This document shows positions 1 through 64,000 of a stretch of 64,000 nucleotides of DNA, piece after piece (the stretch's first letter is position 1; the number at the start of each line of letters is the position of its first letter). The translations under genes were made by a program, and so were the position numbers. The notes under the pieces were generated by a model that was given only the letters and a program-made list of their open reading frames with translations, was not told the origin of the DNA and searched no databases. Origin of the DNA: Mesorhizobium sp. 113-3-3 (GTDB lineage Bacteria; Pseudomonadota; Alphaproteobacteria; Rhizobiales; Rhizobiaceae); the NCBI RefSeq assembly GCF_016756495.1, contig NZ_AP023243.1:3352501-3416500 (forward strand), read 5' to 3'.

Positions 1-156
1 GTGGCGGGATGCCAGGTGTTGCAGGAATGCATCATCGGTCGGCGAAATTACAGGGATGCTCCGGCGCCGTCGCGTCGCCACAAAAATGCGCCATTGGCCG
101 GAGATAGCGTTGCCGGGCAAGGCGGTTATGGTTTATGGCTGCTGCCGTCGATTAGT

Positions 157-201
157 GCATGTCGCTCAAAAGTGGGGACCAGTTTTGGGACAACAGCATG
201 C
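157..201. repeat. Rhizobial interspersed palindromic element, short form
   Basis: An imperfect inverted repeat begins with GCATGTCG and ends with CAGCATGC. It contains the arms CTCAAAA and TTTTGGGA around a central AGTGGGGACCAG. It lies in the non-coding leader upstream of bamD. From memory it resembles a motif scattered between genes in Mesorhizobium and relatives. It is probably a mobile or structural repeat and not a regulator specific to bamD. Confidence 0.6.
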
Positions 202-241
202 AAGAGGCACTAAAATAACGCCGAAAGGGCGCAATCCAATC

Positions 242-1111
242 ATGTTCTTCAAGCGAGTCAGTCAATCGAAGGCGCCCCAGCGGTCTGTTCTCCTGGCGCT
301 TTCGCTGGTTGTTCCATCGCTCTTTCTGTCGGCCTGCATGTCGTCGGAGAAAGACATCGACCTGTCGAAATATGTCGACCAGACCGAGCCGGCCGACGTT
401 CTCTACAACCAGGGTCTCGCCAATTTGAATGCCGGCCGCCTGGACGAGGCGAGCAAGAAGTTCGACGCCGTCGACCGCCAGCACCCCTATTCGGAATGGG
501 CCCGCAAATCGATGGTGATGGGCGCTTTCGCCGACTATCGAAAGGGCAGCTACGACGAGGCGATCTCGTCGGCCAAGCGCTATCTGGCGCTTTATCCGTC
601 CACCGATGACGCGCCCTATGCGCAGTACATTATCGGCCTGAGCTACTATCGCCAGATCAAGGACGTGACGCAGGATCAGAAGGAAGCGCGCCAGACGCTG
701 CAGACGATGCAGGATCTGGTCACGCGCTGGCCGACGTCGGAATATGTCGACGACGCCAAGGAGAAGATCCGCTTCGCCAACGACCAGCTCGCCGGCAAGG
801 AAATGCAGATCGGCCGTTATTATCTGGAGCGTCGTGAATACATCGCCGCCGTCAAGCGCTTCCGCACCGTGGTGGAGAGCTATTCCAACACGCGTCACGT
901 CGAGGAAGCGTTGGCTCGCCTCACCGAAAGCTACTACGCGATGGGGCTGACCTCGGAAGCCCAGACGGCCGCCGCGGTGCTCGGCACCAACTATCCCGAC
1001 AGCCCGTGGTACAAGGATTCCTACAAGCTCCTGCAGAGCAACGGGCTTTCGCCGCGCGAGAATGCAGGATCCTGGATATCCAAGGCTGGCAAGCTGATCA
1101 CCGGCGCCTGA
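242..1111 (+). CDS. bamD: Outer membrane assembly lipoprotein BamD (ComL family)
   Basis: This is the BamD subunit of the BAM complex, which inserts beta-barrel proteins into the outer membrane from the periplasmic side. The 289-residue product has a basic N-terminus, a hydrophobic segment and the lipobox LSAC at about residue 32, so it should be a lipoprotein. The rest is TPR-like helical hairpins, for example [20 protein letters not shown], as in the family. An in-frame start at position 56 would put some 60 residues before the signal peptide, so the ATG at 242 is chosen. In rhizobia this gene normally follows lpxC and precedes recN; recN follows here after 122 bases. The autotransporter at 9.6 kb would be a client of this machinery. 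Confidence 0.93.
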
Positions 1112-1233
1112 TCTTAGAGCCATCGGACCGAAGCGCGCGCACCGCTTTTTCGGATTGATCCGATGCTCAAACAAAAAGATAGTGCGGCACTGCGATTCCA
1201 ACTGGTCGCCTGCCGCTCTAGGTCCGGGTTCTG
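1112..1233. other. bamD-recN spacer with small palindrome
   Basis: This spacer carries a short perfect hairpin, TCGGAT-TG-ATCCGA, at 1150-1163. An A-rich stretch (CAAACAAAAAGA) follows it. The arrangement resembles part of a rhizobial intergenic repeat. No convincing promoter was seen, so recN may be co-transcribed with bamD. Confidence 0.35.
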
Positions 1234-2907
1234 ATGCTTTCCAGACTGTCGATCCGCGATATCGTCCTGATCGAGAAGCTGGATATCGACTTCCAGCCGG
1301 GCCTTTCCGTGCTGACGGGTGAAACCGGCGCCGGCAAATCCATTCTGCTCGATGCCCTGTCGCTGGCGCTCGGCGCGCGCGGCGACGCCTCTCTGGTGCG
1401 CCATGGCGCGGCACAGGGCCAGGTCATTGCCGTGTTCGACGTGCCGCGCAACCATCCGGTGCGGGCGCTGCTTGTCGAAAACGCCATCGAGGACGATGGC
1501 GACATCATCCTGCGCCGCGTGCAGACGGCGGACGGCCGCACCCGCGTCTTCGTCAACGACCAGCCCTCCAGCGTGACCCTGATGCGCGATGTCGGGCGCG
1601 CGCTGGTCGAGATCCACGGCCAGCACGACGAGCGCGCCCTGGTCGATCCCGGCGCCCATCGCGACGTGCTCGATGCTTTCGGCGGCCATCTCGGCGCGGT
1701 TCGCTCGACCGGGGAGGCCTGGCGGCACTGGCGCGCCGGTGAGCAGGAGCTTACCCGCCACCGCGCCAAGGTGGCGGCCGCCGCGCGCGAGGCCGACTAT
1801 CTGCGCGCCGCGGTTGCGGAACTCACCAAGCTCGATCCGCAGCCCGGCGAGGAAACGGAACTTGCCGAACTGCGCGCGCATATGATGCGTGCCGAGAAGA
1901 TTGCGTCCGAAATCCATGACGCCCAGGATGTGCTGTCCGGCCCATCCTCGCCCTTGCCGCAGCTCGCCAGTCTGCTGAGACGGCTGCAGCGCAAGGCGAC
2001 GGAGGCGCCGGGCCTGCTCGAGGATGTGGTCAAGTCGCTGGACGAAGCGATGCTGTCGCTCGATGCGGCGCAATCCGGCGTCGAGGCGGCACTTCGCGCA
2101 ACCGAGTATGACCCGCAGCGGCTGGAGAAGGCCGAGGAGCGGCTGTTTTCGCTGCGCGCGGCGTCACGCAAGCACAGTGTCGCCGTCGATGATCTGGCCC
2201 AGCTGCGCGACACGATGGTTGCCGATCTCGCCGATCTCGACGCCGGCGAGGAACGCCTGCACGGGCTGGAAAAGCAGGCCGCGGCGGCACGCGAGGCCTA
2301 TGACATCGCCGCAGCCCAGCTTTCCTCGCTTCGCCACGCGGCTGCGGTCGGCCTGACCAAGGCCGTCATGGCCGAATTGCCGGCGCTGAAACTCGAACGC
2401 GCCGCCTTCATCGTCGAGATGAAGAGCGAGGCCGAGAGCCGCATGGAAGAGGGCTTCGACCAGATCGAGTTCTGGGTGCGCACCAATCCCGGCACGCGGC
2501 CCGGGCCGATGATGAAGGTGGCGTCCGGCGGCGAGCTGTCGCGCTTCCTTTTGGCGCTGAAAGTGGCGCTGGCTGACCGCGGCTCGGCGCCGACGCTGGT
2601 CTTCGACGAAATCGACACAGGCGTGGGTGGCGCCGTGGCGGATGCCATCGGCCAAAGGCTGGCGCGGCTGTCGAAGCGCGTGCAGGTGCTGTCGGTCACC
2701 CATGCGCCGCAAGTGGCGGCGCGGGCGGCGACGCATTTCCTGATCTCCAAATCGGGTAGCACCGACCGTGTGGCGACCGGCATTGCCGAGATGGACAGGA
2801 GCGCGCGGCAGGAAGAGATCGCCCGCATGCTGGCCGGCGCCACGATCACCGACGAGGCGCGCGCGGCCGCCGAGCGGCTGCTGCGCGAAAATACAAACGC
2901 GGCGTGA
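1234..2907 (+). CDS. recN: DNA repair protein RecN
   Basis: RecN is an SMC-like cytoplasmic ATPase that acts early in recombinational repair of double-strand breaks. The 557-residue product has the N-terminal Walker A motif GETGAGKS near residue 30. The middle is long and helical with coiled-coil character. The C-terminal half holds the ABC signature region (VASGGELSRF) and a Walker B-type LVFDEIDTGVGG followed by the His switch region VTHAPQVAA. Length and domain order match full-length RecN. ATG at 1234 opens directly into the conserved MLSRLSIRDIVLIEKL. Its place between bamD and ligA is the usual rhizobial arrangement. Confidence 0.96.
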   Translation: MLSRLSIRDIVLIEKLDIDFQPGLSVLTGETGAGKSILLDALSLALGARGDASLVRHGAAQGQVIAVFDVPRNHPVRALLVENAIEDDGDIILRRVQTADGRTRVFVNDQPSSVTLMRDVGRALVEIHGQHDERALVDPGAHRDVLDAFGGHLGAVRSTGEAWRHWRAGEQELTRHRAKVAAAAREADYLRAAVAELTKLDPQPGEETELAELRAHMMRAEKIASEIHDAQDVLSGPSSPLPQLASLLRRLQRKATEAPGLLEDVVKSLDEAMLSLDAAQSGVEAALRATEYDPQRLEKAEERLFSLRAASRKHSVAVDDLAQLRDTMVADLADLDAGEERLHGLEKQAAAAREAYDIAAAQLSSLRHAAAVGLTKAVMAELPALKLERAAFIVEMKSEAESRMEEGFDQIEFWVRTNPGTRPGPMMKVASGGELSRFLLALKVALADRGSAPTLVFDEIDTGVGGAVADAIGQRLARLSKRVQVLSVTHAPQVAARAATHFLISKSGSTDRVATGIAEMDRSARQEEIARMLAGATITDEARAAAERLLRENTNAA

Positions 2908-3000
2908 GACTATCCGGCGCAATGGCCGATTTAAGATATGGGACAGAGTCAGGATATGGCTCCATCCTGCTGTTCAGGAATGATTTTCCCAAAATCCTGA

Positions 3001-5927
<2,927 letters not shown>

Positions 5928-6041
5928 GGTCCGTCTCGGACCCGGCGACGATCATTTCCGCTGATCGTTTGGCTCAATTGAATTCGTGTGACAAGGCGGG
6001 CGGCACCACCTACATCGACCATCTTGACCCTGGAGCGATCG

Positions 6042-6770
6042 ATGGCAACGGACGTGATTTCCGAGAGCGGCGGCAGAAGCGACTTCTGGCAAGGCGTGCG
6101 GCTCTCCATGCCTGTCGTCGTGGCGGCGGCGCCGTTCGCGGTGCTGTTCGGGGCGCTTGCCGTCGAGAATGGGTTTTCGGTCTTCGAAGCCTTCCTGATG
6201 AGCGCGCTGATCTATGGCGGCGCCAGCCAGATGGTCGGCATCCAGCTGTTCGGCCAGCATGTCGCGCCGTGGCTGATCGTGCTGTCGATCTTCGCGGTCA
6301 ATTTCCGCCATGTGCTCTACTCCGCAGGCATCGGCCGGCGCATCACGCATTGGCCGGTTGTCCAACAGGCGCTAGGCTATTTCATCCTCACCGATCCGCA
6401 ATTCGCCGTGGCCGAGGCGAGGGCGGCGTCCGGCCAGACGGTCGGCTTTGCCTGGTATCTGGGGCTTGGCCTGCCTGTCTATGTGTTCTGGGTGATCGAA
6501 AGCGCGCTGGGTGCGGTGTTCGGCAAGCTCATCCCCGACACGCATGCGCTGGGCATCGATTTCCTGCTGCCGATCTATTTCCTCGGCCTGGTGATGGGCT
6601 TCCGCAAGCGGCCGCTGTGGCTGCCGGTGGTGGTCGCCAGTGCCTGCGCCTCGATCATCGCCTACAAGACGGTCGGCTCGCCCTGGCATGTCTCGATCGG
6701 CGCCATTGCGGGCGTGCTGCTCGCCGTCATCCTGCCACCGCACCATAGCGGCGTGGAGACAAGGCCATGA
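6042..6770 (+). CDS. azlC: AzlC family branched-chain amino acid exporter, large subunit
   Basis: This 242-residue inner-membrane protein has the AzlC signature GASQMVGIQLFG near residue 60 and about six hydrophobic segments. AzlC pairs with the small AzlD to export branched-chain amino acids or their toxic analogues. ATG at 6042 is preceded by TGGAG at 6031-6035. An upstream GTG in frame would add a non-hydrophobic leader and was rejected. The azlD start overlaps the azlC stop by four bases, so the two are coupled. The exact substrate cannot be read from the sequence. Confidence 0.9.
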   Translation: MATDVISESGGRSDFWQGVRLSMPVVVAAAPFAVLFGALAVENGFSVFEAFLMSALIYGGASQMVGIQLFGQHVAPWLIVLSIFAVNFRHVLYSAGIGRRITHWPVVQQALGYFILTDPQFAVAEARAASGQTVGFAWYLGLGLPVYVFWVIESALGAVFGKLIPDTHALGIDFLLPIYFLGLVMGFRKRPLWLPVVVASACASIIAYKTVGSPWHVSIGAIAGVLLAVILPPHHSGVETRP

Positions 6771-7063
6771 GCACGACTTTCTGGATCATCATCGCCGGCG
6801 CGGTGGTCACCTATCTCACGCGCATCGGCGGACATCTGGTCATCTCGCGCTTCGACAATATCCATCCGCGCGTCGAGGCCGGCCTCAACGCCGTGCCGGC
6901 GGCGGTGCTGACGACGCTGGTGGCGCCGGAACTGCTGAATGCCGGACCTGCGGAGTGGGCCGCACTGGTCGTCACCGCCGCGGTCTCGCTGCGCGGCGGG
7001 CTGATGTCGATGTTTTTGGCCGGCGCGGCGGTGCTGATCCTGGCGCGGCAGTTTGTGGGATGA
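6767..7063 (+). CDS. azlD: AzlD family small subunit of amino acid exporter
   Basis: This 98-residue hydrophobic protein of the AzlD family has four predicted membrane segments. It opens with MSTTFWIIIAGAVVTYLTRI, containing the YLTR signature of the family. The ATG overlaps the azlC stop (ATGA). It is the obligate partner of AzlC in a two-component branched-chain amino acid exporter. The gene ends just before a strong hairpin that separates it from the convergent aminopeptidase gene. Confidence 0.9.
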   Translation: MSTTFWIIIAGAVVTYLTRIGGHLVISRFDNIHPRVEAGLNAVPAAVLTTLVAPELLNAGPAEWAALVVTAAVSLRGGLMSMFLAGAAVLILARQFVG

Positions 7064-7100
7064 GAGCTCCGCCGTCGCGATTGCTTTGAACGCAAGCGCC

Positions 7101-7148
7101 GCCCCTCATTGCCCTGCCGGGCATTTCTCCCCGTAGAACGGGGAGAAA
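7101..7148. terminator. Repeat-derived bidirectional hairpin between azlD and pepP
   Basis: A perfect stem-loop, TTTCTCCCCGT at 7124-7134, loop AGA, ACGGGGAGAAA at 7138-7148, lies between two convergent genes. It is preceded by CCCCTCATTGCCCTGCC, which looks like an interspersed rhizobial repeat with the same hairpin. The A- and T-rich flanks of the stem fit a two-way terminator. Both the repeat identity and the terminator role are inferred. Confidence 0.65.
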
Positions 7149-7158
7149 GAAGCTCATC

Positions 7159-9003
7159 TCAAATCTTCGCGTCGTGCGGCAGCGGCGCTGTCGCCTTTTC
7201 CAGCCAGGCCAGCGTTTCGCCGTCGAGCATCGGTCCGATCTCGGCCAGCACGCGGGCATGGTAGGCGTCGAGCCAATGCAACTCCTCGCGCGTCAACAGG
7301 TCTGACCGCACCAGCCTGATGTCGATCGGCGCCAGCGTCAGCGTCTCGAAGCCGTGCATGGCAATGTCGCCGCCGTCGATCTGTTCGGCCGGCGTCACCA
7401 GGATCAGGTTCTCGATGCGGATGCCGTAGGCGCCTTCCTTGTAATAGCCGGGCTCGTTGGACAGCATCATGCCTTCGAGCAGCTTTTCGGTGCCGGTGCG
7501 TGCAATGCGCTGCGGGCCTTCATGCACGGCCAGGTACGAGCCGACGCCATGGCCGGTGCCGTGGGCGAAGTCGCAGCCATGCTTCCACAACGCCATGCGG
7601 GCGACGGCGTCGATCTCGGAGCCGCGCGTGCCTGCGGGGAAGCGCAGCGTGGAAATGCCGATCATGCCTTTCAGCACCAGCGTGAAGCGTTCGCGCATTT
7701 CCTCGGTCGGCTGGCCGATCGGCACGGTGCGGGTGATGTCTGTGGTGCCGTCCTGGTACTGCGCGCCGGAATCGAGCAGGAACAGCTCGCCCGCCTGCAG
7801 CTTCCGGCTGGTGGCGCGCGACACGCGGTAGTGCATGATGGCGCCGTTCGGGCCGGCGCCGGAAATGGTGTCGAAGGACACGTCGCGCAGCGGCATCTGC
7901 GTTTCCTCGCCGGTCTGCCGGCGGCTTTCCTCCAGTCTGGTCACCACCGCGATCTCGTCGAGCGAGCCGGGTTTCTGCCGCTCCAGCCAGCACAAGAGCT
8001 TGGCCACCGCCGCGCCGTCGCGGCGATGCGCGGCGCGCGAGCCGTTGATCTCGGCCTGGTTCTTGGTGGCGCGCGGGATGCGCGCCGGGTCTGGCGCCGC
8101 AACCACCGTGCCGCCATTGTCCTCGACCAGCATGCGCAGCCGGTCGGCCGCCAGCACCGGGTCCAGCGCGATTTTCGCACCGCCCTTGGCAAGGGTTGCG
8201 ATCGCCGCTTCGAATTCGCCGGGCTCGTGCAAATCGGCGAGCTGGGTGAGATAGGCCGCGACCTGGCGCGAGAATTTGCGCTTGTCCATGAACAGCTGGT
8301 GCGATCCGTCGGCGGCGAGGATGGCGAAGCCAAGGGCCAGCGGCGTGTGTGGCACGTCACCGCCACGGATGTTGAAGGCCCAGGCGATGGAGGAGGGATC
8401 GGTCAACACCGCATGCGTGGCGCCGTCCTTGCCAATCGCCGTCGCCAGCCGCGCCAGCTTGTCCTTGGCGAGCTCTCCGGCAAAGCCGATCGGGTGCAGC
8501 TCGACCGGCGTCACAGGTGCGGCGGGCTGGTCCTTCCAGATGATGTCGATCGGGTTGTTCTCGAGCGGCACCAGCACGGCGCCGGTCTTGTCGGCCGAGG
8601 CCTGCAGCGCCTTGACCTCGCTGATCGTGTGCAGCCATGGATCGAAGCCCAGCCGCGCGCCCTTGCCGATATTGTCCTTGAGCCAGACGGCGGGCGGGTT
8701 GTCGACCAGGCTTTCGACCGAAAAAATGTCGAGATCGACCTCGCTGCGCACCTGCAGCGTATAGCGCCCGTCGACGAAGATGAAGGCGCGGCCGCGCAGC
8801 ACGATGGCGACGCCGGCCGAGCCGCTGAAGCCCGTCAGCCATTTCAGCCGTGCCGAACGATCGGCGACATATTCGCCCTGATGCTCGTCCGCGCGCGGAA
8901 CGATAAAGCCGTCGAGGCCGTTCGCTGCCAGCCACTGGCGCAGCAACGCCACGCGCGGCTTGCCGACCGAGGGGTCGCCGGCGGAATCGAAGGTCTGGAA
9001 CAT
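7159..9003 (-). CDS. pepP: Aminopeptidase P family (Xaa-Pro aminopeptidase, M24B)
   Basis: This 614-residue cytosolic metallopeptidase removes N-terminal residues that precede proline. It has two N-terminal creatinase-like domains (LRQWLAANGLDGFIVPRADEHQ) and a C-terminal pita-bread domain. The domain carries the dinuclear metal ligands: Asp in LLDSGAQY and GTTDITRT, His in GTGHGVGSYLAVHEGP, Glu in LSNEPGYY and GIRIEN. The length matches the long, three-domain form found in alphaproteobacteria and eukaryotes. The start at 9003 opens with MFQTFDSAGDPSVGK. It is convergent with azlCD. It shares an upstream region of more than 600 bases with the autotransporter gene. Confidence 0.93.
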   Translation of the reverse strand: MFQTFDSAGDPSVGKPRVALLRQWLAANGLDGFIVPRADEHQGEYVADRSARLKWLTGFSGSAGVAIVLRGRAFIFVDGRYTLQVRSEVDLDIFSVESLVDNPPAVWLKDNIGKGARLGFDPWLHTISEVKALQASADKTGAVLVPLENNPIDIIWKDQPAAPVTPVELHPIGFAGELAKDKLARLATAIGKDGATHAVLTDPSSIAWAFNIRGGDVPHTPLALGFAILAADGSHQLFMDKRKFSRQVAAYLTQLADLHEPGEFEAAIATLAKGGAKIALDPVLAADRLRMLVEDNGGTVVAAPDPARIPRATKNQAEINGSRAAHRRDGAAVAKLLCWLERQKPGSLDEIAVVTRLEESRRQTGEETQMPLRDVSFDTISGAGPNGAIMHYRVSRATSRKLQAGELFLLDSGAQYQDGTTDITRTVPIGQPTEEMRERFTLVLKGMIGISTLRFPAGTRGSEIDAVARMALWKHGCDFAHGTGHGVGSYLAVHEGPQRIARTGTEKLLEGMMLSNEPGYYKEGAYGIRIENLILVTPAEQIDGGDIAMHGFETLTLAPIDIRLVRSDLLTREELHWLDAYHARVLAEIGPMLDGETLAWLEKATAPLPHDAKI

Positions 9004-9641
9004 GATGGGCCTCCTGACATCGGCGTGACCGTAACCTATGGACCTGGAAAGCGGAATCGATTTCCAGCTGGCGCAACCTGCTACAGCGCTGGCTGGCTGA
9101 CAACCAAATGTGGCTGGTCCAGCCGCTGCACCAAGGCCGGGTTGTCGTTGCCTCCCGGCCGCGACCCGGCATTGCTGCGCTGCCCGCCGTCATCCGGGAA
9201 TTGTAACCAGAAAAAGTCAGCAACAACCGCCTTTTGAACGTGCGTCACTTCATGCGGCAAGCTATCTGTCTCGGGTTTTCTTGTCTTGACCGCAGGGCGG
9301 ACCTTCCGGTCAAGATTGGTGTCGGGGAACCAGTTTTGCCACGCTGTTGGAAACCATGATGCTGGCGATGTGCGCGCAGGATCGAGGTTGAAGATGTATA
9401 TGCTGAGCCAGTCAGCCGGCAAACACCGTGCTTGTTCGCAGTCCGGCATCTGGTGTGGCCAACTATTGATTGATGCAAATTCGCAACGGATTTGCTCTGA
9501 TTTCTTGTCTGGGCACCGTGTTGCTTGGGTCCGGTAATTTTTACGGCCTACATTCGCTTGTTTGTCGGCGGCGGTTTTCGTAGCGTCGCCATGGGCTTCA
9601 AGGGTCGATTCAGCCAAGGGATGGCTGGTCGGGGGATTTTC
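9004..9641. other. Gene-poor spacer between pepP and the autotransporter
   Basis: This stretch of 638 bases separates divergent genes and is slightly less GC-rich than its surroundings. Open frames on both strands translate to low-complexity or Arg/Pro-rich sequence with no family resemblance, so no gene is called. A short inverted repeat, GCAAAT (9475-9480) and ATTTGC (9490-9495), could be an operator. The region must hold the promoters of both flanking genes, but no clear -35/-10 pair was seen. Confidence 0.4.
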
Positions 9642-12600
9642 ATGAGACATTCCGTTTCTACAGTGCGTGCCAAAGGCGATGGCGAGGTGAATGCGCGGCT
9701 TGCGGGCTCGCTTCTGTCGTCCACGTCGCTTCCGGCTCTGCTGATAGCCGGGCTGATTGCGGCCGCTGTAACGCCGATCAACTCCGGTGCCGCCTCGGCC
9801 GAGGATTTCATTCACAACAGCGGCGATTGGGGCATAGCTGCGAACTGGACTCCCGAAACGATTCCCAACGGCGTCGATGCGGTCGCGAACTTCAACCATG
9901 ATGCGCCGGACCAGGGGCTCGGCTATACCGTTTTCCTGACTGGCGGACCCTATACGGTCGGCACGCTGAACTTGAATGCGACGAGCACCTCCGGCGGTTA
10001 CCGGTTTTCAAACGGTGTTTTGAATTTCCAGGCCTCTGGGCAGGCCGCGGTCAACGTGCAGACGAACAATTTCATTCCCGACCTGGACGCAGGCGGCAGT
10101 TTCAATCTCATCTCCGACACCGTTTTCACGGTTGCCGCCGGGGCTCATTTTACAGCGGATGGAACGATCTCAGGTGCAGGCCTCACCAAAAGCGGTGATG
10201 GCTTGCTTACCTTGAATGGCGCAAACACCTATACCGGCGGCACCAATCTCTATGGCGGCACGCTTAGCCTCGGTAACGACAACGCTCTGGGAACCGGCGT
10301 GCTTTCCGCCTTCAGCGGAACGGTGATCGATATCCAGAACGGCGTCACGATCAGCAACGACCTGACTATCGATCTCAGCCAGACGATCAACGTCGGATCC
10401 GGAGCAACCGGAACCTATGCCGGCCAGATTTCGGACCTCAGCGATCCATCCGCGATCATCAAGACCGGCGCCGGCACGCTCGTGCTCACCAACAACAACA
10501 GTTTCGGCTCAGGCGCCCGGATCGAGGAGGGAACGATCCGGGTCACGGCCGACTATGCCTTGGGCGTGGGGCCGATCACGTTCAACGGCGGCACGCTGCA
10601 GGCGGGTGCGAACCTCACCCTTCCCAATGTTTCGATCCTGTTCGGCGCCGCTGGCGGCACCATCGACACAAATGGGTTCGACGTCAGCACCACCGCCAGC
10701 ATGGGAGATGACAGCACGCCGAGCGGAACATTCACCAAGACGGGGGCCGGCACGCTGACGGTGGACGGTTTCTCTGGCAACAACACCTATGCCACGGCCA
10801 CCAACGTCGCCCAAGGCACACTGAAGGCGGGCCTGATCACCAACATTTTCAGCGCAAACAGCGCCTATACGATCGAAAGCGGTGCAACGCTTGATCTTAA
10901 CAATTTCGACCAGGCGATCGGTTCGCTGGCCGGCGCGGGAGCGGTTAATGCCGGGTCAGGCAGGTTGACGACCGGAGGCAACAACCGCTCGACGGTGTTT
11001 TCGGGCGTCATCACCGGTACCAACGGGCTGATCAAGGACGGCACGGGAACTTTCGAACTGTCGGGTTCGAGCCCGCTGTCGGGCGGGGTCGAGGTGAAGG
11101 CCGGCACCTTGCTGGTCTCCGGCTCGCTTGGCGATGCGGGGATTACGGTCGATAGCGGCGCCACGCTCGGCGGCGGCGGCACGGTTGGCGTGCTCGATAC
11201 TTTCGGCACGGTCGCGCCCGGCAAAAACGCGATCGGCACTTTGAGCGTCGACTACTCCGTCCAATTCCGGGCCGGTTCGACCTATGCGGTGGAACTCAAT
11301 TCAACTGGCCTTTCCGACCTGATCCACGCGTCCGGCGCGGCGACAATCGACAGTGGCGCCGGCTTGACGGTGAGCAATATCGGGCTGGGTGACCTGGTGG
11401 CGGGCACCCGCTACACGGTGCTCGAAGCTGCCAGCGTCAGCGGAACCTTTACCCTGGTCGGAGATCCGCAGGTTTCCGCCTTCGTCAGGCTGAGCACCAC
11501 GTCCGATGCGACGCATGCCTATGTCGATGTCACCCAGACACAGACCTTCGCCGCGGCCGGTGTGACGCCGAACCAGATCGCCACTGCTGACGGGCTTGAG
11601 AGCGCGGGCAGCAGCGCCCTGGTCAGCGCGGTGCTTGCCTTGCCGAGCGACGCGGCGGCTCAGGCAGCTTTCGACCAGCTTTCGGGCGAAATCCATGCCT
11701 CGGCCAAGGGCATGCTCCTGCAAGACAGCCGCTTGCTGCAGGATGCGGTGACGGCGCGCTTGCGTGGTGCCTTCGGCGACAGCGGCAAGACCGCCTCGCT
11801 GCCGGTCATGGCCTATGGCGAGGACGGCATTCAGCCGATGGCTGCCGACACGGACCGCTTCGCCATCTGGTCGCAGGGTTTTGGTTCCTGGGGCGGCACC
11901 GACAGCGACGGCAATGCCGCTGCCTTCGACCGGTCGACGGGCGGCCTGCTGGTCGGCGCCGACGGCCTGGCCGGCGCCTGGCGGATCGGTGTGGTCGGCG
12001 GCTACAGCCGCACGAGCTTCGACGCCGACGACAGGAACTCGTCAGGCGACAGCGACAATTATCACCTCGGCCTCTATGGCGGGACCAATTGGGGCGCCAT
12101 CGCCTTCCGGACCGGCGCCGCCTACACCTGGCACCGGATCTCGACATCGCGCTCCGTCGCTTTCCAGGGTTTTGCCGACAGCCTGTCGGCCGACTACGAC
12201 GCCGCGACCGCGCAGGCCTTCGGCGAATTGGCCTACAAGACCGATGCCGGGCCGTTCGCCTTCGAGCCCTTCGCCAATCTCGCTTATGTGAACCTGCACA
12301 CGGACGGCTTCGCGGAACGCGGCGGCGCCGCGGCGCTGACCAGCGGCAGCTCGACATCGGACGCGACCTTCACCACGCTCGGTGTCAGGGCCTCCACCGA
12401 CATCACCCTTGGCGGCGTGGCGGCGACCGCGCGCGGCATGCTCGGCTGGCGCCATGCCTTCGGTGACGTGACGCCGCTGTCGAGCGTCGCCTTTGCCGGC
12501 GGCGACAGCTTCACCATTGCCGGTGCGCCGATCGCCAGGGATGCGATGCTGGTCGAAGCCGGCTTCGACGTGCAGCTGGCGCGCAACGCCACGCTTGGCC

Positions 12601-12674
12601 TGTCCTATGCCGGACAGTTCGGGGCGGATGCCTTCGACAATGGGTTCAAGGCCAATCTGGGCATCAAGTTCTAG
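9642..12674 (+). CDS. Type V autotransporter with beta-strand passenger repeats
   Basis: This 1010-residue secreted/outer-membrane protein has a long signal region (basic N-terminus, hydrophobic stretch LPALLIAGLIAAAV, Ala-rich cleavage zone near residue 54). Its passenger is rich in Gly/Thr/Ser/Asn, and the barrel starts around residue 735 and ends in the Phe needed for BAM recognition. The passenger has at least four autotransporter-associated repeats: GDGLLTLNGANTYTGGT, KTGAGTLVLTNNNSF, KTGAGTLTVDGF and KDGTGTFELSGS. This points to a right-handed beta-helix. The start at 9642 has GGGGGA five bases upstream; two in-frame ATGs further up are weaker. No protease triad or known adhesin domain was seen, so the passenger's role is unknown. 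Confidence 0.9.
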   Translation: MRHSVSTVRAKGDGEVNARLAGSLLSSTSLPALLIAGLIAAAVTPINSGAASAEDFIHNSGDWGIAANWTPETIPNGVDAVANFNHDAPDQGLGYTVFLTGGPYTVGTLNLNATSTSGGYRFSNGVLNFQASGQAAVNVQTNNFIPDLDAGGSFNLISDTVFTVAAGAHFTADGTISGAGLTKSGDGLLTLNGANTYTGGTNLYGGTLSLGNDNALGTGVLSAFSGTVIDIQNGVTISNDLTIDLSQTINVGSGATGTYAGQISDLSDPSAIIKTGAGTLVLTNNNSFGSGARIEEGTIRVTADYALGVGPITFNGGTLQAGANLTLPNVSILFGAAGGTIDTNGFDVSTTASMGDDSTPSGTFTKTGAGTLTVDGFSGNNTYATATNVAQGTLKAGLITNIFSANSAYTIESGATLDLNNFDQAIGSLAGAGAVNAGSGRLTTGGNNRSTVFSGVITGTNGLIKDGTGTFELSGSSPLSGGVEVKAGTLLVSGSLGDAGITVDSGATLGGGGTVGVLDTFGTVAPGKNAIGTLSVDYSVQFRAGSTYAVELNSTGLSDLIHASGAATIDSGAGLTVSNIGLGDLVAGTRYTVLEAASVSGTFTLVGDPQVSAFVRLSTTSDATHAYVDVTQTQTFAAAGVTPNQIATADGLESAGSSALVSAVLALPSDAAAQAAFDQLSGEIHASAKGMLLQDSRLLQDAVTARLRGAFGDSGKTASLPVMAYGEDGIQPMAADTDRFAIWSQGFGSWGGTDSDGNAAAFDRSTGGLLVGADGLAGAWRIGVVGGYSRTSFDADDRNSSGDSDNYHLGLYGGTNWGAIAFRTGAAYTWHRISTSRSVAFQGFADSLSADYDAATAQAFGELAYKTDAGPFAFEPFANLAYVNLHTDGFAERGGAAALTSGSSTSDATFTTLGVRASTDITLGGVAATARGMLGWRHAFGDVTPLSSVAFAGGDSFTIAGAPIARDAMLVEAGFDVQLARNATLGLSYAGQFGADAFDNGFKANLGIKF

Positions 12675-12843
12675 GGCGTGCTGATATTCAGGTGAGGCTG
12701 GTCTGCAAACGACGGCTTCCTGCGCTTCCCCGTTCTACTGCGTCGCAGTAGAACTGAGCTCACGTACGAAAAGTACGCTCCGCTCCGGTTCTCGAAAGCC
12801 ACCGTTTTCGGCTCGGCCTGACCAGAATCTCAGCACGCCCTAG
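12671..12843. repeat. 173-bp palindromic (MITE-like) element with ~30-bp terminal inverted repeats
   Basis: The left end (12671-12701, CTAGGGCGTGCTGATATTCA...) and the right end (12814-12843, ...TCTCAGCACGCCCTAG) are inverted copies with a few mismatches. Inside is a perfect hairpin, GTTCTACTGCG-T-CGCAGTAGAAC, at 12732-12754. A second small hairpin, CGTAC-GAAAA-GTACG, follows it. No coding frame fits. The element starts at the last codon and stop of the autotransporter gene and ends 38 bases from the convergent prmA gene. It is probably a non-autonomous interspersed element that also acts as a transcription barrier. Confidence 0.75.
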
Positions 12844-12881
12844 CCAATGCCGAGCAAAGAGCGGCAATCGCCTTGCCGGTC

Positions 12882-13754
12882 TCAGTGCTTGAGGTGGATC
12901 GTCACCCAGCCTTCGCGGTGCAAGGTGCGCACGTGGCGGAAATTCTGGCCGACATAGGCCGAGATGACGGCGTCGCGCTGGCGCTCGAGGATGCCTGACA
13001 GGACGATCGAGCCGCCGAGCGCGATGTGCCCGGCCATTTGCGGCGCCAGCCGCATCAGCGGCCGCGCCAATATGTTGGCGACGATCAGATCGAAGGGGGC
13101 GCGTCTGCCGAAGATCGGGTGGTGAAAGCCCGGTGCGGTCACCGTTTCGATGAGCGCCTTGACGTGATTGAGCCGCGCATTGGCGGCGGCGACCTTCACC
13201 GCCACCGGGTCGATGTCGGTGGCCAGCACCGGAATATGCGCCAGCTTGGCGACGGCGATCGCCAGCACGGCGCTGCCGGTGCCAAGGTCGAGCGCATTGC
13301 GCGGGTGCTCGCGCCGCACCACTTTCTCCAGCATTTCCAGGCAGCCTGATGTGGTGCCGTGATGGCCGGTGCCGAAGGCAAGGCCGGCCTCGATCTCGAT
13401 GGCGAGTTCGCCGCTGTGGCGCTTCCTGCGGTCATGCGCGCCGTGGACGAAGAAACGGCCGGCGCGCACCGGCTTCAGGCCTTCCAGCGAACGCGCCACC
13501 CAGTCGATGTCGGGCAGCACTTCGCGCTCGACCGGCTTCGACAGAGCAAGGCCGGCGAGAATGTCCTTCACCCGCGCCTCGACCGCATCGATGTCGCCGT
13601 CGGCGTAGAGCGAGACCTCGTGGATGTCCTGGTCTTCGTCGACCTCGAGCACGGCGATCGGCAGGCCTTCATCCTCGAAGGCCAGCTCAAGCGCGGCGAA
13701 AATGCGCTCAGCCTCGATCTTGCCGGTGGTGAAATGGAGCCGCGTCTGGGTCAT
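12882..13754 (-). CDS. prmA: Ribosomal protein L11 methyltransferase PrmA
   Basis: PrmA is a SAM-dependent enzyme that methylates ribosomal protein L11. The 290-residue product has an N-terminal ferredoxin-like domain and a C-terminal Rossmann methyltransferase with motif [19 protein letters not shown]. The glycine-rich [16 protein letters not shown] precedes it, and [13 protein letters not shown] corresponds to the catalytic NILA loop of PrmA. ATG at 13754 ([12 protein letters not shown]) is chosen, since the frame upstream encodes a non-conserved leader. It lies 10 bases after the SCO gene on the same strand, so the two are probably co-transcribed. Confidence 0.93.
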
Positions 13755-13764
13755 CGGATCCGTA

Positions 13765-14343
13765 TCAGCCCTTCGCTGCAAGACGCTTCAGCTTTTCCAC
13801 GGCGGTGCTGGCGCTTTCGCCATAGGCGATCGTGCCGGCAAAGTCGCCCCTGGAGTTGAGCAGCAGCACCGAGGCGGTGTGGTCCATCGTGTAGTCGCCG
13901 TCGCCCGTGTCGACCTTCTTCCAGTAGATGCCGAACGACTTGGCCATGGCGTGGACCTTGTCCGGGTCACCGGTGATACCGATGATGCGGTCGGAGAAAT
14001 TGCTGACATAGGCGTTCATCACCGCAGGCGTGTCACGCTCCGGGTCGACCGAGACGAAATAGGCATGCAGGCTCTTGCCCTCGTCGCCAAGCGTCTTCAG
14101 CCAGCCGGACAGCTCGAACAGCGTCGTCGGGCAGACCTCGGGGCAGTGGGTGAAGCCGAAGAAGACGACGCTGGGCTGCCCCCGGAAGGCGGCTTCGGTG
14201 ATCGGCGCACCTTTCTGGTCGACCAGGGTGAAGGGCGCGCCGAGCGGTTCGCCGCCATAATGGCCGCGATACCAGTCGAAGGTCAGCCAGCCGATGCCGG
14301 CCGCCATCAGGACGAGAATGCCGACCAGGATAGAACGCATCAT
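13765..14343 (-). CDS. SCO1/SenC family copper chaperone protein
   Basis: This 192-residue protein is anchored by one N-terminal membrane segment ([20 protein letters not shown]) and has a periplasmic thioredoxin-like domain. SCO proteins help assemble the CuA centre of cytochrome oxidase. The copper-binding CxxxC is present in [11 protein letters not shown]. The distal His is seen in [12 protein letters not shown]. The start is MMRSILVG, either of two adjacent ATGs at 14343/14340, because an upstream TTG gives a charged leader. It precedes prmA by 10 bases. No cytochrome oxidase gene lies in the window. Confidence 0.92.
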
Positions 14344-14531
14344 CAGAAAAGTCCGTCTGCAGAAATCATCGCGCCGGCTCAATGCCGCGCCGGTGCGACA
14401 GTCTTAGCGGTTTGGCCTTGCGCAAGCAAAGTGCCGCGATGCCGCAACCGTGGCGGTGTCGAGGCTCGTGCTTGCAAAGCCGCACGACGCGTCCCACCTG
14501 ATATCGGCAACTCGAACCGCAGGAGGCTCCT

Positions 14532-15050
14532 TTGCTCGAACTGGTTGGACGCGAACGGATTGGGCGAAAACTAATCGGCGGCGCCTTGGCCGCGTGCGTC
14601 GCGCTTGGCGCCGGCAGCGCCGTCGCCGAGGAGGTCGGCAAGGTCGGCGTCGACTGGGTTGGCAATGACATCATCGTCGAAGCGATCAAGGATCCGAAAG
14701 TCGATGGCGTGACCTGCCATGTCTCCTATTTCGACCGGAGCCTCATCGACCGCCTGCACAAGGGCAACTGGTTCGAGGATCCCTCCGATTCGTCGATCTC
14801 CTGCCGCCAGACCGGCCCGATCACCATCGGCGACATCGACATGAGCGAAGGCGGCGAGGAGGTGTTCAAGCAAGGCATCAGCCTGATCTGGAAGAAGCAG
14901 GTGGTGAACCGCATCTACGACAAGACCAACGAGACGCTGATCTATCTCTCGCATTCGCGTCAGGTGCAGAACGGCTCGGCCAAGATGTCGGTCACCACAG
15001 TGCCGCTCTACGGCCAGAACGTGGTGTGGAGCAAGGGCAAGCCGAAATAG
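14532..15050 (+). CDS. creA: CreA family periplasmic protein
   Basis: This 172-residue protein of the CreA family (function unknown) has an N-terminal signal sequence ending near VALGAGSAVAEE. The mature part holds the family blocks GVDWVGNDIIVEAIKDPKV, GVTCHVSYFDR and a late VPLYGQNVVW. The start is TTG at 14532, not ATG. A strong AGGAGG at 14521-14526 sits five bases upstream and decides it. The gene is divergent from the SCO gene. The two conserved cysteines suggest a disulfide in the periplasm. Confidence 0.9.
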   Translation: MLELVGRERIGRKLIGGALAACVALGAGSAVAEEVGKVGVDWVGNDIIVEAIKDPKVDGVTCHVSYFDRSLIDRLHKGNWFEDPSDSSISCRQTGPITIGDIDMSEGGEEVFKQGISLIWKKQVVNRIYDKTNETLIYLSHSRQVQNGSAKMSVTTVPLYGQNVVWSKGKPK

Positions 15051-15085
15051 GCGGATGGGCGTCTTTTGTGCTGATTGGCCCACGA

Positions 15086-15114
15086 CAATTGCTCCTGCCT
15101 TGCAGGAGCAATTG
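15086..15114. terminator. Perfect 13-bp inverted repeat downstream of creA
   Basis: The arms CAATTGCTCCTGC (15086-15098) and GCAGGAGCAATTG (15102-15114) are perfectly complementary around the loop CTT. The hairpin lies 35 bases after the creA stop and 21 bases before the next ATG. There is no T tract on either strand, so it may be a weak terminator or an operator. It sits very close to the acyltransferase start and could sequester its upstream region. Confidence 0.55.
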
Positions 15115-15135
15115 CTCTGACGTAAAGCCGCCGGC

Positions 15136-15777
15136 ATGGACCGCACCGAAAACCTCGTCCTGAAAGATCCCGAGCCGCGCATCCACCCGACCGCGGAGCT
15201 GAAGGCGTGCAAGCTTGGCCGCTACGCTTCGATCGGCGAGCGCGTAGTGCTGCGCGAGGTGAATGTCGGAGATTTCTCCTATTTCGAGCGCCATTCGGAA
15301 GCCATCTACACGAGCATCGGCAAATTCTGTTCGATCGCCGCCAACAGCCGCATCAACGCGCTGGAACATCCGATCGAGCGGCTGACCCAGCACAAGGTCA
15401 GCTATCGGCCGAATGAATATTTCCGCTGGCTGGGTGTCGATGCCGCTTTCCGCGAGCGGCGGCAGGCGAAGGCCGTGACCATCGGGCATGACGTCTGGAT
15501 CGGCCACGGCGCGGTGATCATGCCGGGCATCACGATCGGCAATGGCGCGGTCATCGGCGCCAATGCGGTGGTGACGCAGGATGTGCCGTCCTACACGATC
15601 CTCGCCGGCGTGCCGGCAAAGCCGCTGCGGCCGCGCTTTGCTCCCGACACAGCGGCGCGGATCGAAGCGCTCGCCTGGTGGGACTGGCCGGTCGAGAAAC
15701 TCGCCAGGGCGGTTCCCGACATCCAGTCCATGCCGATCGAAGCCTTCCTCGATCGTTGGGAAAACGACGCCGGTTAG
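15136..15777 (+). CDS. Hexapeptide-repeat acyltransferase (DapH/Vat-like, TIGR03308-type)
   Basis: This 213-residue left-handed beta-helix transferase has isoleucine-patch hexapeptides: TAELKACKLGRYASIGERVV in the first part and TIGHDVWIGHGAVIMPGI, TIGNGAVIGANAVV later. The catalytic His is probable in ALEHPIERL. The insert with FRWLGVDAAFRERR and the C-terminal WWDWP resemble the transferase group linked to phosphonate operons. No phosphonate genes are present here, so the acceptor is unknown. Xenobiotic acetyltransferases of the Vat type are the alternative. ATG at 15136 lies close behind a perfect inverted repeat. Confidence 0.82.
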   Translation: MDRTENLVLKDPEPRIHPTAELKACKLGRYASIGERVVLREVNVGDFSYFERHSEAIYTSIGKFCSIAANSRINALEHPIERLTQHKVSYRPNEYFRWLGVDAAFRERRQAKAVTIGHDVWIGHGAVIMPGITIGNGAVIGANAVVTQDVPSYTILAGVPAKPLRPRFAPDTAARIEALAWWDWPVEKLARAVPDIQSMPIEAFLDRWENDAG

Positions 15778-16092
15778 GCTCCTCCGAGAGCGGTCTGTGC
15801 ATGTGCCAGACGGCGCTTTGGGGAAACCATGCTCCGCGCTCTCCGGACTGAAACCCCTTCCGCCATGCGGGGGTGGCGCAGCGGAAGGGGCTGGAGGTAA
15901 ACCGCTGTGAAGCGGAAGGAACAGGCTCTCTTGCCTGCACGGTTACTATGGCATTGAACCGATAAGGTGTGTTTTTCGCCGTATGCGCGCTTTGCGTGTA
16001 TTCAATTGCACCCTGATGTATTTGCTGCCGGTGGGAACCCGAGACGGCCGCCGGTTGTTTCTCATCGCGGCGTTTATTGAGGGTCTCGACAG
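15778..16092. other. Structured spacer, possible non-coding RNA or repeat
   Basis: These 315 bases contain no convincing gene. They hold a perfect 10-bp stem, CCCCTTCCGC (15854-15863) with GCGGAAGGGG (15881-15890) around a 17-base loop. They also hold a tetraloop hairpin CCGCT-GTGA-AGCGG (15902-15915) and a weaker GTCTG/CAGAC pair near 15800. No known riboswitch consensus was recognised. It lies upstream of the iron permease-like gene and could be its leader, a free small RNA or a dispersed repeat. Confidence 0.4.
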
Positions 16093-16518
16093 ATGGAAAA
16101 GCTTTTCACCAGGATCGCCAACTGGGTCGCCCATGTAACCGGCCTGCCTCTGACCTTTGCCGTCTGTTGTCTGATCGTCGTCGTCTGGGCGGTGAGCGGG
16201 CCGTTCTTCGGCTTCTCGGACACCTGGCAATTGGTGATCAACACCGGCACGACCATCATCACCTTCCTGATGGTGTTCCTGATCCAGAACACCCAGAACC
16301 GCGATGGCGCGGCCATCCAGGCCAAACTCGATGAGCTGATCCGGGTGAGCGCGGGCCATAACCATTTCATCGGCATCGAGCACCTGACGGAATCCGAGGT
16401 CGAGGAAATCCGCGACAAGTGCGAGCGGGCGGCGCGGCGGCATGACGAGAAGATCGCCGCCATGGCCGCAAAGAAGGCCGTGGCGCAAAAGCGATCTCCG
16501 AAAAAGCACGCGGCTTGA
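16093..16518 (+). CDS. Low-affinity iron permease family protein (PF04120)
   Basis: This 141-residue protein has two membrane segments (LTFAVCCLIVVVWAVSGPFF and WQLVINTGTTIITFLMVFLI). They are followed by the family signature QNTQNRDGAAIQAKLDELI and a charged cytoplasmic tail rich in Lys/Ala. It is named for similarity to yeast Fet4, but the bacterial short forms have no proven iron transport. ATG at 16093 gives MEKLFTRIANWVAHVTG. It stands alone between a structured spacer and a convergent SDR gene. Confidence 0.85.
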   Translation: MEKLFTRIANWVAHVTGLPLTFAVCCLIVVVWAVSGPFFGFSDTWQLVINTGTTIITFLMVFLIQNTQNRDGAAIQAKLDELIRVSAGHNHFIGIEHLTESEVEEIRDKCERAARRHDEKIAAMAAKKAVAQKRSPKKHAA

Positions 16519-16529
16519 GGGCTTGCCGA

Positions 16530-17396
16530 TCAGCCCTTGATGAAGGCTGTGAACGCATCCTTGTGGTCGGGGTGCCAGCGCGACAAGGCAGGGCGGTTTT
16601 CAATGATGTCGCCGATGGCCCAGGCCATGCGCTTCTCGTCCAGCGGCCGCGCCACGTCATTGTCCGGGCACAGGATGTAGAAGTCGCCCCTGACCAGGGA
16701 TTCCAGCATGAAATCAATGACCTGTTCGCCGGTCCAGGCGCCGGCCGGCTTTTCCGTCGCCCCCTCGGTAAGGCCGGTATAGGTGAAGCCGGGAATGAGC
16801 AGATGCGCCGACAGGCGGTCGCCCGGTTCGTTGCGCAGCGCATGCGCCAGGCCCTCGGTGAATGTCTTCACGCCGGCCTTGGAGACGTTGTAGGCGAGGT
16901 TGCCCGGCGGCGTGGTGATGCCTTGCTTGGAACCGGTGTTGACGATCAGGCCAGGCTTGGCCGATGCCAGCATGCGCGGCGCGAAGGCCTCGACACCATG
17001 CACGACACCCCAGAAATTGATGTCGAGCAGCCGTTTCCAGCCATCGCGGTTCTCCCAGGGTTTTCCCGGATTGTCGCCGATGCCGGCATTGTTCATCAGC
17101 AGCGAGACCTCGCCGAAGGCGCCGAAGGCCCGGTCGGCGAGACGGTCGACCTCATCGGCCTTCGAAACGTCCGATGCAACGGCAAGTACGGCATCGTCGC
17201 CGGCAATGGCCGAGACGGCGCGGGAGGCATCGTCAAGGCGCGCGCCGCCGATGTCGGCGAGAACGATCTTCATGCCCATCAGCGCAAGCCGCCTGGCGGC
17301 TGCCAGACCGATGCCGCTGGCGGCGCCGGTGATGACAGCGGTGTTGCCTTTGCCAAGCGCGGGCAGGGCGGTCTGGATTTCGGCGTCGGTGATCAT
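16530..17396 (-). CDS. SDR family NAD(P)-dependent oxidoreductase
   Basis: This 288-residue short-chain dehydrogenase has the nucleotide-binding TGAASGIG near the N-terminus, the NNAG motif (LLMNNAGIGDNPG) and the active-site YNVSKAG, with the catalytic serine expected in VNTGSKQG. The fold is complete. The long C-terminus with the FTYTGLTE loop is typical of the broad family, so the substrate cannot be told. The start is uncertain: ATG at 17396 or at 17408. AAAAGG lies 12 bases before the former and abuts the latter. Confidence 0.88.
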   Translation of the reverse strand: MITDAEIQTALPALGKGNTAVITGAASGIGLAAARRLALMGMKIVLADIGGARLDDASRAVSAIAGDDAVLAVASDVSKADEVDRLADRAFGAFGEVSLLMNNAGIGDNPGKPWENRDGWKRLLDINFWGVVHGVEAFAPRMLASAKPGLIVNTGSKQGITTPPGNLAYNVSKAGVKTFTEGLAHALRNEPGDRLSAHLLIPGFTYTGLTEGATEKPAGAWTGEQVIDFMLESLVRGDFYILCPDNDVARPLDEKRMAWAIGDIIENRPALSRWHPDHKDAFTAFIKG

Positions 17397-17531
17397 GGGC
17401 AACAGCATCCTTTTCTCGATGGCGCCGAACTTAGCGCCGGAACGGACTTGCGCAAGCCTCCGTCAGTGCGACTTCGGGTTGACCAGCCGGGCCGCGACTG
17501 CGCATGCTGCCTCACAAATGGAGACTTTCGA

Positions 17532-17813
17532 TTGACGGACTGGATCGCAATTCTGAAAGAGCAGACCGCCACCGGCGACCAGATGGGGCGCGAGGTGCCG
17601 CAGATGCTGGCCAATCCCGATATCAGCGAAGCCCAGGTGAAAACACTGTTTTCCGCGCTGGAAAAACAGGCCGAATTCGTCGAGAAGCTGCGCATGGCGC
17701 TGGAGAAATTCGGCCATGACTTCTCGATCATCAAGGCAGCCGAAAGGCTGGAGGAACGCTATGCCGACCTTGCCGCATCGGTTGCCGAAAAGCTGAAGGC
17801 GATGCGCAAATAG
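17532..17813 (+). CDS. Small helical protein of unknown function
   Basis: This 93-residue protein is mostly helical and charged, with sequence such as EAQVKTLFSALEKQAEFVEKL and EERYADLAASVAEKLKAM. No signal or membrane segment is present. The start is TTG at 17532 (MTDWIAILKEQT). GGAG at 17520-17523 lies eight bases upstream, and no ATG in frame fits the compositional boundary. It is divergent from the SDR gene and convergent with the TMEM175-type gene. No family was recognised; coiled-coil content suggests a partner-binding role. Confidence 0.65.
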   Translation: MTDWIAILKEQTATGDQMGREVPQMLANPDISEAQVKTLFSALEKQAEFVEKLRMALEKFGHDFSIIKAAERLEERYADLAASVAEKLKAMRK

Positions 17814-17828
17814 AGCCTGCTTTTAGAG

Positions 17829-18404
17829 TTATTTCTCGAGAACGCGCGAAAAACGCGTATCCGGCACAAGCCACACCAGGGCCACGGCGACATAGAGCCC
17901 CACACCGATCCACCGGTTGAGGAAGGTCAGCGCAATGGCCACGATATAGACGGCAAGCGAAAGCCTTCCCTTGCGGTCACTGCCGATTGCCTTGGCGAAG
18001 GCGGTGTCTTGTCCATGCAGGCGATGCAGCGCGGCGGCCAGAATCGTATAGGCGATGGCGCACAGCACCAGATCGAAACCGTAGACCGCGACCGGAACCG
18101 TGGCGAAATGGTTCTCGCCCATGAAGGCGGTCGTCACCGGCATCAAGGACAACCAGAACAACAGATGCAGGTTTGCCCACAAGACCCCGCCGTCGACGCG
18201 CTGCACGGTGTGGAACATGTTGTGCAGATTGTTCCAGTAGATGCCGACATTGATGAATGAGAGCACGTAGCACAGGAAGACCGGCAGTTGCGGCACCAGG
18301 GCCGAGAAATCCTCACCCTCCGGCACTTTCAGCTCCAGCACCATGATGGTGATGATGATGGCCACCACGCCGTCGGTGAATGCCTCGACCCTGCCTTTGC
18401 CCAT
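17829..18404 (-). CDS. TMEM175 (DUF1211) family potassium channel-like protein
   Basis: This 191-residue inner-membrane protein has six hydrophobic segments. The first holds the family signature (R)xxxF(S/T)DGVxAI as RVEAFTDGVVAIIITIMVLE. In bacterial TMEM175 homologues this helix lines a potassium-selective pore, with isoleucines forming the filter. ATG at 18404 is preceded by GGGGGG. An upstream ATG at 18494 would add 30 hydrophilic residues before the signature and is rejected. The gene stands alone and converges with the small helical protein gene. Confidence 0.88.
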   Translation of the reverse strand: MGKGRVEAFTDGVVAIIITIMVLELKVPEGEDFSALVPQLPVFLCYVLSFINVGIYWNNLHNMFHTVQRVDGGVLWANLHLLFWLSLMPVTTAFMGENHFATVPVAVYGFDLVLCAIAYTILAAALHRLHGQDTAFAKAIGSDRKGRLSLAVYIVAIALTFLNRWIGVGLYVAVALVWLVPDTRFSRVLEK

Positions 18405-18525
18405 GGAGCCCCCCGATTGTCTGGTAAAATCTACGCGATGACTGGATGTGCGGCTACCCGCCATATGGCTGGGCGAACGGTGGATGGTCCGCACCTTGTC
18501 CAGGCGGCTCGCGAAGCCAAATCAT

Positions 18526-19998
18526 TCAGCCGTTCGGCGTCTCCGGCGCCATGTTGGCGCGGCCGCGCGGCACGCCAAGCCCGGTGTCCGGCGGCTCGCC
18601 GGCGGCCGGCCTGTTCTCGATCATATGGAATGTGCGCCAGCCGCCGAACCGGTAATAGGCCGCGGCCAGCACAAGCGAGGTGATCGAGCCGGCCGGGAAA
18701 CTCCACCACAACGCTTCCTCGCCGATCACGCCGCGCATGAAATAGGCAAAGCCGGTGCGCACGATGAGCACCGAAATCACCAGGATGATCAGCGGCGGCA
18801 TCACCGCGCCGGTGGCGCGCACGGTGGCGAACAGCACGATGGTGACGCCGAACAGGATGAACGACCACGACGCTGCCGTGTTGATGTGGGCGGCGATGTC
18901 GATCGCCGCGCTGTCGCTGCTCAGGAACAGGCCGAGAATCGGGCGGTCGAAGAGCCACAGCAACGCGACAAGGGCGCCGGTCAGCACGAGGTTGAAGCCG
19001 ACGCCGGAGGCGGCGACGCGGCCGATCCGGTCCCAGCGGCCGGCGCCGACATTCTGCGCCGCCATGGAGGAGACCGCCGCACCGATGGCCAGCGCCGGCA
19101 TCTGGATATAGGTCCACAACTGCGCGGCGATGCCGTAGGCGGCGGCGACTTGCGACCCGTAGGAATTGACGATGCCCATCACCGTCAGGGCCGCCGCCGA
19201 AATGACGATCATCTGCAGGCCCATCGGCACGCCCTTGAAGACGACGATGCGCAGCAAAGCGGGGTCGGGCCGCAGCAGCGCGAGATTGGCGCCGGCCAGC
19301 CGCAACGGGTGCTTGCGCGCATAGAGCACGACAAGGATGGCGATGACGCTCACCGTCTGGCCGATCAGTGTCGAGGTGGCGGAGCCGGCGATACCGAGTT
19401 CGGGGAAGGGGCCGATGCCGCGGATCAGCAGCGGGTTGAGCACGATGTCGAGAACGACCGCCAGCGCCATGAAGATGAAGGGCGTGCGTGAATCGCCCGC
19501 ACCGCGCAGCACGGTCATGACGAAGGACAGAAGGTTCATCATCGGCACGGCGACGAAGATGATGCGCAGATAGGAACGCGCCAGCGGCAAGGCGTCCGCC
19601 GGCGTGCCGAGCGTGTTGAGGATGGCATCGACCCAGATCCAGCCGCAGACGGCGAAAACCACCGAAACGAAGAAGAAGAAGGTGGCGCTGGTGCCGACGA
19701 TGCGGCGCGCCTCGGGCAGGTCGCGGGCGCCGACCGACTGCGCCACCAGGATGGTCGCCGCCATGCCGATGCCGAACACGGTGCCCAGGATGAGGAACAG
19801 GACGAGGTTGGCATTGGAGGTGGCGGTCAGTGCCGATTCCCCGAGAAAGCGGCCGACCCAGACGGCATTGATCGACCCGTTGAGCGACTGCAGCACGTTC
19901 GAGCCGAGCACCGGCAAGGCAAACATGAGCAGCGTGCGCGGAATCGGGCCGCTGGTCAGGTCGCCGGTGCGCCGGCGCGCGGGCATTTTTTCGTCCAT
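18526..19998 (-). CDS. MATE family efflux transporter
   Basis: This 490-residue protein has about twelve membrane helices in two homologous halves. The N-terminal half begins GPIPRTLLMFALPVLGSNVL, and VGRFLGESALTATSNAN resembles the family's conserved helix 1-2 loop. MATE proteins of the NorM/DinF type export cationic drugs in exchange for Na+ or H+. Length and topology are complete. The gene is divergent from the L,D-transpeptidase gene, with 211 bases between the starts. The substrate is not predictable. Confidence 0.92.
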   Translation of the reverse strand: MDEKMPARRRTGDLTSGPIPRTLLMFALPVLGSNVLQSLNGSINAVWVGRFLGESALTATSNANLVLFLILGTVFGIGMAATILVAQSVGARDLPEARRIVGTSATFFFFVSVVFAVCGWIWVDAILNTLGTPADALPLARSYLRIIFVAVPMMNLLSFVMTVLRGAGDSRTPFIFMALAVVLDIVLNPLLIRGIGPFPELGIAGSATSTLIGQTVSVIAILVVLYARKHPLRLAGANLALLRPDPALLRIVVFKGVPMGLQMIVISAAALTVMGIVNSYGSQVAAAYGIAAQLWTYIQMPALAIGAAVSSMAAQNVGAGRWDRIGRVAASGVGFNLVLTGALVALLWLFDRPILGLFLSSDSAAIDIAAHINTAASWSFILFGVTIVLFATVRATGAVMPPLIILVISVLIVRTGFAYFMRGVIGEEALWWSFPAGSITSLVLAAAYYRFGGWRTFHMIENRPAAGEPPDTGLGVPRGRANMAPETPNG

Positions 19999-20209
19999 GG
20001 CTGGCGACTCGGCAAACTGATCTGGATCCGCTCCACCATCATTGCCGATTCAACGGGGCAGGTCGATGCGGCGTCGGAAAAGCTTGGCCGGAGGTCTCCT
20101 GGCGCACCTTGATCTAATCATGTTCTCAAAGCGCCCGGAATGGGCTATTGATCCCCGGGGGCGTGGGGGCCGCATTCCTTATCAGATCTTGCGAATATCC
20201 GGGGGGTTG

Positions 20210-21001
20210 ATGTCCGATAGTCCGCTGTTTTCCGAGCGCCTGAACCGGCGCGCCTTTATCGGTGCGTCCGCATTGGGCGCGGCTTCGATGGCTCTTTCGG
20301 CGTGTACGACGACTGAGGTGGTGACGCCGCCGCCGGCGGCCGCGCCGCCGCCCGATACGGCGTTCGGCGATACCGCCAGCATGTACGCGGCGCGCACCGA
20401 CGAGGGCTTTCAGCTGCCGGCAATCCCGGTGGCCAAGCTCGATCCGAAGTTCGTTCGCCAGATCGTGGCCGACCCGACCGGTGAAAAACCCGGCACGATC
20501 GTCGTCGATGTCTCCGAGCACTTCCTCTATCTGGTGCGCGACGGCGGCAAGGCCATCCGCTATGGCGTCAGCTTAGGGAAGGCCGGTTTCGGCTGGACCG
20601 GCAGCGCCGTGGTCCAGGCGCGGAAGAAATGGCCGGTGTGGACGCCGCCGCCGGAAATGATCCAGCGCCGGCCGGAACTGGCGAAGTTCAAGGATGGCAT
20701 GCCGCCAGGCCCACAGAGCCCGCTCGGCGCCCGCGCGCTCTATCTGTTCCGCAACGGCAAGGACACGATGTACCGGCTGCACGGCACGCCGGAGTGGGAA
20801 TCCATCGGCAAGAACGCATCGTCGGGCTGTGTGCGCTTCATGAACCAGGACATCATCGACCTCTACAGCCGCGTCAACGGTCCCGCACAGGTCTTCGTGC
20901 GCCCCAATTTGTCAGCCGCCGGCAAGATCATGGCGGTGGCGAGCAGGACGGCCGAGCCGATCGATGCGGGCGTGCCGAGGGACGCGGAGTTCCTGAAGTA
21001 G
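20210..21001 (+). CDS. L,D-transpeptidase (YkuD) lipoprotein
   Basis: This 263-residue envelope protein forms 3-3 cross-links in peptidoglycan or links proteins to it. It opens MSDSPLFSERLNRRAFIGAS, a twin-arginine-like signal, followed by the lipobox LSAC with Cys32. A Pro-rich linker follows. The YkuD domain has VDVSEHFLYLVRDGG at its start and the catalytic pair His191 (RLHGTPEW) and Cys207 (ASSGCVRF). The chosen ATG at 20210 follows GGGGGG. A start at 20042 would give an unrelated basic leader. Confidence 0.93.
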   Translation: MSDSPLFSERLNRRAFIGASALGAASMALSACTTTEVVTPPPAAAPPPDTAFGDTASMYAARTDEGFQLPAIPVAKLDPKFVRQIVADPTGEKPGTIVVDVSEHFLYLVRDGGKAIRYGVSLGKAGFGWTGSAVVQARKKWPVWTPPPEMIQRRPELAKFKDGMPPGPQSPLGARALYLFRNGKDTMYRLHGTPEWESIGKNASSGCVRFMNQDIIDLYSRVNGPAQVFVRPNLSAAGKIMAVASRTAEPIDAGVPRDAEFLK

Positions 21002-21186
21002 ATATCGCATTTGGCGCGCTATCGACTGGCCAATAAATTTGCAATATTCGGCGCTAGTCTAGTACTACAGGCCAGGATCGAGATACGCCCTCGCGCAGGC
21101 AAGAGTCGTGGTTTGAGGCACTAGTCCTCGCAACGTCCAATGTTTGTATGCAACTTTGGCAATGAACCATACCGAGAGTGGGTTCG

Positions 21187-22806
21187 ATGGCAGCCAGATC
21201 CAATCCGAAGCGTGGCCTTGTGATCCAAGGTGGCGGCGCGAAGGGGGCGTTTGCTCTTGGGTGTTTGCGCGTGTTCCAGCGACAAGGAATTGAATTTTCT
21301 GCGGTTGCGGGCACGTCGGCGGGTGGCCTTTGCGCTATCATTTGGTCGACCCAAAAAATTGAAGAAGGCATTGCGCTCTGGAGGTCAATCGATCACAGCC
21401 TCTTTCTTGGTAAAACTCCAGACGGGTGCTTTCGACGCGTTCTCAAGATCTTTTGCATAGTAGGGAAGATCTTTCTCCTTTACTTAAATGGCGTCGAACC
21501 GGAAGGCCGCTCCCAAGTTGCCCGCGATCTCATCTTTTCTATCCTTGTTGGTATACTGTGTTGGGCTCTTACGCCGTATGGCATGCCTACTTGGCTCACC
21601 ATCGCGAGTCTGATCCTGATTCCTATTATTGCAATTTGCGCTTTCACGAACACACTGCCAAAGGTTGGCTGGGATCAACGAGTCAGAAGCCGGATCGTTG
21701 GAGCGCAAATTTTTGTTGGCGAGATAGCAGTACTCGTTGGAGCAGGATCGTTGCTGCTTGAACTGTTCAGGTTCATCCAGCCGGTCCAAGGTTTCACTTG
21801 GGCATATGTAGGTTACAATGCTGCAATTGTCGTGGTCGCTCGCGCACCAATGGAGCTTAGGTCTACCCTGCTAGAGGGAAAGTTGCTCGCTGGTAAGATC
21901 GTAGAATTCCTCTCGGCCGAAATTAAAATACCTACATTCGTTACCGTCGCGAAAGAGTATGGTCCGGGGTCACCGCACTTTCTGCTTTCCACCCCTGGCG
22001 TGTTTAAGGCAGTTTATGCGGACCTGCAACGCGCTCCAGCTCAATTAAAAGCGGCTTTTGCATATGCTAGCGCAGCCCTGCCGTTAGGAATTCTTCCCGA
22101 AATGACAATCGATGGCAAAACATTTGTCGATGGGGGGGTAGCCGATAACACTCCGATTACTCCAATTCTTGGGCAGGATGTTGATGAGATATGGTTGATT
22201 TCGCTTAGCCCCACCCTGTTTGATTTGAAAGATCACATGCGCAATGTTCTGATGCAGGCGATATTTGTCGAAGGTCCACCGCAAATCAGCGCTGAGGCCT
22301 ACAGCGCTGCTCTTAGCCACTTCGACAAAATAAAGTTAGTCGTCTTTTCACCGCCAACCGACCTTGGCAACATGCTTATGGGGACTCTGAATTTCAACGC
22401 AAAGCGTACCAACGCTTTGATGGTACTTGGGGAGCGCACAGCAGAACGTGTTCTGAGAAGCGGAACTGGCTATTCTTCGCGAATATACCGGCTGAATTAT
22501 AAGTTTTGGACCCGACTGCGCTTAATTCGTCGAGCGCTTCCGCCTTGTAGCGTGGTTCACCCTTATAAGCGAAGCAATATCAGTGACCTCACGAAGAGCG
22601 AGTTTGAGTTTCCGGATGTCCGTGTGAAGCCTGACGAGGCCGGGAGACCCTCCTGGCACGCTTCGGTCATCGTACTTTGGTCGATCTATCTCGGAAATTC
22701 GATCAATAGCGGTTGGCAAAGTATCCTCTGGGCTACGCTGTTTGGCCTCGTTGGCCTCTCGCTGCCAACATGGCGTGCGCGCATGAGAAGGAATCTCGAC
22801 AAGTAA
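21187..22806 (+). CDS. Patatin-like phospholipase with inserted membrane region
   Basis: This 539-residue protein has the patatin oxyanion motif QGGGAKG (residues 14-20), the nucleophile Ser44 in GTSAGG and the catalytic Asp315 in DGGVADN. Together they form the Ser-Asp dyad of acyl hydrolases. Between nucleophile and Asp, residues 115-155 and 175-195 are strongly hydrophobic, and a further hydrophobic stretch closes the protein (VIVLWSIYLG ... LFGLVGLSL). The gene is visibly richer in A/T and uses codons such as ATA, TTA and AAA that its neighbours avoid, which suggests horizontal transfer. GAGAGTGGG precedes ATG 21187; a GTG at 21178 is possible. The substrate is unknown and it has no operon partner. 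Confidence 0.88.
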   Translation: MAARSNPKRGLVIQGGGAKGAFALGCLRVFQRQGIEFSAVAGTSAGGLCAIIWSTQKIEEGIALWRSIDHSLFLGKTPDGCFRRVLKIFCIVGKIFLLYLNGVEPEGRSQVARDLIFSILVGILCWALTPYGMPTWLTIASLILIPIIAICAFTNTLPKVGWDQRVRSRIVGAQIFVGEIAVLVGAGSLLLELFRFIQPVQGFTWAYVGYNAAIVVVARAPMELRSTLLEGKLLAGKIVEFLSAEIKIPTFVTVAKEYGPGSPHFLLSTPGVFKAVYADLQRAPAQLKAAFAYASAALPLGILPEMTIDGKTFVDGGVADNTPITPILGQDVDEIWLISLSPTLFDLKDHMRNVLMQAIFVEGPPQISAEAYSAALSHFDKIKLVVFSPPTDLGNMLMGTLNFNAKRTNALMVLGERTAERVLRSGTGYSSRIYRLNYKFWTRLRLIRRALPPCSVVHPYKRSNISDLTKSEFEFPDVRVKPDEAGRPSWHASVIVLWSIYLGNSINSGWQSILWATLFGLVGLSLPTWRARMRRNLDK

Positions 22807-22959
22807 AGAAGACTATGAAGTGGCGCGAGATCTGAGCGCGAGACGACAGTCGCCTCAAGGCAGGCGCATTTTCAAAAGCGAGGTGTGGCCGAAAGACCAC
22901 CATTTGATCGGCGAACCGCAGAGCGGACGCGCCGAGCGCGCCCGCCTGGATAAGGGTAA

Positions 22960-24423
22960 CTACTTCTTGGCGAGGCCGGGAAGCGTGACCTGGTAGACCA
23001 GGAACATGGTGTCGACATTGGCGCCGTCATCGGCCTTGTAGGAGGCGCCGACCTGGAAACCGTCCTGGGCGAGGAAGTCGTTGTCATTGGCGACGAACAG
23101 GAAATAGTCGTCGGGCAGCTTCGGATCGAGAACGCTGGTCAGCGACATTGCTTCCCATTTCTCGGACAGGTTGTTGTGGTCGTTCGGCGCGCCATTGTGC
23201 AGGCCGAAGCGATTGAGCTGCGCATTGTCGTTGATGTCGATGAACGGCGTCAGCCTGGCCGGCGTCACCGACGGATCGAGCACGCCCTTGGGCGCGACCG
23301 GCATGTCGGCGGCGTCGAAGGGGCCGCCGGCGATGTCGGTTGCCGCCGAAACGTCGACGACGAAGATCTGGCGCAGAAGCGATGTGTCGCCCTTGACGCC
23401 CTGGCCGTTGCCGCTGTCGCGCGCCAGCATCAGGAAGGACGTGTCCGACAGCGCCACGATCTCGCTTTGCGCGGCGACCTTGGTCTTGCCCTTGGCATCC
23501 TTGAACACCGGCAGCGGCACGACATATTCATGCGCCAGCTTGAGATGGGCGAGGTCGGAAGCGTCATAGACCAGCGCCCGCGTGTTCTGCCGGGTCGAAC
23601 CGGAATCGCCGCCATCCTGCCTGGTCGCCGACTGCAGCACGGCGATCAGGAACTTGCCGTCCGGCGTCATCGCCATGCCTTCGAGACCCTGATTGTTCTG
23701 GCGGCCGGTCTCCGGATCCTTCGGATCGGGCTCGGCGGCACCTGGGCCGGGATTGTCCGAGGAAAAGTTCGGCGCGCCCTTCCGCATCGGCACCAGCGCC
23801 GCCGGCGGCTGGGTCGCCGACAGCAGGCGGCCTTGCGCCGAGAAGCGGTAGATGTTGGGGCCATATTCGTCGGAGATGAACATCGAGCCGTCGGGTAACC
23901 GCACGATCGCCTCGTTGTCGAGGGCGAGCTTGCCATTGGTGGCGACGGGCAGCATCGGCATGTCGCCGGCGCCGGCGCGCACATCCGACAGCGGATCGAG
24001 ACCGGTGGCATCAGTGCCCTTGTCGTCGGTCAGAAGCATGGTGTCGGTAAGCGTCGCCTTGACCTCGGTCTGCTCCTGGCCAGCGGCGCCTGCTGCCGCC
24101 GGCGTGAACTCGATGCCGATCGTGTTGATCCGCGGCCGGTAGTCGGTGGTGCCGGCGACATTGTAGCCGCGATCCGGCAGCAGCCAGAGCGAACCCTTGT
24201 AGGTGCCGGCCTCATGCGTCCAGCTCGATGTGTCGATCGCCATGCCGGAACCCGAGCCGAACGTCTCGCCGAATTTGTCACGCTGTGCGGCCGGGATGCG
24301 GCCGACGCCGACCAGGCCCTTGTTGACGAGGACGGTCGCGGTGCCTTCGGCGAGCGCCGGCGTCAAGGCGCTGAACAAGGCCAGCGCGACGCCGAGCGAG
24401 GCGGTTCGGTGCAGGTGTTTCAT
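22960..24423 (-). CDS. Exported esterase-like phytase domain protein (PF13449)
   Basis: This 487-residue secreted protein has a clear signal peptide (MKHLHRTASLGVALALFSAL, cleavage after ALAEG). It continues as a beta-propeller-like domain of the esterase-like activity of phytase family, with SLWLLPDRGYN, NEAIVRLPDGSMFISDEYGP and GLEGMAMTPDGKFL. Such proteins are thought to be periplasmic phosphoesterases, but few have been tested. ATG at 24423 follows AGAGGATC. The frame continues upstream without signal features and was trimmed. It is convergent with the patatin gene. Confidence 0.88.
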   Translation of the reverse strand: MKHLHRTASLGVALALFSALTPALAEGTATVLVNKGLVGVGRIPAAQRDKFGETFGSGSGMAIDTSSWTHEAGTYKGSLWLLPDRGYNVAGTTDYRPRINTIGIEFTPAAAGAAGQEQTEVKATLTDTMLLTDDKGTDATGLDPLSDVRAGAGDMPMLPVATNGKLALDNEAIVRLPDGSMFISDEYGPNIYRFSAQGRLLSATQPPAALVPMRKGAPNFSSDNPGPGAAEPDPKDPETGRQNNQGLEGMAMTPDGKFLIAVLQSATRQDGGDSGSTRQNTRALVYDASDLAHLKLAHEYVVPLPVFKDAKGKTKVAAQSEIVALSDTSFLMLARDSGNGQGVKGDTSLLRQIFVVDVSAATDIAGGPFDAADMPVAPKGVLDPSVTPARLTPFIDINDNAQLNRFGLHNGAPNDHNNLSEKWEAMSLTSVLDPKLPDDYFLFVANDNDFLAQDGFQVGASYKADDGANVDTMFLVYQVTLPGLAKK

Positions 24424-24715
24424 GGATGATCCTCTTTGTGACAGATGTGCCGGAGCGGCCGAAGAGCGAAAGCTTAAAGAGGCGGTACATCGATGATGCC
24501 GCGCGCCCCCCCAAAAGCGGTCTACGGCGCGAACATGATGCTTGCGTGACAGGGCGGCATGTGTGCCCGCCGGGATATTCGCAGGCCGGGAAAAACACGC
24601 GCTCTGGCGGAAGAATGGATCCTCCCCACGCATCCGTCCGGGCGTGCAGGCGCATCACTGGACACTTATGTCCAGTGCGTATATGGTGCGCTTCTGACAG
24701 ACCGGGAGGGAAGCC

Positions 24716-27127
24716 TTGAAGTCGCACTACCGTGCAGTGGTCATCGGGGGTGGGGTGGTCGGCGCCTCGGTGCTCTACCACCTGACGCGGTTCGGCTGGT
24801 CCGACGTGGCGCTCATCGAGCGCGCCGAACTGACCGCCGGTTCGACCTGGCATGCGGCGGCCGGATTTCATGCGCTCAACGCCGATCCCAATGTCGCGGC
24901 GCTGCAGGACTACACCATCAAGCTTTATCGGGAGATCGAGGCCGAGTCCGGCTGGGATATCGGCCTGCACATGACCGGCGGCGTCAACATGGCCAGCGAT
25001 CCCCAGCGTTGGGAATGGCTGAAATCGGCCTGGGCGGTGTTCCAGTCGGTCGGCATCGAAACGGCTCGTCTGGTGACCCCTGACGAGATCAAGGAAATCT
25101 GCCCGATCGTCGACGTAAGCGGTGTGCTCGGCGGTCTCTACGATGCCAACGAAGGCCATCTCGACCCTTACGGCACGACGCATGCCTATGCGGGTGCCGC
25201 CAAGAAGCGCGGGGCCGACATCATCCTGCGCAACCGTGTCGTCGAGTTGAAGTCTCGCGCGGACGGCCACTGGGACGTCGTCACCGAGCAGGGCACCATT
25301 GTTGCCGAGCATGTCGTCAACGCCGGCGGACTGTGGGCAAAGCAGCTGGGCCGCATGGCCGGCATCGACCTGCCGGTGACGCCGATGGAGCACCATTATT
25401 TCATCACCGAGGACATCCCCGAGATCGCGACGCTGGACCGGGAGATCGGCATCGCCGTCGACCTCGACGGCTTTTCCTACCTGCGCCAGGAGCGCAAGGG
25501 CGTGCTGCTCGGCGTCTATGAGCAGAACCCGAAGCACTGGCACATGGACGGCGCGCCGTGGGACTACGGCATCGAGCTGATCCCGGAAGACATAGACCGC
25601 ATCAGCTTGGAACTCGGCAGGGCGCATGAGCGCTTTCCCTGCCTGGCGAGCGCCGGCATCCGCAAATGGGTCAACGGCGCCTTCACCTTTACCCCCGACG
25701 GCAATCCGATCGTCGGACCGGTTCGCGGCCTGAAAAACTACTGGGTCGCCTGCGGCGTCATGGCCGGTTTCAGCCAGGGCGGCGGCGTCGGCAAATCGCT
25801 GGCCGAATGGATGATTTACGGCGAGCCGCAGGCCGACATTTCCGGCATGGACATTGCCCGCTACGGCGCCTTTGCCGCCAACCGCGAATATCTCGGGCAG
25901 ACGACGCGGCAATTCTATGCGCGCCGTTTCGTCATGACCTTTCCCAATGAGCGGCTGCCGGCCGGCCGGCCCTTGAAACGCCCCGGCGCCTATGACGGCA
26001 TGAGCGCGGCCGGCTGCGAATGGACTGCATCGTGGGGGCTGGAAATCCCGGCCTATTTCGCGCCGATGGGCTTTTGCGAGAACACCACGCTCAAGCGCTC
26101 CAGCGCTTTCGACATTGTCGGCGACGAGGCGCTGCAGGTCCGGCGTGCCGCCGGTCTCGTCGATATCTCGGCCTATTCACGCTATGCGGTGTCGGGGCCA
26201 AGCGCCGAGGCATGGCTCGACCGGCTGCTTGCCTGCAGGTTGCCGAAGGCCGGGCAGGCGCGGCTGGCGCCTATGCTCGGGCCGGACGGGCGGCTGAAGG
26301 GCGACCTCACAGTGATCAATTGGGGCGGCGGCGACTATTGGCTGATGGGTTCCTACCACCTCAGGGAATTCCACATGCGCTGGTTCGAAAGCCAAACAGG
26401 TGGGGGCGTCGCGGTCACCGACATCTCCGACGCGACGGGCGGCTTCCTGCTGACCGGGCCGAATGCGCGGAAAATCCTGGAGCGCACGACACATCAGGAC
26501 GCCTCCGCCGCCGCACTGCCGTTCATGGCCTGCGGCGCGTTCGACATTGGCATGGTGCAGGCGCGGCTTGCCCGTCTGTCCATCGCCGGCGAGCTCGGCT
26601 TCGAGATCAGCTGTCCCGTGACCATGCATGCCACGCTGCGCGAGACCTTGCTTGCCGCCGGCGAGGATCTTGGCCTGGCCGAGATCGGCTACTACGCGCT
26701 GAATGCGCTGCGCCTGGAGAAAAGCTTCGGCATCTGGTCGCGCGAATTCACGCAGGGCTACACGCCAGGGCAGACCTGCCTCGACCGTTTCATCACCTTC
26801 GACAAGGGCGATTTCGTCGGCCGCGAGGCGGCGCTGAAGGAGCGCGATGCCGGTGCCGCGCAACGGATCGTGACGCTGGAGGTCGACGCCGTCGATGCCG
26901 ACGCCAGCGGCTTCGAGCCGGTCTGGCGCGACGGCCGGCGCGTCGGCTTCGTCACGTCCGGCGGCTTTGGCTACACGATCGGCAAGAGTGTCGCGCTGGC
27001 GTTGGTCGACGGCGATTTTGCCGAGGAGGGGACGGCGCTTTCGGTGCACATTGTCGGCGTCGAGCGGCCGGCTCGGGTCATCGCGGCCTCGCCCTACGAT
27101 CCCTCGGGCAAGGCGATGCGGCAATGA
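24716..27127 (+). CDS. GcvT-type FAD dehydrogenase (dimethylglycine/sarcosine dehydrogenase-like)
   Basis: This 803-residue two-part enzyme begins with a DAO-type FAD domain (GGGVVG at residues 11-16). His46 in STWHAAAG corresponds to the covalent FAD site of dimethylglycine and sarcosine dehydrogenases. The central FAO_M-like part is followed by a GCV_T folate-binding domain from about residue 430 and its C-terminal barrel. The family oxidatively demethylates N-methyl glycines and passes the C1 unit to tetrahydrofolate. The start is TTG at 24716, with GGGAGGG seven bases upstream. It is 12 bases from the methyltransferase gene, so both probably serve one pathway. Confidence 0.9.
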   Translation: MKSHYRAVVIGGGVVGASVLYHLTRFGWSDVALIERAELTAGSTWHAAAGFHALNADPNVAALQDYTIKLYREIEAESGWDIGLHMTGGVNMASDPQRWEWLKSAWAVFQSVGIETARLVTPDEIKEICPIVDVSGVLGGLYDANEGHLDPYGTTHAYAGAAKKRGADIILRNRVVELKSRADGHWDVVTEQGTIVAEHVVNAGGLWAKQLGRMAGIDLPVTPMEHHYFITEDIPEIATLDREIGIAVDLDGFSYLRQERKGVLLGVYEQNPKHWHMDGAPWDYGIELIPEDIDRISLELGRAHERFPCLASAGIRKWVNGAFTFTPDGNPIVGPVRGLKNYWVACGVMAGFSQGGGVGKSLAEWMIYGEPQADISGMDIARYGAFAANREYLGQTTRQFYARRFVMTFPNERLPAGRPLKRPGAYDGMSAAGCEWTASWGLEIPAYFAPMGFCENTTLKRSSAFDIVGDEALQVRRAAGLVDISAYSRYAVSGPSAEAWLDRLLACRLPKAGQARLAPMLGPDGRLKGDLTVINWGGGDYWLMGSYHLREFHMRWFESQTGGGVAVTDISDATGGFLLTGPNARKILERTTHQDASAAALPFMACGAFDIGMVQARLARLSIAGELGFEISCPVTMHATLRETLLAAGEDLGLAEIGYYALNALRLEKSFGIWSREFTQGYTPGQTCLDRFITFDKGDFVGREAALKERDAGAAQRIVTLEVDAVDADASGFEPVWRDGRRVGFVTSGGFGYTIGKSVALALVDGDFAEEGTALSVHIVGVERPARVIAASPYDPSGKAMRQ

Positions 27128-27139
27128 GGAGGATTTTCG

Positions 27140-28693
27140 ATGATCGATGACGCGGCACGAGACAGCAGGCGCGAGCGCCGGCGCGGACGCACGGGCGAGG
27201 CCGGCAGCGAAAGCAGCCGCCGTCCCAACTACCGGTCGCTGAAGAATCCGTTCATGCCGCAGCCGATCTTTTCGGACGACCAGATCGCCGCGATCCACGA
27301 CACGGCGCTGCGCGTGCTGGAGGAGCTCGGCATCAAGGTGCTCTTGCCGCAGGCGCGGGAGATTTTCGCCCGCGCCGGTGCGCTCGTGGACCCGGACACC
27401 GACATGGTGCGCATCGGCCGCGACATCGTGGCCGCGGCGCTGGCCTCGGCGCCAAAATCAATTCCGGCGCTGGCGGGCGACCGCAGCCGCGATCTTTTGC
27501 TCGAACTCGGCTCGATGACGTTCCTCGCAGGCGCTGGCGCGCCGAACGTCACCGATCTCGAACGCGGCCGCCGGCCGGGAACGCTCGGCGCCTTCGAGGA
27601 GTTGACCAAGCTCATCCAGCATTTCGACGTACTGCACATGCTTTGCCCCTGCATCGAGCCGCAGGATGTCGACAACCGCTTTCGCCACTATGCCGTCAAC
27701 CGCGCGCAGCTGACGCTGTCCGACAAGTTCCCCTTCGTCTTCGCGCGCGGCACGCCGCAGGTCGAGGATGGGTTTGAGATGATCCGGCTGGCGCGCGGGC
27801 TGTCGGAGGATGAATTCCGCGCCGGCGCCCATTGCTACACCATCATCAACACCAATTCACCGCGCCAGCTCGATATACCGATGGCGCAAGGCATCATCGA
27901 CTTCGCCCGCGCCGGACAGGTCCTGGTCATCACGCCGTTCTGCCTGGCCGGGGCGATGGCGCCGATCACGGTCGCAGGCGCGCTGACGCTGCAGCATGCC
28001 GAGGCGCTGGCCGGCCTGGCACTGGCGCAGATCGTGCGCCCGGGCGCACCCGTGCTTTACGGTTCCTTCTCCTCCAATGTCGACATGAAGTCGGGCGCTC
28101 CGGCGTTCGGCACACCCGAGCACGTCAAGGCGACACTGGGGGCCGGCCAATTGGCGCGCTTCATCGGCCTTCCCTGGCGATCGGGCGCCGGCAGTGCCGC
28201 CAACATCTCCGATGCGCAGGCGGCCCATGAGTCGCAGTTCGCCCTTTGGGGCTCGGTGCTTGCCGGCGCCACCGTCTGCATCCACGCCGCGGGCTGGCTG
28301 GAGGGGGGCCTGAGTGTCTCTTTCGAGAAGCTGATCACCGACATCGAGGCGGTGCAGTCGATAGCCGAGCTTTGCGCGACGACTCCTGGCGACGACGACG
28401 CGATCGGTTTCGAGGCGATCGCCGAAGTGCAGCCGGGCGGGCATTTCTTCTCGGCCGGCCACACGATGTCGCGCTACCGCACGGCATTCTATGAGCCACT
28501 GGTGGCCGACTGGTCGAACTTCGGCAACTGGACGCAAAACGGATCAAAGACCGCCACCGAGCGCGCCACCGGTATCTGGAAACGCATCCTTGCCGATTTC
28601 GAGCCGCCCGCTTCGGCTGCCACCACTGCCGGCGTGCTCGACGAGTTCATCGCGCGGCGCACCGAAGAGGGCGGCGCGGCGCCGGTGTCGTAA
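27140..28693 (+). CDS. MttB-family (non-pyrrolysine) methyltransferase
   Basis: This 517-residue protein belongs to the trimethylamine methyltransferase superfamily. It has an Arg-rich leader (RRERRRGRTG), then IAAIHDTALRVLEELGIKVL, and a TIM barrel with MSRYRTAFYEP near the end. No in-frame amber is used, so it is the kind that demethylates quaternary amines such as glycine betaine or carnitine, not trimethylamine. These enzymes give a methyl group to a corrinoid protein, but no corrinoid protein gene is adjacent. ATG at 27140 has a near-perfect GAGGAGGA six bases upstream. The product of this step could feed the upstream GcvT dehydrogenase. Confidence 0.87.
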   Translation: MIDDAARDSRRERRRGRTGEAGSESSRRPNYRSLKNPFMPQPIFSDDQIAAIHDTALRVLEELGIKVLLPQAREIFARAGALVDPDTDMVRIGRDIVAAALASAPKSIPALAGDRSRDLLLELGSMTFLAGAGAPNVTDLERGRRPGTLGAFEELTKLIQHFDVLHMLCPCIEPQDVDNRFRHYAVNRAQLTLSDKFPFVFARGTPQVEDGFEMIRLARGLSEDEFRAGAHCYTIINTNSPRQLDIPMAQGIIDFARAGQVLVITPFCLAGAMAPITVAGALTLQHAEALAGLALAQIVRPGAPVLYGSFSSNVDMKSGAPAFGTPEHVKATLGAGQLARFIGLPWRSGAGSAANISDAQAAHESQFALWGSVLAGATVCIHAAGWLEGGLSVSFEKLITDIEAVQSIAELCATTPGDDDAIGFEAIAEVQPGGHFFSAGHTMSRYRTAFYEPLVADWSNFGNWTQNGSKTATERATGIWKRILADFEPPASAATTAGVLDEFIARRTEEGGAAPVS

Positions 28694-28715
28694 CCAGGCG
28701 CGGCGCCCAGATTGG

Positions 28716-30035
28716 TTAGGTGGGGTTGTCGAGCGTGAACAGGTCGCTCTCCTCGTCATAGGCGAAATATTCGGCGTAGCGCGCCCAGCTGATGACGGCC
28801 CGCACCGTCTGGTCGGCATAGTCCTCGGACATGTGGTCCTCCAGCTCATCACGGAAGCGGCGGGCCGGCGCCTTGTGGTTGGCGCGTTCGTCGAGCACGC
28901 GGCGGATGTGACCGGCCAGCGGCACATAGGTCGCGAGCTGCTGCGCGAACAATTGCTTGCGCGCGTCGACCTCGCTTTCGGCGAAGCGTTTGCCCGCCGG
29001 CGTCAGCTGGATGTCGCCTTCGGCGAACTCGGCGAAGCGCAGCAGCTGCAGCGTTTCGGCGATCGGGAACAGATCGTCGATCTCAAGCTGCAGGCTGGCG
29101 GCCAGCGGCGGCAGGTCGGCATGTCCGTTGTAGGGCGGCGCTGCAACGGCCTCGATCAGGCCGGCAAGCAGGTTGGTCGAGACGCGCGGCAGCACCATGG
29201 CGATGCCGGAACCCGGGAAGACGCCGTCGCGGACAGGGGTGCCCGGCTCCTTCCTGGCGGTCATGCGGGCATAGATGTCCTCGACCAGCGCGCGGAAGGC
29301 GGGGTCCAGCCGGTTGCGCGGCTGCGGCAGATCGATCCTGAGCTCGGCGACGACGCGGCCCGGATTGGACGAAAAGATCAGCACGCGGTCGCACATCAGC
29401 ACGGCCTCCTCGATGTTGTGCGTCACCATCAGGATCGATTCGATCGGCATGCGGCCTTCCGACCAGAGGTCGAGCAGGTCGGTGCGCAGCGTCTCGGCCG
29501 TCAACACGTCGAGCGCCGAGAACGGCTCATCCATCAAAAGCACCTTGGGATGCACCACCAGGGCGCGGGCGAGCCCGACGCGCTGGCGCATGCCGCCCGA
29601 CAGTTCCTTCGGATAGGCGTTCTCGAAACCGTCGAGGCCGATCAGGTCGATGGCCGACAAAGCGCGCTTGCGGCGCTCGGCCGGCGAGACGCCCTGCGCC
29701 TCGAGCCCGAGTTCGACATTCTGCAGCACGGTCAGCCAGGGAAACAGCGCGAAACTCTGGAAGACCATGGCAATGCCGTCCGGCGTGCCGCAGACGAGCT
29801 TGCCCTCGAAGGCGATGGCGCCCTCGCTTGGCCGGATCAGGCCGGCGATGGAGCGCAGCAAGGTCGATTTGCCGGATCCGGAGCGGCCGAGCAGGCCGAC
29901 GATCTCGCCCGAGACGAGCGTCAGCCCGACCTGGTCGAGGACGGCGAGCTTGCCAGCGCTGCCCTTGTCATAGGTCTGGCAGACGCCATGGACTTCGACG
30001 AGCGGAAAGGTGTTGGGGATGACAGTTTGGTTCAT
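28716..30035 (-). CDS. NitT/TauT-type ABC transporter ATP-binding protein with AAA-associated tail
   Basis: This 439-residue protein has an N-terminal ABC ATPase with Walker A GRSGSGKST, signature LSGGMRQRVGLARAL and Walker B LLMDEPFSALD. It resembles the nitrate/sulfonate/taurine group. After residue 270 it carries an extra domain of the AAA-associated type (LETLQLLRFAEF-like region through DLFTLDN). This tail is found in a subset of alphaproteobacterial transporters and may be regulatory. It lies 23 bases downstream of the permease gene, in one operon. The substrate is unknown. Confidence 0.9.
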   Translation of the reverse strand: MNQTVIPNTFPLVEVHGVCQTYDKGSAGKLAVLDQVGLTLVSGEIVGLLGRSGSGKSTLLRSIAGLIRPSEGAIAFEGKLVCGTPDGIAMVFQSFALFPWLTVLQNVELGLEAQGVSPAERRKRALSAIDLIGLDGFENAYPKELSGGMRQRVGLARALVVHPKVLLMDEPFSALDVLTAETLRTDLLDLWSEGRMPIESILMVTHNIEEAVLMCDRVLIFSSNPGRVVAELRIDLPQPRNRLDPAFRALVEDIYARMTARKEPGTPVRDGVFPGSGIAMVLPRVSTNLLAGLIEAVAAPPYNGHADLPPLAASLQLEIDDLFPIAETLQLLRFAEFAEGDIQLTPAGKRFAESEVDARKQLFAQQLATYVPLAGHIRRVLDERANHKAPARRFRDELEDHMSEDYADQTVRAVISWARYAEYFAYDEESDLFTLDNPT

Positions 30036-30058
30036 GATCAGTCTCCTGGAAGAAAGGG

Positions 30059-31813
30059 TCAGTCGAGCCGCATGCGGCGTTCGGCGAAGACATAGAGCGG
30101 GCGCCAGAGGATGCGGTTGAAGAGGGTGACGAAGAGCGACATCACGGCGATGCCGAGGATGACGCGCGGGAAATCACCTGCCTCGGTGGCCTTGGCGATG
30201 TACGACCCGAGGCCGAAGGCCTCGAGCCTGGTGTTGCCCCAGCTTGCCAGTTCGGCGACGATCGAGGCGTTCCACGAGCCGCCGGAGGCGGTCAGCGCGC
30301 CGGTGATGTAGTAGGGGAAGATCCCCGGCAGCATGACGTTCTTCCACCACGACCAGGACCGTATCTTGAACACCCTGGCCGCCTCCTTGAGATCGGAGGG
30401 GAAGGCGCTGGCGCCGGCGATGACGTTGAACAGGATGTACCATTGCGTGCCGAGCACCATCAGCGGCGACAGCCAGATGCCGGGGCTGGCGCCGGTGGCG
30501 ACGATGGCGATCACCGCGAATGGAAACAGCACATTGGCTGGGAATGCAGCGAGGAACTGCGCCAGTGGCTGAACGCGTTGGGCGACCGCGGGCCGCAAGC
30601 CGATCCAGACGCCGATCGGCACCCAGATGACGCTGGCCACCGCGATCAGCACGATCACGCGCAGCAGAGTGAGAAGGCCGCCGCCGAGGGCTTCGACCAC
30701 ATCGTTCCAGCCAAGTGTCTGCCTGAGATACAGGACCGTCTCGACGGCACCCCACAGCGCGACAAGCAGCACCAGGCCGAGCCAGGCGAAGTCGAGCAGC
30801 CGGGACAAGCGGCGCGAGGCGACGCTGGCCGCCGGCAGGGTCCGCTTGCCCGGGCGAAGCAGCATGGCGCGCTGCCACAGCCAGGCGATCGGCAACCCCA
30901 CGGTCCGCAGCAGCCGGGCGCGGCGCAGGACGTCGTAGACCCAGGAGCGGGGCTTTTCCTGGCCGGCGGTCTGCTCGAAGCGGAACTTGTCGGCCCAGGC
31001 GACAACGGGCCGGAACAGCAACTGGTCATAGAGCAGGATGAGCACGCCCATGGCGAGCACGGCCCAGGCGACGGCGGTAAAATCCTGCTTGTCGATGGCG
31101 AGCGCCAGCCAGGAGCCGATGCCGGGCAGTTGCACGGTGGTGTTGCCAACGGTGATGGCCTCGGAGGCGACGACGAAGAACCAGCCGCCCGACATCGACA
31201 TCATGGTGTTCCAGACCAGGCCGGGGGCCGCGAAGGGAGCCTCCAGCCGCCAGAACCTCTGCCACGCCGACAGGCCGAAGCCGCGGCTGACCTCGTCGAG
31301 GTCGCCAGGCACGGTGCGCAGCGACTGGTAGAACGAGAATGCCATGTTCCAGGCCTGGCTGGTGAAGATGGCGAAGATCGCCGCGCATTCGGCGCCGAGC
31401 TGGCTGCCGGGAAACAGGCCCATGAAGAAGGTCACGGTGAAGGTCAGGAAACCCAGCACCGGCACCGATTGCAGGATATCGAGCGCGGGAATGATCACCA
31501 TTTCGGCGCGCCGGCTCTTGGCTGCCAGCGTCGCCACCGTGAAGGTGAAGACCAGCGACACGATGATGGCCGCGAACATGCGCAGCGTCGTGCGCAGCGC
31601 GTATTCCGGCAGGTTGACGAGATCGAGCGTGACCGGCGAGGTGGTGAGCAGCGCGCTCGGCGCGCGCATGCCGGCGGCGCCATGCGCCAGAAGCACCAGC
31701 AAGGCCACCAGCATGGCAAAGGCGATAGTGTCGTAGATGTTGGGGGCGATGCGTGCGCGTGCGAGCGCCGCGGCCTCGCCAAGCGAATTGCGGTTGTGGG
31801 GCAGGAAGATCAT
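30059..31813 (-). CDS. NitT/TauT-type ABC transporter permease, two domains fused
   Basis: This 584-residue inner-membrane protein holds two BPD_transp_1 permease modules in tandem. In the first half, AAIFAIFTSQAWNMAFSFYQS and the EVSRGFGLSAWQRFWRLEAP loop contact the ATPase. In the second, YILFNVIAGASAFPSDLKEA and KIRSWSWWKNVMLPGIFPY repeat that arrangement. One gene therefore supplies both membrane subunits. The ATPase gene follows, but no periplasmic binding protein is in the operon. The region upstream contains a small gene on the same strand. Confidence 0.9.
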   Translation of the reverse strand: MIFLPHNRNSLGEAAALARARIAPNIYDTIAFAMLVALLVLLAHGAAGMRAPSALLTTSPVTLDLVNLPEYALRTTLRMFAAIIVSLVFTFTVATLAAKSRRAEMVIIPALDILQSVPVLGFLTFTVTFFMGLFPGSQLGAECAAIFAIFTSQAWNMAFSFYQSLRTVPGDLDEVSRGFGLSAWQRFWRLEAPFAAPGLVWNTMMSMSGGWFFVVASEAITVGNTTVQLPGIGSWLALAIDKQDFTAVAWAVLAMGVLILLYDQLLFRPVVAWADKFRFEQTAGQEKPRSWVYDVLRRARLLRTVGLPIAWLWQRAMLLRPGKRTLPAASVASRRLSRLLDFAWLGLVLLVALWGAVETVLYLRQTLGWNDVVEALGGGLLTLLRVIVLIAVASVIWVPIGVWIGLRPAVAQRVQPLAQFLAAFPANVLFPFAVIAIVATGASPGIWLSPLMVLGTQWYILFNVIAGASAFPSDLKEAARVFKIRSWSWWKNVMLPGIFPYYITGALTASGGSWNASIVAELASWGNTRLEAFGLGSYIAKATEAGDFPRVILGIAVMSLFVTLFNRILWRPLYVFAERRMRLD

Positions 31814-31960
31814 GGCGGACCTCCGGGGGATGGGCCGATTTCGGTTTGGCTTGGGAGAGGATGATTGCGGGCGTGCGGAAGGCTGCGACCGGGAGGTGGT
31901 CGCGCCGGGCGCCTGGGCCTGACCGTCAGTGCGGAGGTTTGGGCTGCGTTGAGAAAGGGC

Positions 31961-32206
31961 TCAGGCAGCGCGCCGAGGGAGGGCCGATCGACGACTGACG
32001 CCCTCTTCGGAGACGGGCTCCTGCGCCCAGCGGCACTCCAGGCGGCCGCTCACCGAGCCGAGGCGCCAGACGCAGACGAGCCGGGTCGACGGCATGGCGA
32101 AGCCGGCTTTGCCCGCCAGGCCGCGCGTTGTTGCAACGGACGGCCGTGCAATCGAAGCGGAGCGCGTGGCAGAGCGCGCACGGAAGGGAATGATTTTGGT
32201 GTTCAT
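31961..32206 (-). CDS. Small Cys/Trp-motif protein upstream of the transporter
   Basis: This 81-residue basic protein has a low-complexity front (MNTKIIPFRARSATRSAS) and a C-terminal block with two Cys-x-Trp-like pairs (RLVCVWRLGSVSGRLECRWA). The start at 32206 has AGAGGTGA four to five bases upstream, close to the ideal sequence, which supports expression. It lies 147 bases before the permease on the same strand. I recall similar small rhizobial proteins with the GRLECRW ending, but no function is known. A role in the transporter operon is only a guess. Confidence 0.6.
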   Translation of the reverse strand: MNTKIIPFRARSATRSASIARPSVATTRGLAGKAGFAMPSTRLVCVWRLGSVSGRLECRWAQEPVSEEGVSRRSALPRRAA

Positions 32207-32570
32207 GGCTCACCTCTTGCGGTCCGGCGGGACGGCAAGGCGAGCCGCAGGCGGGTTATGCCCTGCCGAGGCCCGACCGGCGCCACATGCCGGAAACCAA
32301 ATCTGTTGACGGGGCCAGTGTCCGGACCGTGCCTGTGGCTTGATCCGGACAGCGACTGGGATAGCTGTCCATAACCTGTTCGATCTCGAGTTGATGCTTC
32401 GGTCAGCCGAAGCCACGCCGCCTTACGCCCGCCGCTCACGACGTGTCAACGCGAGCGCCGGAATCTTAAGTATATGGATTGATACCAAGGCATAGCGCGG
32501 CCGGGCGCCGGTTACGCAACGCGCTATCAATGCATTGAAAAATAACGGTTTATTTGCCGCCTCGGAGCGG
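32207..32570. other. Spacer with three inverted repeats downstream of the response regulator gene
   Basis: The spacer has no gene. It holds GGACAGC (32347-32353) with GCTGTCC (32364-32370), then GCTTCGG-TCAG-CCGAAGC (32396-32413). A longer pair is ATAGCGCG (32492-32499) with CGCGCTAT (32520-32527). The last two could end transcription of the two-component genes. The first could belong to the promoter of the small gene at 32206. None has a T tract. Confidence 0.5.
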
Positions 32571-33191
32571 TCAGATTCCGAGCTTGCCGGCCATTTTTAT
32601 GAGCTCGGCCAGCGACACGGCCTGCATTTTGCGCATCGCTCGCGCGCGGCGGACCTTGACGGTTATCTCGCTGACGCCGAGGTCGCCGGCGATCTGCTTG
32701 TTGAGCCGTCCCTGCACCACCAGCGCCACGACGCTGTGTTCGCCTTCGCTCAGCGTCGCCAGCCGTTCGCGCAACGTATCGAGTTCCGCTGCTTGCGTCC
32801 GCCGCAGCCGGTCCTTGTCCAGGGCGGTGGCGATGGCATCGAGCAGGTCCTGTTCGCGGAACGGTTTGGGCAGGAAATCGACGGCGCCGGTCTTCATCGC
32901 CTGCACCGACATGGCGATGTCGCCATGCCCGGTCATGATGATGACCGGCAGCGGCGTCTCGGAACGGGCGAACTCCTTCTGGAAATCCATGCCGCTTTTG
33001 CCGGGCAGACGCACGTCGAGCACCAGGCAGGAAGGTGCGTCCGGCCTCGGCGCGCCCAGGAATTCGGCGACCGAACCGAAACAGCGCACGTCCAGGCCAA
33101 CCGAGCGCAGCAGGCTGTCGAGCGCCTCGCGCATGGCGGGATCGTCGTCGATGACGAAAACGATCTGCTCTGGTTCTCCGATAGGCGTCAT
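32571..33191 (-). CDS. FixJ-family response regulator (receiver + LuxR HTH)
   Basis: This 206-residue two-domain transcription factor has a receiver with phosphoacceptor Asp59 (LVLDVRLPGKSG), the acidic pair in VIDDDP and the conserved Lys in FLPKPF. It is followed by a LuxR/FixJ helix-turn-helix (LNKQIAGDLGVSEITVKVRR). The start (ATGA) overlaps the kinase gene stop by four bases, so both are made together. The kinase is its likely partner. Its targets are unknown; the transporter and methyltransferase genes next door are candidates. Confidence 0.92.
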   Translation of the reverse strand: MTPIGEPEQIVFVIDDDPAMREALDSLLRSVGLDVRCFGSVAEFLGAPRPDAPSCLVLDVRLPGKSGMDFQKEFARSETPLPVIIMTGHGDIAMSVQAMKTGAVDFLPKPFREQDLLDAIATALDKDRLRRTQAAELDTLRERLATLSEGEHSVVALVVQGRLNKQIAGDLGVSEITVKVRRARAMRKMQAVSLAELIKMAGKLGI

Positions 33192-34273
33192 TGCTCTGAC
33201 CCGCGCGGTCCGGTTTTGCCGGCCGGGAGCGAAAAGAAGAAGGCGGCGCCGCGCGGCGCCGCAGGCTGCGCCCAGATGCGGCCGCCATGGCTTTCGACGA
33301 TGGAGCGGCTGATGGCAAGCCCCATGCCCAGGCCCTCGGGTTTGGTGGTGTAGAAGGCGTCGAAGACATGGTCGAGTTCGACGCCGCCCAGCCCACGGCC
33401 GGAATCGCGCACCTCTATGACGATTTCGCCGGATTTACCGGGGCTGGTCACGATGGTGACGTCACGCGCTTCTTCGCCGCTCACCGCCTCGAGCGCGTTG
33501 AGGACGAGGTTGAGGATGACCTGCTGGATCTGCACCGGATCGGCCTGGGCCCGAGGCAGTTTGCTGGCCAGTTCCGTCCGCAAGGAGACATGCGCTCTGC
33601 CGGCCTCGGTTTCCACCAGGGTCAGCGTCTCCGCTATCAGCTGGTTGACGTCCAACCGGACGGCCTTGCCGCCCGCCTTACGGGTCAGACCGCGCAGGCG
33701 CTTGATCAGCTCGCTCGCGCGTTTGGCGTCCCTGACGATGCGTTCGGCCGCCTTGCCGGCCTCATCCGGATTGCCGCCCGCCAGCCAGCGCCGGGCGGCG
33801 TTGCCGTTCAAAACGATTGCCGCCAGCGGCTGGTTGAGCTCATGCGCGATCGAGGCCGTCAATTCGCCCAGCATCGTCACGCGCGTGATGTGGGCGAGTT
33901 GCGCCTGCGCCTCCCGCGCGGCGGCCTCGGCGGCGGCGGTGCGCAGCGCCAGATAGGCGGTGACGGCGATCGCCACCAGGCTGATGGCGCAGTTGATCAT
34001 GCCCGCCGGCACCGAACCCGCCCGCGTCAGGAAAAAACTCAGCACGGTGAGCGCCATGCAGGCCGCCGCCACCATCGCCACGCCGCGGCGGTCGAGATAG
34101 CGGACCGCAATCAGGACAATGGCGACGTAGAAGACCGCGACCGCGATTTCGAGATTGGTGATCGTATCGGCAAGGAAGATGGCCGCCGCCAGCAGGGCAA
34201 GCAGGGCCGCCGGCAGCAGCGGCCGGCGCCCGAGGAGCGGTCCAAGGAGCGGCAAGGACGATCTTCCAGACAT
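33188..34273 (-). CDS. Membrane sensor histidine kinase, FixL-like core
   Basis: This 361-residue kinase has four to five membrane segments in the first 110 residues and no PAS domain. A HisKA helix follows with His144 in SIAHELNQPLAA. The HATPase has an N box NLVLNALEAV, and the GRGLGG and GMGLAI loops. The HELNQPL sequence is typical of kinases paired with FixJ-type regulators. ATG at 34273 with AAGGAGG upstream is firm, and the longer frame to 34633 has no kinase features. The signal sensed by the membrane domain is unknown. Confidence 0.9.
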   Translation of the reverse strand: MSGRSSLPLLGPLLGRRPLLPAALLALLAAAIFLADTITNLEIAVAVFYVAIVLIAVRYLDRRGVAMVAAACMALTVLSFFLTRAGSVPAGMINCAISLVAIAVTAYLALRTAAAEAAAREAQAQLAHITRVTMLGELTASIAHELNQPLAAIVLNGNAARRWLAGGNPDEAGKAAERIVRDAKRASELIKRLRGLTRKAGGKAVRLDVNQLIAETLTLVETEAGRAHVSLRTELASKLPRAQADPVQIQQVILNLVLNALEAVSGEEARDVTIVTSPGKSGEIVIEVRDSGRGLGGVELDHVFDAFYTTKPEGLGMGLAISRSIVESHGGRIWAQPAAPRGAAFFFSLPAGKTGPRGSEQ

Positions 34274-34436
34274 GCCGCCTCCTTGCTGATCGAACTGCCG
34301 CGACGGGCAGGCGACATTACCGCGCCGCGTTTCAGCCCGGCAAGGCGCTGCAATATCGCACCGGATCCTTGAACTTTCGCTTTCAACAGGCCGCCTCGGC
34401 ATTGGCAATTGGCGCTTCCCGTGCAGAGATGAGCGA

Positions 34437-35192
34437 ATGCGCGAAGCTTTGATCGCAGTGGTGATCTTCCTGTGCCTGGCCGCATCGGCATTTGGCAGCA
34501 TGGCAATCTGGCCGAGACTGCCGACCAGACACCGCGATGACGACACGAACACGGTGGTTCGGCTTGCAGCCAACCTGTTCGGCGTCATGACCTCGCTGAT
34601 ACTCGGCCTGATGATCAACTCGGCCAAGAACACCTTCGAATCGATCGATCACAATGTGCACGCCTATGCGACGGAGCTGATCCTGCTCGACAGGACATTG
34701 CGCCGGTACGGTCCCGAAACCGATGCGGTGCGCCAGCCGTTGGTCGCCTATGTGCAGCGGGTGGTGGACACCTCGTCACAAAACAGCGAAACGACTATCG
34801 CCGCCAACCAACTGTCCGAACGTCTGCTGACGGAAATCGGCGCACGGCTAAATGCGCTGACGCCGTCCGACGCTGTACGTGGTTCCCTCCTGCAGGATGG
34901 ACGCCAGCGCCTGCAGAAGGTACTGGAAATGCGCTGGGTGCTGATCGAGCAATCGGAGGGCGCCATCCCTTGGCCGCTGATTGCCATGCTGGTTGCGTGG
35001 CTGGCACTGATCTTCGCCAGTTTCGGCTTCAGGGCGCCGAAGAATGCCATCACAGCCACAACCCTTGTGGTGTCGGCCGCGCTGATCGCGGGGGCGATCT
35101 ACCTGATCCTGGACATGGATGTCGCATTTTCCGGGCCGATCCAGATTTCGTCGGCGCCGCTGGAGCGGGCGTTGGCGGAATTGCAGCGTTGA
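34437..35192 (+). CDS. DUF4239 (bestrophin-like) membrane protein
   Basis: This 251-residue protein has two N-terminal membrane segments (LIAVVIFLCLAASAFGSMAI; LAANLFGVMTSLILGLMIN) and two near the C-terminus. The intervening soluble part holds the family's YATELILLDRTLRRYGPET. The DUF4239 family is distantly bestrophin-like, but no transport activity is established. It is divergent from the sensor kinase (163 bases). The EncFtn-like gene follows 55 bases downstream on the same strand, possibly in one transcript. Confidence 0.85.
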   Translation: MREALIAVVIFLCLAASAFGSMAIWPRLPTRHRDDDTNTVVRLAANLFGVMTSLILGLMINSAKNTFESIDHNVHAYATELILLDRTLRRYGPETDAVRQPLVAYVQRVVDTSSQNSETTIAANQLSERLLTEIGARLNALTPSDAVRGSLLQDGRQRLQKVLEMRWVLIEQSEGAIPWPLIAMLVAWLALIFASFGFRAPKNAITATTLVVSAALIAGAIYLILDMDVAFSGPIQISSAPLERALAELQR

Positions 35193-35247
35193 GGCGGAAC
35201 CGGCGACATTCCCAGGCATTCATGGGGATGAAGCACCGGAGGACGAC

Positions 35248-35562
35248 ATGGGTTTCGACCAGTATCACGAACCGCCTGAAGAACTGTCGCAGAAGGTGCG
35301 GACCTTTGCGCGCATGATCACCTCGCTGATCGAGGAAGCGGAAGCGATCGGCTGGTACGAACAGCGCATCTCGGTGGAGAAGGATCCGCAGGCGCGGGCC
35401 ATCATGCAGAACGCGCAAGGCGAGGAGTTCAAGCACTTCGGCATGGATCTGGAATTCCTGCTGCGCCAGAAGAAGGACTGGCGCGCGGAATTGAAGGAAA
35501 TCCTGTTCACCACCGGCGACATCGTCAAGGCCGGTGAGCGGGGCGAGAAGAAGGTGGATTGA
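35248..35562 (+). CDS. EncFtn-like (encapsulated ferritin family) protein without capsid signal
   Basis: This 104-residue helical protein aligns, from memory, with the Rhodospirillum rubrum encapsulated ferritin. Residues Glu29/Glu30, Glu32, Trp36, Tyr37, Glu59/Glu60 and His63 have the same spacing as that protein's Glu31/Glu32, Glu34, Trp38, Tyr39, Glu61/Glu62 and His65. EncFtn dimers form the ferroxidase site from Glu32, Glu62 and His65 of each subunit. The tail ILFTTGDIVKAG also matches, but the protein ends GERGEKKVD, with no encapsulin-loading peptide. No capsid gene is near. GGAGGA lies five bases before ATG 35248. An orphan iron-oxidising protein is the best reading. Confidence 0.82.
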   Translation: MGFDQYHEPPEELSQKVRTFARMITSLIEEAEAIGWYEQRISVEKDPQARAIMQNAQGEEFKHFGMDLEFLLRQKKDWRAELKEILFTTGDIVKAGERGEKKVD

Positions 35563-35580
35563 TATCCTCTACGGGCTCCA

Positions 35581-36606
35581 TCAATCGCTGTCGCGCGCGA
35601 TCAGCTCCAGCGGCCAGACCTCGCGGATGATGCGCGGGCCTTCGGGGCCGGCAAAGGCGGGCAGCGAGGCCAGCAGCATTTCGGCCAGCCGCCTTCCCAT
35701 CGGCTCCAGCGCCGGGCGGAAGGCGGTCAACGCCGGGGAAAAATAGCGGCAGAGCGGCGTGTCGACGATGACGGTGACGGCGATGTCGTGGCCGGGTCTG
35801 ATGCCCATCTCGGCCAGCGCCTTGCAGCCGCCGAGCGCCATGGCGTCGTTGTTGAAGATGATGGCCGTCGGTCGGTCCTTTGCCAGCATCACGCGCGGCG
35901 TCACCTGGTAGCCGCCGGCCTCGTTGATGAAGCCGTCGGCGATCAACGCGGGATCGACCTCGATGCCGTGCCGCTTCAGAGCTTTGCGGTAGCCGTCCAG
36001 GAACAGATAGCCAAAATTGAGGTTGAGGGAAGGGCGGATGGCGGCGATGCGGCGGTGGCCGCGCGCCACCAGCCGGTCGACGGCATCGCTGCCTGCCTGT
36101 TCGAAATCAAGGTCGAGCGAGGGATAGGCCTTGCCGCCGGTGCGGCTGCGGCCGAGCGTGGCGAAGGGGAAGCCGACCTCGGTGAGATAATCGATGCGCT
36201 CGTCCTCGCGCCGCGTCCACGCCAGCAGCACGGCATCGGCGCGGCGGGTCTCGACGACGCGGCGCAGGCGTTCCTGTTGATAGTCGCCTGGCGCGCCCAT
36301 CACCACCGTCAGGTCGAGCCCGCTTTCGGCCAGGCGGCCCTGCAGCCCGATCAGGAAGGGGATGAAGAACGGTTCGCCATATTGCTGGTCGCCAGGATGC
36401 GGCTGCAGCATGAAGGCGATCGAATGGGTCGCGCCTTGCCTGAGACTCCGGCCAGACTGGTTGGGGGAATAGTTCAGCTTCTTGGCGGCGTCGAGCACGC
36501 GCTGTCGGGTGTCGGCATTGACGTCGGCGCGGCCGTTCAGCGCCCGCGAAACGGTGCCGATCGAAATGTTCAGATGACGCGCTAGGTCGTGGATGCTGGA
36601 CGCCAA
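35581..36606 (-). CDS. LacI-family transcriptional repressor
   Basis: This 341-residue regulator opens with the LacI headpiece IHDLARHLNISIGTVSRALN and hinge helix (NYSPNQSGRSLRQG). A periplasmic-binding-type sensor domain follows (SIAFMLQ ... DAVLLAWTRREDERID). No ATG lies close to the helix-turn-helix; TTG at 36606 is chosen because GGGGAGA stands upstream at the expected distance. It is divergent from the oxidoreductase-led operon, and two operator-like palindromes are in between. It probably represses that operon and releases on binding a sugar. Confidence 0.9.
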   Translation of the reverse strand: MASSIHDLARHLNISIGTVSRALNGRADVNADTRQRVLDAAKKLNYSPNQSGRSLRQGATHSIAFMLQPHPGDQQYGEPFFIPFLIGLQGRLAESGLDLTVVMGAPGDYQQERLRRVVETRRADAVLLAWTRREDERIDYLTEVGFPFATLGRSRTGGKAYPSLDLDFEQAGSDAVDRLVARGHRRIAAIRPSLNLNFGYLFLDGYRKALKRHGIEVDPALIADGFINEAGGYQVTPRVMLAKDRPTAIIFNNDAMALGGCKALAEMGIRPGHDIAVTVIVDTPLCRYFSPALTAFRPALEPMGRRLAEMLLASLPAFAGPEGPRIIREVWPLELIARDSD

Positions 36607-36684
36607 AGGATAGTCTCCCCTGCCTTGGCTATCATTGGCTGCCGCTGAGGCCAAGTGTTCGTGACGATTTTCGCGGGCGGCCGA

Positions 36685-36713
36685 TTGACATTCTACGCCA
36701 TCGGGTGTGTTCT
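36685..36713 (+). promoter_or_regulatory. Putative promoter of the sugar operon
   Basis: TTGACA at 36685-36690 is a perfect -35 hexamer. A weak -10 (TGTTCT) lies 17 bases later at 36708-36713. It ends against the first operator. The promoter reads toward the oxidoreductase gene. The weak -10 makes the exact position uncertain. Confidence 0.5.
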
Positions 36714-36727
36714 CGTAAACGTTTACG
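36714..36727. promoter_or_regulatory. LacI-type operator O1 (perfect palindrome)
   Basis: CGTAAACGTTTACG is a perfect 14-bp palindrome with a central CG, as LacI/GalR family operators have. It sits between the LacI-family gene and the operon it faces. It directly follows the predicted -10, so binding would block transcription. Confidence 0.85.
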
Positions 36728-36741
36728 GAAAAACGTTTACG
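36728..36741. promoter_or_regulatory. LacI-type operator O2 (imperfect copy)
   Basis: GAAAAACGTTTACG matches the first operator at 11 of 14 positions. Its centre is 14 bp downstream of that of O1. Adjacent sites at this spacing would let two repressor dimers bind side by side. Confidence 0.7.
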
Positions 36742-36801
36742 GTGATGCCGTGGATGCCGTGACGATCGGTCTGGAGGGACCGAGCGGAGGAGGAACGCCG
36801 G

Positions 36802-37821
36802 ATGATGAATGTCGTCCTCGTCGGCTGCGGCGCGATGAGCAGGCAGTGGCTCGATGCCGCGAGGCAGATCGACGGGCTCGCCATTGTCGGCCTTGTCGAC
36901 CTCGACGCCGAGCGGGCGAAGGCGAGGGCGCATGAATACGGCCTCACCGGCATTGTCATCGGCACCAGCCTTGACGCGGTGCTCGACCAGACAAGGCCCG
37001 ACGCGGTGTTCGATGTCGTGGTTCCCGCCGCCCGGCGCGAAGTCGCGCTTTCGGCCTTTGCCCATAATTGCCATCTTCTGACCGAGAAACCCTTGGCCGA
37101 CAGTCCTGAAAACGCCCGCGCCATCGTCGAGGCGGCCCGCCAGGCCGGGCGCACCCATGCCGTCGTGCAGAACCGCCGCTACGTCGCCAATGTCAGGCGC
37201 ATCCGCCGCTTCCTGGAATCCGGCGCCATTGGCGCGGCGACCAGCATCCATGCCGATTTCTTCGTCGCGCCGCATTTCGGCGGCTTTCGCGAGGAGATGG
37301 CGCATGTGCTGCTGCTCGACATGGCCATCCACACCTTCGACGCCGCCCGCTACATGGCCGGCGGCGAGCCGGCCGGCGTCTATTGCCAGGAATGGGAGCC
37401 GGCCAATTCCTGGTACCGGCAGGGATCGTCGGCAAGTGCTGTCTTCGATCTCGGTGGCGGCAAGGTCTTCACCTATGCCGGCTCCTGGTGCGCCGACGGT
37501 TTCCGCACCAGCTGGGAAGGCAGCTGGCGCATCGTCGCCGAGCGCGGCAGCCTCATCTGGGACGGCCACGACCTGTTGACGGCTGAGGTGGTGGTGCCTG
37601 GCCGCGACGGGCTATTCGACAAGACCCAGCCGATCGAAGTGCCGCCGCTCGATCCAGCCGACCGCGTCGGCGGCCATCTCGGCATCATCCGGGATTTCAT
37701 GCACGCCATCGAGACCGGCACCGAGCCGGAGACGCGCGGCACCGACAACATCAAAAGCCTGGCCATGGTCTTCGGCGCCATCGAGAGCGCCGAAACCGGA
37801 CGCCGCGTGGCGATTTCATAG
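36802..37821 (+). CDS. Gfo/Idh/MocA family oxidoreductase
   Basis: This 339-residue NAD(P)-dependent dehydrogenase has an N-terminal Rossmann fold (VVLVGCGAMSRQWLDA) and the active-site LTEKPLAD motif, the EKP signature of the family. The alpha/beta C-terminal domain carries HTFDAARYMAGGEP. Members oxidise inositols, sugars or their derivatives. It is the first gene of the LacI-controlled operon. ATG at 36802 has GGAGGAGGAA just upstream. The isomerase gene follows 10-13 bases after. The specific sugar is unknown. Confidence 0.9.
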   Translation: MMNVVLVGCGAMSRQWLDAARQIDGLAIVGLVDLDAERAKARAHEYGLTGIVIGTSLDAVLDQTRPDAVFDVVVPAARREVALSAFAHNCHLLTEKPLADSPENARAIVEAARQAGRTHAVVQNRRYVANVRRIRRFLESGAIGAATSIHADFFVAPHFGGFREEMAHVLLLDMAIHTFDAARYMAGGEPAGVYCQEWEPANSWYRQGSSASAVFDLGGGKVFTYAGSWCADGFRTSWEGSWRIVAERGSLIWDGHDLLTAEVVVPGRDGLFDKTQPIEVPPLDPADRVGGHLGIIRDFMHAIETGTEPETRGTDNIKSLAMVFGAIESAETGRRVAIS

Positions 37822-37833
37822 GAAACACAAGTG

Positions 37834-38739
37834 ATGCCAAACCCGCTTCTCGACATCCGGATCGGCACCATGGTGCGGGCCAATCTCGAAGACCCCGCTG
37901 CCTATGTCAGGCAGATCCTGCCGCTTGGTTTCGAGAGCATCCAGCCCTTCTTCTGGCAGACGCTGGGCGGCAAGGACCTTCCGCGCCTTGCCGGCGAGAT
38001 CCGCGAGGCGATCGGCGATGCCGATGTCATCGTGTCGTCCCTCGGCGTGTTCGGCAATCCGCTGGAGGGCGGCGAGGTCGATCGCGGCGTGCTTGCGGCC
38101 TGGGAGACGGTGATCGACAATGCGCATCTGTTCGGCGCTTCGATGGTCAGCGGCTTCACCGGGCGCATCCGCGGCAAGCCACTGACGGACAGCCTGCCGC
38201 GCTTCCGCGAAGTGTGGGGACCGCTGGCCAAACGCGCCGCCGACAAGGGCGTGCGCATCGCCTTCGAGAATTGCGCAATGGACGCCAATTGGGCCGCCGG
38301 CGACTGGAACATCGCGCACAATCCGGACGCCTGGGAGCTGATGTTCAACGAATTGCCTGATGACAATCTGGGTCTCGAATGGGAACCCTGCCATCAGCTC
38401 GTCTATCTGATCGACCCGATCCCGCAGATCCGCAAATGGGCGCCGCGCATCTTCCATGTCCATGGCAAGGACGCCACCGTGCGCTGGGACGTCATCCGCG
38501 AGCACGGCGTGTTCGGCCGGCTGCCCTTCGTGCAGATGCGCACGCCCGGCTTCGGCGACAGCGACTGGACGCGGGTGATCAGCGAATTGCGGCTGGCCGG
38601 CTACAAGGGCGCCATCGACATCGAGGGCTGGCACGACCCGGTCTATCGCGACGATCTCGAAATCACCGGGCAGGCGCGGGCGCTGGAATATCTCAAACAA
38701 TGCCGAGGAGGCGCCAGCTACCTGCAGAATCCGACGTGA
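37834..38739 (+). CDS. Sugar phosphate isomerase/epimerase (TIM barrel, AP_endonuc_2)
   Basis: This 301-residue TIM-barrel protein belongs to the xylose isomerase-like group. Metal ligands are likely Glu in AFENCAMDA and LEWEPCHQL, His in FHVHGKDA and Glu in DIEGWHD, in the usual order. Such proteins isomerise or epimerise keto-sugars next to Gfo/Idh/MocA dehydrogenases. A GTG at 37831 three bases earlier is also possible. The operon position, between oxidoreductase and transporter, supports a catabolic role. Confidence 0.88.
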   Translation: MPNPLLDIRIGTMVRANLEDPAAYVRQILPLGFESIQPFFWQTLGGKDLPRLAGEIREAIGDADVIVSSLGVFGNPLEGGEVDRGVLAAWETVIDNAHLFGASMVSGFTGRIRGKPLTDSLPRFREVWGPLAKRAADKGVRIAFENCAMDANWAAGDWNIAHNPDAWELMFNELPDDNLGLEWEPCHQLVYLIDPIPQIRKWAPRIFHVHGKDATVRWDVIREHGVFGRLPFVQMRTPGFGDSDWTRVISELRLAGYKGAIDIEGWHDPVYRDDLEITGQARALEYLKQCRGGASYLQNPT

Positions 38740-38832
38740 GGACCCGGCCGGCGGGAGGAGCCGGTTCGTAAGTGGCGAAGCAATCGTCAACAGCCCCTCG
38801 GCTGACGAGGGAAACAATGGGAGGACAAGTGC

Positions 38833-39840
38833 ATGAGCATCGCGATCAGAACGACACTTCTGCGCACGACCGTCGTGGCCGCCGCCACGGCGCTTTGCGC
38901 CGCCATCTCGACCTTGCCGGCACAGGCGCTCGACGCCCAGTGGTGCAAGGATGTCCATATCCGCTTCTTCGTCGGCGGCGCCGAGGGCGACGCTTTCGGC
39001 ACCATCGTCTACAATGGCGCCAAGCAGGCGGCGGCCGATCTCGGCCCCAAGGTCGACTACATCTTCTCCGGCTGGGATGTCGAAAAGATGGTGCAGCAAT
39101 TGCGCGAGGCGGTCGCGGTCAAGCCCAACGGCATCGCCATGATGGGTCATCCAGGCGAAGACGCGATCATGCCGCTGGCCGAGCAGGCGCATAAGGACGG
39201 CATCAAGATGATGTACCAGAACGTGCCGGTGCCGAAGGTGACGGCGGCGTTCGGCGGCGGCTATGTCGGCGCGCAGCAGGAACAGCAGGGCCGCGCGCTC
39301 GGCGCCGAGGCGTTCAAGCTGGCCGGGCTGAAATCCGGCGACAAGGCGATCATGATCGGCCCCTTCGACAATGAGAGCCGGGGCGCGCGCGAGCGTGGCA
39401 CGGTCGCCGCGCTGAAAGAGGCCGGCGTCGACGTCGTTCAGATCAATTCCGTAACCGAATGGGCCGCCGATCCGAACCTGGCCATCCCGGTGATCACCGC
39501 GGCATTGCTCAACAATCCCGGTGTCAAGGCGGTCGGCTATCCGGGCGGGCAGATGCTCGGCAATGTGCCGACCTACATGCAGGCGGCGGGCAAGAAGCCC
39601 GGCGATATCTTCAATTTCGGCTTCGACACCAGCCCGCAGATCGTCGAGGGCTTCAAGGGCGGCTGGGTGCAGCTGACAGCCGACCAGCAGCCATTCATGC
39701 AGGGCTATCTGCCGATCCTCAGCCTCTGCCAGCAAGTGGTGCTGGGGCTGGCGCCGATGAATGTCGACACCGGTGCCGGCTTCGTCACGCCGCAGAACTA
39801 TGAGATCGTCTCAGAGCTCGCCAAGCAGGCGCTGCGCTGA
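38833..39840 (+). CDS. Sugar ABC transporter periplasmic substrate-binding protein
   Basis: This 335-residue protein is exported by a signal peptide (LLRTTVVAAATALCAAISTL, cleavage near AQALDA). Its mature part is a ribose-type (Peripla_BP_4) fold, with VKPNGIAMMGHPGEDAIMPL, the YVGAQQEQQGRALGAEAFKL region and FNFGFDTSPQIV. It presents a sugar or polyol to the permease encoded downstream. A block of 93 bases separates it from the isomerase gene and includes GGGAGGACA near 38819. The ligand is unknown. Confidence 0.92.
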   Translation: MSIAIRTTLLRTTVVAAATALCAAISTLPAQALDAQWCKDVHIRFFVGGAEGDAFGTIVYNGAKQAAADLGPKVDYIFSGWDVEKMVQQLREAVAVKPNGIAMMGHPGEDAIMPLAEQAHKDGIKMMYQNVPVPKVTAAFGGGYVGAQQEQQGRALGAEAFKLAGLKSGDKAIMIGPFDNESRGARERGTVAALKEAGVDVVQINSVTEWAADPNLAIPVITAALLNNPGVKAVGYPGGQMLGNVPTYMQAAGKKPGDIFNFGFDTSPQIVEGFKGGWVQLTADQQPFMQGYLPILSLCQQVVLGLAPMNVDTGAGFVTPQNYEIVSELAKQALR

Positions 39841-39925
39841 CCTCCCAAGGCTGCCGGCCGGGTCAGGCCCGGCCGGCAGGACCGCCGGCAATGGGCCGGC
39901 ATGCGACAATGAAAGCGAGGATCCG

Positions 39926-40723
39926 ATGGCCGAACGCATCATCGAACTGCGCGATATCAAGAAGTCCTACGGTCAGGTCTATGCGCTGGGCGGCGTCAAT
40001 CTCAGCGTCGACCGCGGTGAGGTTGTCGGCCTGCTTGGCGACAATGGCGCCGGCAAGTCGACGCTGATCAAGATCCTGTCCGGCGTGGTCAGGCCGACCA
40101 GCGGCGACATCCTGGTACGCGACAAGCCGGTGAGCGGCTGGAGCGCGGCACGCTCGCGCGACGCCGGCATCGAGACGGTGTTCCAGGACCGGGCGCTGGC
40201 GGTGCAGCAGACCATCGTGCGCAACATCTTCATGGGCCGCGAGCTGACCGGCTTCATGGGCTGGCTGAAGGTCAACAAGGAGATCGAGGAGGCAAGCCGG
40301 CTGATGCGCGAGATCGGCTTCACCTCGAAGGTATTCACGCCGCACTCGATCGTCGGCCAGCTGTCGGGCGGCGAACGCCAGGGCGTGGCGATCGCGCGCG
40401 CCATCTACAAGCAGGCGGAACTGATCATCCTCGACGAGCCGACGACGGCGCTGTCGCTGACCGAGACCGCCAAGGTGTTCCATTTCGTGCGCCAGGTGCG
40501 GGCGAGCGGACGCTCGATCCTGTTCATCGGCCACAACATCCACCACGTCTTCGACATCGCCGACCGCTTCGTGGTGCTCGATCGCGGCAAGGTGGCGCTG
40601 ACCGCCGATCGCAGCGCGGTCAAGTCGGCGGAAGAGTTGATCAATTTCATGGAGGACGTCGCACATCCCGGCGGATTGCCCGGACTGCGCGAGGCCGGCG
40701 AAGCGGAGCAGCAAGCGCGATGA
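39926..40723 (+). CDS. Sugar ABC transporter ATP-binding protein (single domain)
   Basis: This 265-residue ATPase has Walker A GDNGAGKST, signature LSGGERQGVAIARA and Walker B LIILDEPTTALS. It is of the ribose-type importer family but has only one ABC domain, not the two fused copies of RbsA/XylG. That fits the FrcA-like half-size group. ATG at 39926 is at MAERIIELRDIKKSYG. Its stop overlaps the permease start by four bases. Confidence 0.93.
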   Translation: MAERIIELRDIKKSYGQVYALGGVNLSVDRGEVVGLLGDNGAGKSTLIKILSGVVRPTSGDILVRDKPVSGWSAARSRDAGIETVFQDRALAVQQTIVRNIFMGRELTGFMGWLKVNKEIEEASRLMREIGFTSKVFTPHSIVGQLSGGERQGVAIARAIYKQAELIILDEPTTALSLTETAKVFHFVRQVRASGRSILFIGHNIHHVFDIADRFVVLDRGKVALTADRSAVKSAEELINFMEDVAHPGGLPGLREAGEAEQQAR

Positions 40724-41766
40724 GCAAGACCATGGAACCCGATCTCGAAAGCCCTCTGCACGCTCATGCCGGGTCCACCCGCCAGGAGTGGAAACATCCG
40801 TCCGATCACTGGCTGCGCGGCTTTGTCCTCGACAACCGCGCCTCGCTCGGCACGCTCGCCGTGTTCATCGTCATGATGGCGGTGTTCATGGTTGCCAACC
40901 CGACCGTGTTCACCACCTGGTATCTCTACAGTTCCGTGCTGACGACGCTGCCCGTGGCGCTGTTCGTGGTGGTGCCGCTGGTCTTCGTCGTCACCTGCGG
41001 CGAGATCGACCTGTCGTTTCCGGCGACGATGGGCTTCGCCTCCTGGGTCTTCGCCCTGGTGGTGCAGGCCGGCTACGATCCGTTCCTCGGCATTGCCGCC
41101 GCACTCGTCACCGGCATGCTGCTCGGCTTCCTCGTGGGGTCGCTGGTCGTCTATGGCGGGCTGTCGTCGCTGATCGCCACGCTCGGCATGAATTTCCTGC
41201 TGCGCGGCCTGATCCAGATCGTCAACGAAGGCAAGTCGATGGCGCTGACGAGCCTCAGCGGCAGCTGGGCCTACAAGATCTTCTCCAGCCAGATCCAAGG
41301 CATTCCGGTGCAGATCTTCTGGGCCATCGCCTTCGTCGTGCTGTCGGCGATGCTCTATAACAGGCATCGTTTCGGCGCACAGGTGAGGGTGGTCGGCGAC
41401 AATCCCGACAGCGCCCAGCAGATGGGCATCGACGTCAAGCGCGTGCGGGTGAAAGTGTTCGTCTTCGTCGGCATAGGGGCTGCGATCGCCGGCACCTTCT
41501 CGGTGATGATCAACTTCACCTGGTGGCCGACGGCGGGCGACGGTTATCTCCTGCCGGTGCTGGCCTCGGTGTTCGTCGGCGGCACGCCGACCTGGGGCGG
41601 CATCGGCACGGTCGTTGGCGGCGCCATCGGCGCGGTCACCGTGTCGTTCATCCAGACCGGCGTGGTGGCGGCAGGCCTGAGCGGCTTCTACGTGCAGTTC
41701 TTCAACGGCCTGATCATCATCCTGTCGCTGCTGGGGCACAAGTGGAACCAGGCACGGTATCGGTGA
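40720..41766 (+). CDS. Sugar ABC transporter permease (ribose/fructose type)
   Basis: This 348-residue inner-membrane protein has about ten membrane segments of the BPD_transp_2 family. A hydrophilic N-terminus of some 40 residues precedes the first helix. Hallmarks are VTCGEIDLSFPATMGFASWV, and the cytoplasmic GDNPDSAQQMGIDVKRVRVK loop that touches the ATPase. The start overlaps the ATPase stop (ATGA). It is the last gene of the operon, which thus encodes one permease, as in FrcBCA-type systems. Confidence 0.93.
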   Translation: MSKTMEPDLESPLHAHAGSTRQEWKHPSDHWLRGFVLDNRASLGTLAVFIVMMAVFMVANPTVFTTWYLYSSVLTTLPVALFVVVPLVFVVTCGEIDLSFPATMGFASWVFALVVQAGYDPFLGIAAALVTGMLLGFLVGSLVVYGGLSSLIATLGMNFLLRGLIQIVNEGKSMALTSLSGSWAYKIFSSQIQGIPVQIFWAIAFVVLSAMLYNRHRFGAQVRVVGDNPDSAQQMGIDVKRVRVKVFVFVGIGAAIAGTFSVMINFTWWPTAGDGYLLPVLASVFVGGTPTWGGIGTVVGGAIGAVTVSFIQTGVVAAGLSGFYVQFFNGLIIILSLLGHKWNQARYR

Positions 41767-41820
41767 GGGAGGCACTGCCGTTGCCGGAACTGCGCTGAGA
41801 GCTGCTCGGAACCGGGCAGC

Positions 41821-44358
41821 TCACACCGCCGCGACAAACCCGTCCAGCACGCGTTTCTGGCCGGCCTTGTCGAAGTCGATGGTCAGCTTGTTGCCTTCGA
41901 TGGCCGAAATGTTGCCATTGCCGAATTTCTGGTGAAAGACGCGGTCGCCGACGCTGAAGGGCGACGGCTTGTCGGCGACGGATTTGGCGACCAGCTCGCC
42001 GTCGATGGTGCGGCCCTTTACGCTCGTGCGGCCGGCGCCGTAGCCGCTGTCGGTCTCGCCATAGCCGATGCGCTCGACCTGATGGCCGGAGCGCGTGCCC
42101 CAGTTGCGGTCGGTGGCTTCGGTGCGGTTGGCCTGCGCACGCTGCCAGCCGGGCGTCGAATAGGTGTTGGAGAAGGCGCCGGATTTTTCGGTGTTGGCGC
42201 CGACACTGTCGAAACGCGAGGCGCCGTACGGATTCTGCCGGCCGCCACGGCCCGACGCGAAGGAGCCGCCGCCGTACGAATTGCCGTAGCCGCCGTAGCT
42301 GTTGCCACTTTCGGCAATCTCGACATGGGATTCCGGCAGTTCCTCGAGGAAGCGCGACGGGATGGTCGATTGCCAGAGCCCATGGATGAGGCGGTTGGAG
42401 ACGAACCAGAGATGCAGGTTCTTCTTGGCCCGCGTCAGGCCGACATAGGCGAGCCGGCGTTCTTCCTCCAGGCCGGAGCGGCCGCCTTCATCAAGCGCGC
42501 GCTGGTGCGGAAACAGGCCTTCCTCCCAGCCGGGTAGGAAGACCGTCTCGAATTCGAGACCTTTCGCCGAATGCAACGTCATGATCGAGACGGCGTCCTG
42601 CCCGGCATTCTGCTCGGCATCCATGACCAGCGCCACATGTTCGAGGAAGGAGCGCAGCGACTCGTACTCCTCCATCGAGCGGATCAGTTCCTTGAGGTTT
42701 TCCAGCCGGCCCGGCGCCTCGGCCGAACGGTCGTTCTTCCACATGTCGGTGTAGCCGCTCTCCTCGAGAATGGTCTCGGCGAGCTCGGTATGCGGCTTGG
42801 TTTCCAGCGCCTTCTGCCAGCGCTCGAAATTGGCGGCGACTTCGCGCAGTGCTGCGCGCGGCTTCGGCTTCAATTCGTCGCTTTCGGCGAGATTGCCGGC
42901 GGCCTCCAGCATCGGGATGCGCAGCGCGCGCGCCGTGTCGTGGATCTGGCGGATGGTGGCTTCGCCGAGCCCGCGCTTCGGCACATTGACGATGCGCTCG
43001 AAGGCGAGGTCATCTCCGCTGTTGGCGACGACGCGGAAGAAGGCCAGCGCGTCGCGGATTTCCATGCGCTCGTAGAAGCGCGGGCCGCCGATGACGCGGT
43101 AGTTGAGGCCGAGCGTGATGAAGCGGTCCTCGAAGGCGCGCATCTGGAAGGACGCGCGGACAAGAATCGCCATGTCGTTCAAATTATGCTTTTGCCGCTG
43201 ATAGGCCTCGATGGTCTCGCCGATGGCGCGGGCTTCCTCCTCGGAATCCCAGGCGGCGTGGACATTGACCTTGCCGTCCTCGGGGTCGTTGCGGTCGGTG
43301 AACAGCGTCTTGCCGAAGCGGCCCTCATTGTGGGCGATGAGGTGGGAGGCAGCGCCAAGGATGTGCGCGGTCGAGCGGTAGTTGCGCTCCAGCCGGATGA
43401 TGGTGGCGCCGGGAAAATCCTTGTCGAAGCGCAGGATGTTGTCGACCTCGGCGCCGCGCCAGCCATAGATGGACTGGTCGTCGTCGCCGACGCAGCAAAT
43501 GTTGACGGTGGTGCGACCTTCAGCCCGTTGCGCCAGCAGGCGCAGCCACATGTACTGCGCCGTGTTGGTGTCCTGGTATTCGTCGACGAGGATGTATTTG
43601 AAGCGCCGGTGATAGTCCTTCAGCACATCCGGATTGGCGCGGAAGATGCGGATCGGGTGGCAGAGCAGGTCGCCGAAATCGCAGGCGTTCAGCGTCTGCA
43701 GTCGCTCCTGATAGGCCTTGTAGAGCTCTCGACCCTTGCCGTTGGCGAAGCTGCGCGCGTCACCCTCGGCGATATCGGACGGACCTTGGCCTTTGTTCTT
43801 CCAGCCGTCGATCATCTGGGCGAACTGCTTGGCCGGCCAGCGCTTGTCGTCGAGCCCTTCGGCCTGGATCAATTGCTTGATCAGCCGCACGACATCGTCG
43901 GTGTCGAGGATGGTGAAGTCGGAACGCAAGCCGGCAAGCTCGGCATGACGGCGTAGAAGCTTCACGCCGATCGAGTGGAAGGTGCCGAGCCAGGGCATGC
44001 CCTCGACATTGCCTTCACCGATCAGGATGCCGATGCGCTGCTTCATCTCGCGCGCGGCCTTGTTGGTGAAGGTGACGGCGAGGATCTGCGAGGGAAAGGC
44101 CCTGCCGGTGGCAAGGATGTGGGCGATGCGGGTGGTCAAGACGCGGGTCTTGCCGGTGCCGGCGCCGGCCAGCACCAGAACCGGGCCTTCGGTGGTCTCG
44201 ACCGCCAGCCTTTGCTCGGGATTGAGGCCCTTCAGATAATCGGGCGCACTGTTCTGGCCGCCGCGGGCAGCCATGGCGCGCGCGGCAATGCCCGACGGGG
44301 CGGTGGGCCGCGCATTGGGTTCGTCGAAGAAGGGCATGTCTTCCGAAAAGCCGGACAT
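41821..44358 (-). CDS. uvrD: UvrD/PcrA-type DNA helicase
   Basis: This 845-residue superfamily 1 3'-5' helicase works in nucleotide excision and mismatch repair. Motif I AGAGTGKTRVL, motif II VDEYQDTN, motif III VGDDDQSIYGWRGAE, motif IV RLERNYRS and motif VI YVGLTRAKKNLHLWF are all intact. An unusual Gly/Tyr/Asn-rich linker (NSYGGYGNSYGGGSFASG) lies at about residues 680-700. A Tudor-like C-terminus, VFHQKFGNGNISAIEG, provides RNA polymerase contact in PcrA/UvrD. The gene stands alone. The naming follows similarity and not direct proof. Confidence 0.93.
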   Translation of the reverse strand: MSGFSEDMPFFDEPNARPTAPSGIAARAMAARGGQNSAPDYLKGLNPEQRLAVETTEGPVLVLAGAGTGKTRVLTTRIAHILATGRAFPSQILAVTFTNKAAREMKQRIGILIGEGNVEGMPWLGTFHSIGVKLLRRHAELAGLRSDFTILDTDDVVRLIKQLIQAEGLDDKRWPAKQFAQMIDGWKNKGQGPSDIAEGDARSFANGKGRELYKAYQERLQTLNACDFGDLLCHPIRIFRANPDVLKDYHRRFKYILVDEYQDTNTAQYMWLRLLAQRAEGRTTVNICCVGDDDQSIYGWRGAEVDNILRFDKDFPGATIIRLERNYRSTAHILGAASHLIAHNEGRFGKTLFTDRNDPEDGKVNVHAAWDSEEEARAIGETIEAYQRQKHNLNDMAILVRASFQMRAFEDRFITLGLNYRVIGGPRFYERMEIRDALAFFRVVANSGDDLAFERIVNVPKRGLGEATIRQIHDTARALRIPMLEAAGNLAESDELKPKPRAALREVAANFERWQKALETKPHTELAETILEESGYTDMWKNDRSAEAPGRLENLKELIRSMEEYESLRSFLEHVALVMDAEQNAGQDAVSIMTLHSAKGLEFETVFLPGWEEGLFPHQRALDEGGRSGLEEERRLAYVGLTRAKKNLHLWFVSNRLIHGLWQSTIPSRFLEELPESHVEIAESGNSYGGYGNSYGGGSFASGRGGRQNPYGASRFDSVGANTEKSGAFSNTYSTPGWQRAQANRTEATDRNWGTRSGHQVERIGYGETDSGYGAGRTSVKGRTIDGELVAKSVADKPSPFSVGDRVFHQKFGNGNISAIEGNKLTIDFDKAGQKRVLDGFVAAV

Positions 44359-44441
44359 CTTCCCCCGAATGTAGTGATTCGGCAGGGAAAGACCAGAACT
44401 GTCTACGTTTTGTTCTGGGTAAAAGTGCCTGCTATCGCGGT

Positions 44442-45278
44442 TCAGGCCTTGCGGTAGCCGAGGGCGACGAAGAATCGATGGCCGAAGGAGCGCGCCTCAT
44501 CCGTCATCACCGCGCCCAGGGCGTCCTGCATCTGGTCGTAGTAGCGGCCGCCGGCGGGTGAGGCCAGGAAGGCGGCATAGAGCTTCAGGTCGGCCATGGA
44601 CATATCCCGGTAGACATAGGCGGCCGATTCCATGGCATCGCTGTCGATGTCGCGGCGAAGCCCTTCGGTTTGCTTGCGCAGCAGGGCCATGACCTGGTCG
44701 TCGGGCAGGGGCTTTCCGGCCGCGCCAAGCATTTCGGAAAGCATCGCATAGCCCATGTTCAAGGCGACGGCTTCGCCGGTGTCGACGGCGCTGATATCGT
44801 CCATCATCTTCCTGTACAATGCGAGCCTGTCCGGATCCCTGGACGGAAGCTCGCCGAGGATTTTGGCGCCCTCGATCTTCTTGGCCTCCCTTGCCGCTGG
44901 CGTGGACGCCTGGATCTCCAGCGCGGTGACCTGCTTGCCCAAAGGCGACGCGTAGAACGCGGCCAGGTCGGACAGGTCCTTCGCGCTGAGCTTGTCCGCC
45001 ATCCGGGCCTCGATGGCCGCTTCCATCTTCTCCGGGTCAAAGGCGCCTTCCATGGCGTCGGCAAGCGCGTCCTGGACCTTTTGCGGCGGCGTTCCCGGTG
45101 CCGATTTCACGGCCGCGGTGAAGCCCGGGCCGATGCCCATCAGCATCTCGTGAAAGCCGTTCGCCTTGTTGATCTCGCTGATTGTCTGCGCCGGCGCAGC
45201 TACCGTGCCGGCAACGAGCGGGACGAGGCAGTAGAGCACAAGCGCTATGCGCGTCAGCGGCGAAACGAATGACGGCAT
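44442..45278 (-). CDS. Exported DUF2059-type protein
   Basis: This 278-residue protein has a signal peptide (LTRIALVLYCLVPLVAGTVA). It contains two copies of the DUF2059 helical pattern. The first is LSAKDLSDLAAFYASPLGKQ and the second MSMADLKLYAAFLASPAGGR. This duplicated arrangement is common in rhizobia. The start is ATG at 45278 (MPSFVSPL). It is divergent from the glucose dehydrogenase, with 194 bases between the starts. Its role is unknown, probably periplasmic. Confidence 0.8.
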   Translation of the reverse strand: MPSFVSPLTRIALVLYCLVPLVAGTVAAPAQTISEINKANGFHEMLMGIGPGFTAAVKSAPGTPPQKVQDALADAMEGAFDPEKMEAAIEARMADKLSAKDLSDLAAFYASPLGKQVTALEIQASTPAAREAKKIEGAKILGELPSRDPDRLALYRKMMDDISAVDTGEAVALNMGYAMLSEMLGAAGKPLPDDQVMALLRKQTEGLRRDIDSDAMESAAYVYRDMSMADLKLYAAFLASPAGGRYYDQMQDALGAVMTDEARSFGHRFFVALGYRKA

Positions 45279-45472
45279 TTTGCTTGCTCCACGACAAAGA
45301 TGATCCATGGAGACTGCGGGAAAACCCTGATGCAGGCAAGATGGTTTGCCACCTTGGCGTGTGGGCCGGCTTGACAGGCGAGGCAGGCGGGAGAAAGCTG
45401 CGCGCAGGGCAGGAACGGTGTACCGGATCGCCCATGGGCGCGCGAGCGCGCAACAGTCGAAGGAGTATCATC

Positions 45473-47788
45473 TTGGCTGTCACCATCACCTCCCTCATCC
45501 TCTTTCTCCTCGGTCTGGCGCTTGGCGCGGGCGGCATCTGGTTGGCCTCGCTGGGGGGCAGCTGGTACTACATCGTCGTCGGTCTGGCCTTCCTGATCGC
45601 GGCCTGGCTACTTTACCGGCGCCGTTCCACCGCGCTCTGGCTCTATGCGGCGATCGTGCTCGGCACGCTGGCCTGGGCGGTCTGGGAAATAGGCTTCGAC
45701 TGGTGGGAGCTCGGCCCGCGCGGCGGCATCATCGTGCTGGTGGCGCTTTGGCTGCTGACACCGTGGGCAAGGCGGGGCCTTGTCGGGCCTGACGGCCGCG
45801 CTCCGCTGATCCTGGCGGTGCTGGCATCGCTGGCGGTGGCCGGCTATTCGATGACCACGGACCCGAAGGACATTGCGGGCGCGCTCGACACCGACAAGGT
45901 GATCCCCAACGCCAATCTCGGCAATGATGTGCCGGCCGGCGAGTGGCACTATTACGGCCGCACGCAGTTCGGCCAGCGCTATTCGCCGCTCGACCAGATC
46001 ACGCCGGATAATGTCGCCAATCTGCAGCCGGCCTGGACCTACCGCACCGGCGATGTGAAAGGGCCCGATGACGTCGGCGAGACCACATACCAGGTGACGC
46101 CGCTCAAGATCGGCGACACGCTCTACATCTGCACGCCGCACAATTTCGCCATCGCGGTGGACGCTGCGACCGGCAAGGAAAAATGGCGCTACGATCCCAA
46201 GGTCAAGCTTGACAAGGACCGCCAGCACCAGACCTGCCGCGGCGTGTCCTATTATGCCGATGCGGCCGGCGCCGCCGGCCAGCCTTGCGCGACCCGCGTC
46301 TACCTGCCGACCTCGGATGCGCGGCTGATCGCGCTCGATGCTGCCAGCGGGCAGGTCTGTCCCGCCTTTGCCGAGGGCGGCACGCTCAACCTGTTGACCG
46401 GCATGCCCTATCCGAAGTCGGGCTATTACTACTCGACCTCGGCGCCGCTGATCGCGGGCGGCAAGATCATCGTCGGCGGCGCGGTCAACGACAATTATTC
46501 GACGCAGGAGCCTTCCGGCGTCATCCGCGCCTATGATGCGAGCACCGGTAAGCTGGTCTGGAACTGGGATTCCGGCAATCCGGACCAGACGACGCCGCTG
46601 CCGGCCGGCCAGACCTACACCGCCAACTCGCCCAACATGTGGTCGACGCCGAGCGCCGACGAGAAGCTCGGCCTGCTCTATGTGCCGCTCGGCAACCAGA
46701 CGCCGGACCAGCTCGGCGCCGGGCGCAGCGCCAATGTCGAGAAATTCTCCTCCTCGATCACCGCGCTCGACCTCAACACCGGGCAGTTGAAATGGGTGCG
46801 GCAGACCGTGCACCACGATCTCTGGGACATGGACGTGCCGGCGCAGCCGAGCCTGATCGACATCACCAAGGCCGACGGTTCCGTCGTGCCCGCGCTGGTC
46901 GGGCCGACCAAGCAGGGCGACCTCTATGTGCTCGACCGGCGCACCGGCGAACCGGTGATCGCGGTCAAGGAAGTGCCGGCGCCCGGCGGCGCCATCGAGG
47001 GGGACCATACGTCGCCGACGCAGCCGGTCTCCGATCTCACCTTCATGCCGAAGCCGCTGACCGGCGCCGACATGTGGGGCATTACCATGTTCGACCAGTT
47101 GGCCTGCCGGATCGAATTCCAGGGCTTGCGCTACGAAGGCCGCTATACGCCGCCTTCCGTACAGGGCTCGCTGGTCTATCCCGGCAATTTCGGCACCTTC
47201 AACTGGGGCGGCGTCGCTGTCGATCCGGTTCGGCAGGTGATGTTCGGCATGCCGACCTATCTGGCGTTCAAGTCGCAGCTCATTCCTCGCGACCAGGTGC
47301 CACCGCCGGATGAAGGACGCGGCAGCGAACAAGGGCTGAACCGCAATGAGGGCGCGCCCTATGCGGTGGTGATGGGACCGTTCCTGTCGCCGCTCGGCAT
47401 CCCTTGCCAAGCGCCGCCCTGGGGTTATGTCGCGGGCGTCGATCTGAGGACCGGCGCGATCGCCTACAAGCACCGCAACGGCACCGTCTACGACATGACG
47501 CCACTACCGCTGCCGCTGAAGGTCGGGGTGCCCGGCATTGGCGGGCCGATGATCACCGCCGGCGGCGTCGCCTTCCTCGGGGCCGCGGTCGACGATTACC
47601 TGCGCGCCTATGACCTGACGTCAGGCAAGCAGCTCTGGCGGGCCCGATTGCCCGCCGGTGGGCAGTCGACGCCGATGACCTATACGGTCGCCGACGGGCG
47701 CCAGTTCGTGGTCATCGTCGCCGGCGGCCACGGCTCGGTCGGCACCAAGCCGGGCGATTATGTGATGGCGTATGCGCTGCCGAAGTAA
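45473..47788 (+). CDS. gcd: Membrane-bound PQQ-dependent glucose dehydrogenase
   Basis: This 771-residue quinoprotein oxidises aldoses to lactones in the periplasm and feeds electrons to ubiquinone. Five N-terminal membrane segments cover about 130 residues. An eight-blade propeller follows with WHYYGRTQFGQRYSPLDQIT, AWTYRTGD, a PQQ-related WDMDVPAQPSL and GTFNWGGVAVDP. The glucose/quinate/shikimate group includes this protein. The start is TTG at 45473, seven bases after AAGGAG. An in-frame ATG at 45434 lacks a good site but cannot be excluded. No PQQ synthesis genes are in this window. Confidence 0.93.
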   Translation: MAVTITSLILFLLGLALGAGGIWLASLGGSWYYIVVGLAFLIAAWLLYRRRSTALWLYAAIVLGTLAWAVWEIGFDWWELGPRGGIIVLVALWLLTPWARRGLVGPDGRAPLILAVLASLAVAGYSMTTDPKDIAGALDTDKVIPNANLGNDVPAGEWHYYGRTQFGQRYSPLDQITPDNVANLQPAWTYRTGDVKGPDDVGETTYQVTPLKIGDTLYICTPHNFAIAVDAATGKEKWRYDPKVKLDKDRQHQTCRGVSYYADAAGAAGQPCATRVYLPTSDARLIALDAASGQVCPAFAEGGTLNLLTGMPYPKSGYYYSTSAPLIAGGKIIVGGAVNDNYSTQEPSGVIRAYDASTGKLVWNWDSGNPDQTTPLPAGQTYTANSPNMWSTPSADEKLGLLYVPLGNQTPDQLGAGRSANVEKFSSSITALDLNTGQLKWVRQTVHHDLWDMDVPAQPSLIDITKADGSVVPALVGPTKQGDLYVLDRRTGEPVIAVKEVPAPGGAIEGDHTSPTQPVSDLTFMPKPLTGADMWGITMFDQLACRIEFQGLRYEGRYTPPSVQGSLVYPGNFGTFNWGGVAVDPVRQVMFGMPTYLAFKSQLIPRDQVPPPDEGRGSEQGLNRNEGAPYAVVMGPFLSPLGIPCQAPPWGYVAGVDLRTGAIAYKHRNGTVYDMTPLPLPLKVGVPGIGGPMITAGGVAFLGAAVDDYLRAYDLTSGKQLWRARLPAGGQSTPMTYTVADGRQFVVIVAGGHGSVGTKPGDYVMAYALPK

Positions 47789-47793
47789 GGGCG

Positions 47794-48231
47794 CTAGCCG
47801 AGCCCGAGATGGCTCTTAAGGCCGGGCACAGAGCCGAGCACCTGGTTGGTCAAACCGGGGCCGGCGGCGGCTTCGGCCTGCTGGACCAGCGTGGCGCCGG
47901 CCTTCTGGATCTGCGCAATGTCGAGCCCGGATGCCTTGAGCGCGGCGAGGCCATTGACCAGCGCGCCCGCCTTTTCGCCGAGAACGCCGCCAAGCGCGCC
48001 TTGCAGCGACGACAGGAAGCCGCCCCCGCCGCCGGCCGGGGCCGCGGCCATGACGTCATATTTCTGCGCCAACGCATCGGCGCCCGGGATCTTGGCGAAG
48101 AAGGATGAGGCGCTGGTGCCTTCCGCCTCATGCTCAAGCACCGAGAAAATGGTGCCGACGACCTTTTCGGTCGTCGCCTGATCGAGGCCGGCCTTCTGCG
48201 AAACGGTGTTCACGATATCCTGTACGTCCAT
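47794..48231 (-). CDS. Small DUF2780/DUF2267-like protein
   Basis: This 145-residue protein has a helical N-terminus (VQDIVNTVSQKAGLDQATTE) like the mycobacterial-type DUF2267 module. A Gly/Ala-rich middle (AAAPAGGGGGFLSSLQGALG) and a C-terminus with VLGSVPGLKSHLG follow. The latter pattern is typical of DUF2780 proteins. It is convergent with the glucose dehydrogenase gene, with only five bases between the stops. The family assignment is tentative and no activity is known. Confidence 0.7.
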   Translation of the reverse strand: MDVQDIVNTVSQKAGLDQATTEKVVGTIFSVLEHEAEGTSASSFFAKIPGADALAQKYDVMAAAPAGGGGGFLSSLQGALGGVLGEKAGALVNGLAALKASGLDIAQIQKAGATLVQQAEAAAGPGLTNQVLGSVPGLKSHLGLG

Positions 48232-48240
48232 GACTTCACC

Positions 48241-48396
48241 TCAACCTTGGGTCTTCGTGTTTGCCGGATGGCGCTGGCGGCTGCGGACCTTGACCATGGA
48301 CTTTCGGCTTGCCGCGACAACGGTTGCGCTCATCGCCAGAATGGCGGCTGCCGCAACCATGAAGACGGTTGCAAGGATCGGCGAAGTCATGGTCAT
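48241..48396 (-). CDS. Small single-span membrane protein
   Basis: This 51-residue protein opens MTMTSPILATVFMVAAAAIL and has one hydrophobic segment, then a basic tail (RKSMVKVRSRQRH). AAAGGAAAG lies six bases before the ATG at 48396, which favours translation. It lies nine bases upstream of the small DUF2780-like gene on the same strand and so may be its operon partner. No family was recognised. It is too short to be sure. Confidence 0.5.
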   Translation of the reverse strand: MTMTSPILATVFMVAAAAILAMSATVVAASRKSMVKVRSRQRHPANTKTQG

Positions 48397-48633
48397 CAGC
48401 TTTCCTTTCACGTCGGGCCCTTCTGGACCATGGCCGCGCCATGGGGCGGCCGGAACGTGAGTTTCCTCTAACATTGTGGCAGCGCCATCAGAATTTGTCG
48501 CCGATGACAAGAATGTGATGATGGTTGCCGCAGCTTGCCAGGGAACAGGAGCGTGACCGAGCCGTGACTGGACGATGCGAGGCTCGCCCCTATCTTGCGG
48601 ACGCAAGGACACAAAGTTCGAGGAGCGCCCCCC

Positions 48634-49527
48634 GTGACCAAATCCACCATCGCTGACAAACCTGTCATCACCCAGGCGATGATCGATGCGTATGACGAGT
48701 ACACGCATCTGACGCTCGACCGCCGCCGCTTCATGGAACAATTGACCCGGCTTGCCGGATCGGGGGCCGCGGCGGCCGCCATTGCACCAATGCTGGCGGC
48801 GAATTCCGCCCAGGCGGCGATCGTCGCCGACAACGATCCGCGGCTGAAGGGTGAGGATATCACCTATCCCGGCAGTGGCGGCGAGATGAAGGGCTATCTG
48901 GTCAAGCCTTCAAACCAGGCCGGCAAACTCGGCACCGTCATCGTCATCCATGAAAACAGGGGGCTCAACCCGCATATACGCGACGTCGCCCGCCGCGTGG
49001 CGCTGGAGGGGTTCGTGGCGCTTGCACCGGATTTCCTGTCGCCTCTCGGCGGTACGCCCGCTGACGAGGACAAAGCGCGCGACATGTTCACGAAAGTCGA
49101 TCCGGCGCAAACGATCGCCAATGGCGTCGCAACCGTCGCCTTCCTCAAGGCCGACAAGGACGGCGACGGCAAGGTCGGCGCCATCGGCTTCTGCTGGGGC
49201 GGCGGCACGGCCAACATGCTGGCCGTCAACGCGCCGGATCTCGCCGCCAGCGTCGCCTATTACGGCATGCAGCCGAAGGCGGCCGACGCAGCGAAGATCA
49301 AGGCCGCGCTGCTACTGCACTATGCCGGGCTCGACGATCGCACCAATGCCGGCATCGCCGCCTTCAAGAAGGAACTCGATGCCGCGCATGTCGAATACAC
49401 GGTCTATGTCTATGAAGGCGCCAACCATGCCTTCAACAACGATACGTCGGCGGCGCGCTACGACAAGAAAGCGGCCGATCTCGCCTGGGGCAGGACGATC
49501 GCTTTCCTGAGGCAGAAGCTGGCGTAG
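48634..49527 (+). CDS. Dienelactone hydrolase family protein, probably Tat-exported
   Basis: This 297-residue alpha/beta hydrolase has the nucleophile Cys187 in GFCWGGG, as in carboxymethylenebutenolidase. The Asp is in GLDDRTN and the His in GANHAFNN. About 62 residues precede the domain, with LDRRRFMEQL then an Ala-rich hydrophobic stretch and AQAAI, a Tat-like signal placed behind a leader of 30 residues. The start is GTG at 48634, after CGAGGAGCG. DKDGDGKVGAIG resembles a calcium loop but is short. The substrate is unknown. Confidence 0.87.
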   Translation: MTKSTIADKPVITQAMIDAYDEYTHLTLDRRRFMEQLTRLAGSGAAAAAIAPMLAANSAQAAIVADNDPRLKGEDITYPGSGGEMKGYLVKPSNQAGKLGTVIVIHENRGLNPHIRDVARRVALEGFVALAPDFLSPLGGTPADEDKARDMFTKVDPAQTIANGVATVAFLKADKDGDGKVGAIGFCWGGGTANMLAVNAPDLAASVAYYGMQPKAADAAKIKAALLLHYAGLDDRTNAGIAAFKKELDAAHVEYTVYVYEGANHAFNNDTSAARYDKKAADLAWGRTIAFLRQKLA

Positions 49528-49532
49528 GGACG

Positions 49533-49979
49533 TCAGGCTGCTGGCGCCCAGACCGCCGCGAAGGCCGGCGAGAGGGTGAAGCCTGCTGGACGTGTCGAAA
49601 CCGGCGGCGGGCGGCGCACGCCCTCCTGCAGATACCGCAACGCCGACGTCAGCCCGTTCATCGTGTAAGGCTTGGCGATGACGCCGATCGCACCGGCAAA
49701 ATGATCGGGGATGCGCTTCGGATTGGCGGTCATGAACACCACCATCGAACGTTTCTTCTCGCCAATATAATGGGCCACATCGACGCCGGTCGGACCGTCG
49801 GTGAGGTGGATGTCTACAAAAGCGATGTCGGCATCCGTCGACTCAACCATGCTTTTTGCTTCCGCCGAAGACGTCGCCCAGCCGACGACGCTGTGGCCGG
49901 CTTCCTCGACAAGGCTTTCCAGTTCCATCGCCAACAGCGCTTCGTCCTCGACGATCAGGACCTTGAGCGGTTCAATCAT
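49533..49979 (-). CDS. Single-domain response regulator partner of the LOV kinase
   Basis: This 148-residue receiver-only protein has Glu11/Asp12, phosphoacceptor Asp56 (IAFVDIHLTDG), Thr in VFMTAN and the Lys in VIAKPY. There is no output domain, and the C-terminus is Pro/Ala-rich. It resembles the CheY-like receivers paired with HWE/HisKA_2 kinases in alphaproteobacteria. Its start overlaps the kinase stop by eight bases, so the kinase is translated first and the receiver coupled to it. Its target is unknown. Confidence 0.9.
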   Translation of the reverse strand: MIEPLKVLIVEDEALLAMELESLVEEAGHSVVGWATSSAEAKSMVESTDADIAFVDIHLTDGPTGVDVAHYIGEKKRSMVVFMTANPKRIPDHFAGAIGVIAKPYTMNGLTSALRYLQEGVRRPPPVSTRPAGFTLSPAFAAVWAPAA

Positions 49980-51123
49980 GAGAGTGTCCTTTTTGCTGCG
50001 GTTCGTTTGGCATCGAGATCACGACCGTGGTGCCGGGGCCGGCGTCACGCCATTCGATATCGGCGTGCAATTGGCGAGCGAGCGATTTGATCAGCCGCAT
50101 GCCGAACGAGCCGTCGCCATTGGCTTCGGCCATGCCGACGCCATCGTCTGATACCTCGATGTTGAAGTGGCCGTCAGGCTGGCTCATCTTGATGCCGATG
50201 CGGCCCGCCGTGGTTCCGTCCGGCGCCTCCTTGAAAGCGTGCTTCAAGGCATTCGTGACGAGTTCATTGACCATCAGCGCGACAGGCGTCGCCTTCTCGG
50301 CTGAAATCACAATGGGTTCGAGTTCGAGTTTCGACTCGATCCCGGATCGTCCCGACGCCGTCAGCAGATCCGTCACTAGGTCCTTGGCGAAATCCGAGAC
50401 GTCGAACCGGCTGACATCCTTCGATTGATAGAGCCGGCGATGCACGGTGCTGAGCGCCTCGATCCGCTCCAGCATAGTGGTCAACGAATGCCTGGTCGCC
50501 TCATCCTTTATGGTCCGGCGCTGCATGATGATGAGTGACGAGATCATCTGCAGGTTGTTTTTCACCCGGTGATCGACCTCATGCAGCAAGGTGGTCTGCG
50601 CGTCGAGCGCCGCTTCCAGTTCGGCGGTGCGCTCCTTCACCGCTCTCTCGAAGCGGTCCTTGTCGGCGGTGATGCGATGCTCCGAGCGCTTGCGGTCCGA
50701 CACGTCGAGTTGCGAGGCGAAAAAGAACTGCAATTCGCCTTTGTCGTTGGAGACAGGGCTGATGTAGAGTGCGTTCCAGAAGGTCGAACCGTCCTTGCGA
50801 TAGTTCAGAATGTCGACGCTGACATCGGCTTTGTCCTCGATCGCAGCGCGTATCTGATCAACCGCGTCCTTGTCGGTTTTCGGCCCCTGCAGGAAGCGGC
50901 AGTTCTTGCCCAGCACCTCGTGGCGCTCATAGCCGGTCAGACGCAGGAAGGCGTCATTGGCAAAGACGATCGGGTTGTCGGGCCGCCGGGGATCGGTGAT
51001 GATCATCGACATGCGGGTGGCGCGGATGGCCGCCGCGAACGGGTCGCCCTTGCCGTGCTCGACATGAAGGTCGTCCGTCATGTGCCAAGCGTCGGCAGGC
51101 TCCCTGGTCCGTTTCCAGTCCAT
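49972..51123 (-). CDS. LOV-domain blue-light sensor histidine kinase (HisKA_2/HWE type)
   Basis: This 383-residue soluble kinase has an N-terminal LOV domain with the flavin-binding GKNCRFLQG, where Cys75 is the photoreactive residue. The flavin contacts are Asn107 (ILNYRKDG), Asn117 (FWNALYISP) and Gln138 (FFASQLDVS). A helical linker follows, then HisKA_2 with His185 in EVDHRVKNNLQM, and the HATPase with N box VNELVTNALKHAF and loops DDGVGM and GSFGMRL. Blue light should form a Cys-FMN adduct and change kinase activity. It overlaps the response regulator. ATG at 51123 is supported by GGAGTGA. Confidence 0.93.
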   Translation of the reverse strand: MDWKRTREPADAWHMTDDLHVEHGKGDPFAAAIRATRMSMIITDPRRPDNPIVFANDAFLRLTGYERHEVLGKNCRFLQGPKTDKDAVDQIRAAIEDKADVSVDILNYRKDGSTFWNALYISPVSNDKGELQFFFASQLDVSDRKRSEHRITADKDRFERAVKERTAELEAALDAQTTLLHEVDHRVKNNLQMISSLIIMQRRTIKDEATRHSLTTMLERIEALSTVHRRLYQSKDVSRFDVSDFAKDLVTDLLTASGRSGIESKLELEPIVISAEKATPVALMVNELVTNALKHAFKEAPDGTTAGRIGIKMSQPDGHFNIEVSDDGVGMAEANGDGSFGMRLIKSLARQLHADIEWRDAGPGTTVVISMPNEPQQKGHSHD

Positions 51124-51267
51124 TGTGTCACTCCAAGCCGTTTTCGTGGGATCAACGGCTCAAGTGAGGAATTGGTTCAATTCTGGACGTCTTGTCGCAG
51201 CCAGGCGAGAACCGGGAACCGACTCGGCATTCGTGCAAGCAATTGATGATAAAGGCTTTCCTGGCGT

Positions 51268-52167
51268 CTAGTCTGTCGAAGCCGGCTTGTGGAAAGCGAC
51301 GCCGGCGACCACCAGTGCGACCCCCACGCAATCGTAGAAGCTTGGAATCTGGCGCAGCACGATGACGCCGATCAGCGTTGCCGTGACCGGCAGCAGCGAT
51401 AGCATCAGCGCGAAGCTGGAGCGCGGCAGCCGCGACATGGCGAGCTGGTCGCAAATGTAGGGGATGACCGAGGAGCAGATGCCGACGCCGATGGCGGCGA
51501 TGAGCAGCGGCGGCGAGAAAAAAGCCGGTAGCGCATCGGCAAAGCCGACCGGCAGCACCAGAATGAAGGCGACCGCCATGGCGGCGCCCAGGCCCGCAAT
51601 GCCGTCGCCGGCGCCGGTGCGGGCGACACGGTGGCCGAGCACGATGTAGCCGACGAAGAGCGCACCGTTGAGGAAGGCCCAGAACAGGCCGACGGGATCG
51701 CTGGACCATTTGACGTCGATCAACAGCAAGGTGCCGGTGACGGCCACGGCAAGGGCAGCCAGGTTGCGAACGCTCCTCAAGCCGATCACCGCGACCCCGA
51801 TGGTGCCGACGAATTCGATCGCCGCGACCAGCGAGATCGGCGAGCGGGCGAGTGCCAGGTAGAACGAGCAGTTCATCACCGCCAGGCAGGCGCCGAAGGC
51901 CAGCAACAGCAGCCGTGTCGAGCGATCGGCGCGGGCAAAGCTTCGCCACGGGCGCGTCAGCGGCGCGAAGATCAGCGCGGCGGTGGCGATGCGCAGCCAC
52001 GCCATGCCGAGCACGCCGACATGCGGGAAAAGCAGCACGGCGAAGGCCGGGCCGAGATAATGGAAGATGGCACTGACACCGAACCAGACATGCGGCGGCA
52101 GTTTTGTCGCCAGGCCGTCGAGGGCCAGGGCAGGGCGGGCAGCTTGTGCTTGCGTTGAATCCTTCAT
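51268..52167 (-). CDS. EamA family (DMT) transporter, RhtA-like
   Basis: This 299-residue inner-membrane protein has ten predicted helices in two EamA repeats (second near LPRSSFALMLSLLPVTATLI). The RhtA-like group exports threonine, homoserine or related metabolites. The start at 52167 (MKDSTQAQAARPALAL) is divergent from an Lrp/AsnC regulator by 89 bases. Amino-acid exporters next to Lrp-type regulators are a standard arrangement, so this regulator probably controls it. Confidence 0.9.
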   Translation of the reverse strand: MKDSTQAQAARPALALDGLATKLPPHVWFGVSAIFHYLGPAFAVLLFPHVGVLGMAWLRIATAALIFAPLTRPWRSFARADRSTRLLLLAFGACLAVMNCSFYLALARSPISLVAAIEFVGTIGVAVIGLRSVRNLAALAVAVTGTLLLIDVKWSSDPVGLFWAFLNGALFVGYIVLGHRVARTGAGDGIAGLGAAMAVAFILVLPVGFADALPAFFSPPLLIAAIGVGICSSVIPYICDQLAMSRLPRSSFALMLSLLPVTATLIGVIVLRQIPSFYDCVGVALVVAGVAFHKPASTD

Positions 52168-52256
52168 AGTCTCAGCATCGCAGGCGATTTCTTCGCTTTA
52201 TATGGGCGATAATCAGCTTCTCCGGCAGTTTTTCTCCCGGAAGCAAGGAGTTTTCA

Positions 52257-52736
52257 GTGAAACGCCTTCGAACTGAAAATATCGACCTCGACGCGGCCGA
52301 CATGAAGATCCTGCGGCTGCTGGAAAAGGATGCGCGCGCCAGCACGGCGGAACTGGCGCGTTCGGTCGGCCTGTCGGCGCCAAGCGTAGCCGAGCGCATC
52401 AAGCGGCTGCAGGAGAACGGCGTGATCAAAGCCTATTCAGTCAGGATCAACCCCGCCGCGCTCGGCCTGAAGCTGTCGGCATGGCTGCGCATCCGGCCGG
52501 TGCCGGGGCAATTGTCCGTGGTTGCCGAGATCATCCGTGAAACGCCGGAGATCGCGCAATGCGACCGCGTGACCGGCGAGGATTGCTTCATCGCGCTCGC
52601 GCATGTCGCTTCGGTGGCCGAACTCGAGCGGGTCATCGACCGCATCATCCCCTATGCGATGACCAACACGGCCATCATCCAGTCATCACCAGTGGTGGCG
52701 CGCTCACCCCTGGCGGCGATGAAGCGCTCGCCGTAA
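52257..52736 (+). CDS. Lrp/AsnC family transcriptional regulator
   Basis: This 159-residue regulator has an N-terminal helix-turn-helix (LDAADMKILRLLEKDARAST; SVGLSAPSVAERIKRL) and a C-terminal RAM domain (ALGLKLSAWLRIRPVPGQL; ERVIDRIIPYAM). It binds amino acids and controls metabolic or export genes. The start is GTG at 52257, with a perfect AAGGAG six bases upstream. It faces the EamA transporter, which is its likely target. The signal amino acid is unknown. Confidence 0.92.
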   Translation: MKRLRTENIDLDAADMKILRLLEKDARASTAELARSVGLSAPSVAERIKRLQENGVIKAYSVRINPAALGLKLSAWLRIRPVPGQLSVVAEIIRETPEIAQCDRVTGEDCFIALAHVASVAELERVIDRIIPYAMTNTAIIQSSPVVARSPLAAMKRSP

Positions 52737-52769
52737 ACGGCGCGGTTTGATTAATGCCCGATGAGGACG

Positions 52770-52967
52770 CTACGCATGCCCGCGCTTCAGGCGGGCGCGT
52801 TTCAAGATGCTGCGCCAGCGGATCATGTCGAACGGGATCGGCTCGTTGTTGTTGGCGATGTGGAAGATCTCGTTGTCGACGTTCTTGAGCGAACGCCAGA
52901 AATCGTAGTCCGTGATGCGCGGATCAGCGGCCAGCCTGTCCGCTTCGACCTTGATGTCGGTTTTCAT
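52770..52967 (-). CDS. Small conserved-looking protein of unknown function
   Basis: This 65-residue protein (MKTDIKVEADRLAADPRITD ... ending KRARLKRGHA) is hydrophilic, with the aromatic stretch YDFWRSLKNVDNEIFHIANN. GAGGGACG lies a few bases upstream of the ATG at 52967. It is convergent with the Lrp gene. No family is recognised, but codon use and the start site look like a true gene. It has no signal or membrane segment. Confidence 0.7.
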   Translation of the reverse strand: MKTDIKVEADRLAADPRITDYDFWRSLKNVDNEIFHIANNNEPIPFDMIRWRSILKRARLKRGHA

Positions 52968-53228
52968 GCACGTCCCTCGAACCGGCTTCGCCCCGCCGCT
53001 CGTATCGCAACTCGATGCGGACCGTTTTCAACCGCTCCGCTGAGTCGTTCAACGGCTCAATTGGCTTGTTCCCGTTAAATCCTCGGTAAGGTTAACGCCG
53101 GTCCAAACCGGCTTCAAGCACCGCTGCTGGTGGATATCGGGGGCTCCGCGATTTTGAGTTCAGGGTGTGGCTTTGAAGTCAGACCCAATGCCTGGCCGCA
53201 AGGAAGCTGGATGGATATCGGCTGCGTC

Positions 53229-53708
53229 CTATTTGCGCCTGATGCCGATCGAGCGGCCAGCACGCTCCGGCATCGGCAGGACCGCATGGGCGGCGCGCAT
53301 GGCTTCGACCTTGGCCATCACATCGGCGGGGAAGGGCGCGACCTTCGGCCCCGACATGTCGACATGCAGCGACAGCGTCTCGGAGGTGGCGGCGAGCCAG
53401 CCGTCGACATGGCGGATTTCCTGATAGGCCCGGAGCCGCTTCTCGTCATGGTCGATGAGCTGGAACGACACCTGGACCTTGTGGTCCAGGTGCAGTTCCT
53501 GGACGTAGCAGACATGGACTTCGGCGGTGTAGATGGTGAGGCGCCGCTGCTTGACGTAGTCCAGTCCCATGCCCATCGCCTCGAAGGCCTCGTCCGAGCA
53601 GCGGTCGAACAGCACGTTGTAGTAGGCCATGTTGAGATGGCCATTGTAATCGATCCAGTCCTTCTCGATGTCCATGGGCTTGGAGACGAAGGGGGCGGGG
53701 ATGGACAT
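53229..53708 (-). CDS. Acyl-CoA thioesterase family protein (hotdog fold)
   Basis: This 159-residue hotdog-fold protein of the 4HBT type carries the conserved DYNGHLNMAYYNVLFD, with the catalytic Asp/His region at the start of the long helix. LRAYQEIRHVDGWLAATSE belongs to the later strands. It probably hydrolyses a short or medium acyl-CoA. It is divergent from the FAD-linked dehydrogenase gene by 102 bases. Similar proteins accompany carnitine or fatty-acid genes, but none are seen here. Confidence 0.87.
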   Translation of the reverse strand: MSIPAPFVSKPMDIEKDWIDYNGHLNMAYYNVLFDRCSDEAFEAMGMGLDYVKQRRLTIYTAEVHVCYVQELHLDHKVQVSFQLIDHDEKRLRAYQEIRHVDGWLAATSETLSLHVDMSGPKVAPFPADVMAKVEAMRAAHAVLPMPERAGRSIGIRRK

Positions 53709-53810
53709 TGAAACTTCCTTGTTCTGGCGCTGGACACGGCGTGGCCGCTGAGACTACGCATCCATAATCGCATAACAAGCGTGGACGCTGGTCCATTCGC
53801 GGAGGAATTC

Positions 53811-55226
53811 ATGGCTCTGAGCGACCTCAATCCGGTCGAACGCAACGAGGAAGGCATCGCGGCGGTGCTCGGCATCCTCAAGCAACGGCTCGGCGAACGT
53901 TTTCAGACCGGCCAGGCTATCCGCGCTCAGCACGCCCACACCACCACCTATATCCCGACCCAGGCGCCCGATGGCGTCGCTTTCCCCGAGACGACAGCCG
54001 AGGTGCAGGAGATCGTGCGGGCCTGCGCCGCGCATCGCGTGCCGGTGATCGCCTTCGGCGTCGGCTCTTCGCTCGAAGGCCACACCAACGCGCCCGGCGG
54101 CGGCATCTCGGTCGACACTTCGCGCATGAACCGCATTTTGGCCGTCAATCCGCAGGATCTCGACTGCACGGTCGAACCGGGCGTGACGCGCGAGGATTTG
54201 AACCGGCATCTGCGCGACACCGGCCTGTTCTTTCCGATCGATCCGGGCGCCAATGCCTCGCTCGGCGGCATGGCCGCGACGCGGGCCTCCGGCACCAATG
54301 CGGTGCGCTACGGCACGATGCGCGAGAACGTGCTGTCGCTGACGGCGGTCATGGCCGATGGCGAGACGGTGACTACCGGCAAGCGGGCGAAGAAGAGCTC
54401 TGCCGGCTACGATCTGACCCGGCTGCTGGTCGGCTCGGAAGGCACGCTCGGCATCATCACCTCGCTGACGTTGAAGCTGCAAGGCATTCCGCAGGCGATC
54501 TCGGGCGGCGTCTGTCCGTTCCCGACCGTCGAGGCGGCCTGCAACGCCGTCATCGCGACGATCCAGATGGGCATTCCGGTGGCGCGCATCGAACTGGTCA
54601 ATGCGCTGCAGATGCGGGCGATGAAGAACTATTCCAAGCTCGATTACCCGGAAAGCCCGTGCCTGTTCGTCGAGTTCCACGGCCGCGATGCCGGCGTTGC
54701 CGAACAGGCCGAAACCTTCGGCATGATCGCCGACGAAAATGGCGGCGGGCCGTTCCTGTGGACCAGCATCGCCGAAGAACGCACCAAACTGTGGAAGGCC
54801 AGGCACGATGCCTACTGGTCGTCGCTGACGCTGCGGCCGGGCGCCAAGGGCCTGTCGACCGATGTCTGCGTGCCGATCTCGCGCTTTGCCGAATGCGTCA
54901 CCGAGACCGAGGCCGACATCGCCGAAATGGGCCTGATCGCGCCGATCGTCGGCCATGCCGGCGACGGCAATTTCCACGTGCTGGTGCTTATGGACGTCAA
55001 TGATCCCAAGGAGATCGCGCTGTCGGAAAAATTCGTCGCGCGGCTCAACCTGCGGGCGATCGCCATGGACGGCACCTGCACCGGCGAGCACGGCATCGGC
55101 CAGGGCAAGATCGGTTTCATGCGCAGCGAACTCGGCCACGGCGTCGACATCATGCGCACCATCAAGCAGGCGCTCGACCCGCAAAACATCATGAATCCGG
55201 GCAAGATATTGCCGGCTGTGGGGTAG
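53811..55226 (+). CDS. FAD-linked D-2-hydroxyacid dehydrogenase (D-lactate/glycolate oxidase type)
   Basis: This 471-residue flavoprotein has an FAD_binding_4 domain with VPVIAFGVGSSLEGHTNAPG and the C-terminal FAD-oxidase domain with VGHAGDGNFH and GTCTGEHGIGQGKIG. Such enzymes oxidise D-lactate or glycolate and pass electrons to quinone or cytochrome c. No other glc genes adjoin, so the substrate is uncertain. ATG at 53811 is preceded by GGAGGA at 53801-53806. Confidence 0.93.
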   Translation: MALSDLNPVERNEEGIAAVLGILKQRLGERFQTGQAIRAQHAHTTTYIPTQAPDGVAFPETTAEVQEIVRACAAHRVPVIAFGVGSSLEGHTNAPGGGISVDTSRMNRILAVNPQDLDCTVEPGVTREDLNRHLRDTGLFFPIDPGANASLGGMAATRASGTNAVRYGTMRENVLSLTAVMADGETVTTGKRAKKSSAGYDLTRLLVGSEGTLGIITSLTLKLQGIPQAISGGVCPFPTVEAACNAVIATIQMGIPVARIELVNALQMRAMKNYSKLDYPESPCLFVEFHGRDAGVAEQAETFGMIADENGGGPFLWTSIAEERTKLWKARHDAYWSSLTLRPGAKGLSTDVCVPISRFAECVTETEADIAEMGLIAPIVGHAGDGNFHVLVLMDVNDPKEIALSEKFVARLNLRAIAMDGTCTGEHGIGQGKIGFMRSELGHGVDIMRTIKQALDPQNIMNPGKILPAVG

Positions 55227-55328
55227 GGTCTCCCGAAAAAGCTCGTCTTGACCGCGCCACCATTCGGGTCGAGGCTCCTTTCCGCGGCAGGCCTGACGAG
55301 ACGGGCGTTGCCAGCGGAGGAGGATGTC

Positions 55329-55850
55329 ATGGCCATTTCACGCAAGGAAGAAACCCGCGCGCTGAGCGCCGATGAAAAGGACCTGGTGGAGAAATCGCAC
55401 CATCCGGCGGTGCAGGAGCTTTCCGACGCCGACCTTTCCGGCCTGGTCAAGCTGCTGCGCGAGCGGCGCGACAAGGCGCAGGCCGAAGCACATCGTCGCC
55501 GCCGCGAAATACGCGGCAAGGGCGCGCCCAAGGGCGCTGCGCCCTCGAAGGCCGATGGCGGTTCGCAGGCCAAGCTGGCGGTGCTGGCCATGGCGATGCG
55601 GCGGCTGAATGGCGAGGCGGAACGGCGGCGTCAGCTGGCGGCTCGTGTTTCGCTGGTCGGGAATGCACGCAAGGCGTTGGCGATGAAGCAAAGTGCGCCG
55701 GCGGATGGTCCCGCGCACAATTCGCGGACGGCTCACAAGGGCATGCGGGCCGTGACCAACGAGCGGGCGCCGAAGTTGGTCCGGCCGGCGGAACTCGGCC
55801 GGCAGCGCAAGGCGGGCAAGGTGGCGCAAGCCAAGCGTGACGCACGCTGA
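55329..55850 (+). CDS. Basic Lys/Arg-rich protein of unknown function
   Basis: This 173-residue protein is strongly basic, rich in Lys, Arg and Ala. Its N-terminal part carries LSADEKDLVEKSHHPAVQEL and LVKLLRERRDKAQ. Several clusters such as ARKALAMK and KAGKVAQAKRDAR follow. It could bind nucleic acid, as histone-like proteins in rhizobia do, but that is inference. Strong GGAGGAGGA precedes ATG 55329. It lies 102 bases after the dehydrogenase gene and converges with the peroxidase. Confidence 0.72.
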   Translation: MAISRKEETRALSADEKDLVEKSHHPAVQELSDADLSGLVKLLRERRDKAQAEAHRRRREIRGKGAPKGAAPSKADGGSQAKLAVLAMAMRRLNGEAERRRQLAARVSLVGNARKALAMKQSAPADGPAHNSRTAHKGMRAVTNERAPKLVRPAELGRQRKAGKVAQAKRDAR

Positions 55851-55898
55851 TCCCAGCAACAAGGGCTATCGGCAGCCGCTCTACCGTGCCGCGGGAAG

Positions 55899-56867
55899 CT
55901 ACTTCTGCGCGCCCTCGGCAAGGGCCTGCAGCATCGGGCGGGTCGGCGCGAAGAAAGTCGTGCCGGTCTGCGGCGTCGAGACATCGAGCAGCCGGTCGTA
56001 GGCGCCCGGCGGGTCGCCGACATACATGCGCTGCAGCATCTTCTCGGTGACCCAGAGATACCTCGAGTAGCCGATGAAATAGGTACCGAACTCATTCTGC
56101 CCGGGCCTGCCGAACGGCATGTTGTCGCGCAAAATGTCGTATTCGTTGCCGTCGGCGTCCTCGATCGTGGCCAGCGATTTGTGCGATTTGCGCGGCGCGT
56201 CGTCATCGTCGATCTCGATGTTGTCGATCTTGGTGCGGCCGATGATCGCCTCCTGCTCTGATGTCGGAATGCGCGCCCAGGCCTGCATGTCGTGCAGGTA
56301 TTTCTGGACGACGACATAGGAGCCGCCGGCATAGTCGCCATCCTCATCGCCGATCAGCGCCGAGGCGGGCAGGTCGAGGCCGGTCGGATTGGCGGTGCCG
56401 TCGACGAAGCCGAGCAGGTCGCGGGCGTCGAAATAGCGAAAGCCCGTGACTTCGTCGACGACGGTCACATCAGGACCAAGCCGGTCGAGCAAGATGCGCT
56501 CGAACTCGAAGCACATGTCCGGCCGCTCGGCCCGGATGTGGAATAGAAGGTCGCCCGGCGTCGATGGCGCCGAATGGACCGCCCCCTTGATCGGCGCGAA
56601 CGGCTTCAGCTCCAGCGGCCGCCGCCCGGGGCTTAGACGATCCCACAGATCGCGGCCGATGCCGGCAATGCACGACAGGCGGCCGCCGAGATCGCGGAAG
56701 CCGACCGTCTTGACCAGATCGTCAAGTTCGCCGAGCACGGAACAGACCTTGGCCAGGGCCGGTTGTTCGCCGGCAACGGTGACGACCAGGAAAATCGCCG
56801 ACTGCGAAAGCGGCGCATCGACGCTCTGCGCGTCGATCGGCACGCGGTCCCAGTTCTTGCCTGACAT
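55899..56867 (-). CDS. DyP-type peroxidase (YfeX-like class)
   Basis: This 322-residue haem peroxidase of the dye-decolourising family has the catalytic GFVDGTANP with Asp156. The likely proximal His is His229 in RKSHKSL, and the distal Arg lies in ILRDNMPFG. Ferredoxin-like halves are seen at LFHIRAERPDMCFEFERI and YFIGYSRYLWVTE. The C-terminus ends in LAEGAQK, with no encapsulin-loading peptide, and no twin-arginine signal is present, so it should be cytosolic. It is divergent from the AsmA gene by 132 bases. Confidence 0.92.
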   Translation of the reverse strand: MSGKNWDRVPIDAQSVDAPLSQSAIFLVVTVAGEQPALAKVCSVLGELDDLVKTVGFRDLGGRLSCIAGIGRDLWDRLSPGRRPLELKPFAPIKGAVHSAPSTPGDLLFHIRAERPDMCFEFERILLDRLGPDVTVVDEVTGFRYFDARDLLGFVDGTANPTGLDLPASALIGDEDGDYAGGSYVVVQKYLHDMQAWARIPTSEQEAIIGRTKIDNIEIDDDDAPRKSHKSLATIEDADGNEYDILRDNMPFGRPGQNEFGTYFIGYSRYLWVTEKMLQRMYVGDPPGAYDRLLDVSTPQTGTTFFAPTRPMLQALAEGAQK

Positions 56868-56999
56868 TCGAAAATCTCCGCTTTTGCCGGATTTGTTTCA
56901 GATAGCCCGGGATGACGCAATACTGGATGAATTGCCTCTTTATCGACACGCGGATGCGGGTAGAGTGCGGCAGAATTTCAAACAACCTGTTGGGGGCTG

Positions 57000-59900
57000 A
57001 TGCTCGCACGCCTGTTCGTGATCTTCGGTGGCCTGTTCGTGCTGGTGCTGTGCGCGGCGCTGGTGGTGCCCTATTTCATCGATTGGACCGGCTACCGCGC
57101 TGAGTTCGAGCGTGAGGCAAGCGCCATTCTCGGCCGCAAGGTGACCGTGCAGGGCGATGCCACGGCGCGGTTGCTTCCATTCCCCTCTGTGACCTTCTCC
57201 AACGTTGCCGTCGCCGGCGGTCCGAAGGGCCAGCCGGCCATGACCGTCGAGACGTTTTCGATGGATGCGGAACTGGCGCCCTTCCTGCGTGGCGAAGTGC
57301 TGATTTTCGACATGCGGCTGGAGCACCCGAAGGCGACCATCGACATTGCCAATGACGGCACTGTCGACTGGGCGATGCGCCCGTCCTCGCCTTTCGACCT
57401 CAACCAGATCTCGATCGAGAAACTGACGGTGACGGAAGGCCAGATCGAACTGCGCCACGCCGCCGGCGGACGCAGCCATATCTTTTCCGAGATCAATTCG
57501 ACCATTTCGGCCAAGTCGCTGGCCGGTCCGTGGCGCATGGATGGCACGTTGCGGCTGGACGGGTTGCGCACCACGATCGCGGCGTCGACCGGCAAGGCCG
57601 AAGGCAATGGCCAGATGCGGCTGCGGCTGAAGGCCGACCCAGACGCCTATCCGCTGGTGATCGAAACCGACGGCAATGCCGGCATCGTCAAGGGTGCCGC
57701 CGTCTACTCCGGCCAGTTCAAGATTTCCGGCGCCGATAAGAATTCGGCCCAATTGCGCGGCACCGATGGCGAGACCGTGAAGGTCAGCACCGGCAAGCCC
57801 GATCCGGGCTTTCGCCTGAACGGCAAGTTCTCGCTCGACCACCAGAAGCTTGGCGTCGACGAATTCCGCTTCGAGACCGGGCCGCTGGACAATCCCTACA
57901 CCGCCGACGGCAAGGCCTCGGTCGATCTCGGCCAGAAGCCGAACTTCGCCATCGAGGCCAATGGCGCGCAGGTGCAGTTCGACGAGGCCGTGGGCGCGGA
58001 ATCCGGCGCAGGCCTGACGCTCGACCAGCGCATCGCCGGTCTGGAGCAGGCGCTGCTCGATCTGCCGAAGCCGACCATTCCCGGTACCGTCGAGGTCAAG
58101 CTGCCGGCGGTGGTGGCCGGCGACACGACGGTGCGTGATGTCCATCTTTCCGCCGAGCCCGTCGAGAGCGGCTGGTCGATCAAATCGCTTGCCGCGACCT
58201 TGCCCGGCCGCACCACGCTGGAAGCCGATGGCATGCTTGCCCTCAATGTGCAGGGCCATTTCGGCTTCACCGGATCGCTGCTGCTGGCCGTGGCGCAGCC
58301 GTCCGGTTTTGCCGCCTGGCTGTCGAAAGATGTCGACGAGGCGATCCGCCGTCTGCCGGCGGCCGGCTTCAAGGCCAAGGTCGATCTGACGGAAAAGCAC
58401 CAGGCCTTCAGCGATCTCGAGCTGATCCTGGGCAAGGCGAAATTCTCGGGCCGCATCGATTCCAGCCAGCCTGACGAAGCCAGGCCATCAGTGCTGATGC
58501 GGCTCGAAGGCGGCGAACTTGACGTCGACGGGCTGGCGGCCTTCGCCTCGATCTTCGTCAGCGACAAGGGCGCCAACCGCTTTGCCGACAGCGATCTCGA
58601 TTTCCAGATCAAGGCCGGGCCGGTCAGCGCCGGCGGGTTGACCGCCGACACGGTCGACACCGCGCTCAGGCTGCGCGACGGCTTGCTTGAAGTCGACCGG
58701 CTCTCCGTCGGCGGATTGGCCGGCGCCTCGATCAGCGCCACGGGGCGGATCAAGGATTTCCCGGCGAGCCCGACCGGCAAGCTCGACGCATCGGTTGTCG
58801 CTGTCGATCTGAAGCCGCTGATCGACGTCGCCGCGCAGCATTATCCCGACAATGCGGTGCTGAAAGGGTTGGCGAGCCGTGCGGCCGCCTATCCCGACCT
58901 ATTCCAGGATGCACGCGTAGACCTTGTGGCAAGTGCCGCTGACAATGGCGATGGCACGACGGGCCTGGCGGTGAGCGGACAGGGCAAGGCCGGCGGCTCG
59001 GCTTTTTCGGCTTCGCTGTCGGGGAAGGGGGAGCCGGACAAGCTTCTCGATGCGCCGGTGACACTGACCTTCAACGCCAAGAACCCCGACGCGACCGCGC
59101 TGCTGGCGCTTTACGGCCTGCCGGCGCTGCCGCTCGGCATGCTGGGCGAGGCAACCACCGATATCCAGGCGAAAGGCACGTTGGGCGGCGGGCTGGCGAC
59201 GACTTTCAGTCTCGCCGGCAATGACTTCAAGGCCAGCTTCGAGGGAACCGTCGCGGACACGCCGCAAGGACCTGCCGCCAAGGGCAAGATCAATCTTGAT
59301 GCGGCCGACATCGAACCGTGGTTGATGACATCGGGCATCGGCCTGCCGGGCATGGGGGCGGGCATGTCGGCATCGCTCTCGGCACAGGGCGACTATGGCA
59401 ACGGCCTGCTGGTGCTGGACAATGTCAGCGGCGCGATCAACGAGGCCGCGGTGTCCGGCGACATCAACATCGACGCCAAGGACGGCGTACCGCATCTGGC
59501 CGGCGCGCTGGCGCTTGACGAGCTCGACCTCGATCCGATGGCGGTGGCGCTGTTCGGCGATTCCGCCTTCCTTGCTGACAAGGGTGGGGCCGACAAGAGC
59601 GGCACCAACAAGGGCGCAAACGACAAGAGCGCAAACGACAGAGGCGGCGCCTGGCCGGCAGCACCCTTCAGCCAGAAGTCCAGCCTGCCGTTTACCGCCA
59701 ATCTCGACCTGACGACGGCCGCCCTTGCCGCCGGGCCGTTCGCCACCGCCTATGATGCCGCCTTTTCGCTGAAGCTCGACCAGGAAGGCATCCGCGTTTC
59801 GGACCTGAAGGCGAAACTTCTCGGCGGGGTACTGACCGGCCTGTTCGAGCTGAAGAACAATGAAGGCACCGGGCTTTTCACCGGCCAGATGAAGCTGGCC

Positions 59901-61016
59901 GGCGCGGATCTGGCAAACGTGCTGCCGGATAGCGGCATTGGCGGCGTCGGCGATTTCTCGACGACTCTTTCGACCAGCGGCAAGTCCGTCGATGCGATGA
60001 TCGCCGCGCTGTCGGGTTCCGGCACGGCGACGCTCAAGGGGTTGCAGGTCGCGGGCGTCAATCCGGACGCATTCAGCGCTTTGCTGGCCAAGGCGGATGC
60101 GATCGGACGCGACATCGACGCGGCCAAGACTGCTGGCTTCGCACCCGGGATCGCTGCCGATGGCAATTTCCCAGCCGGGGACGCCGATGTTGCTTTCACG
60201 ATTGCCGGCGGCACGCTGCGGGCGCCGCCGATCAGCCTTCAAAACCCGGCGGCGACCTTGTCCGCCGACATCACGGCCGATCTCAACACCAGCACGGTTT
60301 CCGCCAAGGGCGCCATCACCTATCGGCCCGGCGACGAGGCGCTGGTCGGCTCCGAGCCGGTCGTCAATTTCACGGCCGAAGGGCCGTTCGGCGCCGTCAA
60401 ACGGCAGTTCGACAGCGAGCCCTTGGCGCAGTTCCTGACCCAGCGCGCGCTGGAGAAGGAGCAGCAGCGCGTCGAGGCGATGCAGGCGGCGTTGCTGGAG
60501 AAACAGCGGCTGCGGCGCGAGGTGCGCTATTACGCGGCGCTGCAGGACGCACGCGACAAGGCCGCTGAGGAACTGCGCCAGCAGGAAGAGGCGGCGCGGC
60601 TGAAAGCCGAGGCCGACGCCAAGGCGAAAGCCGAGGCCGAGGCCCAGGCGCAGGCCGAAGCGGAGGCCAAGGCGAAGGCCGACGAGGAAGCGAAAGCCAA
60701 GGCTGATGCCGACGCCAAGGCGAAAGCCGATGCCGACGCGAAGGCCAAAGCCGAAGCCGACGCCAAGGCCGCGGCCGAGCAGCAGGCCGCCGACGAGGCG
60801 GCCAAGGCTCAGGCCGAGCAGGAGCGCCAGAAGGCCGAGGAAGCGATGCGCATCGCCTCACAGGAAAAGGCCAGGCTCGAGGCCGAGCGCAAGGCCGCTG
60901 AACAGGCGCCCAAGGTCGAGCCTGCGCCTTTGCCGGAGGCCAGCGGCAACCCGCCGCCAGCCAAGCCGAAGTCCAATCCGTTCACGATCGACAATTTGTT
61001 GAAGTCGTTGCAGTAG
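57000..61016 (+). CDS. Very large AsmA-family protein with charged helical tail
   Basis: This 1338-residue protein has one N-terminal membrane anchor (LFVIFGGLFVLVLCAALVVP) and the AsmA start (RAEFEREASAILGRKVTVQG). A long region of beta-strands follows, consistent with an AsmA/lipid-transfer tube spanning the periplasm. Residues 1151-1303 are an Ala/Lys/Glu coiled-coil tail (DAKAKAEAEAQAQAEAEAKA and repeats), then a Pro-rich end NPPPAKPKSNPFTIDNLLKS. A small repeated stretch near residues 861-882 contains KGANDK and KSANDR. Members of this family shape outer-membrane lipid transport. The start at 57000 has GGGGG upstream. Confidence 0.9.
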   Translation: MLARLFVIFGGLFVLVLCAALVVPYFIDWTGYRAEFEREASAILGRKVTVQGDATARLLPFPSVTFSNVAVAGGPKGQPAMTVETFSMDAELAPFLRGEVLIFDMRLEHPKATIDIANDGTVDWAMRPSSPFDLNQISIEKLTVTEGQIELRHAAGGRSHIFSEINSTISAKSLAGPWRMDGTLRLDGLRTTIAASTGKAEGNGQMRLRLKADPDAYPLVIETDGNAGIVKGAAVYSGQFKISGADKNSAQLRGTDGETVKVSTGKPDPGFRLNGKFSLDHQKLGVDEFRFETGPLDNPYTADGKASVDLGQKPNFAIEANGAQVQFDEAVGAESGAGLTLDQRIAGLEQALLDLPKPTIPGTVEVKLPAVVAGDTTVRDVHLSAEPVESGWSIKSLAATLPGRTTLEADGMLALNVQGHFGFTGSLLLAVAQPSGFAAWLSKDVDEAIRRLPAAGFKAKVDLTEKHQAFSDLELILGKAKFSGRIDSSQPDEARPSVLMRLEGGELDVDGLAAFASIFVSDKGANRFADSDLDFQIKAGPVSAGGLTADTVDTALRLRDGLLEVDRLSVGGLAGASISATGRIKDFPASPTGKLDASVVAVDLKPLIDVAAQHYPDNAVLKGLASRAAAYPDLFQDARVDLVASAADNGDGTTGLAVSGQGKAGGSAFSASLSGKGEPDKLLDAPVTLTFNAKNPDATALLALYGLPALPLGMLGEATTDIQAKGTLGGGLATTFSLAGNDFKASFEGTVADTPQGPAAKGKINLDAADIEPWLMTSGIGLPGMGAGMSASLSAQGDYGNGLLVLDNVSGAINEAAVSGDINIDAKDGVPHLAGALALDELDLDPMAVALFGDSAFLADKGGADKSGTNKGANDKSANDRGGAWPAAPFSQKSSLPFTANLDLTTAALAAGPFATAYDAAFSLKLDQEGIRVSDLKAKLLGGVLTGLFELKNNEGTGLFTGQMKLAGADLANVLPDSGIGGVGDFSTTLSTSGKSVDAMIAALSGSGTATLKGLQVAGVNPDAFSALLAKADAIGRDIDAAKTAGFAPGIAADGNFPAGDADVAFTIAGGTLRAPPISLQNPAATLSADITADLNTSTVSAKGAITYRPGDEALVGSEPVVNFTAEGPFGAVKRQFDSEPLAQFLTQRALEKEQQRVEAMQAALLEKQRLRREVRYYAALQDARDKAAEELRQQEEAARLKAEADAKAKAEAEAQAQAEAEAKAKADEEAKAKADADAKAKADADAKAKAEADAKAAAEQQAADEAAKAQAEQERQKAEEAMRIASQEKARLEAERKAAEQAPKVEPAPLPEASGNPPPAKPKSNPFTIDNLLKSLQ

Positions 61017-61022
61017 CCGCAC

Positions 61023-61070
61023 GGCAGTAGGGCAGTAGGGCAGTAGGGCAGTAGGGCAGTAGGGCAGTAG
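61023..61070 (+). repeat. Six tandem copies of an 8-bp repeat
   Basis: GGCAGTAG is repeated six times perfectly, directly after the AsmA gene. It lies between convergent genes, so copy changes should not alter proteins. Such arrays vary by slipped-strand replication and can serve as a strain-typing locus. Confidence 0.9.
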
Positions 61071-61098
61071 GGCGAGGCTTTCCCCGTTCCGGAATTGT

Positions 61099-61986
61099 TC
61101 AGAGAACGAGCATCTCAGCACTGTCGGCGACGTACCGAGCGTGGCGGAAATCTTGGATGGCGGCGAGCTTGCCGTCCTGCCAGGCCAGCAGGATGAAGTA
61201 GGTTGGGCGGGCCGTCGGGTCGTTGGGGTCGCGGACGAGTATTGCCGGCCTGCCTTCGACGAGGCCGGGCACGAGATGCCAATCGCGCACCCTGGAATAG
61301 TTGCCGAAATAGGTGCCGACTTCCTTGTGGCCGTTGAGCCGTGTCCTGGCCACCAGTTCCAGCCGCACCTCTTCGGCCAGCATGTCGCGCACCGCGTCGA
61401 AATCACGGGCATTGAAGCGATCGATGTAGGCGTTGAGCAGCTGGCGTTCCGCAGCACCCAGTCTCGGGACAGGGCGGTCGTCGGGCTCGTGCGCAATCTG
61501 GCGCAGCCGGTCGCGGCCGCGATGCAGCGCAGCCTTGACCGCGGGGATGCTGGTGTCGAGCGTGGCGCTGATCTCCTGCAGGGAATAGCCCAGAACGTCC
61601 ATCATGATGACGCTGCTTCGCTGCGTCACGGGAAGGCGCATGAAGGTATGCAGCCCCGCAGCCGCGGCCTGACGATCGACGGTGGGGTTGGCCGGGTCGA
61701 CGATCATGTCCAAGTCCTCGTCGGAATAGGCGTTTTCGCGGGATCGTCGGCGCAGGAAGTCGAGCGCCGTATTGTGGGCGATGCGAAACAACCAGCCTTC
61801 CGGATTGGCGATCGGGCCGGCGCCGGGCAAGGCCTCGACCGCCTTGGCCAGCGCCTCCTGCAACACGTCCTCGCCGTCGAAGACCGAGCCCGTCATCCGG
61901 GCGCAGTAGCGATGCAGCTTGGGGCGCAATTCTCCAAACAGGCGCTCAAAGGGCCCGTGCTGCCCGCCAGGAATGGGAATGTTCAT
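61099..61986 (-). CDS. ECF sigma factor with fused NTF2/SnoaL-like domain
   Basis: This 295-residue RNA polymerase sigma factor has region 2 (LHRYCARMTGSVFDGEDVLQ) and region 4 (LPVTQRSSVIMMDVLGYSLQ; LDTSIPAVKAALHRGRDRL). A C-terminal extension of about 110 residues looks like the NTF2/SnoaL fold (LLNAYIDRFNARDFDAVRDM). This structure matches the ECF41/SigJ type, where the tail replaces a separate anti-sigma factor. A small 101-residue gene lies upstream in the same direction, 33 bases from it. Targets are not seen. Confidence 0.92.
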   Translation of the reverse strand: MNIPIPGGQHGPFERLFGELRPKLHRYCARMTGSVFDGEDVLQEALAKAVEALPGAGPIANPEGWLFRIAHNTALDFLRRRSRENAYSDEDLDMIVDPANPTVDRQAAAAGLHTFMRLPVTQRSSVIMMDVLGYSLQEISATLDTSIPAVKAALHRGRDRLRQIAHEPDDRPVPRLGAAERQLLNAYIDRFNARDFDAVRDMLAEEVRLELVARTRLNGHKEVGTYFGNYSRVRDWHLVPGLVEGRPAILVRDPNDPTARPTYFILLAWQDGKLAAIQDFRHARYVADSAEMLVL

Positions 61987-62019
61987 TCGTCTCCCGTTCT
62001 GCGCCGTCGCTTCCCTCGG

Positions 62020-62325
62020 TCACGCATCCAGCATCCGGTAGCTGCCCACCACGGTCATCTCGTCGCGTTGCGGAGGTTCGCTGCAGCGATCCCTGATGCC
62101 GTTTTGAAAGGCCACGAATGCGGCCAGCCGCGTGATGATATCAGAATGCGCGTCGGTTTCCGTCTCGACCAGATGGACAAACGTGCCGTCGCCGGACCGC
62201 AAGGTCATGTAGCGAACGCCATCCGGTGCTTTGTCGCGCAGTTCCTTGAACACGGCCTTGACCAGCCGCTCGTTCTCATCGGCCCGTTCGGGTTTGGTCT
62301 TGTAGCGTATCAGATGGCGTTTCAT
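62020..62325 (-). CDS. Small monooxygenase-like protein co-transcribed with the sigma factor
   Basis: This 101-residue protein (MKRHLIRYKTKPERADENER ... ending SYRMLDA) is compact, with alternating strands, as in the antibiotic biosynthesis monooxygenase-like family. Typical parts are KPERADENERLVKAVFKELR and FVHLVETETD. It precedes the ECF sigma gene by 33 bases in the same direction. Partners of ECF41-type factors are often small oxidoreductase or decarboxylase proteins, so this fits a one-system view. Substrate and activity are unknown. Confidence 0.75.
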   Translation of the reverse strand: MKRHLIRYKTKPERADENERLVKAVFKELRDKAPDGVRYMTLRSGDGTFVHLVETETDAHSDIITRLAAFVAFQNGIRDRCSEPPQRDEMTVVGSYRMLDA

Positions 62326-62452
62326 CGCTGGCCTTCCTCTCGATTGCCTTGCGCCCGTTTGAGGCTTTCATCCCCCTAGACGTTGCGGGGAGGCCAAAGG
62401 ATTCAGGCGTCGAAAGAATAAAAGGTGCCATCCGGTGCAAAACGCCAGAGCG

Positions 62453-62899
62453 TCACTCGCGGCCCTGATCGAGCAGGCGCCTCAGCATAGGCTCGATGCG
62501 CGAAAGCTCGTCGAGATGCGCCGCTGACAGTTCGGCCAGGCAATCGTCGGCCCGTTCGGTCAGCCGCAGCAGCACGCGGCGATGGTCGTCCTTGTCCTGG
62601 TCTCGCACGACCAGTCCGGCTTCGCCCAGGCGGTTCACCAGCTCGACGGCGCTGTGATGGCGGATTCGCAGGCGCTCCGCCAGGTCGCCGACCGTCACCG
62701 GTCCGCCGCCCGGATAGCCCTTGATCGCCAGCAGCGCCTGGTGCTGGCGCGGCGTCAGGCCGGCGTCCTCGGCCTGCACCTGGCTGAATTCGAGGAAGCG
62801 GCGGATCAGGTAGCGGAACTCGGACAGCCGCTCGTAGTCGGCCTGTTCGATGGCGGGGCGGGATTTCCTGGGCTGCGTCATTCCAGACATTTGTTCCAT
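62453..62899 (-). CDS. MarR-family transcriptional regulator
   Basis: This 148-residue winged-helix regulator has the helix-turn-helix VTVGDLAERLRIRHHSAVEL and wing residues DKDDHRRVLLRLTER. The start is one of several close ATGs, and 62899 (MEQMSGM) or 62890 are the best. It is divergent from a ClC channel gene, with a palindromic site between. It probably represses its own gene and the channel, responding to a small acid or phenolic. The ligand is unknown. Confidence 0.9.
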   Translation of the reverse strand: MEQMSGMTQPRKSRPAIEQADYERLSEFRYLIRRFLEFSQVQAEDAGLTPRQHQALLAIKGYPGGGPVTVGDLAERLRIRHHSAVELVNRLGEAGLVVRDQDKDDHRRVLLRLTERADDCLAELSAAHLDELSRIEPMLRRLLDQGRE

Positions 62900-62947
62900 T
62901 CCGGCCAAAGGCTCAAACGGTTTTGCTGCAAAACCGGCTTGAATTTA

Positions 62948-62962
62948 TATCGTGTTACGATA
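62948..62962. promoter_or_regulatory. MarR-type operator between divergent genes
   Basis: TATCGT-GTT-ACGATA is a perfect 6+3+6 palindrome in an A/T-rich patch. It lies 48 bases from the MarR start and 79 from the channel start. Position and form fit a MarR dimer site. Confidence 0.75.
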
Positions 62963-63041
62963 GATAGCGAGCCGACAAGTCTGGCCGGCGTCTTCGCCGT
63001 GCCGGCATATCCGAGATGCGGCCACCGCCAGAAAGCCAGCC

Positions 63042-64000
63042 ATGAAGCCCTCCGAAAACAACCATCTCAGGGATTTCACCACCGACGCGCGCGTGCTGAC
63101 CATTGCCACCATTGCCGTGGTGGTCGCCACGGCGGGGCTGTTCGCCGGCATTGCGCTGTTGAAACTGATCCGGCTTGCCACCAACATCGCCTATTTCGGC
63201 CAGTTTTCGCTCGCCGAGCTGAAATTGCAGGATACGCCGCTTGGGCTTGCCGCGGTGGTGGTGCCGGTGATCGGCGCCCTGGTCATCGGGCTGATGGCGC
63301 GCTACGGCAGCGAGAAGATCCGTGGCCATGGCATTCCCGAAGCGATCGAGGCGATCCTGCTCGGGCGTTCGAAACTCGGCGCCAAGGTGGCGATCCTGAA
63401 GCCGCTGTCGTCGGCGATCTCCATCGGCTCCGGTGGCCCGTTCGGCGCCGAGGGGCCGATCATCATGACCGGCGGCGCCATCGGCTCGCTGATCGCGCAG
63501 ATGCTGCCGGTCAGCGACAATGAGCGCAAGACTTTGCTGGTGGCAGGGGCGGCGGCCGGCATGACCACCGTGTTCGGCACGCCGATCGCGGCCATCATGC
63601 TGGCGGTGGAACTGCTGCTGTTCGAATGGACGCCGCGCTCCTTCATTCCCGTGGCGGTCGCGGCCATCGTCGCCGAGGTCGAGCGCACCGTGCTGCATCT
63701 GCCCGGGCCGATCTTTCCGTTCCAGGGCGGCATGGAGGTTTCGTTCGTCGGGCTTGGCGGCTGGGTTCTGGTCGGCATCTGCGCCGGCCTGCTGTCGGGG
63801 CTGCTCACCCAGATGGTCTATGCCTGCGAGGACGCCTTCCAGAAACTGCCCATCCACTGGATGTGGTGGCCGATGATCGGCGGCCTGGTGGTCGGCATCG
63901 GCGGACTGATCGAGCCACGGGCGCTCGGCGTCGGCTATGACAACATCGCCGACATGCTGGATGGCCGCACGGTCGCGGCCGCCGCCCTGCTGCTGCTGGT
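63042..64000 (+). CDS. ClC-family chloride channel/transporter, 3' end outside window
   Basis: This partial protein of at least 319 residues belongs to the ClC family of Cl-/H+ antiporters or channels. The selectivity motif GSGGPFGAEGP lies at residues 129-139, with the gating Glu in the AEGP section. A second conserved region, GAAAGMTTVFGTPIAAIMLA, follows. Membrane helices fill the rest. ATG at 63042 (MKPSENNHLRDFTT) lies 142 bases from the MarR start. The reading frame is open through base 64000, so the C-terminal part, and any CBS domains, lie beyond. Confidence 0.93.
   Translation, partial: MKPSENNHLRDFTTDARVLTIATIAVVVATAGLFAGIALLKLIRLATNIAYFGQFSLAELKLQDTPLGLAAVVVPVIGALVIGLMARYGSEKIRGHGIPEAIEAILLGRSKLGAKVAILKPLSSAISIGSGGPFGAEGPIIMTGGAIGSLIAQMLPVSDNERKTLLVAGAAAGMTTVFGTPIAAIMLAVELLLFEWTPRSFIPVAVAAIVAEVERTVLHLPGPIFPFQGGMEVSFVGLGGWVLVGICAGLLSGLLTQMVYACEDAFQKLPIHWMWWPMIGGLVVGIGGLIEPRALGVGYDNIADMLDGRTVAAAALLLL

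Follow-up and report, generated by a model that had tools for sequence, protein, structure and literature searches.

A short EncFtn relative from a Mesorhizobium genome without a family 1 shell, behind a promoter-like box resembling those of the general stress response

The window (the whole 64,000-nucleotide stretch of Mesorhizobium sp. 113-3-3 contig NZ_AP023243.1 analysed here) encodes a protein of 104 residues that is assigned to the encapsulated ferritin (EncFtn) superfamily by profile match, metal ligands and predicted monomer. It is a short EncFtn with neither a targeting peptide nor a family 1 shell to enter, and we consider it fairly probable that it works as an open cytoplasmic ring oxidising Fe2+, switched on by EcfG/RpoE2 from a promoter of its own and independently of the DUF4239 membrane protein encoded just ahead of it. 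A free EncFtn, which the first-pass annotation, taking it as paired with a membrane protein, had put forward as a different way to handle iron, is not new: it appears as the Non-EncFtn group of He et al. 2016 (PMC5012862) and as the s-FLP of Eren et al. 2024, who describe it with the solved decamer 3k6c (PMC11202242). What the present analysis adds to this known form is the promoter-like box and statistics on the absence of shells; it also rejects the pairing with the membrane protein. The features concerned are these:

34402..34426, + strand: leader TTGGCA-N13-GTGCAG of the DUF4239 gene, a separate upstream element without a GGAAC box (conserved in 27 of 28 loci)
34437..35192, + strand: bestrophin-like membrane protein DUF4239 (PF14023), 251 aa, an optional neighbour (PF14023 156 bits, cut-off 32)
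35196..35220, + strand: predicted sigma-EcfG/RpoE2-type promoter GGAAC-N16-CATT, in the gap, 3 bases past the DUF4239 stop (box in 55 of 59 loci of the genus)
35238..35242, + strand: GGAGG, resembling a ribosome-binding site, 5' of EncFtn (read from the sequence)
35248..35562, + strand: EncFtn homologue of the short, shell-free type, 104 aa, without targeting peptide (profile, PDB sequence match, AF2, Foldseek)

Family assignment, metal site and fold

The PF22277 (EncFtn-like) profile scored 86.3 bits (cut-off 27), which bears out the earlier call of an EncFtn relative at this position. The closest named proteins come from Mesorhizobium. TIGR04535, the NCBI model of encapsulin-associated ferritin-like proteins, gave 90.5 bits, below its cut-off of 125, so that the window protein is kin to the shell-loaded subfamily but lies outside it. 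Solved relatives among the best PDB sequence matches were Rru_A0973 (E 8.8e-17) and NE0167/3k6c (E 2.9e-14). In having 104 residues, an EncFtn core and no targeting peptide, the protein agrees with the s-FLP/Non-EncFtn type. It also shows a weak match to PF11266, and a near relative (P0071) carries the NCBI name 'long-chain fatty aldehyde decarbonylase', perhaps from such a weak match.

Alignment to Rru_A0973, in which the numbering is offset by 2, sets Glu29/30/32, Trp36, Tyr37, Glu59/60 and His63 of the window protein on Rru Glu31/32/34, Trp38, Tyr39, Glu61/62 and His65; together with the relatives this upholds the EncFtn ligand spacing that had been noticed beforehand. The ferroxidase residues of Rru EncFtn are Glu32, Tyr39, Glu62 and His65, and its entry site is Glu31/Glu34 (PMC5012862); these map to E30, Y37, E60 and H63, and to E29 and E32. 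The columns are kept in 205 aligned relatives, the exceptions being a Cys at position 37 in one row and, at position 32, an Asp in one and a Gln in another (the 205 rows are 211 loci, including the best 80 of 515 named candidates, minus six truncated copies). The ferroxidase residues are under strong purifying selection; over one set of 27 loci, dN/dS is 0.043 for EncFtn and 0.167 for DUF4239.

The outer-surface site of the Rru protein (His57, Glu61, Glu64) is kept only in part in the window's clade. Position 55 (Rru His57) is Asn in 55 of 56 genus rows and position 62 (Rru Glu64) is Lys in all 56, while His and Glu stand at these two positions in 71 of the 72 rows of the order and class set. 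Has the protein then kept the EncFtn site as a metal-binding scaffold or sensor and lost iron turnover? The replacements at 55 and 62 would suit such a role. We nevertheless regard it as unlikely, in view of the strong purifying selection under which the ferroxidase-centre and entry-site residues have been kept, and from these residues we infer ferroxidase activity.

The AF2 monomer (62 sequences; mean pLDDT 94.9) is predicted to consist of two long antiparallel helices (15-43 and 47-74) and a short one (76-85). Foldseek superposes this monomer on 5da5 (Rru_A0973) with an rmsd of 1.1 and on 3k6c (NE0167) with one of about 0.9-1.0, the two together spanning 0.9-1.2; by homology to these decamers the protein would assemble as a ring, with D5 symmetry and the iron site where two subunits of a dimer meet. 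Its tail, GDIVKAGERGEKKVD, is predicted as an ordered helix (92-103, block pLDDT 90-95); the tail of 3k6c, of about 10 residues, is short and disordered.

Shells, targeting peptides and distribution

A profile search of all three contigs of the genome (7.73 Mb, window included) gave no match to PF04454, the family 1 encapsulin shell; the same search was positive in 3 of 14 control genomes. A hidden family 1 shell in this genome was rejected on that result. An SLGIGSLK-type targeting peptide was not found in the window EncFtn sequence either. The first-pass annotation had seen no loading peptide and no shell in the window; both absences hold, and that of PF04454 extends to the whole genome.

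EncFtn loci were read in 211 cases: 58 from Mesorhizobium, 73 from order and class genomes, and a further 80 named ones that span many phyla. The named part is an uneven sample, comprising the best 80 of 515 candidates in order of similarity to the Faunimonas protein. For the order, 20 genomes had a PF22277 match, from which 5 below the cut-off were dropped and 4 of this genus were counted elsewhere; for the class there were 63, the window's own genome being left out. Faunimonas is present twice (L062, L307), and L112, L118 and L128 duplicate loci of the genus. By a peptide pattern that was written after the tails had been seen, an SLGIGSLK-type peptide or close variant occurs in 29 of the 29 loci with an adjoining shell gene and in none of the 182 without one, the named part of both counts being again the best 80 of 515. 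Six of the 182 are truncated copies (L106, L126, L132, L268, L199, L208), which the peptide table includes but the ligand count and the tree do not. The pattern is absent from all 58 genus loci. L087 (119 aa) and L091 (129 aa), two long copies among the tail-less named ones, show no targeting motif.

Genome-wide searches gave a matching picture. PF04454 is present in 13 of the 73 EncFtn-bearing order and class genomes, the same 13 in which EncFtn has the peptide and an adjoining shell, and is absent from the other 60; thus 60 of 60 genomes with a tail-less EncFtn lack it (one of the copies runs off the end of its contig). Among the named genomes with a tail-less EncFtn it is lacking in 38 of 39 (one copy truncated; 49 of the best 80 of 515 candidates were covered, many of them MAGs), and the sole shell-bearing one is a Mesorhizobium. 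The tail-less EncFtn examined are nearly all in cells that have no family 1 shell for them to enter. These counts bear on a question raised in the 2024 review, whether short EncFtn without a peptide are encapsulated, which that review calls unclear for s-FLPs (PMC11202242).

In Mesorhizobium itself, 59 of 146 genomes carry EncFtn, 12 a PF04454 shell and 9 both. A shell is therefore found in 9 of 59 EncFtn-bearing genomes versus 3 of 87 EncFtn-less ones (Fisher p 0.014), an excess over chance that may mean some link in those strains. The window protein could on this ground be a cryptic cargo that enters a shell by an undefined signal in its short tail, and the conservation of GDIVKAGERGEKKVD throughout the genus would fit. 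However, PF04454 is missing from its own genome and from 50 of the 59 EncFtn-bearing members of the genus, as it is from all 60 order and class genomes with a tail-less copy, and the shells whose loci were read have another candidate cargo at hand. In the six Mesorhizobium shell loci read (L008, L057-L061; 12 genomes have a shell) the shell lies directly behind a peroxidase, which from its motif we take to be of the DyP type, and in 6 of 6 this peroxidase bears a GSLGIGSLK/R-type tail; four of the loci come from genomes with both EncFtn and shell. Cryptic cargo is accordingly very unlikely, and we retain a ring free in the cytoplasm. Some individual matches are imperfect: the shell match is split in two in G156 and G284 and is short in G264, and the EncFtn gene of G156 contains an internal stop and that of G198 is split in two.

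The unrooted tree of 150 EncFtn sequences (96 columns) requires at least four changes between the shell-bound and the free state, with the free form in both of its main halves; most forks are weakly supported. The Mesorhizobium proteins group with those of Bradyrhizobium among mostly Bacteroidota rows. This placement, together with the patchy presence of the gene (the 59 of 146 genomes above; 2 hits in 151 in a sample of the family, both in Mesorhizobium), suggests that EncFtn arrived horizontally. A conserved partner of free EncFtn was sought among neighbouring genes in other phyla and none was widely shared: with a crude gene caller, the largest cluster of neighbours comprised 7 of the 61 loci and reflects local synteny within a single group rich in Chloroflexota. 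The EncFtn gene of Faunimonas pinastri stands behind a macrodomain-like one (L062/L050, near 889-1437); a similar protein is encoded beside EncFtn in two Mucilaginibacter loci.

The DUF4239 neighbour and the promoter-like box

EncFtn lies 55 bases (35193-35247) behind the DUF4239 gene on the same strand, just as first described, and the two products had been read as a free ferritin paired with a membrane protein. Such a pair might, for example, consist of a five-fold ring sitting on a pentameric channel of the bestrophin type, through which iron or anions would pass. The predicted DUF4239 model is an all-helical membrane fold of modest confidence (pLDDT 76.9), for which bestrophins head the Foldseek and VIA lists, with no Foldseek match at E <= 0.001. 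Comparison of loci speaks against a working pair. A complete DUF4239 gene stands ahead of EncFtn in 28 of 59 Mesorhizobium loci and a full copy is missing from 31, while outside the genus none was found near EncFtn in 150 loci (a sample that includes the best 80 of 515 named candidates). Scraps of the DUF4239 3' end precede an intact EncFtn in three further Mesorhizobium loci, and in another one part of the DUF4239 leader is fused to the last 23 DUF4239 codons, again with EncFtn intact; remnants or an internal deletion amount to four clear cases and one weak one. DUF4239 has thus been lost and EncFtn kept in several relatives. The dN/dS of DUF4239 is moreover about four times that of EncFtn, and each gene has an upstream element of its own. 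On co-occurrence, remnants and separate upstream elements we rejected DUF4239 as the partner, and hold the membrane pair to be very unlikely: of the earlier proposal the shell-free form stands and the working pair falls.

The upstream element of DUF4239, TTGGCA-N12-16-GTGCAG, is found in 27 of 28 DUF4239 loci and ends 9-11 bases 5' of the start codon; it is perhaps the promoter of a leaderless message. A sigma-54 reading of it was dropped because the inner GG, judged by eye, is not conserved. Divergent to DUF4239 in the window, at 32571-34273 on the - strand, is a pair of genes named by eye as sensor-kinase-like and response-regulator-like. In 9 of 59 loci the pair lies inside the stretch that was compared, and in three of these (L175, L203, L209) it adjoins EncFtn on the upstream side, no DUF4239 intervening.

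The element upstream of EncFtn is of a different kind. A box GGAAC-N16/17-C(A/G)TT occurs within 150 bases 5' of EncFtn in 55 of 59 Mesorhizobium loci, where 100 dinucleotide-preserving shuffles gave a mean of 0.61 and a maximum of 4, a comparison that overstates independence since the loci are related. It is found with or without DUF4239 and in 49 different sequences. The spacer is 16 in 36 of the 55 and 17 in the other 19; the -10 part is CATT in the window and in 46 of 55, and the strict, canonical CGTT in 9 of 55 (9 of the 59 loci). At the starts of control genes the box was absent throughout: 0 of 28 for DUF4239, 0 of 39 for the downstream gene gfo, and 0 of 6 and 0 of 4 for the response-regulator-like and sensor-kinase-like genes upstream. 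The four boxless loci (L195-L198) have EncFtn proteins of 82-87% identity, among the most diverged of the genus, and L195 has a full DUF4239.

The EcfG motif is given as GGAAC-N16-CGTT in R. etli (PMC3892343) and as GGAAC-N17-20-GTT in Sphingomonas, where the motifs of some EcfG-dependent genes end in CATT (PMC6599016). The Mesorhizobium box is similar to the promoter that sigma-EcfG/RpoE2 uses in the general stress response of Alphaproteobacteria; GGAAC and the spacer fit, CGTT does not. We predict on this likeness that EncFtn is under EcfG/RpoE2 stress control. A homologue of rpoE2 in M. loti is heat-induced (PMC3989490).

Beyond Mesorhizobium, in stretches of 200 bases, the box was present in 8 of 60 free EncFtn copies of the order and class and absent from all three of the closest alphaproteobacterial relatives in the named set (two Bradyrhizobium, one Faunimonas; from the best 80 of 515). 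Alphaproteobacteria are described as the only group with EcfG (PMC3892343), and in named loci of other phyla the box was seen once in 74 (also among the best 80 of 515). The counts across groups make stress control look like a repeated rather than a universal choice, strongest in Mesorhizobium. In 7 of 13 shell-bound operons outside Mesorhizobium, all 7 alphaproteobacterial (L274, L276, L278, L280, L290, L291, L293), a strict GGAAC-N15-18-[CG]GTT stands no more than 200 bases from EncFtn, so encapsulated ferritin may also belong to the general stress response. No paper linking encapsulin with EcfG was found in the open-licence PMC literature; the papers found there on ferritin-like proteins and EcfG speak of Dps-type proteins (PMC6599016, PMC5869019).

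Proposed role and comparison with known systems

Under the reading we favour, stress would free EcfG, which would transcribe EncFtn from the promoter predicted at 35196-35220. With Fe2+ the product would form an open ring like those of its solved relatives, and the ring would oxidise Fe2+ to Fe3+ in the cytoplasm, leaving less free Fe2+ and so less Fenton chemistry, a role like that of Dps. Without a shell a free EncFtn could not store much iron. Isolated Rru EncFtn, free of its shell, takes up at most 10-15 irons per ring, the iron precipitates and the protein aggregates (PMC5012862). Such precipitation implies that the free form needs an outlet for Fe3+; the ferric product might pass to other ferritins or to the cytosol, the least certain step of the scheme.

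A broader picture can be offered tentatively: that most EncFtn never meet a capsid, and that free rings, which judged by record titles occur in nine bacterial phyla, make up a third type of ferritin strategy alongside cages and encapsulins. In rhizobia the general stress response would have recruited them for Dps-like iron detoxification, and shell loading would have been acquired or lost on several occasions. The genome counts make it directly testable whether a bare ferroxidase ring protects a cell, and where its ferric iron goes. The stress-type promoter suggests a condition in which to look for the function of EncFtn, and the presence of DUF4239 beside the gene in some Mesorhizobium strains but not in others provides a natural control.

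Four known systems invite comparison. Like KpBest and other bestrophins, the DUF4239 neighbour is predicted to be an all-helical membrane protein, but with E values up to 10 allowed its sequence matched no bestrophin in the PDB. The window protein shares with Rru_A0973 (5da5; rmsd 1.1) the Glu32/Tyr39/Glu62/His65 centre and the Glu31/Glu34 entry site (Rru numbering); it differs in having no disordered tail with targeting peptide, no PF04454 gene in the genome, and a TIGR04535 score below the cut-off. It is close to the s-FLP/Non-EncFtn type of NE0167 (3k6c), which likewise has about 95-105 residues, a two-helix monomer, the same ligands and no peptide, and to which the predicted monomer is 41-42% identical in the Foldseek match (rmsd 0.9-1.0). 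The window's clade departs from this type in a longer acidic tail, predicted to be helical in the window's protein, in mostly lacking the His57/Glu64 outer site and, in Mesorhizobium, in the EcfG-type box. The Dps proteins of Sphingomonas and Caulobacter, finally, are iron oxidants of the ferritin superfamily under the general stress response (PMC6599016, PMC5869019), as is predicted for the window protein; unlike the open ring of EncFtn, Dps is a closed cage of 12 subunits that stores iron (PMC11202242).
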